Shown here one piece after another: positions 1 through 64,000 of a DNA stretch of 64,000 nucleotides (the stretch's first letter is position 1; each line of letters starts with the position of its first letter). This DNA is from Zopfochytrium polystomum (taxonomy: Eukaryota > Chytridiomycota > Chytridiomycetes > Chytridiales > Chytridiaceae), in contig JAIVFJ010000274.1 of assembly GCA_025765615.1 (NCBI GenBank), forward strand, positions 1-64,000, written 5' to 3'. Made by a program: the position numbers and the translations under genes. A model generated the notes under the pieces. That model had not been told where the DNA came from. It saw nothing but the letters and a program-made list of their open reading frames with translations, and made no database searches.

Positions 1-59
1 GATTTGCAGTTGCGCCACCTTGAGCGGAGAAGGCGCCTTGGAGCCGCGGTTGGCACGCT

Positions 60-1135
60 GGGCTTGCCAAACGCTGAGGGTTGCGTGCAAGTACGGCCAG
101 TTTGAGAGTTTTGCAGTGGCTGCGTGACAACAACGTGGTCACTTCTTGGGAAGGCCTCGTCGCGCTTGCGGAATGCTCATGGAAACGTTGAGGTTCTCCG
201 TTGGTGGAGGATGATGTCAGACAAGTCGCGTCTGCATTTCCTCTCGTTACGCTTGCGAAGCCTACGGCCCGTGGTCAAGCCGAACTTCTAGAGTTTCTGG
301 TGGGATTGTGGAGTTGAGCGGCCGTCCAACGAGGCTGAATTTCCTGGACGCTGCTACGAAACGGCAACAGTGCGGTGTTTGAGATGCTGCTCAAGAGCGG
401 TTTCACGCCCGATGGCGAAGCACTTGTCGGCATTATCGAGCGTGCGTTCGAGCACAATCATCCGACTCTTTTACAGTGGCTGCACAGCAATGGGTTCCGA
501 TTGGAATTGACAGAAAGGATGGCGGAGGTTGGCGTGCCACTGTGGAAGGCGTTGAGGTCTTGGAATGGTGGAAAAACAGCGGGATTCCCTTCGTTTCGAC
601 GCTTCGCCGAGCAAGAGGGGAGTGATGCATAGAAGCCGACGCTGCCATCGTCTACTGAAATGGTGGGAAATAGCGGTTTTGATGTCGCGTTGCCAACCAG
701 TGTCGACGTGGCGTCCATCTTATCAGCTCCTGGACAAGACAAAGTGGATGCGCTCCAGTGGTGGTATGAGCAGGAAGCCAGTCAAAAACAGGGCTACTTT
801 TTAAAGCAAGCGAGCATGGTGTGATCAACAGCATGTCCACGACCGCGGACCTCAGCAATTGCGTTGCACGAATTGTCACACAACTACCACGCCCTTGTGG
901 CGTAAGGGGCCACTGGGTCCGAATTCATTATGCAACGCTTGCGGCTCGAAGTGGAAGCACGGGAAGATTGCCGCGATGGAACTTGCAAGATCTGGGAGTG
1001 GTTTAGAAGGAACGGTTTGGAAATGCCTGCGGTGTGGCTGAACAGCGGGGCTCCGCAAATGAAACGCTTTGTCGTCGAAGCAAATCATTATTTGAAACGT
1101 CTCCGACAAGTGACCCAAATGCTCAGAGTGTGCTG
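60..1135 (+). pseudogene. Broken LWW-repeat (ankyrin-like) gene ending in a GATA-type zinc finger
   Basis: Pieces of a tandem repeat with the core L-x-W-W/L appear in changing frames: VLQWLRDNNV near 108, VEVLRWWR near 190, LLQWLHSNGF near 470, VEVLEWWKNSGIP near 553 and DALQWWYEQ near 744. They are followed at 859-960 by a clean GATA-type zinc finger with spacing C-x2-C-x18-C-x2-C (CTNC ... CNAC) and TPLWRKGP between the pairs. These repeats are common in chytrid proteins and behave like degenerate ankyrin units; GATA fingers bind DNA. At least four frame changes and several stops separate the pieces, so this is a decayed gene or a badly sequenced one. The 5' end lies outside the window. Compare the intact LWW gene at 14202-15170. 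Confidence 0.6.
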
Positions 1136-1479
1136 AAGAAATCTCCCTTCCCGTTGCTTCAATAAAATCGTTCTCTTATCTCTTGATCGCGATCAATTGA
1201 TTCCGTCTCATTGTCTGGGGATCATTGTACCAGTTGGCAACCTCATACCTATCGTCGGCCGCATCCGCCGACGGTGCTTGGTTCGCACTACAGGGGTTCT
1301 ACGTGGCGCGAAAGTCGCCAAGCACCAACCAACCGAGTAACAGTTTTTCACATTGTGCTCAGACGGAGCGGAACAAAGCTTTGAGACGCAGGAGATCAGT
1401 AAATGCGGTATCCCCCCACCCCTCGTCCTCGATTGCAATACTGTCGATCCGTACGTACCTCCCTGGCTCCGAGGGCTTC

Positions 1480-1990
1480 ATCCTCGCCACCCTGTATCGC
1501 CCACAGCGACACTCAAGCCCTTGCGCTCTTCTCGATCCCCTCGGCGTCTCTCGTCGCAGCCAGCGGCCGCGGGCTGGTCGACCTCCTCGCTTTTTTCCTC
1601 GCCAAAGTCAAGCCAATTATACCCGAAAAAGAAGACTTCGACACATTTATAAAGGAATGGGCACATCTTTGCCGCTGCAAAACTGAGGTCGAATTTAACT
1701 TGTCGTGGACTTTCGCCAACCACAGGGCGAAAATGGCCCGCCGCAGTTCGTTATCTCGAAAGGTGGTTGGATCTGAAAGAGCGCTTCGTGGAAGTTTGGA
1801 CAGATGCACACCTTCATTTCGGGCCCACCGCCACATCGCAAATCGAAGGAAACCAAGCATTACTTAAGAAATTCTTGGAGATTACGACAAACGACCTCCT
1901 CGGCGCTTTTGAGTGTATCAAGTGGCCCTCCATTTCCAATAGAGACGCGAAGGAGCAATTGTGTCAAAATCCTTCTCGTCCGGAAGGATA
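1480..1990 (+). pseudogene. FAR1/MULE-type transposase remnant
   Basis: The segment from 1750 reads RYLERWLDLKERFVEVW, then HLHFGPTATSQIEGNQALLK up to about 1950. This matches the conserved C-terminal part of FAR1/Mutator-like (MULE) transposases: YLe.tWl..KerFv.aWtd..lHFG..tTSr.Eg.H..LK. The preceding frame at 1580-1715 (DFDTFIKEWAHLCRCKTEVEFN) fits the region just upstream in that family and is offset by one base. No terminal inverted repeats were recognised. The catalytic DDE part was not found, so this is a fragment. It probably marks the edge of an old transposon insertion. Confidence 0.5.
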
Positions 1991-2116
1991 ATAAACAAAA
2001 AAACCAGGGGGGTGCAAAGTTCATAGGTCCGTTTAGCCGTACCTTTTTTTTGGCTGGTGGAGTGGGTTTCTCCGTCGACGTCATTTGTCCAACGCGCCAT
2101 TTTTCTCAACTTCTCT
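1991..2116. other. Short spacer between the transposase remnant and the ankyrin remnant
   Basis: Nothing recognisable; the two flanking remnants point towards each other. Confidence 0.4.
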
Positions 2117-4580
2117 TTACCAATCTCTCATTATCTTGCCTTTGCCACCGTCACTCGCAGACTTAGTTGCAGCAGCTGGCGTTGCTGCATTCTGCACACT
2201 CATGTTCGAATGACCTCTTCGTCCGAAGATGATGCCTGCCTTGGGGAAGGCCGGCCCCCGCCTCCAAAGGTGCTGGGCGCTTCTGGGCAGTGCGCCCAGT
2301 TGCCTTGCTTCCACCATCGTTACTGCTGGTGGTGTTTTCACCGACTCAGATGGACTACTCGCCGTGCCGCCAACCTCAACCAGCCCTGTTGCCAGCCCAG
2401 GAGCCGCTTTGGCCGGTCGGTGGTAGCACCGTGCGTTCCAAATGGCCAGTTAAAGATGCAAGGTGCAGAGGTGTCCACTTGTCCTGGTCCTCAGCGTTCA
2501 CAGCGGCACCTTCCTGCAACAAACAACTTGACCACTTCCAAATGGCTATTCTGTGATGCAACGTGGAATGGGGCCCATTTATTCTCCTTCTCAGCGTTCA
2601 CAGAGGCACCTTCCTGAATTAACCACAACCACTTTAGCGTAACCTCAGCAATCACAGTTGCACCTTCGTGTAACAACTGCTTCACTACTTCCAAATGGCA
2701 TTTGAAGTTGCAAAGTGGAGTGGAGTGGACTTGCTGTTGTCTTCAGCATTCACAGTGACACCTTCCCGCAACAACCACTTCACCAATTTAAATGTCCGTT
2801 TTTGCAAGCAACGTGGAGAGGTGTCCTTCCAAATTCATCAGCCTCATCAATTGGCATCCTGTGAAGGGAGAAACCATTCAAGCATTTTCTCTTCATCGTG
2901 GGAGTGCGATAAAACCTCTTATTTTGTAGTGTCTTCTGTCTGAATATATCTGACTAAATTTTCTGTTGATTGATTAAATAAGTTTAACTGACCTGGCTAC
3001 CTTTCCAGCTGCTAATTGCAAGTGCGCATCTGTACATTCCTGCTTGAAAACCATATGCATCCACCAATTTTGGGTCTGCACCCATCTTGGGTAGGATCGG
3101 AACAGTTCACACAAATCCTCCTTTTCCTGCAATCATCAAAGAAGTCAGTAGTGGGGACAAGCTGCTGGGTGCTGTTCTTTTGCACATCATCGTGCCTGCA
3201 GAAAATCACAGAGCCCAAAACATACTCGCTGGGAATATTTTTGGCTTGTAAGCAGGCCACCAGAGACTTGCTGAGGCCAGCCCCACCGTTCAACTACAGC
3301 ACGTTGCCCACATTGGCAGAGAGGAGCCAGGTGTGCACATTCTTCACGTCCACATAGGCCTTCTCGGGCCTCGCAGAATCCACGGCAACATCCACAGGCT
3401 GGAGCCAATCCTTGAATTTGTCAACAGGCGTCTGAATCCAGCCCCGCAGGGGCAGGAGTCTGAACAATCTGGCGCTGCTCAATTTCCTTCACAAGAAAAG
3501 CAATCTGACCTTCCCACTCCTTGGTTCCAGGAGTCTTTCCTTCAAAATCGGTGTACAGCAATCTGAGTCGGGGTCAGGTGGTTTGTTTCACAGCAGAAAC
3601 AAATCAGAGAGTCGCTAACTTACTCGGCTGTGATTGCAATCACTTCTCGTTTGCAGCTCCACCTCTTTTCAGAAGTCGAATTGGCACTTGAGGTTTCCTT
3701 TGAGACCTGGCGTTCCTGATCTCCGTCAGGCAGTTGGGGCTCTTCTGCTTTGGGTTTCAGACAAAAATTAAGATGGTACCTGATACTCAAGGGTGAGGAC
3801 AAGGATGAAAACTTTACTGGAGTCAACCCCTTCAGCCATGGCCTGATCAATGGAACCAGACATGTTGTAAATACCCAACCAAATATCAAGGCCAAGGTCA
3901 AATCTTCAAAAATGCTTTTGATAGTAGCTTGACTGCCCCATCTTCAAGAATTGTCAGAATGTAAAGGACAAATTGTCCATTCAGCTTACTGATAGGACAA
4001 GAGTCCATCAAACACTTGTGCAATACTGGCACAGCAGGCTAGGGCTGGAGCTGGAGGAGCTGCGCCCAGGGGAACTCTAAATGGCTGAATTTGAAAGCGT
4101 CGCCTTGCTTTCATGTTGGATTCCTTGATCAAGTTCTCTGCATAAGCTCCAGCTTGTCTGACACTCTTCATCTCAGTCCCACTTTTCAAAAGAATATCAA
4201 TGTCTTGGTCAGAAAAAAGGTCTGTATGTTGGAGAATGAGAATTGATGAGCATGAAAGCAGAGATGACCTTACCTTCTCTTTCAGGTTTTCCAGTGTGGG
4301 AGAATCAAGCTGGGGAATCTGAATGGGTGCTTCATCAAGATACTGGACTTCAACCCAGTACCAAAGCTGAAACTAAGCCAGAAAGCATGGCTGATCTCAA
4401 CTACTGAAAAGGGATCCATTATAAGTACTGATGGCGAGAAGAACATAATCCAAGAATCAAGTTGGTTGGGAAGTGCTTTCTTTGTTGGGAGGAGACAAGT
4501 GCACTCACATTTTGGATGGAATCTGACTGGAGCGCAATGCGCAGCGGAAAAATTCATAAAACGTCTGTCGCTGTTGCATT
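2117..4580 (-). pseudogene. Decayed TIR-NACHT-ankyrin (NLR-like) gene
   Basis: Read on the minus strand from 4580 downwards. A short first piece may begin with MQQRQTFYEFF near 4575. Exon-like block 4368-4276 (YLDEAPIQIPQLDSPTLENL) ends at a gtaagg donor. The next block, from about 4225, reads DIDILLKSGTEMKSVRQAGA and leads into a TIR domain (about 4020-3470): VFDGLLSYQ, LDIWLGIYNMSGSIDQAMAE, SSKVFILVLTLEYQ, KSPNCLTEIRNA, IAITAE, LLYTDFEG. The Glu in NCLTE lies where TIR NADases keep their catalytic Glu. Then WLQPVDVAVDSARPEKAY and a P-loop LNGGAGLSKSLVACL (about 3420-3250) resemble fungal NACHT-type NTPases; the Walker A has Ser where Gly normally precedes Lys. About 2890-2380 gives ankyrin units: DEFGRTPLHVACKNGHL, VTVNAEDNSKSTPLHFA, DKWTPLHLASLTGHLE. 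One in-frame TAG (3294), several one-base shifts and the AT-richer base composition mark decay. The overall order TIR, NTPase, repeats is that of an NLR-type sensor. Confidence 0.6.
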
Positions 4581-5249
4581 TCTTGTTTGCAATATCAAGT
4601 TCTAACTGTCAATTTTGACAGATATGCCGTGAGACGGGCTGAGCCCAATGGAGTTGCTTCTATAGAGAAGTGGGACGGAAAACAGAGTGAGCAAGGTGAA
4701 AAGAAGCGAGTGGGTCTCTCCAGAGGTGAATCACAGAGGTTCAGAAAGATCTGGTTGTGGTATGAACGCGATTAGACAGAGTTTGCACTAAGCAACTGAA
4801 CAGTTTGATCCGTGGTGGTTGTGTTGTGTCAACTCATCTCGAAACCAAAAAATACAAAACCGGGCAAAACCGGGCAAATCTGTGTGTGATATCACGAGGC
4901 CTGAAGGGAAAGGAGTGGGGCAGCGCGGGCAAAGGGGCTGTTGATCCGCCGCCGTCAGTGTCGCTCCTGCGATTCAAGGCGGTTGTTAAGGTGGCGTGTT
5001 CTGGGTTCTGCCCGAAAGGCAGGATGCCGAATCCAAGGCCAGTACAACAGCGCTTACACGGAGCCCGCCTGAGCGATCAATAAGTCGTGCGGAGAAGGCC
5101 TGGTTTATTGTTGTTTTTGTTGTTGTCATTGCGCAGTGCGACGCGGCGACTACCCACCTTCAACCCCCCACCCGCCCCCCCAATTCCCAACAAAGCTCAT
5201 TATCCAAATCCCATCAGCAACACGGAGAGCAGGTCACGCCAGAAAGCTC
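4581..5249. other. Intergenic, no gene seen
   Basis: AT-richer to about 4900, then GC-rich. It should hold the upstream part of the TIR-NACHT gene and the 3' flank of the ART gene. A short direct repeat (accgggcaaa, twice) lies near 4860-4877. No supported coding signal. Confidence 0.4.
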
Positions 5250-8051
5250 TCACTTTTTCTTGCCTCCCCCACCGCCACTCGCTGGCTTGGCTGCACTCGC
5301 CGGCTTTGCTGCTGCTTGTTGTTGCTTCTTCGGCGCGGCAGCCTGCTGCTGCTTCGGTGCCGCAGTCGCCTGCTGCTTTTGCGGTGCTGCCTGCTTAGTC
5401 CCCTCCTGCTGCTTACCCCCGCCGCCGCCGCCGCCCGAAGCGGTACTAGTCGACCTCGCAGCTGTCTGCTGCTGCTTCTGGGTAGGCGCCGGCTTCGTTC
5501 CGCTGTTGTTTCCACCACCACCACTTGTGCGACCGCCGCCCGTGCTTTTCACAGCGGGGCTGGAGCTCTTACCGCCACCGCCACCGCCCCCCGTTGGTTC
5601 GCGCTGGGGTCGCCTTGGTACCGCCTGCACCGCCACCTTGCGTGCTGCCTCGAGCTGGAGTTGATTTCCCACCACCACTACCTCCGCCGCCAGCCACTGG
5701 TTTGCCGGTAGTACCGGCGGCACCACCGCGAGCCCCCGTGCCTTTCGCTACACCGCCGCCGCCACCTGCCCCCGCCAGCCTTGGACTGTCCTCCAGCACC
5801 GCCACCTCCGCGTGCAGGTGCAGAGGCTCTGCTGACAGTCTGGGTCGCGCCGCCTCCGCGTCCACCACCTGATGCCTTGCCACCAGCGCCGCCTGCTTTA
5901 CCTGCGCCGCCGCCATTCGCGCTCCCTCCACCACCGCCACGAGTCGCTGCGGTTGCCGCCTTACCCCCGGCTCCGGTCGTGCCGCGTTGTCCACCAGCGG
6001 AAGCCTTGCCAGAGGCTCCACTGGCTTTACTTACACCGCCACCCTTTCCACCTGCTCCACCCCCGCCGCCGCCACGCGTCTGCATTCCTCCGTTGCCTCC
6101 GGCCGCGGAAGTCTGGCCGCCTCCACCGGTACCGCCGGCGCTGCGTCCACCAGCAGCCTGCGTCTTGCCGTTGCCGGCGCCTCCGCCCTTTGGTCGCGCA
6201 CCAGCAGCCTTACTTGCAGCTCCGGCTGTTTGGCCGCCTCCTCCGTTCACACTGGCACCACGGCCGGCCGCTGGCGCCTTGCCACCGGCACCGCCGGTTT
6301 TCCCGCCTGACCCAGTCGCTGAAGCTTTGCCGTCTCCGACGTTACCACCAGCGCTGCGTCCACTAGCCTGCATCTTGGCGTTGCCGCCACCAGCTTTGCC
6401 TCTGGCGGAACCAGCGCCTCCGGCCTTGCCGCCGCCGCCTCCGCCCTTCGCTCCCGCACCGGCAGCCTTACTTGCGAGCCCGGCTGTTTTGCCGCCTCCT
6501 CCGTTCGCGCCGGCGCTACGGCCGGCCGCTGGAGCCCTCCCACCGGCACCGGCGGTTTTGCCGCCTGCACCAGTTGCTGTTGCTTTACCCCCTATCAGCA
6601 GCGCCGCTCGAACCGCGTCCTCCGGTCTGTATCTTCCCGCCAGCGGAGTTGCCCCCTTTACCAACGCCGCCGCCACCGCCACGGTTCGCGACCGCAGCCT
6701 TGCTACCAGCAGCGACCGCCTTGCCACCTCCAGCTGCCGCCTTCCCAGCGGCGGCTTCAGTTTTGCCACCGCCACCGCCGCTGCCCTTGACGCCGTTGCC
6801 GCTGCCGGTTCCAGCACTGCCGCGTGTCGTCACCGCCGCTTTTCCGCCAGCACCACCACCTTTGCCGCTGTCTTTGCCGCCGATACTGGCGACGCTAGCT
6901 TTGCTACCACGGCCGCCGGCGACCTTTGCAAGTACAGCCGCACCACCGCCACCGCGGGTCGCCGCCGCCGCCTTGGTGCCGGCCGCCGCTCCTTTTCCAC
7001 CGCCTGCCGGAGCCTTCCCATTGGCGCCGCCAGTTTTGCCGTCTCCACCGCCGGCGCTTTTGGCGGCTGCGGTTCCTCCCGCGCCGCGGGCAGTCCCCAT
7101 CGTCTTGCCGTTAGCCGCCGGAGTCTTTCCATTGTTTGCAATAGCTTTACCGCGAGCCGCCGTACCCTTTCCACCTCCCGCGGCAGAGCTAGCGCCCGCA
7201 GTTCCAGCTTTTGCAGGGCCGTCGCCGCCACCCGCTCTTGCCAGCGCCGGTGCCAGCACCGCCGCCGCCACCGCCGCGTGTCGTTCCCGCAGTCAAAGCC
7301 TTGCCGCCATTCAAGGCTCCTTTGCCACCTCCCGCTGCCCCCTTGACGCCAGCGGTACCGGTTTTGGCAGCGCCGCCTCCGCCACCTATCGTCGTACCCT
7401 TTCCACCTCCCCCGGTAGCCTTCCCGCGGGCGGTTCCAGCTTTTGCAGGGCCGCCGTCGCTACCGCCCCTACTTGGGGCAGCTCCAGAACCCCTGCCTGC
7501 GCGAGTCGTCCCCGCCGTCGAAGCAGTTTTGCCCCCTGTCAACGTTCCTTTAGTTTCGCCAGCACCGCCACCTCTGGGATCTGCGCCCTTGCCCCGTCCT
7601 GTAGCAGCCTTGCCGCCAGCGGCTCCAGATTTGCCGCCGGCGGCGGTTCCAGCAGCCGCGCCGCCCCCTTTTCCACCGCCGGTTGCCGTCTTGCCGTTGC
7701 TGGTGCTGACTTTGGCGCCAGCGGCGACGGCCGCACCGGCACCAGCATTTGGAGCGCGTCCCACAGCAGCAAGCAGCAGTCTTGCCGCCGCCGGCACCAC
7801 CGGCTTTTCCGTTTCCGCCGGCTTTGTCGGTACCCGCCGCCGCCAGCGCCGCGAGTTGTCGCCGCTGTCGACTTGCCGCCGGTCGTCGACGTCGTTCCTT
7901 TGCCACCTCCTGCAGCGGCACCAGTCGCCGCCATCTTTCCGCCGGCCGCAGCCGCCTTGCCGTTTCCGTTCGCCTTGCCGTCCGCCCCGGTATTGGATTT
8001 GACACCAGCGGCGCCCGATTTTGCGGCCTTACCGCATCCGCCTCCAGCTCT
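5250..8051 (-). repeat. 2.8-kb Gly/Ala/Lys/Thr low-complexity coding tail
   Basis: The minus strand reads as imperfect units such as GGGGKTAGAGGKAPAAGR and GGGKAAATRGGGG. The Gly/Lys pattern is kept but moves between all three frames, with changes near 7830, 7780, 7230, 6600, 5790 and 5600. The last 150 bases switch to Gln-rich blocks (QKQQATAAPKQQQAAAPKK) before GGGGGKKK-stop. The plus strand is also open, as Pro/Ala-rich sequence, over long stretches. The tail is attached to the ART 1 exon through a short intron. Confidence 0.6.
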
Positions 8052-8668
8052 GCGGGTAGAGGGTCTTTTTGGTTTTTGTTAGTTTCTGTTTAGATGACCC
8101 TTTCTCTCACCCACTAACCTCTCCTCCCAACTCCCTCAAAGAATAAAGGCGCGACGCGACGTACCGATCCGTCTCTTCTAATCAGCTGGCACGCGTCAGC
8201 GGGGATGTGATTCTTGACGAGCACCTCCTTGTTGATTCTCGCCCAACTCTCAGTCAGCCCGCCCGACCCCTCGGTGTGCTTGACCATGTCGACGTGGCCG
8301 CCGTCGTGGTAGCCGGGGATCTTGTTGGGGTCAATTTTGAGCACGCCGGCGCCATCGCCGTTCTTGTCGATTTTCCGGGCGTGCTTGAGGTTCTTGGTTG
8401 TGGAGATGTACTGGGAGTCGGTCCAGCCGTAGGTGTGGTCGGACGGGGAGCGGTGGGTTGCGCCGGGGGCTTTCGCGTTGAGGCCGTTCTCGCGCCAGGT
8501 GGAGGCTTCTTTGGAGTTTATGGCGCGGTAGAGGGGCCCCGTGGCGCTGGAACTGGCGCCGGGGCCTGGCTGAGCGGCGGCTGGATAATTGTGGAGTAAC
8601 AGGAGCTGGAGAACGAGGAGGGCGACGAAGAGGCATGTTGTGGAGGGGAGGCGTGTTGGTAGGCTCAT
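5250..8668 (-). CDS. Secreted ADP-ribosyltransferase-like protein with giant Gly/Lys/Ala tail (ART 1)
   Basis: Exon 1 (8668-8165, about 168 codons) starts with a signal peptide (MSLPTRLPST, then a Leu-rich core and PAAAQPG). It carries the marks of the enterotoxin-A/pierisin-type ADP-ribosyltransferase fold: LYRA (Arg on strand 1), SQYISTT (STS-like motif) and NKEVLVKNHIP (the ExE/QxE position, here Asn-x-Glu). Exon 1 ends at a gtacgt donor after IRRDGS. From about 8051 to 5250 the minus strand encodes a Gly/Ala/Lys/Thr-rich tail ending QQQAAAKPAS...GGGGGKKK-stop. The exon-2 join is one base out of phase compared with the paralogues at 16.2 and 17.3 kb, and the tail changes frame about six times, so the full protein is not resolved. 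The product is probably secreted; its target is unknown. A Met at 8689 is an alternative start. Confidence 0.55.
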
Positions 8669-8829
8669 CGGGCGGGGCTGAGGCGGCATATGAAAGGCGA
8701 CTTTGGGGCAGCGAGGATTTGCTTTTGATTGAAGAGCGAGAGGGAAAGTGATGCGTTCCGCTGAAGGCAAAGGCTGAGCCAAAAATTGATCGGTCCGAGG
8801 CGAGCCGGGCACGTATCAAGAAAAAGACA

Positions 8830-9060
8830 CTCCCATTTTATTAGCAGGTGAAGGGGACCCGTGGTGGTGGTGGTGCTGGTGCTGGAACTGACGGCGGGGC
8901 GTGGTTGTGCAGCTGGCTGGAGGATCAGGAGGGAAAGCGGATGCGTTTTTTCCAAAAGGCGAAGGCTGAGCCAAATAAAATAATTGAGGCACAACGGAAC
9001 TCGGGACATCTCGGTCCGAGGCTAGCCGGGGTAGGCACACGGACTAAAAAGGAAGCGTTA
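8830..9060 (-). pseudogene. Partial duplicate of the 5' end of ART 1
   Basis: Minus-strand sequence reads LILQPAAQPRPAVSSS, a Thr run, then GPLHLLIK. This parallels the end of the ART 1 signal peptide and the start of its mature part (NYPAAAQPGPGASSS, GPLYRAINS). The upstream DNA also matches: gcgaaggctgagccaaa and cggtccgaggctagccgggg recur at 8765-8815 as a near copy. The copy holds only promoter, signal peptide and the first residues; the catalytic part is absent. It lies directly upstream of ART 1, as expected for an unequal tandem duplication. Confidence 0.5.
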
Positions 9061-9176
9061 TAGGTTTCCGTAAAGCGAGCAAACGGGAACGGGGCCGTTG
9101 TCCAGAAAACATTATTAGCGTGTTTAATAATCAATGTTGTAAAATGAGGGCGAGGCCGTTCCGAGAGGGATCACCT

Positions 9177-9542
9177 TCAAAATCGCACGACCGCTACGGT
9201 CCAAGGGCGTGATGGATCTTGACCTTGCAGGGCGGATATCGCAGCCTGTCGTGGACCGTTGCGCATCAGCTTCATGATCGTTTGAGTTAAGTCCCTGTCG
9301 CAGAATCGATTGCAAAGTAAACAGGTGAAGTTACGACTCTTGTGCGACCAAGTCGGTGCCAAGTGGCTCTTGAAGGCCTGCCAGGAGCAGGAGAAGCCCG
9401 CTGCCGTGGGCGGCGAGGTTACTGAGGTTACCACGACCCAGTGGCGATTGCGCGTCACAAAGGCTTCGAGCGTGGGGTGCTGCTGGTACTTTGCGTAGCC
9501 GTCGAGCCTGGACAAGCGGGCGCCACGTCGTCGTCCTCGCAT
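9177..9542 (-). CDS. Hypothetical 121-aa protein
   Basis: An open frame encodes 121 residues, including TLEAFVTRNRHWVVVTSVTS and a central FTCLLCNRFCDRDL with two Cys pairs. No family recognised, no signal peptide, no TATA box seen. Residue composition looks coding rather than random, but there is no paralogue in the window. It could be a transposon-derived fragment or a chance open frame. Confidence 0.25.
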   Translation of the reverse strand: MRGRRRGARLSRLDGYAKYQQHPTLEAFVTRNRHWVVVTSVTSPPTAAGFSCSWQAFKSHLAPTWSHKSRNFTCLLCNRFCDRDLTQTIMKLMRNGPRQAAISALQGQDPSRPWTVAVVRF

Positions 9543-9659
9543 GGTCGGGTGGGTGGACTGAATGGCCCAGTCTAAAATTGAACCCGCCTCCCATGATGGG
9601 CTGAACTCACACAGATTTTTCTAAGTCCGATGTCACACACACAGCACACAGCGAAAAGG

Positions 9660-9660
<1 letters not shown>

Positions 9661-9737
<77 letters not shown>
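9661..9737. repeat. (GA)n microsatellite
   Basis: An almost perfect run of alternating g and a over about 75 bases, preceded by gatagata units. Confidence 0.95.
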
Positions 9738-9738
<1 letters not shown>

Positions 9739-10830
9739 AGGTCATGATTGATTGATTGAGTCGTGAAAACAATAATCCTCACCACCACCACCACAAGTGC
9801 GAACTAAGCTCTCTACACTCACACACCGGCATCCCGCACTGTGGGCCATGGCTCCGGTTTCTGCAGCTTTTTGATCCGTTTGTGCTGGGACACAGGGAGC
9901 CTGTTTTTGGCCCCCTTTTTGTGGTCCAGAGATACCATTTTTCATTGATTCTGGCCAGGGCAGTTTACTTGTGCACCTGTAGCCCATTTTCATGTAAAAT
10001 GGTACCTGGAGGTGCCAATATTATTGGCTCTGAGCATTTTTCAGTGATGTTCACATCATGGCTGAATCTGCCAGATTCACAGGAAGGCCCATGATGGCGC
10101 CGGGGCTCAGAATTGTCAGAAAAAGACGGTCTAAATCGATTTTTTGATGTTTCTGCTGAAGAGAAAGCGTTGGACTTTGTTGTTAAGTGGAATCTTTGCC
10201 TTACCAACCCTGGGCTGTCTTGCCTCAAGCCTAGAGTATAAAAATGGCGACTTCAACGAAGGGAAAATTCACAACGAAAAATAAGAATCTCATAGCCCAT
10301 ACTCCCCTCTCCTTCTTGAACTACTACCAGCACTACAAACAGGTTTCCCCCCACCTCCCTCCACAACATAAACCGCAACACACGTGCATCCAAACACGTG
10401 GGTGACGATCGGTGGCCGTCCCCGACAAGCCGCCAAACAAAGGCCCCAGCTCGTGCTTGCGGCAAACGCACCTGCATCTGCAGCTGTATCTGGCGGAGGA
10501 ACCGTCAGCGACAACGGCGGCTCGCTGTGCGGCAGCGTAGAAGGTGGAGGGGTTAGTATCGAGATCTTTGCTCTGCCTGATTTGAACGGATCATTGGTGA
10601 AGTTGAACATCAATACATACGCGTGAATTGGTATAGTGAACTTCCTTTATCGGATTGATGAGTACTGTATCTCGTTTTGGCGGCCTTGCTGGCTCTGAAG
10701 CGATTCGCGAGGACCTCCACGGACAGAAAAGAACTTTCGAAATCATGCTCATACATTGAAACTCTACTGGGTGCTTAACCCCAACAAACAAAGAAGAAAA
10801 AAATGGAAGGAAGAAAAGCAGCAACTCCCC
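9738..10830. other. Gene-poor stretch
   Basis: The first 500 bases are AT-richer with short open pieces on the minus strand (CSEPIILAPPGTILHENGL near 10050) that look like old coding sequence but match nothing I recognise. 10230-10800 has no supported gene; it carries the 3' flank of the next gene. No RNA gene was recognised. Confidence 0.4.
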
Positions 10831-11355
10831 CTAACAGGCCAATCCCGGATAGTCCGACTTTGAGCACTTTGGGTTCAGTAGCCTGCCCTCGCTGCACTTG
10901 CAAAACTCGCCCGTGTTCAACACGGTGGCCTCGTTCGCGCAACTGACTTTGTTCAGATCGCAGTAATTGACCGTGCGCCAGCCGCGCGAGGGCATGTAGC
11001 TGTCCATCAAGTATTTCCCCTGCGTCTCCACGTACTGGCACGACGGCACGTAACAAGTGTCCGGGTACGCCACGTGGCCCGCGCCTTTGTACAGGAAGCC
11101 GATGGATCGGGTGCCTTCGTTGATGGCCACGACCATGTTGCCGTTGAACTGGCCCCAGGTGCCCTTGAAGCAGTCGAGGTTGTCGTAGTGCCAGTTCCAG
11201 TAGTGGGACGCTTGCCAGACTTGCACGTTGTCGTCCCAGACGAGGATGTCCTTGTAAAAACCGTTGCCGCTGTTGGTCCAGATGCAGTTTTTGCCGAGGA
11301 CGTGGTCGGCGACGGCGAGGAGGAGGAAGATGGCGAGGAGCTGGGTAGTGTGCAT
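10831..11355 (-). CDS. Small secreted ten-cysteine protein, copy 1
   Basis: 174 residues from a single exon. A signal peptide (MHTTQLLAIFLLLAVADHVLG) is followed by a mature domain beginning KNCIWTNS. It has ten cysteines and an aromatic-rich stretch, SHYWNWHYDNLDC. The C-terminal third, NTGEFCKCSEGRLLNPKC, holds clustered Cys. Every Cys is kept in the neighbouring paralogue at 12107-12646, which points to five disulfides (inference). The two genes are divergently transcribed with about 750 bases between starts, so they may share control. Family not recognised; likely an extracellular or wall-associated protein. Confidence 0.85.
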   Translation of the reverse strand: MHTTQLLAIFLLLAVADHVLGKNCIWTNSGNGFYKDILVWDDNVQVWQASHYWNWHYDNLDCFKGTWGQFNGNMVVAINEGTRSIGFLYKGAGHVAYPDTCYVPSCQYVETQGKYLMDSYMPSRGWRTVNYCDLNKVSCANEATVLNTGEFCKCSEGRLLNPKCSKSDYPGLAC

Positions 11356-12106
11356 CTTGGGTGAGGGGTGGGGAAGTGGTTTGGCGGGCGGTTGCAGTCA
11401 GGCTTGTTTGATTTCGATTGGCCTTCTTTTTTTTTCTCTTTCTCTCTTGATATTTAACGCTGTGTCTCTCTTTGTCTCTCTCACCCACTCTCTGACGGCA
11501 ACTAAGGGCGAGACTGGCGCGTGCATGCACAGCCAGTCTCAACCCCATTGCACGGAGTCCCACTGGCAGCGTCTCGCCTTTGGAACTTAGCGCTGACTCC
11601 GCCGCAACACTCGAAACTGGTTGCGTTTGTTTGTGCTTCTTTTCTTGCCCAGGATTCTTGCTTCCTCCCCTTGTCATCGAGGCGAGACAGACATCTGCGC
11701 AACCAGCTTTCCACGTAGGTTCCGCCGCAGAAACGGCCCCATGCAGCAACGTTACCTCTTTTGGAATTTTACGTTTACCGACGGAGGATTTTCAGGAGGG
11801 GGCTGTCTTGCCCCTTACCCGTCAATTGAACTTGTTCCATCGTTCACAATGTCTCGCTTTATGCCGATTCCTTCAAGCTCGCCAAACATTATCCGGATAC
11901 GTCATAGAATTCTTTAAAATTTTACTCCTATAGATCGCCGAATACGTCATGTCTTGTTGGCAAGTGGCTCACCCAGGCTTTTTTTCCTATTCCTCCGCAA
12001 AATCTCATAAATTCGCGTTTATTCGAATTGTGTTTCTTCCATCATCGCGTCCATCCATTGGAAAACAGCAACTCTCTCGCACCTCCATACACAAAAAGGC
12101 CAAAAA
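11356..12106. promoter_or_regulatory. Shared intergenic region of the divergent ten-Cys gene pair
   Basis: 751 bases separate the two start codons. Pyrimidine-rich tracts (ttttttttctctttctctct near 11425) lie on the side of copy 1. AT-rich sequence (ttctttaaaattttactcct near 11908) lies on the side of copy 2. No clear TATA box could be assigned to either gene. No coding signal inside. Confidence 0.5.
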
Positions 12107-12646
12107 ATGCCCGCCATCCGCGCGCTCCCCACTCTCTTGCTCCTCCTCCTCGCCGGCGCCGCCGACCTGGCCCTCGGCAAAAACTGCATCTGGACCAACA
12201 GCAAAGGCGGTCTGACCAAGGACGTGCTCGTGTGGGGCGACAACGTGCAAGTGTGGTCCGCGTCGCACTACTGGAACTGGCACTACGATAACCTGGACTG
12301 CTTCCCGCGGACGTGGGACCAGTTCAACGGGTACATGAACTTGGCGATCAACGACGGCGCGCGGTCGATCGGGTTCCTGTACAAGGGCATCGGGCAGGGG
12401 ACGTACCCGGACGAGTGCTACGTGTCGTCGTGCACGTACGTCGAGACGGGCGGGAAGAATTTGATGGAGGCGTACCTGCCGGCGCGCGGGTGGCGCGCGT
12501 TGACGTACTGCGAGCTGAACAAGATTAGCTGCAAGAGCGAGGCGGCGGTGCTGAACACGGGCGAGTTTTGCAAGTGCAGCGAGGGAAGGCTGCTGAACCC
12601 CAAGTGCACCAGGGCGAGCTTCCCTGGTCTGCAGGAGTACTGCTGA
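12107..12646 (+). CDS. Small secreted ten-cysteine protein, copy 2
   Basis: 179 residues, one exon. The signal peptide is MPAIRALPTLLLLLLAGAAD, then LALGKNCIWTNSKGGLTKD. The mature part follows copy 1 through most positions: VWGDNVQVWSASHYWNWHYD, YKGIGQGTYPDECY, NTGEFCKCSEGRLLNPKC. All ten cysteines are conserved and the protein ends LQEYC. The ATG at 12107 is preceded by an A-rich leader (caaaaaatgcc). It is the head-to-head partner of 10831-11355. Function unknown; both copies look intact, so the pair is probably under selection. Confidence 0.87.
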   Translation: MPAIRALPTLLLLLLAGAADLALGKNCIWTNSKGGLTKDVLVWGDNVQVWSASHYWNWHYDNLDCFPRTWDQFNGYMNLAINDGARSIGFLYKGIGQGTYPDECYVSSCTYVETGGKNLMEAYLPARGWRALTYCELNKISCKSEAAVLNTGEFCKCSEGRLLNPKCTRASFPGLQEYC

Positions 12647-13430
12647 TCATGAAACGCTGTCTTGCTTTCGTTTCTTCTCTTTATTGTTTTGTTCGCCTTG
12701 ATCTTTGAGGAGTGAATTTCACATTAGAGGGGCACCATGTACCCCAGACAATCGGTTCGGTAGACTCAATAAAATGTCTTCCATCCAATTTTGTATCAGA
12801 GCATTGCACTGCCGAGGGTGGGAAAAGCCTCCTCATAATCATCAAGAATAGCTTTGCGGAGCTTGTGTTGTCTCTTTCCGTCGTGCGTCGCACTGTAAGT
12901 ACTTCCTACCGATGGGGCCAGGACAGAGCGAAAAAGCACACACCTTCGAATTCGGAGAATTCCTCACACGAGCGATTGGCGCTGACCACGGTGACGCAAC
13001 ACACGAAGAAACGAACCAACAAACAACGGCCAGAGCCCGATACATATAGATGGACGCGCAAAAATTCATGCAAAAAGGAAAGACACTGCCAACTTTGGGG
13101 AGGGAAAGACAGCCCCCTGCTTGCCGCAAATCGGTCCGTTGTGCAAAAGAGAAGAAAGGAAAGCACAAAAACCTTGAGAAGCTCGTGTGAGAGCGAAGGA
13201 AGGGCGAAAAGTCATCGCAGCACACAACGCATATTTTGCATGCGCGGTGCGCGCGTGCATTGTGAAATAGGCGGCGGCGGCACGTGCGCCCCTCTGTCCG
13301 CCTGGGCTTCCAAGCCGATTTGGGCGGGGCCTGTCTTGCCCCCAGAAGTTTTTTCACCGAAAAAGAAGTAAGAGAAACCAAAGAGTCGGCGGTGACGCAA
13401 CGCCTTTCCCTCGACCTACTTCTTGCAAAT
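12647..13430. other. Intergenic, no gene seen
   Basis: Holds the 3' flank of the ten-Cys gene and the upstream flank of the next gene. Open pieces here lack residue patterns typical of coding sequence and have no partner exons. Confidence 0.4.
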
Positions 13431-13435
13431 CCACC

Positions 13436-13444
13436 ATATAAAAA
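13436..13444 (+). promoter_or_regulatory. TATA box
   Basis: The motif catataaaaagg lies about 65 bases upstream of the ATG at 13507, a fitting position for a fungal core promoter with a short leader. Confidence 0.6.
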
Positions 13445-13506
13445 GGCACCCGCTCGACCGTCACACCCCCCTCATTCCAACAACAACTCCCTCTCTCCCA
13501 ACAATC

Positions 13507-14116
13507 ATGCACCTCTCCCACCTCTTCGCCCTCCTCCTTTCCTCCACCGCCGCGCTCCTCGCCGCGGCCGCCCCCAACCGAGCCGTCGACCGTCGACCTC
13601 GGCAACGGCGCGTCCGTGACTCTCAACCAGCTCAAAGACATCATGCGCGACCCCTTCGCCGTCACCCTCTCCGACTCGCCGTACACGGTCACCGCGACCG
13701 ACGGCACCACCTACAACCTGACCCCGTCCCTCGTCGAGACGGTTCTGGCCGGTAACGCGACGCAAGAGCAACTCCTCACTGGCGGAAAGCTGTCGCGCCG
13801 CGGCGGAGGTTGCACCAACATCGACTGCTTCTGCCAGTGCGAGTGCAACTGCACCGTCGACCGCCCCGCCATCTGCACCGGCGTCGGAGTCGCTGGGTGC
13901 GCGCAGAGTGCTCACCCGTGCATCACCTGCGACAGCCCCAGCAACAACCCGGCGTGCCACAAGTGCTACTACGGCAACTTGAGAGAGTGTGGGCTTTTTC
14001 ATTGTTTTGGGGTTGCCGTTTTGTCAAAGGTTTTGGCAAGGCCGTTGCTTTTTCTTTCTTTTCTTTTTGCCGATATAAACTGTTACCCATACTGCGTATC
14101 TTTTTTCTTCTCTTGA
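13507..14116 (+). CDS. Secreted Cys-rich protein with one frame break
   Basis: The ATG at 13507 opens a signal peptide (MHLSHLFALLLSSTAALLAA). The frame then shifts by one base within about 50 bases, around a C-run near 13570. The continuing frame reads VDLGNGASVTLNQLKDIMRD, then LSDSPYTVTATDGTTYNLTP. A C-terminal Cys-dense part follows: CTNIDCFCQCECNC, then CITCDSPSNNPACHKC. The real 3' end may be set by an intron starting with gtgggc near 13989, because sequence after GNLREC looks non-coding. The frame break is either a one-base loss of function or an error in the C-run. A TATA box upstream supports a real gene. Family not recognised; probably extracellular. Confidence 0.55.
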
Positions 14117-14201
14117 GATCCTGTCAGGAATATAAACATGCGAATTGGCGCCCTTGCTCTTTAGCTGGCTGGGACAGGAACGTCAGAGTGTCTCACTTGA
14201 T

Positions 14202-15170
14202 TTACGTCCGCGGCTCCTCAGACGATGCAAAGTGGTCGCGCCACCATTGCTTAACCGCGTCCGATCGGGTCGAAAACCCCTCGCCCTGAAGGACCTCCTC
14301 AAAGGCGTCGCGCCTATTCTTGAAGCGGTTCAGCCACTCTTTGAATAAGCCGGACTCCTCCCACCACTCGAGAACTGTCACACTCGATGCATCTTGCAAA
14401 CAGAAAGTTGCCCAGTCTAATTGCAGCCCGCTGTCTCTCCACCACTGCAAGGTCTTGATATGGCCAGAATCGGCTGCGCCACTGACGGCAAAACTGGTAT
14501 ACTTGAGGTCGTATCCGCTGTCCTTCCACCACTGGAGGATGCGCGTCTGACCGCGTTCGCTTGCAAGGTCCATCGCGACGGATCTGTAGCGGAGCTCGAG
14601 CCCACTGTCCTTCCACCATTGCAGCACGTCAATAGATCCCATTAGCGATGCGCAGGTCGTTGGTTCGGAATCGTACTCGAGCGGCAGCCCGCTATCCCTC
14701 CACCACTGCAGGACATCGATGCGTCCACATTCAGATGCAACCTCCAGAGCATACTCGTCGTACTTGAGCGGAAGACCACTGTTTTTCCACCACTGCAGCA
14801 CATCTACGAGTCCACGACGGCTGGCATCGTTGAGCGCGAACGTCGTGTACCCGAGCTCCAACCCGCTGTCCTTCCACCACTGCAGAGTCTCTACCGAGCG
14901 CACAAAGTCCAGCGATTCTTCATCCTTGCAGATCAACGTAAGGAGACGCGTGCGGGGGATGTGTTGGCGAATGGATTCGAGGGCGGAGACTGAGCGGAAC
15001 GAACAGAGGAAGTTCAGCCGGAGCAGGGACTCGGCTTGGATCCTCGGAAGGCGAAAGAGTGTCGCGAAGGTGAAGTGATCACAAGGGGCCTGGATGTATG
15101 TGCAGATTTCGATCGCGATCACGGAGGGAAGTGGAGGCTGTGGTAGTGATGACTTCGCCTCATCTGTCAT
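14202..15170 (-). CDS. LWW-repeat (ankyrin-like) protein
   Basis: 322 residues if it starts at the ATG at 15170 (MTDEAKSSLPQPPLPSVIAI); the frame stays open upstream to 15392, but that part looks non-coding. The N-terminal 100 residues resemble the F-box-like or helical leader common in chytrid repeat proteins. Seven to eight repeats of about 37 residues follow, each with LQWW(K/R)(D/N)SG: for example ETLQWWKDSGLELGYTTFAL, VDVLQWWKNSGLPLKYDEYA and IKTLQWWRDSGLQLDWATFC. Such repeats behave like degenerate ankyrin units and probably form a binding scaffold. The protein ends VKQWWRDHFASSEEP. It is intact, unlike the related fragments at 60-1135 and 15510-15874. Confidence 0.8.
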   Translation of the reverse strand: MTDEAKSSLPQPPLPSVIAIEICTYIQAPCDHFTFATLFRLPRIQAESLLRLNFLCSFRSVSALESIRQHIPRTRLLTLICKDEESLDFVRSVETLQWWKDSGLELGYTTFALNDASRRGLVDVLQWWKNSGLPLKYDEYALEVASECGRIDVLQWWRDSGLPLEYDSEPTTCASLMGSIDVLQWWKDSGLELRYRSVAMDLASERGQTRILQWWKDSGYDLKYTSFAVSGAADSGHIKTLQWWRDSGLQLDWATFCLQDASSVTVLEWWEESGLFKEWLNRFKNRRDAFEEVLQGEGFSTRSDAVKQWWRDHFASSEEPRT

Positions 15171-15509
15171 TGCAGAGAAAATGGCAGTAAAAAAATCGCC
15201 TTTGCACAGGTTTTGGGAGGAGACGGGGAGTTGGCAGCCCTTCCCGATGAGAGGTGCCGGCCGTCCACCCACTGCGCCGGGCTCGAACCAGGCGTAAGCA
15301 ACAAGGGGATGAGAACAGAGAAGGTTGAACTGGAGGGACAAGGGAGAACGGGAACGGGAAACGGACTCCCCAACAGGGCCACTCACGCGCACTTGAACTC
15401 AATTCCGCTTCCCCTTCTACCATTCCAGTACGGTCGTAAGTCCTGATGCCGAAGCCTCGGACACGACGTCCGCCGAGCACTTTCCTTCCATCATCAAAAC
15501 GAAGCGACG

Positions 15510-15874
15510 TTCCCACACTGGCTGCCTAGTCTGATCGCGTAAGGCAGCTCGAGCCCACTGTCTTTCCACCACAACAGTACATCGATCGAAACGGCTCTGA
15601 ACGCGTACGCGATAGCCCCCTCATCTTACTTTCAAGCCTTGAGCTCCCGGCCGCTGTTGTTCCACCACTGCAGCACATGCGCCTGCCCGAGCTTGCACGG
15701 CCTTTTTGGTTTGTGGTAGCTACAGCCCGCTCTCTTTCCACCACCAGGTCCGCGCAGTTCAGCGACTGGCCGTCCTCGTAGATCAGGGAATAAAAGGTGC
15801 TCCTGAGGGAGTTGGCGGCGCAAGAGGATTGTGGGGAGGAGGCGTTTGATCGAGGCGACTTCAAACGAGCACAC
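15510..15874 (-). pseudogene. LWW-repeat gene fragment
   Basis: Three pieces in different frames can be read: SLIYEDGQSLNCADLVVERE (near 15780), HVLQWWNNSGRELKA (near 15660) and DVLLWWKDSGLELPYAIR (near 15560). They match the repeat unit of the intact gene just downstream on the same strand. The fragment therefore looks like the remains of a tandem copy, with frameshifts and a stop between repeats. Confidence 0.55.
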
Positions 15875-15981
15875 TCAATATATTTTCAGAAATGCTTTGA
15901 CCTTCCAACCACAAAGCACACACAGACCGTAGTCCCAACAGAAAGTCTTTAGGGTAGCGCCGCATTGTCTTCTCGCAGCCC

Positions 15982-16939
15982 TCACTTCTTCTTTCCAGTC
16001 CCACCGCGACCGCTGGCCGGCGCTGACTTCGTCTGGGCTGGAACCTGCTTTGGGGCCGCCGACTGTTTGCCTGTTGGCTGTTTACGCGCACCGCCGCCTC
16101 CGCCTGTCGCTTTAGCTGTCTTCCCGCAGCCATTTCCGGCCCGACGATAGAGTGTCTTGTGCATTTACAACAATTTTTTGTTAACGAAGAAAGAAGATTG
16201 TATAGTTTCGCCAGCCATGGGGATGGTGAGTTTTTGTGGGGGTGGAAACATGCGACGAGCACTTCGCCGAGGAGTGCGTTCGGGGAGGGGGGGGGAATGC
16301 TTCCCTTACCGATCCGTCTCGCCTAATCAGCTGGCAGGCGCTGGCGGGAATGTGATTCTTGACGAGCACCTCCTTGTTCATGGAAGCCCACGACCTTTCT
16401 GCGCCGGTGCTTCCAGCGGTGTGCTTGACCATGTCGACGTGGCCGCCGTCGTGGAAGCCGGCGATCTTGTTTGGATCGATTTTGAGCACGCCGGCCTTAT
16501 CGCCGTCCTTGTCGATCTGTAGGGCGCGCTTCTTGTCCCTGGTTGTGGAGATGTACTGCGAATCGGTCCAGCCGTAGGTGTGGTCTGACGGGGAGCGTTC
16601 AGTGGAACCGGGCTTTTGGGCGTTGAGGCCGTTCTCGCGCCACGTCGCTGCTTCTCTAGAGTTCATGGCCCGGTAGAGGGTGCCTGCTGCAGCGGCGGGA
16701 TGGAAAGGGAGGACGAAGGCGTCGACGCATGCTGTGAATAGCAGAGGGACTGCCACGACGAAAGGGCGGGAGGGGGCACGCAACAGTGTACGTAGATAAT
16801 TTTCGCACAAGCCAGAACCCAATGACGCTCTGGTCCTGCATGTGCCAGGGCTGAGCCACAGCATTCTTATGATACGCTGAGAGACAAAGGAAACAGAAGG
16901 GCCAATTGGAGGATCAAAAATGGCAGGGCGAGTGAGCAA
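15982..16939 (-). CDS. Secreted ADP-ribosyltransferase-like protein with short Lys/Gly tail (ART 2)
   Basis: Exon 1 ends at 16310 with a gtaagg donor; exon 2 is 16155-15982 (174 bases). The domain keeps LYRA, SQYISTT and NKEVLVKNHIP, the R / STS / x-x-E set of the ADP-ribosyltransferase fold, and GVLKIDPNKIAGFHDGGH as in ART 1. Exon 2 starts TLYRRAGNGCGKTAK and ends GRGGTGKKK-stop, a short version of the ART 1 tail. A hydrophobic leader (VVAVPLLFTACVDAFVLP) precedes the domain, but no Met lies at the paralogues' start position. The nearest upstream ATG codons (16939, or about 16864) would put a long extension before the signal peptide. The start may therefore be lost or sit on an unseen exon. 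It lies in tandem with ART 3. Confidence 0.65.
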
Positions 16940-17132
16940 ATATTTAAACGCGAGGCGCGGACGGACGTGGCAGAGGACAGCGGGCGCCAGAGGGCGCAGT
17001 GCAGGCTTGGGGCTCGGCGTAGCGAGGAGCGCAAGTTGTAGCCTCTATCTCCGAGGCGGAAGTCCCAGTGTGCTGCAATAACATCCGGCGACAAAAGCCG
17101 AACTCGGAGAATGCAAACAGAACGCATTGCAC

Positions 17133-17910
17133 TCATTTCTTCTTCCCAGTCCCTCCGCGCCCACTGGCCGGCGCTGACTTCTTCTGGGCTGGAACCTGCT
17201 TAGGGGCCACCGACTGTTTGCCCGTCGACTGTTTACCGCCACCGCCGCCTCCGCTTGTCGTTTTAGCGGTCTTCCCGCAGCCATTTCCAGCCCGACGATA
17301 GAGTGTCTTGTCCATTTCCAGGGTTAAACAATGAAAGTTTTGTTTCGTCAGCACTTTGTAGCGGTGAGTTGTGGGGGTGGGGATGGTGGGGGAAACATGC
17401 TACGGGCACTTTGCAGAGGAGTGCCTTCTGGAAAAGGGGAAGAATGCTACCATTACCGATCCGTCTCGCCTGATCAGCTTGCACGCATCGGCAGGAATGT
17501 GATTCTTGACGAGCACCTCCGAGTTCCATGTAGCGGCCACCCTAACCAGACCACTTGACCCCTCCGTGTGCTTGACCATGTCGACGTGGCCGCCGTTGTG
17601 GTAGCCGGGGATCTTGTTCGGGTCGATCTTGAGCACGCCGGCCTTGTCGCCGTTCCTGTCGATTTGCTTGGCGCGGCTCTTGTCTCTGGTTGTGGAGATG
17701 TACTGGGAGTCAGTCCAGCCTTCGGTGTGGTCTGTCGGGGAGCGCTCGGTGGATCCCGGCTTTTGGGCATGGAGGCCCGCTCTGGCGCCACGTCGCTGCT
17801 TCTCTGGAGTTCATGGCCCGGTAAAGGGAGCCTGCTGCAGCGGCGGGATGGTAATGGAGGAGGAATGCACTGAAGCATGCCGCCAAAAGCAGAGGGATTG
17901 GGAAGTGCAT
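17133..17910 (-). pseudogene. Secreted ADP-ribosyltransferase-like gene with a frameshift (ART 3)
   Basis: The start at 17910 opens a good signal peptide (MHFPIPLLLAACFSAFLLHY), then LYRAMNSREAATW. Compared with ART 1 and 2 there is one extra base at about 17770-17780, which throws the domain out of frame. The original frame resumes through the STS-like motif and continues in frame from 17636 (LKIDPNKIPGYHNGGHVDMV, SEVLVKNHIP). Exon 1 ends at 17457 and exon 2 is 17306-17133 (174 bases, same length as in ART 2), ending GGTGKKK-stop. The rest of the gene is well preserved, so the break is recent or an assembly error. It lies just upstream of ART 2 in the same orientation. Confidence 0.65.
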
Positions 17911-18677
17911 TGACCAACGAGGGAAAAGGGTGGGGCGGGGGAAGGTGATGTCGAAGTCAAATAAGTTTGATTCCGTGCGGTGGGGCAACAGGGAACTGGC
18001 GGCTGAGTACACGCCTTGCAGCATTTTGGCGCCCGAACGTTTCCGGCAATTGCGAAGTTACGCGATCAGCCATTTTTGGCAGAAACAAGACAAAAGAACC
18101 ACTAATGCCGAACGGATCCGGCTGGACCGACCCGCCGAAGAGAATCAAAGGCCATAAGTGTGACGGCGGACCTTACGTCTCCAATTTACTTCCGATTGAA
18201 GTCCATCTCTTCCCACGCAACCCCCAGTCTTCAGTCCACCGCTGCGCCCGCCCATCGTCTCCAGTGCACCCACTTCCTCTGCTCCGGCAACGTCTCAAGC
18301 TGCCTCAAAGAGTCCAAGCGCGCTGTGGACGAGCGACGCAGCGAGCAAAGTGGCAGGCGTTTCTTTTTGACCGAAGCCTTTTGTTACGGGCCTCCAAGAG
18401 AGGAAGGCTCAGGTCAACCGATTGCAAATTCGTTCGACGAAATTTTCGTGGGTGGGTACTGGCGCAACGGACCAGAAAATGGTATGGGCGGATAGTAGAG
18501 CCAGTACCCAATAATCTGCGGCAGCCCGTGCCGACACTCCTCGGCCCTGCTGGCTGGGTTCGGGTTGTGGGCTGAGCCAGCTTTGTTGCACAAAGAGACA
18601 CCACCAAGAAAGGGCTGAGACAAAAGGAGCACAAGTGGGGTTCACATAACCAATCGCAGTGAGGAGGGCGACAAGCC
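17911..18677. other. Intergenic, no gene seen
   Basis: Upstream region of ART 3 and of the membrane-protein gene at 18678. No repeats or coding pattern stand out. Confidence 0.4.
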
Positions 18678-19345
18678 ATGGGCAAACGCGGAGCTGCCAA
18701 CCGTCATGACCGTCCCGCCGCCTCTACACTGGCCTGGTCGGCGCGTCGACTACTCCTCCGCTTGGCGGTGGCCGCCGCCTGCTGCATCTTTTGCCTCTCT
18801 TCCCCATTCGATAGCACGTCCCTCGGCGCTCCCGCTCAGGGCCTCTTCGTCTCAGCCGCCCCGCTGCCACCGCCCTTAGACGTCGCCGCCAACAACAACA
18901 ACCCTCGGAAAGCCAGTGAGTCTCGTTTGCCTTCTCTCCCCCACCCCGCACCTCGACGCTCATTCGCATTGCATCTACACAAACCCCCGTCCTTCAGTCT
19001 TCCGCCGGGCCGGCCCGTCGTCTCAAAAGAACGGTGCAGGAAAGAAAACTGTTACCTTTGCAACACCGGAAAGCAAGACTCACGAGTACACCCTGCCAGA
19101 CGGCGAGCTCGCTTCTCGTCGCGAGCGCATGCAGAAAATCAGGGACAAGAAACCCGAGGCGCGGAAGGACGTGGCAAAGGACAGCGAGCGCAAGTGGAGA
19201 ACGGGCGTGGTGAAGGCGGTTCTTGGCGGCGAGAAGTACCCACTCGTATGTGTCGCCCGAGGCGGCGAAGCACACAAAGGTGAAGCTGTACAAGCCGAAA
19301 AAGAAGGAGGAGCCTGCGTATTATGGGGGGCCGTGAGCAGAGAGT
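18678..19345 (+). CDS. Putative small membrane protein, two exons
   Basis: Exon 1 (18678-18914) begins MGKRGAANRHDRPAASTLAW and has one hydrophobic segment, LLLRLAVAAACCIFCLSS, at about residues 28-45, so a signal anchor is likely. It ends RKAS before a gtgagt donor; the intron runs to a cag near 18997. Exon 2 reads KKTVTFATPESKTHEYTLPD, then SRRERMQKIRDKKPEARKDV, a charged helical part. Near 19245 a one-base shift would give YVSPEAAKHTKVKLYKPKKK and end PAYYGGP-stop, which looks more natural than the frame continuing to 19346. The C-terminus is therefore uncertain. Family not recognised. Confidence 0.45.
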
Positions 19346-19643
19346 GAGAGAGAGAGAGAGAGAGAGAGCAGTGTCAGCGGAGAATACATTACATTTTAAT
19401 TCACATGAAAGAAATCGTAAAAACGGCCGGATTTCGGCGAGAGAGACACAAAGACAAAGCCGATTTGCCGCGCTTCCAACGGGCCGAGAAACCTGGGGAA
19501 ATGGCGCGTGTGAGTATTCAACCGGCGCACATTTCAACGCTGTCTCCGTGCAGCGTTTCTTGCCGCGCTCTTTACCCCCACCACCGCCACCGTGGCGACG
19601 TGCGGGTCCCAAGCCGAGTTTCGCTCGAAAGACATCTCTGCAG
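19346..19643. repeat. Spacer with a short (GA)n run
   Basis: A (ga)n run of about 20 bases lies near 19347-19368. The rest is the upstream flank of the next gene. Confidence 0.6.
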
Positions 19644-20069
19644 ATGGCGGCCGATCACGAAGCAGCAGACACCGTCCTCCCCATCGAGCTGGTCGAGATC
19701 GCCGTCACAGCGGCCTCCGAACTCGTCGCCGCCGCAAACAGATCCTTCGTTCCAGTCCGTAAAGAGCTGGCGCGCGCGTCGCGAGCGTTTCGATCCGCGT
19801 TCTCCGCACCCGCCACCTGCCTGCTCATCCTCGCAGCTGCATGGCCGCTGCGCGACGCCGACATCCGCCCCTTCATCGAGCCGGGGTGGCCAAAGGGCCT
19901 TCCTCGAGCCGAGCGGTCAGTCTCTTGCTGCTGGCTGGACAGGAGGATAGCCCGATTTGGGTCGACCCCGGCGCGATCGCTTCTGTCCTCAACGAAGCGG
20001 CCGGCCGACTTCGAGTGGACACGGTGGGAGGAGGACGAGGAGGAGGAGGAGGAAGCTGCGCTGCAGTAG
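19644..20069 (+). CDS. Hypothetical protein, possibly the N-terminus of a repeat-protein family
   Basis: From the ATG at 19644 the frame encodes MAADHEAADTVLPIELVEIA, followed by helical, Ala/Arg-rich sequence (ASRAFRSAFSAPATCLLILA). The pattern LP.EL.E.A...A....AA with later LL.LA is like the F-box-like leader of chytrid repeat proteins. After about 19880 a frame one base away gives SLLLLAGQEDSPIWVDPGAI, which looks more coding than the annotated frame, which ends in a Glu run. Either an intron or a frameshift lies near 19870-19915. Function unknown. Confidence 0.4.
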   Translation: MAADHEAADTVLPIELVEIAVTAASELVAAANRSFVPVRKELARASRAFRSAFSAPATCLLILAAAWPLRDADIRPFIEPGWPKGLPRAERSVSCCWLDRRIARFGSTPARSLLSSTKRPADFEWTRWEEDEEEEEEAALQ

Positions 20070-20126
20070 CATCAGGAGATGAACGGTGAAGGCGATCACG
20101 TCTGGCGCTTCTTGGATGTGGCTGCC

Positions 20127-20215
20127 GGAAAAATGGCTTGAACCAGCTGTAAAAGTGATTTACTCAGACCCTCCATCGTCACGTGTCCCAGCACACTCCT
20201 TCTTGGACAGAAAGG
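20127..20215 (+). repeat. Dispersed repeat, copy 1
   Basis: About 90 bases, starting ggcttgaaccagctgtaaaa and including ttactcagaccctccatc, recur at 23531-23612 with a few changes and a small gap. On the plus strand both copies read LEPAVKV(I/F)YSDPPS, so the repeat may derive from a coding element. Confidence 0.7.
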
Positions 20216-20234
20216 TCTCAGACAAGGGGAGAAA

Positions 20235-20400
20235 CAAACGGTACCTGCACGCGTTGCGTCCACTTCGTCTTTGCCAATCTTTGTAGTGGGCAACGCTTCC
20301 TTGTAAATCACGTCGTTCGACCCGCGCTTTGCTTTGTATACAGTCGAAACCGTGCCCATTTGTCGCCGAGCTTGTCAGTCAGTGGAAGGGATTTAGCTTT
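20235..20400 (-). pseudogene. Fragment of the kinase-like gene
   Basis: Minus strand reads KLGDK, then GTVSTVYKAKRGSNDVIYKE and ALPTTKIGKDEVDATRAG before a gtaccg donor, as in the intact copy at 27896-27718. A few residues of the Gly-rich loop are missing compared with that copy. Downstream the match stops and an unrelated repeat follows (20127-20215). The catalytic loop and tail exons are absent and the first exon has been deleted, so this copy is dead. Confidence 0.7.
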
Positions 20401-21017
20401 TTTCCCCCTTTCCCTGGAGAGAATGGCATTGAAGGTAGAAGGCTCACCTGAACTGGCACACCGCCCACCGCTTCAGTGGTTCCAGACTGTTGATCCCGAC
20501 AGAGACAAGGGGAAAGGGAATGAATTGTGAAACGGAGAGATTGAGAAAAGAATCCCGTTTAACTTTTGATGGCGCACAGCTGCTTCTTCCTTCTCCCCCC
20601 GACGTTTTCCGTGGGCGCGCAGCCTATGTGCGTCTCACCACAACTCTTGTTTTGTTCCATTCGATTTTTTAGCCGGTGACCCACACAGCTCGGACTTGAC
20701 CAAACAACCCCCAAAGGGAGGAGTCAGTCTTCTTGAGCGGAACTCTTGCCCACGGTCTTGCAAAAGACAGCTTTCTCTTGCCTTCAGAGCGAGCATCTCG
20801 TCGTGCCCAGGGTCAAGAACCCCAGCACCACGCATTAACAAGCATAAGAACGACGGACAGAGGGTGGACTGTTAAACATCTTGGCCGCGACAGATACGTA
20901 CTCTATTCTGTTGTTTGCGCTTCAGTCGAGAAAAAAACCCACGAAGCAACACAAGCGGCCGGAGCTCCCAAACAAACGATCTCGCAATTCACACCTCGTC
21001 CTCCACAATTTTCCTTT

Positions 21018-21764
21018 TCACAATCCAAAAAGCATGGCAGCAACGGCAACGACGACAGCCGGCAGCGCAACTGCCTTCGCGCCGCCGTTCGCTCCGCTCT
21101 TTGACGACGTTGACGCCGTCGCGGCGGCGCTCGTGGGCTTTGCGGCCGAGGTAGTAGTAGCAGCCGGGGCAGAAGTAGTAGACGCGGCAGCATTGTTAGA
21201 CGAAGAACCACCAGCAGCCGGGGACGACGATGTCGCTGGCGCCTTAAACGTAGTAGTCCCCGCGCTAGCGGTTCCGTCGACGACGACGACGCTGGCGCGC
21301 ATGCCCTTCTGGCAGTGGTTGGGCTTGGTGCAGATAAAGTAGTAGGTGCCGGCCTTGGTGAAAGTGTACGCGTAGTCGGCGCTTTCACCCGAGTTAAGCT
21401 GGCCGGTGAGGTCGGCGAGTGGGGTGCAGGTGGTGTTGTCCGCGGCGGCGAGGGCGTTGTGTTCGCCGCCAAAGTTGAATTGGAACTGGGGGTTTGGGGG
21501 GGTTGGTGGTGGAAACGTTGAAGGGAGAGTGATGTCAGAGCTCCCTTTGATGATGATCATCATCTCGTTCGTCGAGCCTCCTCCCTTTCTTCTCCCACGA
21601 CGATCAAACTCACCGAGTCGCCCGTGGTAATCTGGGTCGGGACATCGTCGTAGTCGTAGTCGTCTGCCGTCGTCTTGATGACGTACGTCGTAGCAACTAC
21701 GGAGTTGACCGCAGCAGCGGCAGCAATCATGGCAACGGGAAGAAGACCTTTGAGAAGCATCATG
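21018..21764 (-). CDS. Cupredoxin-domain surface protein A
   Basis: Two exons, 21764-21615/21614 and 21485-21018, joined in phase 0 at GDS|FQFNFGG (donor gtgagt, acceptor cag). The signal peptide is MMLLKGLLPVAMIAAAAAVN, followed by strand YVIKTTADDYDYDDVPTQIT. The cupredoxin core holds the type 1 copper ligands His (FGGEHN), Cys (YYFICTKPN), His and Met (NHCQKGM); TTCTPL and the second Cys of NHC probably form the disulfide. A Ser/Thr/Ala-rich stalk of about 60 residues follows, then a hydrophobic C-terminus (AVALPAVVVAVAAMLFGL), typical of GPI-anchored fungal cupredoxins (extracellular serine-rich proteins). Probably a cell-surface copper protein of unknown reaction. Paralogues lie at 28932-29712 and 30430-31164. 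Confidence 0.88.
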   Translation of the reverse strand, partial: HDASQRSSSRCHDCCRCCGQLRSCYDVRHQDDGRRLRLRRCPDPDYHGRLGEFDRRGRRKGGGSTNEMMIIIKGSSDITLPSTFPPPTPPNPQFQFNFGGEHNALAAADNTTCTPLADLTGQLNSGESADYAYTFTKAGTYYFICTKPNHCQKGMRASVVVVDGTASAGTTTFKAPATSSSPAAGGSSSNNAAASTTSAPAATTTSAAKPTSAAATASTSSKSGANGGAKAVALPAVVVAVAAMLFGL

Positions 21765-22500
21765 CTTCTTGTGCAAGGAGGGTGAGTAGAGATCGCTGTG
21801 ACGGTGATGAGCGTCGGCGTGCGTGAGGGTGTGTGTCTGGTGTCAGTCGTGTGAGGGTTAAAGAAGCAAAGTGAGAAGGACGCTGAAAAGCCTTTTTGTT
21901 CGCACATTTTTGGAGCGGCGCACGATTTCCTAATTTGGCAAGTGAAATCGGCCCACACACGGCTGGTCGTTGGAAGCTTCCACAAGCGAAGTTCCCAACC
22001 CCACACACAAGCAACCCCTTGTGACCTGGGTGGCACCAGCATATCGTGAGTTGGAATACGAAACTGCGTTTCGTCCTCCCTCGTCCAAGTGTAGTTGTCG
22101 TTGTCTCTGTTTGTCACATCGTTGGATGACAGAAGTCTGGAGAGTTAGTGTGTCCCGCGAGAAGATGCATATGCAATGGAGACAACAGTGGCAACATAAT
22201 TAATTAAGGAGCAGCCTCTTATTATCGTGTCTCTGGTATTGCGGCTTATTTTAATTTCACGAAATTGCGTTCGACAGCAAATGATGGGTCAACTATTTCC
22301 TTTCGGTGTCCTGTGATCCATGTGTCTGTCGAAAGTGCATGCCAATTACTTGTCTCGAACTCTTCCCAGCTGCGGCGATCAAGGCGTCCTCGCGCTGTAC
22401 TGTACATCCGACGACGTACGCTCGCCTGCTCTAGCTTGGATCAGCACCTCGGCGCGATAGAGCTGTCCGAGCATCGCCGCCGTGCGCAACTCTGTGCGGC
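21765..22500. other. Upstream region of cupredoxin A
   Basis: No gene recognised. This piece is absent from the otherwise matching block at 28.5 kb, so it arrived with, or was lost from, one of the two duplicate blocks. Confidence 0.4.
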
Positions 22501-23140
22501 AATCGAGAGTCGCATCTCCTTCGGCGTCGGCGTCGGCGTCGATCTCGTTGGCGATCCCTGCGGCAGAGTCCTGGGTTGTTTTTATCCCACTTTACCTGCA
22601 CGGGCAGAGTCAGCGGGTTTTAAGTCAGATCGGCGTGTTCCTCCGACTTGGGGAAGGGGTGAAGCGATCACGTGCAGCGAGTAATCAATCGTCCACGTGG
22701 ACTCACCCGGCCCGAATCGGACATCGAACACGAAATCCAGCGAGGGCGTTGCCTTGCGATCTCACTACCCGGCGTACATCATTCAGAAACAATAGATACT
22801 GTAGATTCTATCAAATCGATAACATTCATCCAACAGAATTGCGAGCACACAAATACTACAAATACGTACTTTATTGCGCTCCACTCTCCACTCGTCCAAT
22901 AATCCCGCCCGAACTGGCCAATGCCGACAACGCCCCAAGCATACTCACCCGACTACCACAACCAAGCCCGCCGCAACCGCCACCACCGCCGTGGCGCACC
23001 ACGTCGCTTCAGACGTCGAGTCCAGCGACAGCCCCACTCTTCGACGACGTGGACGCGGTAGCTGTCGTCGTCCCAGCCTCAGACACCGACGACGACGACG
23101 ACGACGACGCGGATCCCGTTGCAGCCGCCTTAATGAGTAT
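22500..23140. repeat. Segmental duplicate of 28520-29110
   Basis: Matches the later block over most of its length: ttcggcgtcggcgtcggcgt, gggaaggggtgaagcgatc, cggacatcgaacacgaaatc, gataacattcatccaacaga. The match ends abruptly at about 23140, inside a cupredoxin tail, where AT-rich sequence begins. Confidence 0.8.
22960..23140 (-). pseudogene. Truncated cupredoxin gene (C-terminal tail only)
   Basis: The minus strand reads KAAATGSASSSSSSSVSEAG, then TTTATASTSSKSGAVAG, matching the stalk of the gene at 28932-29712. It reaches a stop shortly after that, before the hydrophobic tail ends. The entire copper-binding domain, intron and signal peptide are missing, cut off at about 23140. This is the fourth cupredoxin copy in the window. 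Confidence 0.75.
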
Positions 23141-24270
23141 TGATCTTTCCGGGAGACACCATTTGTTTACCGTCCGCACCCCTTCAATAATGACATTGAT
23201 GTCCTCACTATGAATGTCGATATTGACAATCAGTTCAAACGGCTCATAAAGTATGTCTCACCGCGAAGATATCAAGGCATTGACCAGCAGGTCTTGGTGT
23301 ATGCGTCTGAAGATCCAAACTCCCATGGTTGGCCGCCATCGTGATGGAAACGAGACGACCAGAATGGTGCTGACGCAAAATTATTGCTTTCTGAGGACAA
23401 TGAAAACTACCAAAGGCAAAAGGGCAATGTGGAGGCCGCAGATTTTGCAAAGTAATGCGGGAAGCCTATGAAACACTTGATTCCTCTGGGTTGACTGACG
23501 AAACGTGCGACAATTGAATGGCAAATTCGAAAAATTGCTTGAACCAGCTGTAAAAGTGTTTTACTCAGACCCTCCATCATTTGCCCACTCCTTATCGGAC
23601 AGAGAGGTCAAGCTAGAAGACCATATTCCACTATCGGGATTTCCCTACGAATTGGTATTCTGGAGGGTCTCACTGCTTTTTGCTGAAGTTACCGCCTATC
23701 CCGTGAACGGCTTCGGAAACATCCACAGAATGTGGAGTATGAGCGGAACCTTCGTGCAAAGCAGACAAACAACAATAAATGCAACTCCTCTGAGTTCAAA
23801 GGATGGCAGGGAAACCAGGAAATGGCAGAGTTTCTCAGATGTCATTTGATGCTGTTGATTTATGGGACAAATTCTGCTTAGCAAAAAGAGTAAGATTTCT
23901 TGGCTGGACTCTGACACCCACTCCATTCAATTTCGCCGCTCTTCAGTGTTTTCTCATACGAGCCACACCACGCTTAGTAACTGCTGGTATGTTCCAATAA
24001 GTAAAATGCATTGTTCTTACACTAACCCTCCGTTTGCCTTGTCGACTTTTGAAAACAAGTCCATTCCTGCGGCAAGTGATCTTAATGAGAATATCCAGCC
24101 CCTAGGAAGAAAATCAGGTTGTCTGAGAGGCCCACATCTCAGCGGAAAAAAATTGGCTGAAATCGCGGGGAACTCGCAAGTGTGGAAAGTTGGCAAGCGG
24201 AAAAGAAAATCAATAAATCAAATAGCAGTCGTAACAACAGACCCTAAACATCTTTCACCTTAAACAGAAC
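23141..24270 (+). other. AT-rich block that truncates the cupredoxin copy
   Basis: Clearly AT-richer than its flanks. The plus strand shows pieces that look like old coding sequence in shifting frames: NDIDVLTMNVDIDNQFKRLI (near 23200), YVSPRRYQGIDQQVLVYASE (near 23255), LLEPAVKVFYSDPPSF (near 23540) and KLAEIAGNSQVWKVGKRKRK (near 24155). No family recognised and no terminal repeats found, so the nature of the element is open. It probably inserted into, or recombined with, the duplicated block. Confidence 0.4.
23531..23612 (+). repeat. Dispersed repeat, copy 2
   Basis: See 20127-20215. This copy sits inside a longer AT-rich element, suggesting that the repeat belongs to the element and that copy 1 is a short remnant of it. 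Confidence 0.65.
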
Positions 24271-24736
24271 TTGATCGCACGGAAGTAGTCGCTGTCCCAC
24301 ACCCCAAGGAGCAGAGCAGCGTTGCCGCCTGTCATAACGCGGCGAGGGCCCGAGCTGTTCATTGTCATTGAGGTATCTATTCTATCGCTCCGTAAACATT
24401 CTTCTCCCCGTTTGACAACTGTACCCGCTTATCTTTTTTTCGCTTTCCCTGTGTAGGTGTAGTCATTAGTCAAGCCTCTTACGAGCCCACCAACCCAAAG
24501 CCCAATCCTTGTTGTCTCAGACGTCAGCCGCTCGTTGACGGCCCTGTGGAATGGAGAATTGTCGTAAATTCGCTTTTTTATCATTTAGTTAACGATTCTT
24601 GGGGGGTTTGGGCGAAGCCCACTCTGCCGTCGTTGGACTCCAGCGAATCTATACGAAGCTTCCATTAGGAGGACCAAATGTAGATTATATTGGTTGAGTG
24701 AACTCGGATATTATAACGTACCCCGTTCCTCATTTC
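24271..24736. other. Intergenic, no gene seen
   Basis: 3' flank of the kinase-like gene. No coding pattern seen. Confidence 0.4.
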
Positions 24737-27110
24737 TCATTTCTTCTTGCCTCCCCCCACCACCTCCGCCTCTCGCCGGCTTTGCCGCCGCAGCAGCAGC
24801 CGGTTTCGCGGCCACCTGCTGTTGCTTGGACTCGTACCCTGTTGCTGCTTTGGAGTCCGCTTGCTGCTGCTTTGTCGTAGCTTGCTGCGGCTTTGATGAA
24901 GCGTTCTGCTTCTGCACCATCGCCTGTTTGCCCCCAACGCTGCCGCCACCTCCACCTCCCCCGGTACCACTGGACCGTGAAGCCATCTGCGGCTTCTGAG
25001 CCGGCGCCGCCTTCGTCGTGACACCGCCACCGCCGGCACTGCCAGCATTCCTCGCAGGGCTCTTTGCTGCACTACCTCCACCGCTGCCGCCACCGCCACC
25101 GCTGGTAGTACGCGCGGGAGCCGCCTTGCTGGCCACAGAGCCGCCCGCGTTAGCCCGAGCCCCAGGTGTTTTCGAGCCACCACCACCTCCGCCGCCACCG
25201 GCACCCGCTCCTCTTCTCGTCGTAACCTTTGCTGCACCACTGCCGCCAGCCCCGCCGCCTCCACCACCTGCTTTGCTGCTCGACCCAGTCCCCTTGCTGC
25301 CGCCACCGTTCCCGCCGACGCTACGTCCGCCTGTCGGCGCCTTACTTGCTCGTGCCGCTCGCTTTGGCGCCGCTGCCGCCTCCACTGCCGCCGATCTTGG
25401 TCGCACCACCTTTGGCGTCTGGGGCTCCCCCGCCGCCACTACGCGTCGTTCCTACTACCTTACTACCAGCTTCCGGCTCCTTTGCCTCCGTCCCCAACAT
25501 TTGCACTAGCGCCGCGTCCCGCTGCTGTGTTTTCGCAACGCCAGTCTTTCCTGCACCGCCCTTGGCGGATGCAGCATCGGTGCCGCCGCGAGTCGTTATT
25601 CCTGCCTTAGTGCCAGTTTCGGTTCCTTTGCCATTGGCGCCAGCTTTACCGCCTGCGCCCCCGCCCCCAGCTTTGCTCGAACCACCATTCGTGGCTGCAA
25701 CCCGACCACCGCCACCCCGACTCGTTCCCCCTGCGTTGCCGCCAGCCGGAGCTTGCTTGCCTCCGCCACCGACGTTTCCGCGCCCCGCAACGGTTTTTCC
25801 CTCTTTACCGCCGGAGCCGCCACCGCCGCCAGCTTTGCTTGCGCCGCTCTTGACGGATCCAGCACCATTGCCACTTGTTGTTATTCCCGCTTTGCTAATA
25901 GCTGGGGTTGCTTTCCCCGCCGCCTCCGACGTTCGAGCCGGTTGCCGCGACCCGCAGTCGCGGTCTTGCCGGTGGTTCCCTGCGTTTTACCGCCGCCGCC
26001 GCCGATTGCTTTACTTGCAACGCCCTTGGCGGCTCCAGCAGCGCCACGTCCTTCACCACGGGACTTCCCTTCCGCCGGAGTAACTTTCCCACCGCCTCCA
26101 ATGTTCGCACCGGTGCTCCACCCGCTTTGCTGCTGCGGCTGTCGCTAGGTTTACCAGCACCGTCTTTGACCGTTCCTCGAGCTTTGCTGCCGCCCTGGGT
26201 TCGTTTCCCGCTACCTCCACCTGTGCCTGTGCCGCGTCCCGCTGTTGTGGTCTTTACATTGGAACCAAACGCTTTGGTACCTCCGCCGCCGACGCCGCTG
26301 CCGCCAACAGCTTTGCCTGCACCGCCTTTGGCGGCTTCAGAAACACCACTGCCGCCTGATTTGCTGCCAGCCCCGGCTGGGTTTCCTTTCCCGCCGCCTC
26401 CGCCGCTCGTGCCGGTGACCCGTCCCGCTGCTGTGGTCTTGCCTGTGGTGCCAAGTGCTTTACCGCCACCGCCACCACCACCGCCGCCAGCTTACCCGCA
26501 CCGCCCTTGGCGGTTGCACCAGCAAGGACGGCGCCACCGCCACGGGTCGCGGCTCCCGCCTTGCCTCCAGCACCGACCGCCCGGGCGGATGTTTGTCGTT
26601 GGTGACCCAACCAGTGGCGCCGCCCTTGTTCGCACCTCCGGACGACGCGCCAGCTTTTCCGCCAGCTGCAGTCCCCTTGCCGCCGGCTCCCCCGCTGCCT
26701 TTCCCCCCAGCCGCCGCCGCCTGCGACTTGCTACTGCCGCCGCCCGGCTTTCCGCCTCCGCCGTCACGCTTGCCACCCGAACCGGTCCCCGTCCCAGCTT
26801 TACTGCCAGCCGCATTAGCTTTGCCTCCCACCCCAGCCGCATTTCCAGCACCGCCTCCACCGTCCTTCATCTTTCCACCCGCCACCCCAGCCTTCCTGGC
26901 AGTTTCGCCGCCACCGCTGACTTTGCTCCCACCGGCGCCTCCCTTCCCTGCCGCATCCATCGCCGCCGCCGCCGCCTTCCCGCCCTTGCTCCCGGTGCCG
27001 CTCGTCTTCGCTCCATCACCGCCAGCGTTCTTCGCCCCCGACGAGCCGCCGCACGCGCCACCGGCGCGTCGGAAAAGCTCGCGGCCTTCGCGGAACTTGA
27101 ACCCGGCGGC
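24737..27110 (-). repeat. 2.4-kb Gly/Ala/Lys low-complexity coding tail
   Basis: Minus strand reads units such as GGKGSGGAGGKGTAAGGKAG and SKAGGGGGGAGGSGAAK, with frame changes near 26600 and again before 25440. The last 200 bases become Gln-rich (KPQQATTKQQQADSKAATGY), then AAAAAAKPAR and GGGKKK-stop. This end is nearly the same as the end of the ART 1 tail at 5250-5400. Confidence 0.65.
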
Positions 27111-28271
27111 GGAGCAGGCCATGCGGACGGCGAAGCGGTCGCGGAGCTGGCGGCCCTCGACGGTGTCGGGTGGTTGAGATTTTCTTTGCTGTTTTGCGGG
27201 CGTTTGGGGTTTGTGTGAGGGTATTGTGAGAGATGAAAGCAACTTTCCAAACAAACGGTGGGCAGCACGTTACCAGATCCCCAGTCGATGAGCTCCATCT
27301 TTGGAACGGTTCCCTAGAGACACTCATAAGTTTTCCAGATGAACCCGTTCATCTCAGCCTCTCATCCAAACTCAACTGGCTTATCGCTGGGACTAGCGTG
27401 CACGCGGATATTGGCCGGCAGCGGGTCATAATGGACGTAGCCCGTATCCTTCTGCTTCTGCGCGACCTGGCTGTAAATGGCGTCACTGAGTTTCACCTTG
27501 TTGGGTGGCTTTCGGGTTTTTCGCTTGACAGGAGGAACTTTGACTTTGCCTCTGTGCTTTCCTTCTGGGTGTATAGCCAGTCTTTCAAACCGGTGGTGCC
27601 GACTTTTTTTTTGCACCATCTTGTTGCCTTCTGCCGAGATGAGCTGGCCGGCTGAACAAATCGAGTTGGGGTTCGTGACTTGACGAGACTCAGACTGGGG
27701 ATGAAAACAAACGGTACCTGCACGCGTTGCGTCCACTTCGACTTGGCCAATCTTTGTAGTGGGCAACGCTTCCTTGTAAATCACTTCGTTCGGCCCATGC
27801 TTAGCTTTGTATACAGTCGAAACCGTGCCCTGCTGGCCGACTTTGTCGCCGAGCTTGCCATTGGAAGCGGAGTTAACTTTTTTTTTCCGCCTTTCCCTGG
27901 AGAGAACGGCATTGAAGGTAGAAGGCTCACCTGAACTGACACACCGCCCACCGTTTCAGTGGTCCCAGACTGTTGATCGCGACAACGATAAAGGGAGAGG
28001 GAATGAGTTGTGAAACAGAGAGACTGATGAGAAATGAATCTTTTAACCTTTGATGGCGCACTGCTGCTACTTCCTTCTCCGCCCGACGCGAGCGCGTACG
28101 GCGGGATGGTCTGGAAAAGGACATAGATGGCTGCCACAAGAAACAGGATGCGAGCGAAGACCGCGGCGGCGGCGGCGGCGGCATCGCCGGGGGGAGCGGG
28201 CGGGAAGGCGATGCGGGCGACATGGGCGACCGCGGCGGACCGTGGGCGAAGGCATTTTCGTTGTTTTCCAT
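24737..28271 (-). CDS. Atypical protein-kinase-like protein with long Gly/Lys tail
   Basis: A consistent phase runs from the ATG at 28271 (MENNENAFAHGPPRSP, Pro-rich) through exons 28271-28048, 27969-27931, 27896-27718, 27630-27377, 27313-27269 and 27188 onwards. Kinase-like landmarks appear in order: Gly-rich loop GQQGTVSTVYKA; the VIYKEA lysine; a catalytic-loop-like VHYDPLPANIRV (HYD for HRD, Asn kept); and ELIDWGSGN (DWG for DFG), with about 90 residues between Lys and HYD, normal for kinases. Past DWG a helical part (VEGRQLRDRFAVRMACSAAG) leads to LFRRAGGACGG. A Gly/Ala/Lys tail then runs to about 24737, ending AAAKPAR...GGGKKK. The tail changes frame several times and a one-base shift lies just before its end. 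The second intron would be only 34 bases. Activity is uncertain; it could be a pseudokinase or a phosphotransferase. Confidence 0.55.
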
Positions 28272-28931
28272 GGGCGCAGCCTGCGTGTCTCTCACCCTAA
28301 CTCTTGTTTCGGTCCAATCGTTTTTTCAACCGATGACCAACGGAGCTCGGACTTGACCAAACCCCCAAACGGAGGAGTCAACCTTGTTGCGCGGAACTCT
28401 CGCCTTCGTCACGGTCTTGCAAATACAACTTTCTCTTGCCGCCAGATCATCCTCGTGCCCCGTCCTTGAAGGAAGTGCAACGTGAAGAACCGTCAAACAT
28501 TGAAACATCTTACCCGCGACAGATACGTACTCTTTCGGCGTCGGCGTCGGCGTCGATTTCGTTGGCGATCCCTGTGGTACAGTCGTGGGTTGTCGTTGAC
28601 CCCTCTTGACTTGCACAGGCAGAGTCAGCGGGGTGCAAGTCAGATCGGCGCGTTCCTCCGGCTTGGGGAAGGGGTGAAGCGATCCACGTGCAGCGAGTAA
28701 TCGTCCACCCGGCCAGAATCGGACATCGAACACGAAATCCAGCGAGGGCGTTGCCTTGCGGGATCTCACTGCCCGGAGTACATCATTCAGTTACTATAGA
28801 TTCTATCAAATCGATAACATTCATCCAACAGAATTGCGAGCACACAAATACGTACTTTATTGCGCTCCGCTCTCCACTCAATCCAATAATCCCTCCCGAA
28901 CCGGCCAATGCCGACACCGGCCCAAGCATAC
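28272..28931. other. Duplicated intergenic block
   Basis: Matches parts of 20.6-20.9 kb and 22.5-22.95 kb. Lies between the kinase-like gene and cupredoxin B. No supported gene. Confidence 0.5.
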
Positions 28932-29712
28932 TCACCCAACCACCACAACCAATCCCGCCGCAACCGCCACCGCCACCACCGCCGCAACAACCACAGCATC
29001 ACCTCGCGCCTCAACAGCGACAGCTCCACTCTTCGACGACGTGGACGCGGTAGCTGTCGTCGTCCCAGCCTTAGACCCCGACGACGACGACGACGACGCC
29101 GATCCCGTTGCAGCCGCCTTCGACGTCGTCATCTCCGACGTCATCCCCGACGACGACGGCATCTCGGACCCCGAGGCGGTCCTCGTCGACGGCGCCGTCG
29201 TGACCCCAGACACGGGCGTCCCATCGACAACGACGACGCTCGCTCTCATGCCCAACTGGCAGTGATTTGGTTTCGTGCAGATAAAGTAAAACGTGCCGGC
29301 GGTCGCGAAAGTGTGGTTGTACCCGTCGGCGGGGGAGTCGCCCGAGTTGAGCTGGCCGGTGAGGTCGGCGAGCGGGGTGCAGGTGGTGTTGTCGGCGGCG
29401 GCGACGGCGTTATGTTCGCCGCCGAAATTGAATTGGAACTGGGGGGAGGGGCGGGGTGGTGGTTGGGATGTGTACAAGTTAGCGCTTAAGAGAAGATATG
29501 GTATCCATGTCGAAGGCGTGTTTTGGCCATCTCAACGCTAGCGCGACGCGGGGTATGCAGCTTACCGAGTCGCCCGTGACGATCTGGGGCGGAACGTTGT
29601 CGTAGTTGTAGTCGTCGTCCAAGGTCGAAATGATGAAGGTGGTTGCGTGGGTGTAGTCCACGAGGGCGGCGAGCGCGATAGAGGCTGCGGGGACGAGGCT
29701 CTTGAGTAACAT
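28932..29712 (-). CDS. Cupredoxin-domain surface protein B
   Basis: Exons 29712-29566 and 29438-28932, phase 0, same intron position as cupredoxins A and C (donor gtaagc, acceptor cag before FQFNFGG). The signal peptide starts MLLKSLVPAASIALAALVDY. Copper ligands are all present: GGEHN, FICTKPNHC, QLGM. A long Ser/Thr/Ala stalk (about 70 residues) ends in a hydrophobic AAVVAVAVAAGLVVVVG for a GPI signal. It is the closest relative of the truncated copy at 22960-23140. Likely a cell-surface blue-copper-type protein; partner and reaction unknown. Confidence 0.88.
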
Positions 29713-30429
29713 GGTGGGTTGTGAGGCCAGGGCAGCAAACGAGTGTGAAGGGATGCGGAGGATGGAGAGCGAGTCGGATGGCTTTTTAATGAGAGGAGCA
29801 GCGTTTCGGAGAGACAGTGGCACTGTGTGCGCGTGTGCGTGTGCGTGTGTATGTGTGTGGCTGGGCCGGCCACAAATCGAAAAGCGCTTTTTGGTGGTGT
29901 GGCGCATTGAAATTGCGCGAAGATCCACGTTTGTGGCGTCAAAAAATCAAATTTGCAGTGACGCCCCCCAACACTCACATTTGCATAAGACGAAGCCAAC
30001 GGCTTTCACTCCTTCTGGTCCCGTCGAATCTCTCTTGCTTGGCCTTCTCACACAATGTGGGCAATGCCAGCAGATCCGATCGACACTCACACCCCCGTTC
30101 GCCGACCGTCCTCACCCCTCCCGTCATTTCCATCATCGTCAAAGACGTCGGCCCGCCCGGCGGAGTTTCGTTCTCTTCGATAAGCGGCGTTACAGAGAAC
30201 CAACCGAAGACGGCGAAGATTGCAGGCCGACTCCCCTGACAAGTCACCTCCTGGCCGCCTAAAGCGGGGCGCGTGACGTTCTTTGTTCGTTTTTTTTCCG
30301 GCGCCCCTGAAGCGCCATCCACAAAGGACGGCGAAAAAAAAAGAAAGTGGATACAAAGAAACTCGGTTTGCCAAACTCGTAAAGAAGCAGGCACACCCAC
30401 TCGGGAGAGGATATCTCCACACCACCACC
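29713..30429. other. Spacer between cupredoxins B and C
   Basis: A gtgtgcgtgtg run lies near 29823-29862. The rest has no supported gene; it is the promoter region of cupredoxin B and the 3' flank of cupredoxin C. Confidence 0.4.
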
Positions 30430-31164
30430 TCACACCGCAAACAACGCCACGACCGCCGCGGCGCTGCCCGCAACCGCAATCTCCATCGCGCCGCCAACAC
30501 GTCCACCAGCCGCGCTCTTCGAACTCGTCGACGCCGCGGCCGACGCCGTCGTCGATCCGCTCGCCGCCGCCTTGCTGCTGGTCGTCGCGGTCGGCGCCGC
30601 CGTAGGTTGCGTCGACCCATCCTCGCCCGCATCCGAGCTCGCCTTGGTCGTCTTAAACGTCGTCAACCCGGAGCTCGCCGTCCCATCCACCACCTCCACG
30701 CTAGCCCTCATGCCCTTCTGGCACTCGCCCGGCTTCGTGGAGATGAAGTTGTAGACGCCGGCTTTGGTAAAAGTGTAAGTGTACCCGTCGGCGGGGTTGT
30801 CGCCCGAGTTGAGCTGACCCGTCAGGTCGGCGAGAGGGGTGCAGGTGGTGTTGTTGGCGGCGGCGACGGCGTTGTGTTCGCCGCCAAAGATGAATTGGAA
30901 CTGGGGGTTGGGGGTGTTAGCTGAGCCGGCGGGGTGGTCCTGTATGGCTGTCTTTCGTTCCCTCTCTTCTGTTTTCTCCACTCACACACACGCAAAACTC
31001 ACCGAGTCGCCCGTGATGATCTTTGCGGGGACGTGGTCGTAGTTAAAGTCGTCGTCGAGCGACGTGATGACATAGGTCGTGGCAGCGACCTGGCTCACGG
31101 CGACGGCGACGGCGGCGGCGAGGACGGCGGCGGCAGGAACAACGAGGCCCTTTGCAATGAACAT
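30430..31164 (-). CDS. Cupredoxin-like surface protein C lacking copper ligands
   Basis: Exons 31164-31003 and 30900-30430, phase 0, same architecture as A and B: signal peptide (MFIAKGLVVPAAAVLAAAVA), cupredoxin core, Ser/Thr/Ala stalk, hydrophobic end (GSAAAVVALFAV). The first ligand His is kept in GGEHN, but the second ligand block reads FISTKPGECQKGM, so Ser replaces the ligand Cys and Glu replaces the ligand His. Type 1 copper binding is therefore unlikely. The frame is intact and the fold residues are kept (TTCTPLADLTGQLNSG), so it is probably a working structural or divergent paralogue rather than a dead gene. Confidence 0.87.
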
Positions 31165-31267
31165 GGCTGGCTGTGATCAGATGATTGAGGCAGAAGGCAG
31201 GAGCGGGATGAGACCAAGAGACAGAAAAAGTGTGAATTTCTGAGAGAAGGCGGTTTGCTGTTGAGGT

Positions 31268-31275
31268 TTTTATAC
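31268..31275 (-). promoter_or_regulatory. TATA box of cupredoxin C
   Basis: Minus strand reads gggtataaaaacc about 105 bases upstream of the ATG at 31164. Nearly the same string stands upstream of the micro-exon gene at 39626. Confidence 0.6.
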
Positions 31276-31737
31276 CCTAACGCTATTCCAAATTTGGGGG
31301 GTCGAGCGCCCCAAAAATGGCGACAAGAAGCCAACTCTTGCGGCCAACGATCCAAGTGATCGAGACCAAGAGACAGAAAGAGTATGATGAAGGCAGTTCC
31401 TGTTGAGATTTTCGCCTCCAATTTTTGTCTGTCACAATGACGACAAAATGGACCAATGCCGACCGACTGCGGCTGCCGGTTGCCCATTTATAGTAAGCGT
31501 GTTCACCTCCGAAAAGGAAGACTTCCGTTCTTGGATTGAGAAGGCTCCAGCGTCGAAGCTTCCGGCAGGACCTCTTCATGTGTTGGCGGCGGCCGACTTT
31601 GAACGGACCCAGCCGCGAGGCTGCAAAAGAGAAACACCCACATCAACGCCAACACTACTACCTTATACCAAAAGCTATCGGAACAAAAAATACGAAGCGA
31701 GGCAACCAACAAAAGTCCCAACTTTAGAAAAGGAAAA

Positions 31738-31769
<32 letters not shown>

Positions 31770-32138
31770 CAGAAACGGCGCAGAACACGCAAGACGTTAC
31801 GTAAGCACAAACGCAGACAACACGTAAAAAAAAAAAAAAAAGAAAAAGGTTTGACGAAAAGCAGTAAAAGTCCGCGGGAGTAGAGAGAGAGAGAGAGAGA
31901 TACACGTCGAGACTCATGCACAAAAAAATCAACGCACTTTGTCAACGCATCGATCCCCACAGACAACGTGGTGAACCCCCTGCACGCACAACACAGCAAA
32001 GTGGCCGACAAACAGAAAAGGAATAGAAAAGAAAAGGGCAAAGAGGAGTAGGAACTGTACGTATAAAAAGCCTCAAACGTAAAACTAATCTCCACCCCTC
32101 CCACACCCGTCCCCGATCAAATCACAACCAGCGCAGTA
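31276..32138. other. Intergenic with A-tracts
   Basis: Poly-A runs at 31741-31769 and 31826-31841 and a short (ga)n run near 31883-31899. The open frame over 31403-31804 depends on the A-tract and is not supported. 3' flank of the PAK gene. Confidence 0.5.
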
Positions 32139-34704
32139 TCACTTTGAGCTCTTGGTCCGCTTCACAAGCGGGATCAGGCCCTCGAGCGCACACGCCGACT
32201 TGAGGAAGGGGTGCTGAAAGAAAAAAGCAAGCAAGAGGTCAGAAGATGGGGGTTTGAAGAAAAGAGAAAACACCAGATTTCCCTCCTCTGCGTCGCAACC
32301 TATCCACATACCTCCAACAGCACATCGCTAGCCGGCCGCTTGTTCACGTCGACCTCCAAGCACTTGCCCAAAAAGTTTTTAAACACGAGGCTCAGCTTCT
32401 CGGGTTGCTTGAGCGCGGGGGTGCCGTGGGTGGCGATCAGGTACAGGGCTTTCAGCGGCTCCTCGTCCATGTAGGGCGGCTCGCCCTCGATCATTTCGAT
32501 GGCCATGATGCCGAGGGACCAAATGTCGACTTTGGCGTCGTACTGCTTTTGCTTGACGACTTCGGGCGCCATCCAGTACGGCGTGCCCACGAGCGTCGCG
32601 CGCTTGCCCTTGTCGGCGGTCAGCTTTGCGCAGTAGCCAAAGTCGACTGGTGAGGAGAGGAAAAAAACGAGATGGGTGGTAGCGTTAGTGATTGCTTTTA
32701 GAGCCGCAATCAATCCACTCAACTGATTTTCACATTTCCGTCATAATTCAGCAAGATATTATCACTCTTAATATCCCGATGGATGATCTGCATCTTATGC
32801 AAATGGCTCAAGCCGCTCAGCGTCTCCTTGCACACCGCCGCAATCTGCGCCTCAGACATGGTGCTGTGGTCGATAATGTCCGTCAACGGCCCGCCCTCGA
32901 GGAACTCCATGACAACCCACAGTTCGTTGCGCACCAGGAACGAGTCCAAAAAGTTGACTATGTTGGGGTGCCGGAACTCGCGCATGATGAGAATCTCGTT
33001 GACGATGAGGTCTTTGCGGGGCTGCGCGGCCAGGTCCATTTGCTTGATGGCGACGGGCTGCGGCGAGGTGCCGGGAGGCGCGGTGGTGGGGCGGGCGAGG
33101 TAGACGGAGCCGGAGGCACCTTGGCCGACTTTTTTGATTTTTGTGTAGAGTAGTGTTGGATCGCCCTTGGACACGATTGTCTTTAGCTTTTCGATCGCTG
33201 CGGCATCGGCGGCGGGGTTGCTCTGCTTCTCCTTCTTCTTCTTGGTTCCCGACGAAACAACCGCTGCTGGTTGTGGAGTTGGTGATTTTGTTTCACCGCT
33301 TGCCGCTGTGCCGCTGCTGCTGCTTGCTGTTGACGGTCCGGATGCGCCGTTCTCGCCCGCCGGCTTTTTAGGGCGTTCGATTGTGGGTGATGTGGGTTTG
33401 CGTGTTTCGGGGGACATTGTTTTCTGCACGTATTGTCCAATGTTAGGCGCGTAACTGGCAAGGAGCGGAAAAATCTCTTACCTGAGGTGGTAATGCTGCA
33501 GCAGCGGTTGGCGATAGCGGTGACGAAGTTGGTGGTGCGTAGACTTTGTTTTGCGACTTACCATATGTTCCGTACTGGTTGCTGCCCGCTGCTCCTCCAT
33601 ACGGATCGTTGTAACCTCCACTACCTTGATAGTCATCTCTCCGAGCCGGCGATCCAAGCTCCCTCTGCTGCGGTAACGGGTTCCCAAATTCGCGATTCAG
33701 CGAACTCGCGCCGCCCAGCCGGTCCAAATCAAAAGACCTTGAGGATCTGCGATCCAGCCCAGGTGACCTTGGCGGCGAAGGCGGGGAGGAAAACGGCTGT
33801 TGATCCAGATATAGTGGACGCAGAATCCGAGTTGAACTGCTGGATCGGGATGGCGTTGCGAGAGACCATGTTTTCCGTGTAGAACTCGAGGACGTCCAAG
33901 ACGGCCTGAGGGTTCTTTGTCATGTCGTCTTTCGAGATCGTCGACGATTCCAACAGAGACCGCCATTCGTCGGGAAGGCCCTGGATCGCAAAAACGAAAA
34001 CGCCGCATGAGCATAGATCTGTGGATTCATTTGCACCCGACGTACGGTAAAGTTTCCGCTGAAGGGATCAAAGCCAACGTGAATCTCGTGCACAAAGTTT
34101 GTAGGAGTACTGATGCCAAGGGGTGATCGCTTCGAAAAAAGGAGGCACATTATGGTTAGTTCAATGTTGGAAGTCCATCGGTCACTGCGATAAACGAGGA
34201 CGATCGTCGGATACAGCTCTTACATTGTAGATCTCATCCATCCATGCATACAGCTCTTCATCGCTTTTGCAGGAGATGCGATATACCCTCCTGTCTTTGA
34301 CAACGATCTCAAATACATGGGGGCGTCGGCTGGAGGCTGAGTCAACCCGTTGAACCTGCTGAATGTCCTTGAGGTAGACGATGGCGATGGGATTGTACGA
34401 TTCCTATTGGTTACAACAGATAAGCATTTCATTACCTTTGTTTTGAAGTGTGTGGGGGGTGGGGTGGGTGGTGCACTGCAAGTCCAAGCAGCCTGGTGGA
34501 GATGGCGTCGCAGGAGTCGAGGTGGGCAAAGTGTGGGGGCCGGGAGGTTACCTCGTTTTTGTGGAACGTGAGGGTCTGCTCCCTGAGCAGCAGCCACAGG
34601 TTCTTCGAGGACGCTGAGAAGATCCGGCCGAGCGATCCACTGCCGCCGCCGGCGCCCTCCTCCTTAACGACACAGTAGCCCCGCTTGACGACGTACGAAG
34701 ACAT
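32139..34704 (-). CDS. CLA4: p21-activated kinase, Cla4/Skm type (PH-CRIB-kinase)
   Basis: Start at 34704 ([20 protein letters not shown]). Exons 34704-34552, 34403-34224, 34129-34046, 33980-33482 (containing one intron), 33423-32724, 32646-32312, 32213-32139. The PH domain fills exons 1 and 2 ([39 protein letters not shown]). The CRIB follows ([20 protein letters not shown]), for binding GTP-loaded Cdc42/Rac, then [20 protein letters not shown] Pro/Gly/Gln linker leads to the kinase: [61 protein letters not shown]; end LVKRTKSSK. In exon 4 a 70-base gtctct...acag segment restores the frame and is probably an intron with a weak donor; otherwise it is a one-base shift. About 650 residues. Expected roles: polarity, septin and cytokinesis signalling. 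PH plus CRIB separates it from Ste20, which lacks PH. Confidence 0.93.
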
Positions 34705-35251
34705 TTGGGCTGGTGCTGCTGGCGGAAATCGAGAGACGAGGGTTTGGGCGTCAACCGAGCAGGGAGTCTGTCGCTCTGCCTTCTTGTCTACAACGACCAC
34801 CCTACTTTCCGGGAATTTTTTGTGGGTATCACTTGGCACGACATGATCTAGTAATCACCACACGCTCCCATTGGGCTCAGCGGATGGGCTCAATCCCGAG
34901 CTGACCAGGTGCAGCACCTTCGGCACATCGGACCCCTACGTTAATGGGCAGTGGTTATGTAGTGTCCACACCATCCTCATCGGCCCCGATCGCAAGAGAG
35001 AAGCCCGTAGCAATGAATTGAAACAGAAAGTGGAAAGAATTTTAAATGAGGTATCGTTTACTCAAATTCAATGAGGGGAACCACAGGAGGGCGAAGAGGA
35101 AGGGTGAGAGCAAGCAATGGGGGCTGTTGATCTGAGGAACATAAAGGGGAGTTGGACCAGACTTCTGGATGTGCTAGACCAACGTTACTCTTCCACGAGT
35201 GAGTGTAGAACTGAGGGATAGGGAGGGGGGTGTGCCCGCTTTCGATCACTA
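34705..35251. other. Intergenic, no gene seen
   Basis: Promoter side of the PAK gene and 3' side of the next gene. Nothing supported. Confidence 0.4.
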
Positions 35252-35449
35252 TCAATCACTCAGCCGCTGAGCCGAGTCCAGCGCAGGGGTGGCGGTGCTG
35301 ATGCCCATGACGTCGTCAAAGTGTTGCCGTGTTGGGACGATGGAGCGCGACGCGACACACGCTTGTACGAATTTAACGAATGCGATCAGCACAAAGATGG
35401 AGATGGGGACGAGGAGGACGGGCAGCATGATGGAGTTCACATCGGACAT
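35252..35449 (-). CDS. 65-aa putative single-pass membrane protein
   Basis: Starts MSDVNSIMLPVLLVPISIFV, with one strong hydrophobic helix (residues about 8-25), then KFVQACVASRSIVPTRQHFD and a short polar tail ending SAQRLSD. The frame is open upstream, but that sequence looks non-coding, and the internal ATG at 35449 is followed at once by the helix. No family recognised. It could also be the last exon of a longer gene. Confidence 0.4.
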   Translation of the reverse strand: MSDVNSIMLPVLLVPISIFVLIAFVKFVQACVASRSIVPTRQHFDDVMGISTATPALDSAQRLSD

Positions 35450-36002
35450 TGCTGCCGATTGCTGTCTGAGGGAGGTGTCGGGGCGGGGGCTTCTCGGGAG
35501 TGTCCTTTGTTCCGGTCTTCCAGGGAGGAGTGAGCTTGCCGCACAGTCGAAAAAATGTATTAATTTTTCTATCTTGCTGTGCCTCTCTGTGGCTCTCGTA
35601 GCACATGCGGATGCGATTAAAGGGCAACAATGGCTGCGATTGGTCGATTGGTGGTCTGATGCAACCGCCCCACCTGTGTTTGCTTCCCAAATAGGCCAAG
35701 ATGCTTTTCTGAGCACGCGCCCATCAAGTCGTTTCTCTTCCAAGAATGCACACACACACTCTCACGTGTTTGGTTGAAATGCCGCTCTGAGTCTGAGACA
35801 ACGCAGCCGTATGCGCGGTTTTATCAAAAATTGTTCCGTTACCTTCAGCCGCTCTCCTGCTTACATCCGATAATTTGTTAACTCAATAGTTTGGTAAACA
35901 TCCGGTTGATATTCATACAACGTAGTCATAAATTACAAATCCTAATTCAAAACCTCCGCGGGCCATTGCAAAGGCGCCTTCAGTTCACCATCCACCTCGA
36001 AC
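35450..36002. other. Intergenic, no gene seen
   Basis: AT-richer near 35830-35940. Short cacacacactctcac run at 35747-35764. No gene supported. Confidence 0.4.
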
Positions 36003-36543
36003 ATGTCCATCGCCGTCTCTGCCGCCACCGGCAGGCTGGGAAAGATCGCCGTCGACATCCTCATCGACAAAAAGCAGCCCGTCATCGCCCTCGTCCGCGA
36101 CCTCACCAAAGTGCGAGCGGGCGTCGAGGCTTGCAAGTTCAACCACACCTCGGACGTCGCCGCTCGCAGCCGCGCTCGCAGGAGTCAAAACGCTGATCCT
36201 GGTCTCCAGCGGCGACATCCACGCCGACCGCTTCCTTCAGCACAAGAGCGCCGTCGACGCCGCGAAGGAAGCCGGAGTGACCGCGATCTTGCACACTTTC
36301 GGCGCCACGCGCTCCAAGCTCTGCACGCGGGGAAGGCGGTCGATTCGGCGGACGTGCTGCTGGAGGAGTTTGGCGGGCAGTTTGCGGCGCGGTTGGGGTT
36401 GCCTCGGCTGCTTGTTGAGTTTATGGTGTCGACGGAGGCGGCGGCGGTACGTGGAGACCACGGACTTGGTTGAACTGATTGTCCGCCAGCCATCCAGCTG
36501 GAAGCACGTGAAGGAGGTTGTTGCCGCGCTGCCTGTGGCCTGA
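36003..36543 (+). pseudogene. NmrA-like/QorB-type NAD(P)H-binding oxidoreductase remnant
   Basis: The start MSIAVSAATGRLGKIAVDIL is a Rossmann nucleotide-binding N-terminus (expected G-A-T-G-x-x-G; here A-A-T-G-x-L-G). The next piece, ALAGVKTLILVSSGDIHADR then FLQHKSAVDAAKEAGVTAIL (about 36170-36300), is one base out of frame. The C-terminal piece, YVETTDLVELIVRQPSSWKH then VKEVVAALPVA-stop, lies at about 36445-36543. Family members are about 280-300 residues; here the middle third is missing. Frameshifts plus the deletion make it a pseudogene. Confidence 0.6.
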
Positions 36544-37082
36544 ATGGTCGCCGATAAATGTGTTTTCAATTAAAATGTCATAAGCGCCAAGCCACACAAG
36601 TGGCATTGTCGTTGTAGACGTCGACCATGGTGGCGAGTAGTTGGCAGGACGTTTTGTATGGTCAAATGATGACGCCTGTGATAATTGCGACAACGTCGCG
36701 GAGGGCAGGCTCTCCAGGCGACGTTGGTTCCTTCCTGCTCGTTTTTCCCTTTCAGCCCTTTCATGGTTTACTGCCTCTTTTTTTTTATTTTGAAAGCAAA
36801 CGCTCATCAGCTCTCCCTTAGTTACCACCATTCTTTTGAGAGATTCACTGCTTGGATCGGCGTCGATTGGGCACGATATCGGACAGCCCACGTCAGCGGG
36901 TGAAGGTGGTGTGGCGAGTGGACAAGAACCATGGTGGGAGCCATTCGTTCGGCCTTTCTTGCTGCCCTTGTCAGTGGGTCACAACAGAAAAAGAACAAAA
37001 AAAAAAGCATAAAATGGGAAGAAACATCCCTTCGAGAGCCACACTTCCCACAAGCACATGTATCACATACTACCCACAACCA
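36544..37082. other. Intergenic, no gene seen
   Basis: Several short open pieces in all frames, none supported. T- and A-rich runs near 36775-36790 and 36990-37010. Confidence 0.4.
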
Positions 37083-37644
37083 TGGACGACGACGACCACG
37101 ACCACGACGACGACGATGCCATTACAAGTAGTCGCAGTGGTGCTCGCACCCGACCGGCGACTCCCGGTTCAGGGACCGCCCCTTCGCCGTCGACTGCCGA
37201 TCCGCCGGTGACAACCTCCACACCGTCTCGAGTTCCATTTGCCCGCCACGTCAGCGCATCATCATCGTCATCATCGATGAGCTCATGGGCGCAGGCAGCA
37301 AGCACCCTGCCGTTCACAAATCTTGCCGATCTGCCTCTCAGCAGGCTACAAGTCCTTCCTGAGATCGAGGTCGACGAGACCCGCCGAACTGTCATAGACC
37401 GCCTCATCATTGTCAAGGAGAGGCAGAATCGAAAGGAGTCCCGAACCCGGACTCGAAAACAGTTGCTGGAACTCCTGAAGGATCCCGAGATGCCCCCGAC
37501 TGCCAAGGCCGATCTATATGAAAAGTACAAAATCTTCTTCTTGGTAAGGCTGACAAGCACTGAAATCGTTCGGACTGATCTATACTTGTGCAGAGACGAA
37601 TGTTGCGGAACCAAATTCGATGTCGGGCTTCGGATATCAGCTGA
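37083..37644 (+). CDS. Hypothetical protein with acidic start and basic helical core
   Basis: Exon 1 (37083-37543) starts MDDDDHDHDDDDAITSSRSG. Ser/Pro-rich sequence follows, then a charged helical core, RTVIDRLIIVKERQNRKESR and TRTRKQLLELLKDPEMPPTA. A gtaagg donor and cag acceptor remove a 50-base intron. In phase the gene then ends quickly at 37644. A frame one base away continues as MSGFGYQLMDVEAPNESAHI, PLSAEFYQ, then a hydrophobic helix (FVRPFLVPFLLVVMGIVHAI) to 37937, which looks more coding. A one-base frameshift, or a second gene there, is possible. No family recognised. Confidence 0.45.
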
Positions 37645-38169
37645 TGGACGTGGAGGCGCCGAATGAGTCGGCTCACATCCCACTGTCGGCTGAGTTTTAT
37701 CAAGTTAGGTACTCTGTCAGGCCCGCGCCTGGTTTCGTTCGTCCATTCCTGGTACCCTTTCTCCTTGTTGTCATGGGGATTGTCCACGCTATCCTCATTT
37801 GCATCTTTACAACAAGTGGAAACGGAAGACTCTGGATCCTCACCGCTGCCAGCCCCAAGCTCATCGCCGAGGTTTGGAGGACCTGGAAGAGATTCCTCGC
37901 CTGGACAAAAAGGACTGTCCGACGAAACTTCTATTGATAATGACGAGAACTTGCATAGCTTCAACGGCAGCCCGATCATATCAGCCGAAGGCACGATGTC
38001 GGGCGTACTTCGGCGACGGACAAACGCAAAGACCAGGAAGTAATTGCAGGCACAGCCATCTGTGCAAACTGAACCCTCCCTCCGTGGGCAACGTAAATAT
38101 GAATATAGATAAAGCAAAAGTGTCAAGTCGTCGCCATCGACTTATGGCTTCTCGCAGATGTAGGTTGAA
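37645..38169 (+). other. Open frame with possible transmembrane helix
   Basis: Plus-strand frame 37620-37937 holds FLVPFLLVVMGIVHAILICI. It may be the out-of-frame end of the gene above. Nothing else seen. Confidence 0.3.
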
Positions 38170-38270
38170 CTTGCTCATCATGTGTTTCCTAGCTTCGACA
38201 AATTTCTCCGTGCCGAGACAGAGCGGGGCACATTTACGATGGGCTTGGAAGGCAAGATTCTGTGGTAAGT
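38170..38270 (-). pseudogene. Aldo-keto reductase relic
   Basis: Minus strand reads YHRILPSKPIVNVPRSVSAR. This matches codon for codon the N-terminal YHRILSSKAGVKVSPLCLGT of the genes at 42.5 and 43.4 kb, with small indels. The DNA similarity (accacagaatcttgcc, ccgctctgtctcggcac) covers about 90 bases only. Confidence 0.55.
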
Positions 38271-38379
38271 AAGCGGTGCTTTGGTGGTTGGGGATAGGGA
38301 AAGGCCATTTTCTTTAAGTGTGCTGTTTCCAATTCTTCACTCTCAGACAGATACCCGTTATTCAGAGGATCACCCTCTG

Positions 38380-39107
38380 GTATCGCCCCAACGCTATGGA
38401 AGGAGGCACCGCAGACTCCGACGCGAAATTCACCAGCTGCTCAAACGATTGACGCTGCTCTCAGCTGCCCCGCTTCCACTCGTTATAGATTCGATCCCAG
38501 AAAAGTTGGAATGGCGTCATCGACTCGACAGAGGATGACTGAGCGCGGCTCTCTGGGCGACGCCTGGGAGCGCTGTAGTCGTCATTTGCCTGGGAGTGGC
38601 GATGAGGAAGGGGGAAGTGAGATTCATTTCCCTGACGGTGTGCAATGGTGATAAAAGTGACCCCGCTTCGCCATCGTTCGCACTGAGCGGGGCACTCGCT
38701 GAATTCCCACCAGCCTTCTGACGTGAGGGCCAATCAAAATCTTCCGTTTCAGATTGTGTGAGCGATAAACTTTTGCGCCTGCGGGCGGGCTCTGGCAGGT
38801 CGTCCACGACGCCGACAACGTCGACTTTGTTAGGATGGATAACGCCTCCGAGTTCGGGGATTGAGCTCATGCATATATTGCCTCTCCCCCCGGTAATCAC
38901 GAAAGCATTCACGTTGGCATGAATTACGCCGTCTGCCGCCATGTCGAACCCCCGAAAATACATCCTGTCGAGCAGACCGTGCCGCGAAAACGCCGTCATC
39001 AGCCTCACCGGGCTTGCTGCTGCAGCCCACGACGCAACCTTTAGCACGCGATGCCTTCGGTCCAGGGCAGCCTTTGCCTCAATCCAATTGCAGATGCTTG
39101 TCTTCAT
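38380..39107 (-). pseudogene. Broken copy of the BTB-like/HMG-like gene
   Basis: Minus strand reads SRHGLLDRMYFRGFDMAADG, then VVGVVDDLPEP, AKVYRSHNLKRKILIGPHVR and, near 38510-38430, SMTPFQLFWDR and IYNEWKRGS. Each piece has a counterpart in the intact gene at 45081-47188: ARHGLLDRLYFRRFDMRTDC, VVGDVDDLVEP, KVYRSEDLKH, MTAFQLFCHE, IENRIYDEWTRGG. The frame changes at least twice, a stop follows KRGS, and the N-terminal half is missing. Confidence 0.65.
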
Positions 39108-39622
39108 CTTACAGACCTTACGAAGAAAAATCTATTGGGCGAGTTGCGATGGTCGGAGCAGAGGGGGGTTGTCGTGGCAGGAGGGTGAAGTGGGGTTGGG
39201 GAAATCAATTGCCGATCCCGATGTGCGCGTATATTATTGCACTGGGTGCGGCATACCCTTGCCGCATATAAGTGACAAATCCGCACATCCGAAGGGGGCG
39301 GCGGAGCACACCGGCGTTGGGTGATTAGTGTCAGAATACCTTTGAAGCAGGTAAAATTGGCGGTGCGCAAATTCATCCGGGCCCATTTTCTTATTGCGGC
39401 GAAACTTGGTACTGCGCGAAAAAAGCTCAGCCCCCACCTATTTGCCAGGACCCTACAATTGCTTTTGACAGACACAAACACTCAACTGACTTTTCCTCAT
39501 TACAAATATTCTTCAACGCCGTTCTGGCTCCGCCTCCCTCTTCGGCTGTGCGGATTTGACACTGTTCTGCGTCGATTAGTGTCCTCCGCCCCCACCATCA
39601 TCTCTCTGTTCTTTCAAACCCG
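39108..39622. other. Upstream region of the micro-exon gene
   Basis: No gene supported. Serves as promoter region for the gene starting at 39724. Confidence 0.4.
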
Positions 39623-39625
39623 TAG

Positions 39626-39636
39626 GGTATAAAAAC
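39626..39636 (+). promoter_or_regulatory. TATA box of the micro-exon gene
   Basis: gggtataaaaac, 90-95 bases before the ATG at 39724, with an A-rich leader (aaaaaaaataaaaaaaaaac) immediately before the ATG. Confidence 0.7.
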
Positions 39637-39723
39637 ACGACAACATTTATTCAACTCCTCCCAGACGCAACAAGCGGTTTTTCCCTCAGCCTGCCAAAAA
39701 GAAAAAAAAATAAAAAAAAAACA

Positions 39724-40839
39724 ATGCCGCTCGCCAAGTTTGTAGCCTTCCTCCTCCTCGTCGGGATATGCGTTCTTGCGGTCCTCGAGCCGGCCGTCGC
39801 TTTCCCCAACCGCGGTGAGGCGAAGATCATGATGACGATGGATGCCCGGAGTAGCGCCTTTTTCTAATTTCTAACATTTTTGGTGCACCTTCCCACCCTT
39901 CTGATCTCACCAGGCTACACCCGCGGTTCACTGTCTCCGCCAAGTAAGGACAACTCGAGCCCTTTCAACGAAGTCTTCTTTGTTACTAAATTCTCCCTCT
40001 CCTCCACAAATGATTTTGCGGCCCCCGACTCGTTCCAAAAGGGCCACGAAGTCAGTACCTATGATTCATTTGGTTTTGCTCGGCCCCAGCCGTGATGCAA
40101 GTCTCTGTGATACTTATTTTTTGCAGATCCTCCTCCTCCCCGTGCGTATGAGCACCCCACATATATTTCAACCCGCCACACACTCCAGACCTCCAGACAA
40201 CCACGACAAGTTTTCACTGCGATTGGCACTCATTCGCTCGTCTTGCTTTTTAACTCTCAAATTTCACCCAAAAAAAAAATATCAGGAAGCCCGTCCCCGC
40301 CGCACCAGCCCAGTAAGCACATGAGGGGCCGCCGTTTTTTTTATTAAAACCCTCCCTCCCTATTGCTCACTTCATTTTATTTCCATCTCGCTTGCCTGTT
40401 GTGGGACGTTCGGCAGTCAACTTAGCGCCAATTCGTATGTACTTTTCGTTCTTTTCAACATCCCACCTCCAGCTCTTTTTCCCTATCTGATTGGAGAACA
40501 TTTTTTTTTGCGTGGCTTTTGAAAGAACAAGCAGCAGCGGCGCGTCGAGAGAGGGCTAGGCAACGCCAGCAGCAGAACCAGCAACAAAATTGAGAAGTAT
40601 GTTTTCGAAACCGCCCAATCTACCGCCTGCCCCATTTCGTCACGTCTTTCCAAACCGTTAAAAAAACCCTCACTTTTTTTTTCTCCTTTGGCACAGGGTA
40701 CCAAGGCCACGCTCTCCCACAAGACGATGACTTCCAGTTGGAATTTTGCCCATTTTTTTCCCGCTCCGACTCTAAGTGCGCCGATGGCATGTCGCTATTG
40801 CATCCTCCCTTGCACTACACACCAATAAAAGGGTCGTGA
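39724..40839 (+). CDS. Micro-exon gene for a small secreted Pro-rich peptide
   Basis: Seven exons can be chained in one frame: 39724-39814 (91 bases), 39914-39943 (30), 40127-40141 (15), 40286-40312 (27), 40417-40434 (18), 40570-40596 (27, or 24 using the tandem cag), 40697-40839 (143). Every internal exon is a multiple of three and every junction is phase 1, with gt donors (gtgagg, gtaagg, gtgcgt, gtaagc, gtatgt, gtatgt) and ag acceptors. Exon 1 is a signal peptide (MPLAKFVAFLLLVGICVLAV, LEPAVAFPNR). The middle is short Pro-rich pieces (YTRGSLSPP, PPPPR, SPSPPHQP). The last exon reads YQGHALPQDDDFQLEFCPFF and ends HYTPIKGS-stop. About 116 residues in total. The TATA box and leader support transcription. 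The two 40.4-40.6 kb micro-exons are less sure than the others. Family unknown. Confidence 0.6.
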
Positions 40840-40917
40840 TGTCACTCATCTGCTTTTTGCTATCCGCCTCTCTTCTGTGGTTGGGGTGGTTACTCTGGCT
40901 ATCCTGCTGAATCAGCC

Positions 40918-41130
40918 GTCGAAGACATACCCGATCTCAACAGGGAGCGCCTCCAACGACAAGCCCATCGTACGCGAAAGCGACGGCACTTCTTCGACGC
41001 CACGCCCCGCAGCCACGTTCGCTGCCGGTGTGTCCAAAACCATTCCATTCTGATCCCAAGTGGCGACATTCCCCGTTTCCTCGAGGCAAAAGAACGGCGC
41101 CACGATCTTGTACCACGTCTGCGCTGCGCT
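40918..41130 (-). pseudogene. Terminal-exon fragment of an unknown gene
   Basis: Minus strand reads TWYKIVAPFFCLEETGNVAT then WDQNGMVLDTPAANVAAGRG, and stops after VEIGYVFDG. An acceptor-like cgcag precedes TWYK. The composition looks coding, but no upstream exons were found. No family recognised. Confidence 0.3.
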
Positions 41131-41424
41131 TCAGCTAGTGAAAGGGGATCGCCTCTTAAGTCGAGCCTTTCAAAAAGTCTTTGAGCAAAGAGAGAGGAAC
41201 TGTAACATAATTGGATCTCAAGAACTGGACAATACGTCAGCTCTATCGACTAAGTGGACAAGGAAAGGAGGCAGTCAAGATGCTTCTCGTTTTTCTGCTT
41301 TGTTTCCAGGTCTGGGTTGCGTCACATCAATCCAGCTTCAAACGCAGACGATTGCACTCAATCACTCATTTATTTGAAACCTCACTTTGCTCGCCCACAT
41401 GGAAGCTTTCCTACGGAAATCCTC

Positions 41425-42576
41425 TCAAACCTTCCTGGGCTTGATCGGCTGGAGCGGCGTCACAGTGTCGACGTGGCCGGCAAACTTGACGAGTGGGATG
41501 TCGCTGGTCGTCATGCCGGTGCGGAACTTTTGGTAGCCGTGGAACTCGAAGAGCATGGTGTAAGGGAACCCGACGTCGAACGGCACCGCGTTTTCGATCT
41601 CGTCAATGTCCTCGGGAGTCAGCTCGAGCGACAACGCCTCCACGTTGCCCTTGAGGTGGTCGGCCTTGCGCCCGCCGACGATCGGGAAGACGTAGGGCGC
41701 CTTGTGCATCACGTACGCGAGCGCGACCGACGTGATCAGCGTACCTTTGCGCGTCGCGACCTTTTCGAGCACGCCCGCGACGGCGCGCTGGGTGTCTGTG
41801 AACGCGTGCATGGACCTTGCCGCGTCGCCCTTTGCCAGCTCCGCCGCGCTCTTGAACGCGCCCTGGCCGAGCACGCCCCACGGCACCAGCGCCATCCCCT
41901 CCGCGGCGGCCATCGGCAGGATGTCTCTTTCAAAGTCGCGGTCAGCGGCAGACCACCGGCCCTGGTAGACGCTGAACTCGGTGAGCCCGTGGTCGCGGGC
42001 GTAGCGGTTGGCGCTGCTGACGATCCAGGCCGGTGTGTCGCTGACGCCGAGGTAGAGCACCTTACCCGCGAGGACGAAGCGGTGGAGAGACTGCATGACC
42101 TCTTCGATTGAGGTGGAAAAGTCCCACCAGTGGAGGTACAGGAGGTCGATGTAGTCGGTCTTCATCTTCTTGAGGCTGGCCTCGACCGAGAGGCGGAGGC
42201 TTTTCGAATGGTTGCCCTGGTAGTTGATCTTGATCACCTCGGGTCCGCCGTGCTTTGGGTATCCGGTGGTGTACTTGGTCGCCAGGACGATCTGGTCGCG
42301 GTTCTTTCGGGACTCGAACCACTCGCCGAGCCACTGCTCGCTCTCTTCGCCCTGGTAGTTGTTGGCGGTGTCGATGAAGTTGCCGCCGTTGTGGAAGAAG
42401 TAGTCGAGGATCTCGAACGCCGTGTCCTTGGTGCACTTGCCCATCATGCCCTCCCACGCTTCGCCAAAGTTCATTGTTCCGAGGCAGAGCGGGGAGACCT
42501 TGACGCCGGCCTTGGAGGACAAGATTCGGTGGTAACCGAGCGGCGATTTGGGCGCTGGGGGGAACGCAAAGGCCAT
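41425..42576 (-). CDS. Aldo-keto reductase, aryl-alcohol dehydrogenase type, copy 1
   Basis: 383 residues from the ATG at 42576 (MAFAFPPAPKSPLGYHRILS); the upstream ATG at 42675 adds unlikely sequence. A TIM-barrel NADPH-dependent reductase: Asp and Tyr of the catalytic tetrad in GGNFIDTANNYQ, Lys in IVLATKYTTGYP, His in LLYLHWWDFST. C-terminal cofactor side: SVALAYVMHKAPYVFPIVGG. Length and landmarks fit the fungal AAD/norsolorinic-acid-reductase-like group, which reduces aromatic aldehydes and polyketide intermediates. No introns. It is divergent with copy 2, 745 bases between starts. The substrate cannot be told from sequence. Confidence 0.93.
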   Translation of the reverse strand: MAFAFPPAPKSPLGYHRILSSKAGVKVSPLCLGTMNFGEAWEGMMGKCTKDTAFEILDYFFHNGGNFIDTANNYQGEESEQWLGEWFESRKNRDQIVLATKYTTGYPKHGGPEVIKINYQGNHSKSLRLSVEASLKKMKTDYIDLLYLHWWDFSTSIEEVMQSLHRFVLAGKVLYLGVSDTPAWIVSSANRYARDHGLTEFSVYQGRWSAADRDFERDILPMAAAEGMALVPWGVLGQGAFKSAAELAKGDAARSMHAFTDTQRAVAGVLEKVATRKGTLITSVALAYVMHKAPYVFPIVGGRKADHLKGNVEALSLELTPEDIDEIENAVPFDVGFPYTMLFEFHGYQKFRTGMTTSDIPLVKFAGHVDTVTPLQPIKPRKV

Positions 42577-43321
42577 TTTGAATGCACTTGGTTTTTTGCG
42601 TTGGATGGGAAGGATGAAAGGGGTATGAAGTTTGATGAAGAAGGAGCATGTATTTAGACGGTTGTGAAGGGCCACGAAAGCTTTCGATCATAACATCGAA
42701 CTTCTTTCCGGTTTTGTCAAAGCCCACGCTCAGACCGGCGGAACTCGGCGCATCGGTGCCCCGACACAGGCGCTGGAAAATCAACTCAAACTCAAACTCA
42801 AGTTTGGCCGAGACGCTTTGTGTCTGCCTGTCTCTAGCCCTGTCCCAAGCATTCACATTGATGACGAGTCCATTTGAAATCAAGGGACACGTTTTGTTTA
42901 CGTCTCGCAGTCGTTTGGTCCGCCTGTCGGCCCATGGGTCAGAGTGCCGCCTTTTGCAGACTCACTTTTTTTTCCTGGCCGAAGCCGCTTCCGACAGACT
43001 CAAGTCCATTACGTATCCACGCAACTCACGGGGGCGGACACGGAGGAGGACACGGAGGAGGCGGAAAAACATTCGTCCGCACGCGCTACACTCGGCAAAA
43101 TATTTACTTTAATAAGAGAAAAACACAGTTTCTCTTCCTGAAAAGTAGAGGCGGAGTGTTCAGTGGAGAACCATTCGATAAAATGTCGCATAAATACTTC
43201 AAGTGATGACTGCGATAAGGTTGAGAGATCGCCCGGAGCGAACACAGCCCTTCACCCGCCTTCATACCCCCGGCCTTCGCCAAACTCCCCACCCGACACA
43301 CAAGGAAAAAACACGAACAGA
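42577..43321. promoter_or_regulatory. Shared intergenic region of the divergent aldo-keto reductases
   Basis: 745 bases between the two start codons. Contains an imperfect ggacacggaggaggacacgg repeat near 43036. No coding signal; may hold promoters for both genes. Confidence 0.5.
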
Positions 43322-44479
43322 ATGGCCTTTGCATTCCCCCCCGCGCCAAAATCGCCGCTCGGTTACCACCGAATCCTGTCTCCCAAAGCCGGCGTCAAGG
43401 TCTCCCCGCTCTGTCTCGGCACAATGAACTTTGGCGAGTCTTGGGAGGGCATGTTGGGCAAGTGCTCCAAGGACACGGCGTTCGAGATCCTCGACTACTT
43501 CTTCCGGAACGGCGGCAACTTCATCGACACTTCCAACAACTACCAAGGCGGGGAGAGCGAGCAGTGGCTCGGCGAATGGCTCGAGTCCCGAAAGAACCGC
43601 GACCAGATCGTCCTGGCGACCAAGTACTCCACCCTAGTCCCAAACAACGGGGAGCCCGAAGTCGTCAAGATCAACTTTAACGGCAACAACGCAAAGAGCC
43701 TCCGCCTCTCGGTCGAGTCCAGTCTCAAGAAGCTGAAGACCGACTACATCGACCTCCTGTACCTCCACTGGTGGGACTTTTCCACGTCGATCAAGGAGAT
43801 AATGCAGTCTCTGCACCGCCTCGTCCTCGCGGGCAAGGTGGTGCTCTACCTCGGTGTCGGCGAAACCCCCGCCTGGATCGTCAGTAGCGCGAACCGGTAC
43901 GCCCGCGACCACGGGCTCACCGAGTTCAGCGTGTACCAAGGCCGGTGGTCTGCCGCCGACCGCGACTTTGAGCGCGACGTCCTGCCGATGGCCGCCGCGG
44001 AGGGGCTGGCGGTGGTGCCGTGGGGGGTTTTCGGCCAGAACTTGTTCAAGAGCGCGGCGGAGCTGGTCGAAGACGACCCAGCACGCGCCGCAGCGTTGTC
44101 GTTCACGGACGCGCAACTGGCGGTCGCGCAGGCTGTCGAAAGCGTCGCGGCGCGCAAGGGCACGGTCGGCACGTCGGTGGCGCTGGCGTACGTGATGCAC
44201 AAGGCGCCGTTCGTCTTTCCGATCGTTGTGGTTCGCAAGTTGGAGCGCCTCAAGGACGGCATCGCGGCGCTGTCTCTCGAGCTTACCCCCGAGGACATCG
44301 ACGAGATTGAAAATGCTACGCCGTTTGACATTGGGTTCCCTTTCACCATGCTCTTCGAGTTTCACGGCTACCAAAAGTACCGCACCGGCATGACGACCAG
44401 CGACATCCCACTCGTCAAGTTTGCCGGCCACGTCGACACTGTGACGCCGCTCCAGCCGATCAAACCCAGGAAGGTTTAA
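43322..44479 (+). CDS. Aldo-keto reductase, aryl-alcohol dehydrogenase type, copy 2
   Basis: 385 residues, starting MAFAFPPAPKSPLGYHRILS like copy 1 and ending IPLVKFAGHVDTVTPLQPIK. The catalytic tetrad is kept: GNFIDTSNNYQGG (Asp, Tyr), VLATKYSTL (Lys), LLYLHWWDFST (His). Differences from copy 1 gather in the 170s (one extra residue in GKVVLYLGVG) and in the 290s (EDDPARAAALSFTDAQLA versus GDAARSMHAFTDTQRA), on the cofactor/substrate side. No introns. A third copy survives only as a relic at 38.2 kb. Confidence 0.93.
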   Translation: MAFAFPPAPKSPLGYHRILSPKAGVKVSPLCLGTMNFGESWEGMLGKCSKDTAFEILDYFFRNGGNFIDTSNNYQGGESEQWLGEWLESRKNRDQIVLATKYSTLVPNNGEPEVVKINFNGNNAKSLRLSVESSLKKLKTDYIDLLYLHWWDFSTSIKEIMQSLHRLVLAGKVVLYLGVGETPAWIVSSANRYARDHGLTEFSVYQGRWSAADRDFERDVLPMAAAEGLAVVPWGVFGQNLFKSAAELVEDDPARAAALSFTDAQLAVAQAVESVAARKGTVGTSVALAYVMHKAPFVFPIVVVRKLERLKDGIAALSLELTPEDIDEIENATPFDIGFPFTMLFEFHGYQKYRTGMTTSDIPLVKFAGHVDTVTPLQPIKPRKV

Positions 44480-45080
44480 GAGTGTTGTTTTCTGCTTCTC
44501 CTTTTTTTTTTTTTTTCTTTGCGGATCTTACAACAGAGGTCGTGGTCCAAATGTGAAATGGAGCTACCCAACGTCGACCCATTTAGTCAAAATGGTATTA
44601 TTAGCACGTTAGCTACTTCATATGTTTGGTTCACGCTGCGTCCTGGGTTGACGTTCACGGGTGAGGCGAAGTATCCGATATCGGAGGAGCTCGCGCTTGG
44701 ACCCCAACATTGATTGGTAGCGGGCCGATAGGGCGAAGCCGAAAAGCGCACAAATAGTGCACTTGATTGTTAATAATCCGGCAGCTGACGCTCCAAAAAA
44801 GCCATACATTTGTAGGGCATAAAGCAGCAAAACAGGGGGGGGGAAGAGAAAAAAAAAAAAAAAAAAAAGAACTCTTGGCGACTTACAGCGCAACGCCTTG
44901 GCCGTATCCGCGGCGGACGGCATGAATCTCGCGTTGTGGTGCGTCCTTGAGCGCTTAGGATGGCCAGCGTCAAGTCCGCGCAAGTGCAGTGTGTGTTTGT
45001 CTGGCCGTTTGACAGGAGCTCCATGTGACCAGCCCACAATGGGCAAGACACCCACAAAAATACTGCCAAGACAACCAAAC
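44480..45080. other. Intergenic, no gene seen
   Basis: T-run near 44504-44516 and A-run near 44851-44868. The open frame from 44898 runs into the next gene, but its first 60 residues look non-coding. Confidence 0.5.
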
Positions 45081-47188
45081 ATGACCACCCACGGCGCCAA
45101 GAAGAGCTGCGACAAAGTCGACGACCCGCTCTTCACGATCCTCGTCGGCGATCCGGCCGTCCCGTTCGCGCTGCGGGCATCCGCCTTCCAATCGTTTCCC
45201 GGCACGTACCTCGCCCACCGCACCGCCGCCGCCGCGCCCGCCGCCACAACGTCCGCGCCGCCGTCCTTCCCGTTCGCTAAGCCGTTCGAGATCTGCCTGC
45301 CCGACTGCCCCGTCGCCGTCTTCACCCGCGTCGTTCTGCCCTTTTACGGCATCGACTGGACCGACGGAACGGGAGGCGTCACCACAACTACAAACGGCGA
45401 CAAAGCTTCGACCAAACGCTCCAAGCCTGCAACGACCTTGAACGATTGGACGGTCCCTGGCTTCAACAATCGCAGCGACGTCCCTCGGAGGGAAGAGGAT
45501 CTTGTGTCGGAAATTCTTGCGGGCAGAATACCCGCTGGGGATCAGGTTGGGAACGAGGAGGGTGGTGACGGCGACGAGGAAAGCGACGAGCTTGACCATG
45601 TTTCGTCGGCCGTGATCGATCGGTGTTTGAAGTTTCTGCTCATACCATCACCGTATGACGTGCCGCACGCATTGCGGTTTTATACGAGGGACAGAGAGGT
45701 AAGGGAGTGAATGGCTGAGGGCGTGGCCCCCACGTCCCTGAAATCCAGGGTCTCTCCCGCCCCCAGTTGCCCGCGCTGGACCGCATGCTCCGCGTCGTAC
45801 AGCAGCAAGTCGAAGCACACCAATCCCTCCTCAAATGGCACGAAGAGCGCAAAACAAAGCCTCGCACACCCAGCGAGGCAACAGTGATGCGGATACCTCA
45901 GAACTTAGATGTCGAGGTGCGCAAGCACTTCCGCATCGATGGTCTGAAGCGCGAAGTCAGCCGGCTGAAGCGCGACGCGTGGAAGGACGAGCGACCAACG
46001 ATGGACGAGCTGTACTTTGCTCCGCAGGCGTGCAGGGCGGCAGACGTCGAGTTTCGCGATCCAGAGGCGGTGAAGATGATGGCAGAGCTTGCGCGGCACG
46101 GGCTTCTGGACAGGCTGTATTTTCGACGGTTCGACATGAGGACGGATTGCGCGATTCATTCGAACAGGTTTGTTTTCCTAAATGTTTTCCAGGTTGCCAA
46201 ATCACAACCAGGCCAGTAACGTTTGTTCACTTTCCGGCATTGAATAGTTGCTACAGAAGCTGCGGAAGAGATGACATTGGTATGGAATCTATCACCCCCG
46301 CCCTCGGAGACTTTGACCATCCCGATGACGTCGTCGTCGTCGGCGACGTGGACGACCTCGTTGAGCCGCTCAAAGGCACGAAGGTGTATCGCTCGGAAGA
46401 TCTGAAGCACGTGCCAAAGGGCGTCCTACTAGCGCAGCTACAAGTCGAAAATACCTTCTTATTCTCACATGAATGGGTTACTGACAGCTCTTACAGATCG
46501 ACCCAAAGCTTCGATTGGCCCCTCACTTCGGAGCAATGCTCGGAAAGCAACGAGTGTCCCGCCGCCGTACCGACAAAGGTGACTGTGGGGATCGTTTTTT
46601 GGAATGGGTAGGTTTGGTTGCAAAATAGTTGTTTGACACTGAGAGATTCCGTATCTTCTCCGTTCAATGCATTGGAAACCATGACTGCGTGTTGGTCAGT
46701 GATGCGGTACGGATCCACCTTCTTTTCCCGTTGGCTCCCATCTTCGACCTCGTCCCAGTCTACTCACTTGTTCGCTACTTGTCCACCCTCTTTCCTCCTT
46801 TTCTCCGCCCGACCGAATCCCCTGCATTTTTCCAAATCAGGCAAAAAACGACTACAAGGTTCCCACGCGGCGTCCAAAACTCCGCGTTCCAACATTTTTC
46901 CCAAAACCGATGACCGCGTTTCAACTCTTCTGTCACGAAAAGAGGTCGCAACTTTTGTTGGCAGCAGAGGAGTCCGGTTGCTCCGTCACTTTGGAGGAAA
47001 TCGAGAATCGGATCTATGATGAGTGGACGCGAGGCGGATGGAGATTGCGCGAAGCATTTGAGTTTCTGGTGGATCTAGCGGCTGATTCCGAAAAGCGTTT
47101 CAGGAGGGCGTTGGGGCGCCATTGGAGGGGTGAGGACATGAATGAAGGGTTTGCGTCAGGGGACGAAACCTTTGAGGATGACGAGTGA
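45081..47188 (+). CDS. BTB/POZ-like and HMG-box-like protein of unknown function
   Basis: Five exons join in phase: 45081-45698, 45767-46167, 46248-46443, 46497-46607, 46841-47188, giving 557 residues. The N-terminus (DDPLFTILVGDPAVPFALRA, FQSFPGTYLAHRT, FTRVVLPFYGIDW) has the LVG..pF...A...fP....A pattern of BTB/POZ domains; this is tentative. The middle is helical and conserved in the relic at 38.4-39.1 kb (LARHGLLDRLYFRRFDMRTD, KVYRSEDLKH). The last exon, PKPMTAFQLFCHEKRSQLLL then EEIENRIYDEWTRGGWRLRE, has the spacing of an HMG box. A sequence-specific or architectural DNA-binding role is plausible. A Met at 45039 is an alternative start. Confidence 0.7.
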
Positions 47189-47614
47189 AAATAATTTTTG
47201 CGTGCGACACGTGATAATCCAGGTTGAACAAAGACCACTCGGGATTCCCAAAAGCAAAAGATGAGGCAAATCGCCTTTTGGAATTTAGGCAGACAGAATT
47301 TTGGGTTGATTTGTCTGCTTTCCTCAGTATCACATATGAGAACCTCATCGAATAAATTCCCCTCCACCCAAATCATCTTCTATCCTTGATATTCCTTGTA
47401 CGAAGACCCTGCTTCTCTGCTAGTGGGCTCGAATTACCATTATCTCCAACGCTGAAGGGAGAGAAAGGAAATCGACCGCACGCCGCCATTCATTACATTC
47501 TAGAAGTTCAGCAGCCACGCGGCACCAAGAACTCTCCCCGCCCCAATGTTGACCTTAGAGCCAAGTTCATAAATTATTGCCATCATTACTATAAGTGATC
47601 ACTCCCCCCACATC
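47189..47614. other. Intergenic, no gene seen
   Basis: AT-richer than its flanks; 3' ends of the convergent BTB/HMG-like and lipase genes meet here. Confidence 0.5.
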
Positions 47615-48990
47615 TCAGCACGCCGCCCCACCAAAGACAAGCCCATCGTACACCAAATGCGCCGACGTCGAAACCCACGGCGGAGTCGAATTCGCGCAGT
47701 TCCTGTCCTCCTCGCCGTCCACACCACCATCATCACACGCAACCGCGTCTCCCGTCGCATCGATCCACACCTCGCCGCCACCCGCATGCAAGAACCCAAA
47801 CGCCCTCGGCGGCAGGTGGGGCGCGACGTCGTTATAATTTACCGCCCTCACGATCCGACCGAGTCCGAGACGTTCCACCGCGGCCGCGAAGCCGGCGTCG
47901 CCGACGCGCGGGGCGCCGACGGTCGTCAGGTGGATTCACGTCGCCGGTTGGACACCCTGCAAGGCAAGCTCCACCGCCGCGATAGTCGCAACCGCGCCGC
48001 CGAGGCTGTGTCCCGCGACGAGCAGCGGTCGCTCCGGGAACCTCTCTCGCAGCGAACTCACGGCGGAGAAAGTCGCGTTCCGCATTCCTTCCCAGTACGC
48101 GTAGAACCCGGTGTGAACCTTTCCCTCCTTCTTCAGCTGGTGGACGCCGGCCGCCGCGACACCGCTCAGGGCGAGGTCCGCCTTTGCAAAGTTGATATCC
48201 TCGATCCAGTTCCGTACGTCCCTCGTTCCGCGGAAAGCGACGACGATGGCCCCGAGGTCGTCGCTGGCGGCGACAAAGGCCTGGCCACCGACGTCGGGCG
48301 CCGTGACGACTGTGATGGAGTGGGTTCCGGCGACGGAGGGGTCGGCGCAGGCCGTGCAGGTCCAGGCGGCGATGATGTCTGGGTTGCAGAAGGCGGCGGC
48401 GGCGAGGCGGGCGTGTGTTTTGATTGTTTGGCGTGTGGTGGCGGGGATAGGCGTTGGTGGTGTTGTGGACGGGTTTGGGGTGCCACGGGTCTCGGGTGTC
48501 GGGGTCTGCATGGTGAACAAAAAGTAAGTCGTAATATGTGAGAAACGACATGGCCGGTTCATGTACGGTTCAAGCGTACCAAGCTCAGCCTCCCCGTCTC
48601 TTTGGGCAGCGTAGACGCCGTCTCATTGTGCCACCCAGTGCCGATAGTCAGATTATAAATGTCTTGATCGCCGTCGACGAGGTCCTGAACGTACTGACGG
48701 ACGCCGTCCGCCCGCGGCTCGGCGTCGTCGATGCACGGGAGGACTCGGCGCTGCACGAAGCGGGCGCAGCGGGCTGTGGCCTCGTCGTAGCCCGACGGCT
48801 TGGGCCAGGACAGCCGGGCGTCCCAGTGCTGTGACGGTGGTTGCGGCTGCGGCGTCTGGTTGTCGCCGTCGACGGTCAGGAAGAGGAGGGTGTCCTGCTG
48901 GAGTTGCGGTAGGGGCGTGGCTAGGGCAGTGGTGATGGTGGGAAGCACGCCGCCGAGGAGGATGCTCAATAGGCTCAGCAGCCTCGCCAT
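47615..48990 (-). CDS. Secreted class 3 lipase with one in-frame stop
   Basis: Exon 1 (48990-48580) encodes a signal peptide (MARLLSLLSILLGGVLPTIT) and a pro-region (LPQLQQDTLLFLTVDGDNQT). An 83-base intron (gtacgc...cag) joins in phase 0 to exon 2 at 48505. Exon 2 carries AIVVAFRGTRDVRNWIEDIN, the lid-side strand, and the nucleophile elbow PLLVAGHSLGGAVATIAA. At 47936-47938 a TGA interrupts the frame after LQGVQPAT. The same frame continues without shift through TVGAPRVGDAGF, NYNDVAPHLPP (catalytic Asp) and STSAHLVYDGL (catalytic His) to a stop at 47615. The family fold and triad are otherwise whole. Either the gene died recently by one substitution, or the stop is an error, or it is read through. 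Confidence 0.8.
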
Positions 48991-49045
48991 TACAGGGCTT
49001 GTGCGAGTGTTCGAGCGTACTACAAGAATTGCAGGTGCTTGTGAG

Positions 49046-49094
<49 letters not shown>

Positions 49095-49482
49095 TGTGTG
49101 CGTGAGTGTGTGTGTGAGTGTGTGGGTGATGATTAGAGTAGAGATCGGAGTTTCCTTTCTGGGCACCCCTTTTTGCTCGGTTTTTTTTTTTTTTTTTTTT
49201 TCCATTCTCGTTCCCCCACTGCTTTTTTCCTTGGGTTTTATTTTTTCCTTGGGTTTTATTTTTTGGAACAAGAAAATTTGTTCCACGCCTCACCCCAAAC
49301 GGCACGGCCGCTGGTTTTCGTGAATTGATTTTCCCGCACGGGGGGCGTTGATCGCCCAGCCGATCGCCGGTTTTTCCGACCTTGCGGAGAAATCCGCAGG
49401 CCCGCTTAAAAAAGTGTGGTCGTGACTTCCTTTCGCGAATCCCCATTGCGCACAGACACGGCACACAAACACACACACACAC

Positions 49483-49522
<40 letters not shown>

Positions 49523-49585
49523 GCACAGCACAAAGAAACCCTCCTCGCATCCCTTCTCTCACCTACAAATCAACACCACGCATAA

Positions 49586-49629
<44 letters not shown>
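48991..49629. repeat. Microsatellite-rich spacer: (TG)n, T-tract, (CA)n, (CA)n
   Basis: (TG)n at 49049-49094 continues as tgtgtg/agtg units to about 49120. A T-run lies at 49182-49201. (CA)n lies at 49468-49520 and again at 49587-49629, ending directly at the next start codon. A 17-base direct repeat (ttttccttgggttttat) occurs twice at 49226-49260. Confidence 0.9.
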
Positions 49630-49633
<4 letters not shown>

Positions 49634-49968
49634 TTGAGCTTCTCCTCGTCGCCACCCTCGTCGTCGTCCCAGTCCTCGCGCTCCGCCGCTGCCCCTCCTG
49701 CAACTGCCGCGGCTGCCACCGGCCCTCGTGCCGCACCGACATGACCGCCACACCGACCGTCGCCGGCGACGGCGAAGACGACGCGCTTCCCAAGTACATG
49801 GAGCGGGAGGACGGACCGATGCGGCGGCGGCGGCAGCGGGGACGGCCGTCGGCGGGGGAAGCTGCTGCTTCGGGCGCACGGCAGACGCGGCGGACGGCGG
49901 TGCCGCAGCAGCAGCCTGTGGAGGAGGAGAGGGTGGAGACGCTGCCGCGGTACACCGTAATGGCGTGA
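49630..49968 (+). CDS. Small membrane protein with PY-type motifs, copy 1
   Basis: 112 residues starting MFELLLVATLVVVPVLALRR, a short N-terminal hydrophobic helix. A Cys/Arg-rich patch follows (CPSCNCRGCHRPSC), then an acidic patch with LPKYMER, a basic stretch, and the C-terminus VETLPRYTVMA. LPxY motifs (LPKY, LPRY) bind WW domains of Rsp5/Nedd4-type ubiquitin ligases in yeast membrane adaptors, so an adaptor role is possible (inference). The (CA)n repeat touches the start codon, so the leader is repeat-derived. A tandem partner lies at 50597-50917. Confidence 0.65.
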
Positions 49969-50596
49969 GGGGGGGGGGGAAGCGGGTTGCTGTTGTGAGG
50001 TGGGGCGAAGGAGGGTAGTTGCTGGAGGAGGAGGATTTCTTCTTTCACCGGTTACCGGTTGGTTGTTCACGGCTCTGCAGTTCAAAGAGCGCTCTATTCA
50101 TTTTGTCTATGCTTCTGCTCCTCCAATTGTTTTGCGCACCTCATATTTCTGCCGTGTTTGCAGAAGCGTATTCATCGTATTCGCGTGAGAAATTGAAGGG
50201 TCTATCATGTCATTTAATGGAAAAAAACGCCGTAGCGTAGTAAAAAACGGGCCTGCCGGCCCACTTTCTTGCAGGAAGCCTCGGACGAAACTCAAAAGAG
50301 GCGTGGCTTACGTAATTCGAACACAACACAAAAACAGCCAAGCCACCCATCACGTGACCGTAATTATTTTGCCCAGTCGTTTCGAGTCGGTCGAGTTTTT
50401 CCGCCTTGCGGGCCGCCGCTCATCCCATCCCGCATCCCGCACGCCGCAGCCACACGCGCAATAAAAAGAGGGCGGGGGGGGAAGTTTTTTCACAGAACAA
50501 ACCTGCCCCCCCAACAACCACCCTTTCTCGATTCCAAACAAAACCTCGAAGGAATCTCCCCCGAAAGCACCAGCAGCAGCGACCGCCCCCCCCCAC
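49969..50596. other. Spacer between the two PY-motif genes
   Basis: Promoter region of copy 2, including C-rich stretches near 50510 and 50585. No gene supported. Confidence 0.45.
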
Positions 50597-50917
50597 ATGT
50601 TCGAGCTCCTCATCCTCGCCGCCGTCATCGTCCCCATCGTCGTCGTCCACCGCCGCCGCCGCCGCCACCGCCGTCAGCACCACGGCGAATCCACCAGCTG
50701 CCGCCGGTCGCGCTCCGCCTCGCCAGCCAACCGATCCGCCTCATACGACCCAGCCGCGCAGCTGCCGCCAAAGTACGTCTCACCGCCGTCATCGGCACAG
50801 AGCCGCGTGCCCCGCCGCCGGCACTCTGACGACGCCGTCGCCGAGACGCGCCCGCTGGTGGCGCCGGGGACCGGGGAAGCCGGCGGGGTGGAGACGTTGC
50901 CGCGGTACACGGCGTGA
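50597..50917 (+). CDS. Small membrane protein with PY-type motifs, copy 2
   Basis: 106 residues starting MFELLILAAVIVPIVVVHRR, with the same N-terminal helix as copy 1 and a run of Arg/His instead of the Cys patch. It has QLPPKYVSPPS (a true PPxY core, PPKY) in place of LPKY, and the same end, VETLPRYTA. Retention of both tyrosine motifs between otherwise diverged copies suggests that they matter. Same inference as copy 1: a membrane-anchored WW-domain ligand. Confidence 0.67.
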   Translation: MFELLILAAVIVPIVVVHRRRRRHRRQHHGESTSCRRSRSASPANRSASYDPAAQLPPKYVSPPSSAQSRVPRRRHSDDAVAETRPLVAPGTGEAGGVETLPRYTA

Positions 50918-51639
50918 ACAAAAGCGTCGGCGCAGAGGACTTTTTTTTTGATGGTTTCTCTTGTTTTGTTTTCTTGTTGCAAGCGTATCCCATGTTCGCC
51001 TTCTCGATCACCTGGCTTCTTTTCTTTTTTAAGCATCATGGTGTCGAGCACATTCCGCACATCCCAAAAGTCCTCATTTTGCCTTTCTTTTTATTAACCG
51101 TTTTTGGTGCTTACCTCTCCCAATTTCCCGCGAAGCACCTCATCGTTCTGCTCACATCCTTAACACAGCCCGTGGAATACAAAAAAACATTTAACAAAAC
51201 ATACAAAGCTTCCTTAAAGAAAAAGATATTAAGGTCTGCAGCAAAAGATGGTGGTGCGGCAAGGGCGGGCTCACTTCCGATCTGTGAATTGCTCCTCAAT
51301 GTGAAACTCTCATGCACATCTCATCGGCTTCAAATTCCGGCCTCCTTCTGTTGAGTAAACGCTCACGTGGTTGTAATCCTTGCGTTGATTAAGTGCGTGG
51401 GCAACTGATAACGTATGATAGAAAAGAAGGAGGCGGGCAATTAAAGAGCGAAAATATAAAAAGCAGATTTTAAAGAACATAAGTTTAAAGTGGAGCGGCG
51501 AAGAGAAAGCAAAGTCTCAAACGTAGAAGGGGAAGAAGCGTTGAAAGTAAAAATATGCGAAGCAGGCGGATGTCCGCTGAAAATCAACATTTCGCCACTC
51601 ACACCTCCGCCCACCTCCGAACGGTATCCATCCCGAAAA
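50918..51639. other. Intergenic, no gene seen
   Basis: AT-rich from 51020 to 51480. 3' ends of the PY gene and of cyclin 1 meet here. Confidence 0.45.
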
Positions 51640-52568
51640 TCACTCCACAGCCACCCTCTTCACACTCCTCCCAACCATCTCCTCCTCCGCCTCCACCACT
51701 TCCTCCCTCCCCCTCTTCCCAGCACTCCCCTTCCCCGCCCTCCCCTCACACACCCCGACGGCAACCCACACGACCCGCTCACACGCCTGCTTAAACCGCC
51801 CCCCGTCAAACTCGACCGCGAGGCGGTACCCCAACGTCTCGAGGGCGTGCCTCTGCGCGTCGAGGAGGTCTCGCAACGGGACGCCTGCGAGTCGGGCGAG
51901 CACGCGGGCGGGCGGGGTGCCGCGGTCGCGCAGGTATTTGAGGGCGAGGAGGAGGGCGGCTGTGAAGGATGTTGTTGGGTGGTGGTGGCGGCGGCGGTGT
52001 GGCGGGGGTGCGGTTTGGGTCGTCGTTGTGGCTGCGGTGAGGGAGCTGGTGGTCGGGGCGGGGCTTGCGGGAGGGGAGAGCGGTGCGATCGCGGCGGCGA
52101 GGTGTTTGAGTTGCGGTTTGGTGGAGGGTTGTATTGTGGAAAGCGACGGATCGACGGCAGCGCCTTCTGCGGCGGCGGACGTTGCGTTGCGGACGCGGAG
52201 GAGGTAGTGCAATGCGAGCTGGAGGGCGTGGAACGAGGCGCCGGTGGCGGCGACCAAGGTCGCGACGAATCGCTGGGTGTGGGCGTGGTGGGAGGAGTGG
52301 AGTGCAGCGCGGGCTGCGGCGGGGAGTGTGGGGTCGCTGTCGACGGTTAGCGCGGCGAGGTCTGGATTTGGGGGGGTGGGTGGGTTTGGTGTTTGGTTAA
52401 GAACGCCGTTTTGGGAAAGGAGCAGAAGGGAGAAGGGAGGCAGGCATGTACTCAACAGATCAAGGCGGTGGGGAGGAGTTTGTGGTTGTTGTTGTTGTTG
52501 TTGCGCGGAGCCGGGTGGGACGCTGCTGGTGCAGGTGCGGGTGGCTCCGAGGAGGAGAAGGAGGCCAT
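51640..52568 (-). CDS. Pho80/Pcl-type cyclin 1
   Basis: Exons 52568-52457 and 52361-51640, 277 residues. Exon 1 starts MASFSSSEPPAPAPAASHPA and ends LLPTALI. The intron (gttgag...ccag) is in phase 1, and exon 2 opens LAALTVDSDPTLPAAARAAL. The cyclin box has HTQRFVATLVAATGASFHAL, LALHYLLRVRN, then after a Pro/Thr-rich insert FTAALLLALKYLRDRG and AQRHALETLGYRLAVEFDGG. This pattern (FxAALxLAxKxL, then ER..L..LgYRL) is that of Pho80/Pcl cyclins, partners of Pho85-type CDKs. The basic C-terminus (KRGREE, VKRVAVE) could be a nuclear signal. First of four related genes within 9 kb. Confidence 0.82.
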
Positions 52569-52958
52569 TTGGATTGGATGGATCGGTGGATGGATTGATC
52601 GATGGATCGGCCTCTCGGGGACGAACTGGTTGATTTGGTGAGGGTGTGCTGGCGGGAACGGGAGCGCGGGAGTGGTAGCTGCTGGCTAGCTGCAGGCGGC
52701 GGGGAAAGGGGGGGCGGATGCCTGGGGGCGACGACGGTTTGAGGCGGCGCGATCTGGTGCGATCTTTTTTGCGAAAGGAGTTTTTATACAAATGAAAAGG
52801 AACAGGAAGAAGAAAAAAAAGGAAAAAAAAAAAAAAAAAAAAGAGAAAACAGAAACAGAAACGATATGTAAAACATGAAAAGAAGTTGAAACCTTGGCGT
52901 TGCGTGGCTGCGGCGGAGAGGCTGGCTGTCTGGGCGTCTGTGCTGAGAGAGGGCCAAG

Positions 52959-53015
<57 letters not shown>

Positions 53016-54645
53016 TCCGCCTGACAGATAGGCAGACAGATGGGCAGACAGACAGAGGGATGCAAACCACAACCGGAGACAGACAGAGACCGCGCCCACT
53101 CGCTCGCTCTTTGATTACCAACCACCAAAGGCATCGCTGACAAAAACCCACACAAGAGATAGAGAGAACGATGTTCAACCAATTACTCCACCCCTTCCCC
53201 CCTGCGAAATGCACCCCCCCAGCAAGAAGAGAAATCAAATCCGGTTTCTGCTCTGACAAACGCGAAATCGGATTATTTCGCATTCAGATCGCGTGTTGTC
53301 GCCATCAACCTATCATCGCCCAACCTCTGGAAAGTCCTTTGCGTCATACGCGGGCGCCAAGCTGGAGGTGTTTCTTTCTTTTTGCCAAAAGACAGCAGCA
53401 GCTGGGGCCAGCACAGCCACAATACCAAAAACCCCTCGGCAAGAAAGGAAAAGAAAAAGATAAATATCGGGGCGGTGCCACCCAGATTCGGCGCCAAGCT
53501 TCCAAACCCTTTTTCCTTGGCTGACGTAAACGAGCTTGGGCGTAGGCCCAAAACGTATGCAAGGCGACCCACAACCCTGCTTGATTTTGGGGAGGGACGC
53601 AGCTTTTGCGTGAGGAAACGCGGGGAGGAACGCGGCGTGGGTTCATGTTCCCTCTGTGAGAATCCCCCACCGATGGAATCCAGGTGTAATGCATATTTTG
53701 CACATGATTCCAGATTCCATTCACGCCGCTCTTTCCCGCGTTTTCGCCGCATGTGGCGCGGGGGGAACAAAAAAATTGAAATGAAATGCCCCCGAGGTTG
53801 GTGGCGCTTGAGGGTTTTTTGCCAGGCGGAAATGAAATCCAGCTGTCCCCCAAAGAACAATTCAACAGATACAGCCATTTCATTTAAATTTTGACCGTTT
53901 ATTATTTTTCCTGAATTTTTACGGAATGAAGTGTGCTTGCTAGATCGGGGGAATGCAGAGAGAGAGGGAGGAAGAGAGAGCGACAGAGAAAATATGTGTC
54001 TGTGTGTGGCCAGCGCGAGATTCCAAACGAGCGCGCGGTGGAATTCAAACAGCCGCGCGCACTTCGTGGCTGTGCAACAATACTCGTTGTTTTCCCGAAC
54101 GGAAGAAAGAAAAGAAAGATATCTAATCGTACCAAAAAATAGCAAAAAAGAGGAAAAGAAAAAAGATTTCTCATCGATGCGCGTCATCGGCATATCTCTC
54201 TTTTTTTTTTTCGTGCTCTTTCCCTTTCCCTTTTTCTTTCCCACAGTGGCTGAGCGCGAAGAAAGAGCCTCGGGAAGGGACAGAGACAGACGGAGACAGA
54301 GAGAGAGAGAGAGAGAGAGAAGAGAGAGTAAGCGAAAGGAACCCTATATTACCTCGAAAAACCGCTGCTGCCGCCACTCGCCGCCGTTCGCCCTCACTTC
54401 CACTCTACCGACCCACGATCCACCCACCCCACACCCCAACCACTTCTTTGATTCTAACCCACGCACGCCTCTTTTGGTTGCGCCGTCTCCCCACGGAAAA
54501 AAATAAGATCGATACCCCTTCCCCTTCCCTCCCTTCTCACCTCACCCTTCTTCGAGAGTGCCTCGCCCGCTCATAAACAGGAAACAAACCCCCTTCCCCC
54601 AATCGAAACCAAAAGGGAAACCACTCGTGTACAAACACTTGCACA
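52569..54645. other. 2-kb spacer between divergent cyclins 1 and 2
   Basis: No supported gene. A-run at 52825-52843, (GA)n at 52963-53010, shorter (ga)n at 54298-54322, T-run at 54201-54210. 53700-54200 is AT-richer. The long open frame on the minus strand at 53273-54244 lacks any recognisable domain. The last 200 bases, C/A-rich, are the leader of cyclin 2. Confidence 0.5.
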
Positions 54646-55857
54646 ATGCGAAGCAGCAGTCTCAGCACCACCACAGCCGCCTCCGCCTCTGCCTTCAACG
54701 CCTTCCCACAACCGCCACCACCACCACCACACACGGTGCAACCCGCCGACGCCGCCGCCGCCGCTACCTGCCCGCACAACATGAACCCTCACCACAAGCA
54801 GCAGCAGCAGCCGCCGCACGCGCACAGCACGCACCACCACCACCACGGTGGCCACCCTAAGCAACCGCGGCTGACGCGCTCCGGCACCTTCCTCCCCACC
54901 GACGCCTTCAAAACAACCTTCACTGTGTTGCCCTCGTCGCTCCCGCTGCTGGCGCCCATTGCCGCCGACGCCCCACCGCGTCGCCGCGCGGGCGGCGGCG
55001 ATCGTGACTCGGCGGAACGGATCCAGGCCGACTTTTGCGAGGCGCTCATCCGTGAGTGATCCGTGCTCGCCTCTTGTTGTTTTGACTTGCACCGCAACGA
55101 TCTGACCCATCCCCCATCTGGGTGTCTTCCCCACGAACCAGACCTCGCCGCAGTCACGATCGACACGGATCCCACCCTCGCCACCGCCACTGGCGGGACC
55201 GTCGACCACACCACGACCCGCCGCTTCGTCCGCGCCCTCGTCGCCCGCTCGCAATCGTCCTTCAACGACCTGCACCTTGCCCTCTTCTACCTCCTCCGTT
55301 TCCGCGCCACCACCACCACCACGTCCACATCCTCCACTCCTCCTTCCCCTCCCCCAACAACAACCTCACCGACCACCCCACCAACGCCACCCGACAGCCC
55401 CACAACCCCAGCATCCCCGCTCACCCAGTCACCCCCACCATCCCACGCCCCCACCCCCAACCCGTCCCACACCCACTTCACCGCGGCCCTCATCCTCGCC
55501 TGGAAACGCCTCTCCGACCGCACCTACACCCTCCGCATCTGGTCCGCGCTCAGCAACATCCCCGCCTCGACCCTCTCCGCCGCAGAGCGCTCCCTTCTCG
55601 CCGGGCTCGACTACCGCCTGCACTGTGACGCGGCGGACGCGTCGTCATCCGGTTACGGGCGTTTTTGCGCCACGGCGGTCGCGGCGGGGATGAGGGCGGT
55701 GAGGGTTGCGGAGAGGGTAAGGGCTGTGAAAGCGGAGAAGAGGGGGCGAGAGGATGAGGAGGTGGGGGAGGGGGAGCGGGCGGAGGCGGGGGATGTGGTG
55801 ATGGAGGAGGCCGGGGAGGGTGCGGCGTCAGTGAAGAGGGCGGCGGTTGGGGTTTGA
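54646..55857 (+). CDS. Pho80/Pcl-type cyclin 2
   Basis: Exons 54646-55051 and 55142-55857, 373 residues. Exon 1 is longer than in the other three (135 codons): Ser/Pro/His-rich (MRSSSLSTTTAASASAFNAF, a His run) and ends FCEALI at a phase 1 gtgagt donor. Exon 2 opens LAAVTIDTDPTL. The cyclin box follows: RRFVRALVARSQSSFNDLHL, LFYLLRFRA, a Pro/Thr insert, FTAALILAWKRLSDRTYTLR and AERSLLAGLDYRLHCD. The C-terminus, KRGREDEEVG then VKRAAVGV, parallels cyclin 1. Likely a Pho85-class CDK partner. Confidence 0.84.
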
Positions 55858-56789
55858 CGGACGACGACCTCATTCTTTGGGTTTTTTCCTTTGTTCTCCC
55901 CTCGTTGCTTTCTTCTCTTCGGGTATTTCATCGTTTTCCGTCCTTCGTCATCTTATTATTACTCTCTGTCTCTCTTTCTCTCCTCTTCTTCTCCTGGGTT
56001 ATTTTATTCAGTCTCTCCTCTTCTTATTCCCCTTCTTTCCCTTTCCCGCCTCTTACCAAAAACTCCACACCCCTCTGTACTTCCTCCTCCGATGTGTTTC
56101 TCCTCCCTATCTATCTATTTGTCACACCCCTCCCTCCTACCTCCTCCGTCTGTACTCCTCCAAACCCAAAAACCCGCAACCCTCACTCCCTCTTTCCTTG
56201 TCCTATTTATTCTCGCCAGGCCCCGCTTCCCCCACCCGTCCATATTATCTCTCGGGGCGCGCGGCCCGCTCTCCCACCTCTTCGGTTGCAAACCTTCCCC
56301 TATCATTATTCGTTTCCGAATGATGTACAGACCGCCCTCCTCCCTTCCTCCATTCCGACTTGTTTTCAACTTTTCAAAACCTCATCCCTCCCCCCCCGTC
56401 TTCCTCGTTCCCTCGTTCGTATTCCTGGGAATCCTTCCATTCTTTATATTCCTCTCTTTGCTTTTTCAATGGGGTCGCAAAACAAACCCACCCTCCCCGT
56501 ACACTCCGCCCTTTACCCGACCCGCCCTATTATTATTTTTTTCGCAGGCGGTGTTTGGGCGGGGATAGGGGCGGGCTTCGTTGGGGTTTTGCGTTTTTTT
56601 TCTTCTTCCTCTTCTCCTTTTTCCAATTTTGTACAATTGGGGTTTGTTTTTGCGTCCGCCCTTTTGGCCTTTGTTGTTGTTATGGCCCGGCGTCGATGCA
56701 GAAATATACAAAAAAAAAAAACAAAGTAAAATCGAATTTCGAGTATTGTCAAAACGGTCTTGGAGCGGGCCGTGGTGTTGATAAGAAGG

Positions 56790-56828
<39 letters not shown>

Positions 56829-56982
56829 GCGCTTGGTGAGGGGGCGGGGAACACTGCCTGCTTGCTTGGGGTTTGTATGGTTTTTCGTTTTGGATTGTTT
56901 GCGTTTTTCCTTTTCTTTTTTATTTTTTACTTTTTTTTTTTTTGCTGCTTCCCTGAGCGTCAGAGCCATGTTTGGGAGCTTG

Positions 56983-57036
<54 letters not shown>

Positions 57037-57121
57037 AACTCGTTTTGAAGTGTGTATGTTTGGTCCCTGTCTTGGCGCGCTTGGGCGTCGCTTACGTTGA
57101 CCAGTGTGTGTGTGCGTGCGT

Positions 57122-57176
<55 letters not shown>

Positions 57177-57785
57177 TTTGTGGGTAATCAATATTCATGT
57201 TGAGGTGGCAAGACAGCGACAGAGCGCCAGGGCGGCCAAACTGAATTTGGCTTTAGTTTGTTTGTTTGTTTGTTTTTCGGGTGTCTCCAAGCGGCCTGTG
57301 CAGTCGGTCTTCCGAGCCCTTCATACAATTAATTGCCCGCTTTCCCCAAAAGGGAAAACTTCACTCAAACAAAGCCAAACAAACAAAGCCAAACACGCCA
57401 AAGCATAAAGTTGGCCGCTTTCTCTTCTTGTCCACTTCCATGTTTGCTTGTTTGTTTGTTTGTTTGTTTGTTTGTCTCTCCCGCACACGCTGATAAATAA
57501 ACCTTCCTTCTTTCTTTCTTTCTTGCTTCAGACGACAAACAAGCAACAACAACAACAACAACAACAACAAGAACAAGCAAGAAAAAAGCAACAATCCACT
57601 CAACCAACCAACAAGCCACCAGCGACGACTTGGACCCTTCGACGACCACTCCCCCCCCAACGGCGCCCCCTCCAGCCCGAGTCGCACCCGCCTAGCCATC
57701 GACCCCGCACGCCCGCCGAAGTGAAGGCGACACCTGGCCCCCACCCTCGAACGAAACGAACCAAACAAACAAAGGAAACACACCC
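55858..57785. repeat. Spacer with three (TG)n tracts
   Basis: Pyrimidine-rich 55870-56500. (TG)n at 56793-56824, 56986-57031 and 57105-57171. gttt units at 57256-57272 and tttg units at 57441-57472; caa units at 57544-57570. No supported gene. Confidence 0.75.
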
Positions 57786-58657
57786 ATGCCAACAACGATG
57801 GCTGTGCCCGCGAAAGCGGCGGCGGCGGCAGCACCGCCACACCCGCCGCCGCCGCCGCCGCCGCTTTCAAACCTCCTTGCCCCAGCAGCCGTCCCACCGC
57901 CGCCGCCGCAGCAATTCCCCAACCCCGCCGCCGCCTTCCGAAACGCATTAATTTGTACGTACGAGCGCCCCCTGTCTCATCACCTCTCCCATTCTAACAA
58001 ACACCCTCCCTCCCTCCATAAAAAAAAGACCTCGCCGCCGTCACCATCGACCTGGACTTCACAGACCCGGCGACCGCGCTGTCCCTCCGGACTCCCGCCA
58101 CCACCACAACACCAGACCACACCACGACGCACCGATTCGTGCACACCCTCACCCTGCGCTCGCAATCTACCTTTACAGACGTGTACCTCGCGCTATTCTA
58201 CCTCTCCCGGTTCCGGCTCGCGCGCGCATCCACCTCACCACGGCCGCCGCGACAAACCACACCAGTCGCCGCCCGCACCCGCATCCACTTCCTCGCCTGC
58301 CTCGTCCTCGCCTGGAAACACCTCCGCGACCGTACACACGCGAACGCGACCTGGGCCTCGCTCGCCGGCGTGGCGGGCGTCGGCGTCGCGGAGCTGAACG
58401 CCGCGGAGCGCGAAGTCCTCGCGGGGTTGGGGTACCGGCTGTGCGTGGCGCGGTCGGATCGCGCCGACCTGGGCGGCGGTGCGAGCGAGTTTGAAGGGTT
58501 TTGCGCGGCGGCGGTGGGGTTGGCGGAGGGGATGGTTGCGGCGGGGTGTTTTGCGGGTGGCGTGTGTATTGAGAAGGGGAGGGGTAAGCGGAGGGCGGAG
58601 GAGGCGGAGGGCGGATGGGGGACGAAGAGGGCACGTTGGGAGAAGTCAGTTTGGTGA
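57786..58657 (+). CDS. Pho80/Pcl-type cyclin 3
   Basis: Exons 57786-57954 and 58029-58657, 265 residues (a Met at 57798 is an alternative start). Exon 1 is Ala/Pro-rich and ends FRNALI at a phase 1 gtacgt donor; exon 2 opens LAAVTIDLDFTDP. The cyclin box follows: THRFVHTLTLRSQSTFTDVY, LALFYLSRFRL, FLACLVLAWKHLRDRTHANA, ERE VLAGLGYRL. The Pro/Thr insert found in cyclins 1, 2 and 4 is much shorter here. C-terminus basic (KRRAEE, KRARWEKSVW). Confidence 0.83.
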
Positions 58658-59379
58658 CGTGAGCGACTCTTGTTCGGACGTTCGTTGCAAGTATTTTAAG
58701 TTTTCTATAATGCACTATGTATTATTTCTGCTTGTCGATATTTTGTTTTCCCCGTCGAGTGTTCGGAAGGTGGGGGGACAGCCCAAGAAGGTAAAGGGAA
58801 AAAAAAAAACAACAAAAAAAAAAAAAAAAAAAAAAAAGTGAGGCGCACAGGGAGGACACAATTGTTTGTGTCCGCTTGACCTGACGTCAAGTTTGTGGCA
58901 CATGACCGAACGAATTGCAAATTGAACAGCCTCACAACGTCATCTCCTGGCCGCCCCCCAAACCTTATTTTATCAGCGACTTCGGACCGAGGGGCCGGGC
59001 CACCGAGTTTAGCCGGCGCATTTTACCCCTGGCCGATCCCCCGACGGTTCCGTCGCCCCCAACCAAACTTTCGGCCACCGAGGAGGTCCCAGCGCGCCCG
59101 AGTCCCGCACGGGACGATGGGAAGGTGAGGAGTAGCGTAGACCCAGGTGAAGCTTGGTGTGCTAGTCGATGCTTACCCCGCTAACTTTGCGCTGCCGGGT
59201 CCAGCGAACGCCTCTACGCGAGTCTTGCTACTGGCTTTCTGCGGCTTGATTTTTTTTTTCCCCTCACACTCCGCCCCTCCGCCGTCTCCGCCGTCAGCAC
59301 CTGACCGCCACAGCAAGCCCCACTCCGCCACACGCTCCCACCACCAAATCTGCCTCTTTTCTCTGCTCCAGTTCCGAAG
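58658..59379. other. Intergenic with A-tract
   Basis: A-runs at 58800-58837. No supported gene. Leader of cyclin 4 at the end. Confidence 0.5.
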
Positions 59380-60386
59380 ATGCGGCTCCCTTCGCGGGTG
59401 GCGGACCGCGACGGCAGCAGCAGCGCAAGCAACGCCGTACGCAGCAGCCGCCCACACCCCGCCGTCTCCGAGTCCGCGCTCCGCGACGCCATGATCTGTG
59501 AGCAGCGTCTCCACTTTCACAAACCTCCGCCTCGCGACAAATCGCCACGGCCCTAATATCTCTTCACTCCTCAGATCTCGCCGCACTCACCGTCGACCTC
59601 AATATCTCACCATCCCCCACCACCAACCCTTCCCCCTCCCCAGCCCCGTCGCCATCCCCACCACACCCTCCGCCCGCCCCGCCGACCCTGCACGACCTCA
59701 CAACCCACATCCTCGCGTCCCTCCACTCCCGCACTCCCGCCGCCGCCGACTCCCTTTCCCCAACCCACCGCCTCGTCCGCGACGCCGTCGACGCCACCGA
59801 CGCCTCCTGCGACGAGCTGATCACCGCCCTCTGGTTCCTCGGCCGCTTCCGCGCAGCGCGTCGCCTCAACGCAACCACCTCGACTCCCTCGACACCGCAG
59901 CATCACCACCACCGCCAACCCCGCCTCTCGCCCTCAACACCACCACCCCCACCACCCCCGGAACCTCCACCCCCACCAACCATCACCACAACAACGCCAA
60001 CCACAACAACAACCACACCCTCCACCGCACCAACAACACACTTCCTCGCCGCCCTCCGCCTCGCCCAAAAGCACCTCTCCTCCCGCGCGCGCGGACCACC
60101 CGCTACGCCCGCCGTGGCGGCCGCGGAGCGGGAGGTGCTGGCCGGGATTGGGTACCGGCTGCACGCGGGGATGGGCGGGTTCGGCGACGGCGACGGAGGC
60201 GGGGGGTTTGAACGGTTTTGGAGGGCGACGGTTGCGTTGGGGGCTGGAATTGCGGTGGCGAGGGTGGGGGCGGATGGGGAGGGGGAGGTGGGAGAGGAGG
60301 AAGGTGAGGGTGGGGAGGTGGGCGTGGAGGGAGGAAAGGAGGATGGAGTTGAGGAGGAGGGGAAAGTGGAGGAAGAAGTGGAGTGA
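59380..60386 (+). CDS. Pho80/Pcl-type cyclin 4 (most diverged)
   Basis: Exons 59380-59497 and 59575-60386, 309 residues. Exon 1 (MRLPSRVADRDGSSSASNAV) ends LRDAMI at a phase 1 gtgagc donor; exon 2 opens LAALTVDLNISPSP. Cyclin landmarks are weaker: THRLVRDAVDATDASCDELI, ALWFLGRFRAARR, a long Pro/Thr insert, FLAALRLAQKHLSSRA and AEREVLAGIGYRLHAG. The DRT motif after the second helix is replaced by SRA and the following loop is shortened. The C-terminus is acidic (EEEGKVEEEVE) instead of basic, so localisation may differ from the sister genes. Confidence 0.75.
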
Positions 60387-61163
60387 CGTGGACGGGTCAA
60401 AGCTAGCGATTGTTTGGAGGCCGTGCGCGTCCCCCAATCTGTATTTAAGCCTCTTTACCCCTTCCCACTTCCCCCCTACCCCCCTTTTGTGGATAATACT
60501 TCCCTTTTTTTTATGTGTACAGAATCTTCACCCCGACCGTCCCATTCGTTTCCTCATCTGTTTGCTGTAAACTATGTATGATCTCATCTTGCGGCGAACC
60601 TTGCTGCAAGTAATGTAACAATGAAATATGCTTGATTATGTGGGGAAGGGGGGAAAGGACTTTTGAATTGGAAACCTCTCGCACTTGCGACAAGAATAGC
60701 TATCCCACTCTGCATAGTCAATTATTTTGTTTTCGGACGCCAAATCTTGAACAATTCCCGTCCGAATGTTCTGACACGTCAAGTGCAACACCCTTGCCGC
60801 TGCCCTTTACGTCTTTGACCCTGACGACCCACACAACTGCGAGAAACAGAAACCCGTTCGATTTGGGCACTTCCCTGCCGTCCAATGGCACTCTATATGT
60901 AGGAGCAAGTTGAATTTCGGCAAGTTGTGTTTCTGTTTTGCTATTAAAATTTCGCGAACTGGGGCAAAAATATGCGGGCGTTTGAAGCAATTATCACCCT
61001 GAGCCTCATTTAGCAACAGGGAGGGGTAAGCTGGGGACATTAGTGCATATCGAGTTTGAAAGGGAGGACAACTTCTCCTTCGGGATGAGGTAGTGAGAAT
61101 ATGAAGACAGAATAGGACGACAATTAAAGGAAGCGAGGAAGGGAAATAGCAGAGCGCTTCGAC
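60387..61163. other. Intergenic, no gene seen
   Basis: 3' ends of cyclin 4 and the aspartic protease meet here. AT-richer, nothing supported. Confidence 0.5.
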
Positions 61164-62872
61164 TCAGCACGTGATGCCGCAGATGGAGGCGACCTCGCCG
61201 ACGCAGATAGAGTCCCAGGACGTGCTGCCGCAGTACGAGTCTTGCGCGATGATCTGCGCAGCGCACGGGTCGCACGACGACTTCAGCTTGGTTCCGGTCG
61301 TGCAGATCGAGTGGGCGCACGTCGTCGCGGTCGTCGTGGTCGCGGGCGTAGTCGTCGACGTCTTTGTCGAAGTTGACGTCGTCTTTGCAGTAGACGTAGT
61401 GGTCGTCTTTGCGGTAGTCGTGGTGGTCGACGTGGTCGTCGGGGTGGTCGAACCTCCCGGGTGCACCGCCTGCGCAAACCCGACGCGCGCGTTGGCCTTG
61501 TCGTACACGCTGTAGTATTGCCTCAGGAAGATGTCGCCCAGGATACCGACGCCGGCGTCCGCGGCGCCGCGGGTGACGCCCGAGATGCAGGTGCCGTCGC
61601 CGTTGTCGAGCACGTACACGTTCGCGGGGATCGAGTACTTGACGCCGTTAAGCGTCAACGTGAACGGCGAGCCTGTAGTGCTCTTGCTGCACGAGATGGC
61701 GTACGCGCCCGTCGACGACGAGTACGACGACGCGCCGATGCCCTTGTTGATACCGTCGGCGGCCGCGGTGTCGAGGATCATGAGCGTTGTGCCGGTGTCG
61801 GCGATAAAGTTAGAGATAGACCCGTCGAGGGCGCCCGATGACGAGCCTGCGGCCCACTTGCCGCCGGACCAGGACATTTGCCAGTACGTCTCCGAGTTGA
61901 GCGGGATGTAGCTGAACGAGCCGGTGTACTTTGACGGGTCGGTGCCGCCGATGGTGACCTCGCCTTGGTCCTTGTCGGCGCCGTTGGAGAGGTAGAAGGC
62001 GAATTCGTTGTTGGACAGCTTGAGCGCGTCGATCCAGTTGGTGTTGCTGGCGCCCGCAGAGGCGATGTTGGAGATGCTGGCGTACGCAAGCCCCATGAGT
62101 CCGTCTCCGACACCGGCGAAGCCGGTCTCGGAGGTGGACACGCCGAAAGAGATGGAGGCGGACACGCCGGCCATCTGGACAGGGCCCTTGTATACTTTTC
62201 CGCCGACGGAGCCAGAGCCGTACGAGGTGGTCCAACTCAGAGAGGTGGACGACAGCGTCGAGTCGGAGGTCTTGACGGTCGGCTGACCCGAGACACCGCA
62301 CGACTGGTCCGAGGACTTGCAGTTGGGTCCGCGGAACCAAGTGTCGGAGGATCCGCTGTGGAATGGATAGCAATTGTGAGACAATGTGGTACGCTGTGTC
62401 CTTAGCCCCCTTCCACCTCCAAATGAAAGCTCACTGCTTACGTGTCAAGATCCAGCAGGAACGACTGCCCGTTCCCGAGCGTCACGGGCGCGTTGTACAG
62501 TTCGTCCGACTCGTTTGTGAGCGGCGCGGACGACTGCCTGCGCTCGAGGGTCGAGTTACCCGGCAGGATTCGGTTCGCCCAGCGCTTGATGGCGCGTTGG
62601 GTGTTGTGGGGCTTTGCGTTGGCAGGCTTGGAGATGGCAACCTATGTTTCGATTGGGAAGGCGCATCAATGAGGCGTTAGATCGATGTGAGAATCCGCCC
62701 TGGGCCAATTCAACAAACCGCAGCACCCTTCCACTTCCCCCCAATCCCACGTCCCCCTTCTCTCTGTGTCGCTTGCCTTGTGGATGACAGCCGATCCGTT
62801 CTCAAGGGGCGCCGCGGAAGCGGACGCGACGGCCAGGGAGGCGGCAGCGAGCAGGATCGATCCCAGCTTCAT
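61164..62872 (-). CDS. Secreted pepsin-like aspartic protease with Cys-rich C-terminal module
   Basis: Exons 62872-62777, 62641-62442 and 62355-61164 give 495 residues in phase. Signal peptide MKLGSILLAAASLAVASASA. The pro-peptide (HNTQRAIKRWANRIL) is followed by the mature start NAPVTLGNGQSFLLDLDTGS. Catalytic motifs are DTGSSDTW (split by intron 2) and FIADTGTTLMIL; the flap is TTSYGSGSV; GILGDIFLRQYYSVYD is the family's typical C-terminal strand. A Thr/Lys-rich linker follows, then a 55-residue module with ten Cys (CAHSICTTGTKL, SCDPCAAQIIAQDSYC, WDSICVGEVASICGITC). Intron 1 has a gcaagc donor (GC-AG). Family A1, extracellular acid protease; the C-terminal module may anchor or bind a substrate (inference). 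Confidence 0.93.
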
Positions 62873-64000
62873 GATTATTCAATCTCGCGTAGTATTAGGG
62901 AGAGAGAGAGTTGTCGCTACTTTGAGGCCTGCTGAAAGCTTCTCGATGGAGTATGAGGTACGAGGGGATGAGGGGCAACGATGGTGTGTGGCTGCTCTGT
63001 TGTCCTTGGTGGTGGTATTTATGGCGAAGTGGAATGTGCCAAGACCTTCCGCTTCCAGCGTTATGCACCCCGTCTCTTTGGCTGTCTGTTAGTCTGTCTG
63101 TCTGTCTGTTTGCCTGCCTGTGTGTTGCCCGGAAGGGAAGCAGTCGGGAAGGTCCGGAGAACCAATGGGAAGCCGACCCGCATCGGCACCACCACGCGCC
63201 TCGAAACTTGCTGTTTTTGGCGGCTGTTGTGCCGGAATCAATTCCTTTTTTTGGTATAGATTAGGGGGCAGGTGGCACCGTTCGTTCTTCTGAAGAACAA
63301 CCGGTGCCACCAGCCCCCTCTCGATCTTGTCATTTGCAGGTGTGGATCTTTCACCTTTCAGACTGCCGAAAATTTTGTTTGTGGAGATGCATCCGCTGAG
63401 TGAGAATTGACCTCTGCGAACTGAAGGAATTGTAAATCGCTGCCGCCAGAAAGATTGCGCCCTCCGCTGCTAACAAGCCCCTGCTACGTCTCTCTACACC
63501 TTCACGCCAGGATGTTGATCCAGCATTGAAAGGAACCAAGCATTTCCCTGTGAGCAAAGAATACGGAACCGACTCTTACACATTGGACACGTTCTCGATT
63601 GCGGTGCGACCGTTCTAAACCGATGGCAGACCGCACACTCCGACCTGTGCGAATTTTTCAAGGGCGGCGCGAGGATCCTGGCTGGCGCAGCGAGTGCAAG
63701 GCAGGGCGCATCTCAAGTCGCGGGCGCAACAAGCGCGGGATGGGCACCAAGACAATCCAGAACATGTTCATTCACGCGCGCTCAAGTACGGTGAGCCGCC
63801 GCAACGCTGTCGGCCTTGAGCGTATCGACGTGGTGTTCTTTCGATGTCCATACTCCCGCGCGACCCGAAGCGGTTGAGCTCTTAGCTTTGGGGGATGGGG
63901 AGGGGGAAAGGGAGAGTTTTTTGGCGTGGTAAAGGAAAGAAAGAAAGAGGGAGTAGTTGTGGGGGACCCCAAAGAAGTTGTGCAAGGTCATCTGCCTCGC
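62873..64000. other. Right end of window, no gene supported
   Basis: Promoter region of the protease up to about 63080. tgtc units at 63090-63110. A hairpin sequence at 63264-63319. The rest has short open pieces with no recognisable domain. Confidence 0.4.
63264..63319. repeat. 56-bp near-perfect inverted repeat
   Basis: The left arm gggggcaggtggcaccg pairs with the right arm cggtgccaccagccccc, and the centre gttcttctgaagaac is itself palindromic. One or two mismatches per arm. Could be a hairpin, a tiny fold-back element or a protein-binding dyad. Confidence 0.8.

Follow-up and report, generated by a model that had tools for sequence, protein, structure and literature searches.

The minus strand of the window, a stretch of 64,000 nucleotides from the chytrid Zopfochytrium polystomum, carries a pseudogene at ~4405-2436 in which pieces of a TIR domain, a NACHT ATPase and an ankyrin array stand in order. 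From sequence comparison, we put at roughly three in four the probability that this is a dead member of a chytrid family of NLR-type receptors with variable ankyrin arrays and the sensing and NAD-cleaving mechanism proposed below. Taken alone, the dead gene is ordinary; what stands out is its family and the large number of TIR-type receptors that a chytrid has.

A decayed TIR-NACHT-ankyrin gene in the window

In a tblastn alignment with the spliced paralogue L049, the pieces of the window gene fell in order on the minus strand. The E value was 1e-46 for the first pieces and 1e-33 for the piece from the NACHT, and it was weaker for the later ones. Residues 18-370 of L049 align to the window, followed by residue 822 onward into the ankyrin array. 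The reversed window, used as a control, gave a best E value of 1.7. When the TIR of L049 was the query in a whole-genome search, it recovered the window at 3902-3750 (59%, E 1.1e-11) and a second time at 3753-3649 (E 2.3e-5). The profile check proposed in the sequence-only reading failed for two of the three domains: among ten single window fragments searched against Pfam, only ankyrin profiles reached their cut-offs, neither a TIR nor a NACHT profile matched, and the sole other result was a sub-threshold match to Plectin. The case for the window gene therefore rests on L049. The lack of TIR and NACHT matches in single fragments speaks for unrelated fragments lying together by chance; however, L049, unlike the reversed window, aligns with the pieces one after another along one strand, and it carries them in that order within a single open frame. 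We regard chance assembly as refuted by the in-order alignment and give it practically no weight, and the earlier claim of a decayed TIR-NACHT-ankyrin gene on one strand of a fungal genome stands. The search for intact relatives, proposed there together with the possibility that they would hold the pieces in separate, unrelated genes, led to L049, which joins all the parts in one open spliced frame.

The gene start at ~4405 is extrapolated from L049, and the coding homology itself spans only ~4354-2436; the gene is present within the extent of 2117-4580 first assigned to it, but the part at 2100-2408 is a flank shared with decayed sister copies. The following features are all on the minus strand. 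The N-terminal domain region (4010-4405) aligns by tblastn at 4354-4010 with residues 18-122 of L049. Within it, the place of intron 1 (~4273-4238) begins with gt and does not end in ag, indicating that the window copy does not keep every intron. The TIR starts at 3893-4009 (tblastn with L049 and translation) with DGLLSYQ, a stop-containing stretch and then WGSQATIKSIFEDL. It continues in a different frame at 3780-3893 with MSGSIDQAMAEG, in which 28 of 38 residues are identical to L049 and which the genome search recovered at E 1.1e-11. Inside the TIR, 35 nt that begin with gt and end in ag (3745-3779) lie at the same place as intron 3 of L049, which has 57 nt. The view that gt-ag introns separate the pieces was thus upheld at the place of intron 3 and not at that of intron 1.

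The end of the TIR (3640-3744), supported by a tblastn piece at 3747-3568 and by the genome search, contains SPNCLTE at 3741-3721 in the six-frame translation, and this motif holds the Glu of the TIR motif at the expected place, as had been proposed. The pre-NACHT linker and the first part of the NACHT follow at 3147-3567 (residues 245-370 of L049, E 1e-33), with the P-loop-like GGAGLSKS at 3287-3264 in the same translation. At the deletion junction (3145-3147), residue 370 of L049 ends at 3147 and residue 822 begins at 3145. The pre-ankyrin region and first ankyrin unit occupy 2789-3145 (tblastn, and a Pfam Ank_4 match of 25.3 bits in 2780-2953), and the remnants of several further units, in more than one frame, occupy 2436-2789 (Pfam Ank matches of 35.6 and 22.1 bits, and tblastn).

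The pieces of the gene are spread over three frames with stops in between, as seen by tblastn and translation. Residues 371-821 of L049 (~450 residues), which include Walker B with the remainder of the NACHT and the part after it, are absent near 3146, and the P-loop carries a Ser in place of the Gly of the paralogues (GGAGLGKS). The window copy therefore has neither the intact reading frame nor the intact P-loop expected of an NLR. Four sister copies, on contigs C752, C264, C479 and C267, share 78-97% DNA identity with the window in parts. The flank at 2100-2408, to which no strand is assigned, is shared in full with C752 and C264 (94.5%) and with C479 (90.8%), and up to 2175 only with C267 (97%). 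In all four copies, the sequence corresponding to 3270-3468 directly adjoins that corresponding to 4634-4700, indicating that the block containing the N-terminal domain and TIR is absent from all of them. C752 and C264 gave identical numbers in this comparison and may be alleles.

The AT-rich composition of the gene had been taken as a hint of a separate origin. The GC content of 14 family loci, some of which are the same gene, was 0.46-0.50 compared to 0.565 for the window. Low GC is therefore a family trait; the composition argument for a local foreign origin is not supported and was dropped.

Other features were noted in the window. These were a GATA zinc finger on the plus strand at 805-1041 (56.5 bits), an open reading frame on the minus strand at 8114-8815 that has a start resembling a signal peptide by eye and weakly matches DUF7587 (23.6 bits against a cut-off of 27), and two tracts of ~0.62-0.70 GC with strong skew at ~5200-8000 and 24500-27500, the first of which reads on the minus strand as a low-complexity frame rich in Gly, Ala and Lys. 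In the genome, four-unit TTAGGG gave 261 matches, all on the forward strand and none on the reverse among the matches listed (for example on C15, C20, C42, C63 and C76).

The family in the Zopfochytrium polystomum genome

The genome searched was the Z. polystomum assembly (80.16 Mb in 761 contigs; Chytridiomycota, Chytridiales). A mycovirus survey obtained dsRNA from strain WB228 (PMC7482067), which may differ from the strain sequenced. L049, on contig C291 (3.7-8.6 kb), is the sole member that was spliced in full and has seven exons, six introns of 46-57 nt that are all GT..AG, and an open spliced frame of 1516 aa. It begins with an N-terminal domain, which is followed by a TIR and a NACHT ATPase and, at the end, by a long ankyrin array. 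In Pfam searches, its first 968 residues matched the TIR profile TIR_2 at 65.1 bits (cut-off 28), with the older TIR model PF01582 below its cut-off (19.7 bits, cut-off 21.3). The central NACHT/NB-ARC ATPase of an NLR was found as NPHP3_N at 93.4 bits (cut-off 24.8); with 24.5 bits, the NACHT model was just under its cut-off of 26.7. A pattern search found GGAGLGKS and VDALDECG. The C-terminal repeats of an NLR were found as 16 ankyrin units in our own scan and as an Ank match of 97.6 bits (cut-off 21.1).

The exon pieces of L049 recur, unspliced, at a second locus on C18 (430 kb), where the ankyrin frame is 800 codons long and holds 21 units. In L051 on C57, a frame break interrupts the ankyrin exon. 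P0002, a deposited Z. polystomum protein that also takes in an upstream NTPase gene by fusion, has the same first four exon edges as L049; it matches contig C428 at 86-99% by pieces and at 99% over residues 172-1106, unspliced frames lowering the rest.

Profile searches of the genome contigs, whose counts are lower bounds, gave 85 TIR_2 matches, 79 of them above the cut-off. For NPHP3_N, 150 of 231 candidates were scored, and all among the matches listed were above the cut-off. TIRs of the window's kind were found at 49 places. Among the matches listed, 29 of the 49 were followed on their own strand by NACHT and ankyrin in line, 12 had NACHT without a listed ankyrin array and eight, the window included, had no listed NACHT. 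Several locus pairs, mostly on different contigs, are near-identical (C752/C264, C115/C418, C47/C516, C165/C244, C11/C570 and a pair on C120). All of these are possibly alleles that the assembly did not merge. Three or four pairs (C115/C418, C47/C516, C165/C244, with C4/C524 as a less certain fourth) bear on the counts of 49 and 29.

Variation in the ankyrin arrays

Seven genes with arrays have 6-16 ankyrin units each, and the range over eight genes is 6-21 when the C18 locus at 430 kb is included. We took 79 units from loci on eight contigs; the sister copy on C267 was left out before the units were counted, and none of the tests included C18 at 430 kb with its 21 units. The 74 units that resembled the consensus were kept for entropy. 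A second test used 60 inner units, leaving out first and last units and the divergent contigs C43 and C576. The most variable positions over the 74 units were, in descending order of entropy, 13, 1, 2, 10, 5, 3 and 14. Mean entropy was 1.72 bits at positions 2, 3, 5, 13, 14 and 33, which we take to be those varied in designed ankyrin proteins, compared to 0.44 elsewhere (permutation p 0.0004, 74 units), in a test coded after the variability ranking had been seen. With the 60 inner units, the permutation p was 0.0014. Positions 1 and 10 are among the most variable yet lie outside this set of six. Collectively, these results suggest that the units vary mainly at surface positions, the usual contacts with binding partners.

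At the six designed-ankyrin positions, pN/pS was 1.16 over the 60 units, with a bootstrap 5-95% interval (0.82-1.69) that spans 1, and outside them it was 0.66 (0.49-0.99). Across ankyrin repeats in general, constraint is lowest at the surface. Both points are consistent with real receptors whose ankyrin variation is neutral, unequal exchange spreading the units and the surface positions being merely unconstrained. In contrast, pN/pS was 2.75 at positions 1 and 10, which were picked after seeing the data, compared to 0.31 at the remaining sites, and constant positions such as 8 and 23 use one codon common to 51 of 51 units while variable positions carry many residues. We consider neutral variation possible and clearly less probable than selected variety.

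Inner units are as similar between genes (DNA identity 0.901) as within a gene (0.910), which points to exchange of units across the family or to a very recent common source. At the protein level, inner units within a gene had a mean identity of 0.844, with 35% of pairs at 0.85 or above, a figure obtained by a method that differs from that of Dyrka 2014, in which high internal conservation means more than 85% repeat identity over at least 100 aa.

The wider TIR, NACHT and HET repertoire

A TIR or TIR-like domain precedes 129 of 150 NACHT matches among the matches listed, alleles included. On the same basis, 41 of the 150 lie within 2 kb after a TIR of the window's kind, 88 lie within 2.5 kb after a divergent domain (for example C18:530636, C14:530587 and C176:53909) and 21 follow neither. 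The divergent domain reached 27.8 bits against the cut-off of 28 in one member tested, and it is therefore named TIR-like. WD40 repeats were found in three NACHT genes tested, two of the TIR-like group (C14 at 530 kb and C176 at 54 kb) and one of neither group (C159).

Other partners of TIRs were also observed. A kinase match of one family follows 17 of 41 further TIR matches among the matches listed. TIR-kinase pairs were seen at L002-L007 and at 17 places (on C162, C241, C415, C4, C144, C62, C60, C129, C94, C224, C199, C19 and C597), with a gap of 185-509 nt between TIR and protein kinase on the same strand; the kinase was confirmed by Pfam in L003, the only one tested. These pairs are apparently fusions. 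At L001 (C52:276794) the TIR is followed by Sel1 repeats, and at L008 (C50:65260) by a STAND-type ATPase with DUF7779.

HET domains gave 28 matches above the cut-off in a profile search (on C94, C398, C141 and 25 other places). Compared by eye with the listed NACHT matches, none of the 28 came closer than 5 kb to one of them; HET is therefore present and is not the output domain of NLRs here. A broader reading, to which we give even odds, is that this chytrid has a large and fast-changing TIR arsenal of ~40 TIR-NACHT genes, ~90 TIR-like-NACHT genes and TIR-kinase fusions, with TIR and not HET leading the output. Most TIR-NACHT genes would carry surface-variable ankyrin arrays swapped across the family, and the TIR-like-NACHT genes WD40, as found in the two tested. 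If this is true, chytrids would be the fungal group closest in design to plant TIR-NLR immunity, despite being labelled NLR-poor in surveys.

The TIR motif and the N-terminal domain

A C-x-x motif was found by pattern search in seven of ten distinct loci and not found by that search in the other three. The conserved Glu after this motif, which marks TIR NADases, is present in six of the seven and replaced by Asp in one. All seven motif-bearing genes have an intact P-loop (Walker A), and six have Walker B within the locus. Cleavage of NAD by TIRs such as Cat1, L6, AbTIR and RPP1 is established. The family gave weak matches to 11 solved TIRs including these four (E 4e-4 to 0.02 for the four), and the alignment pairs the Glu of L049 with one in Cat1. 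The TIR-NACHT part was modelled by AlphaFold with middling confidence (mean pLDDT 62). We infer that the family probably consists of NAD-consuming immune receptors. The one Asp and the 17 kinase matches after TIRs, among the matches listed, would also suit an adaptor TIR that lacks enzyme activity and recruits further proteins with a TIR, for example the TIR-kinases found in this genome. Set against this, six of seven members keep the Glu and the closest solved TIRs, weakly matched as they are, include NAD-cleaving ones; we think an adaptor role rather unlikely.

The N-terminal domain is suspected to have a ubiquitin-like fold. A profile search found PB1 in two of ten N-terminal pieces (the second piece of P0007 with E 1.4e-4 and 22.2 bits, cut-off 23.6, and the second of P0035 with E 0.069) and not in the other eight, that of L049 included. 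A profile of eight such pieces matched NPL4 and ubiquitins among solved structures from E 0.013. AlphaFold models of this part were uninformative (pLDDT ~25 in P0005 and 35 in the window piece), and a protein search with the N-terminal and TIR part of P0002 returned P0002 alone.

Proposed mechanism

In the mechanism that we propose for NAD-consuming receptors of this family, the ankyrin array would sense a foreign or altered molecule, upon which the NACHT would swap its nucleotide and oligomerise. The TIRs, clustered in this way, would cleave NAD+ via the conserved Glu, either making a signal or killing the cell. Arrays would change through gain, loss and exchange of units within and between genes, with selection favouring variety at the ankyrin binding surface. 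Copies would be born and die, and the window copy would have been inactivated by shifted frames, stops, the loss of an internal block and an altered P-loop.

Comparison with known systems

Earlier surveys place few NLRs in chytrids. Soanes 2010 confines NACHT to filamentous ascomycetes (PMC2939053), and Dyrka 2014 describes chytrids as without NLRs and the NLRs of Dikarya as having near-uniform, fast-changing repeats (PMC4986451). Two later papers report TIR in Chytridiomycota NLRs (Wojciechowski 2022; PMC9815663) and an NLR count down to one in species of Chytridiomycota (a 2025 survey; PMC12258605). No description of the scale of such a family or of variable ankyrin arrays was found in the literature searched, most of it outside subscription papers and book chapters. 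TIR in chytrid NLRs was already in print. Well over 100 NACHT matches behind a TIR or TIR-like domain in one chytrid genome, together with shared surface-variable ankyrin arrays, would locate the diversity of TIR receptors in fungi on an early branch. The family also offers a concrete gene set for testing NAD signalling in fungal defence.

Among deposited proteins, the closest layouts are the TIR-NACHT-WD40 proteins of Chytridiomycota (for example P0003 of Chytriomyces hyalinus and P0007 of Zopfochytrium), which likewise have TIR before NPHP3_N/NACHT and repeats but carry WD40 in place of ankyrin. P0003, P0004, P0006 and P0007 are 35-40% identical to L049 over TIR-NACHT. We examined 30 deposited chytrid relatives, chosen by organism name from 18 and 70 matches with P0036 and other groups excluded. 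NPHP3_N was found in 30 of 30, TIR_2 in 26 and WD40 in 22 (the latter two at E <=0.001), shares that are not frequencies because the proteins were found with TIR-NACHT queries. The ankyrin version seems to be the rarer form of chytrid TIR-NACHT. It occurs in another genus, as P0001 of Entophlyctis luteolus is a TIR-NACHT-ankyrin protein like L049, with 49% identity over TIR and NACHT. Seven ankyrin units were found in P0001, and the five inner ones vary at positions 2, 3, 5, 7, 13 and 25; its TIR_2 match is below the cut-off (24.6 bits, cut-off 28), and the TIR in the deposited model seems to be without its second half. The union of TIR with NACHT and ankyrin had been called unusual for a fungus; as regards TIR with NACHT, this holds for Dikarya, but several chytrid genera have the pair among deposited proteins.

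Plant TIR-NB-LRR receptors likewise combine a TIR, a STAND ATPase and a repeat array, with NB-ARC and LRR where the chytrid family has NACHT and ankyrin. To our knowledge, incompatibility is seen where hyphae fuse, and chytrids form no such fusions, which makes it improbable that the family serves self/non-self recognition between individuals, like HET-E in Podospora, and not defence. For such a role speaks the likeness to the HET-NACHT-WD genes (HET-E/D/R) and NACHT-ankyrin NLRs of Dikarya, which have the same effector-NACHT-repeat layout with near-uniform variable repeats (PMC4986451). The HET-E group has an N-terminal HET and not a bona fide TIR (PMC10197012), and Dikarya are other phyla.
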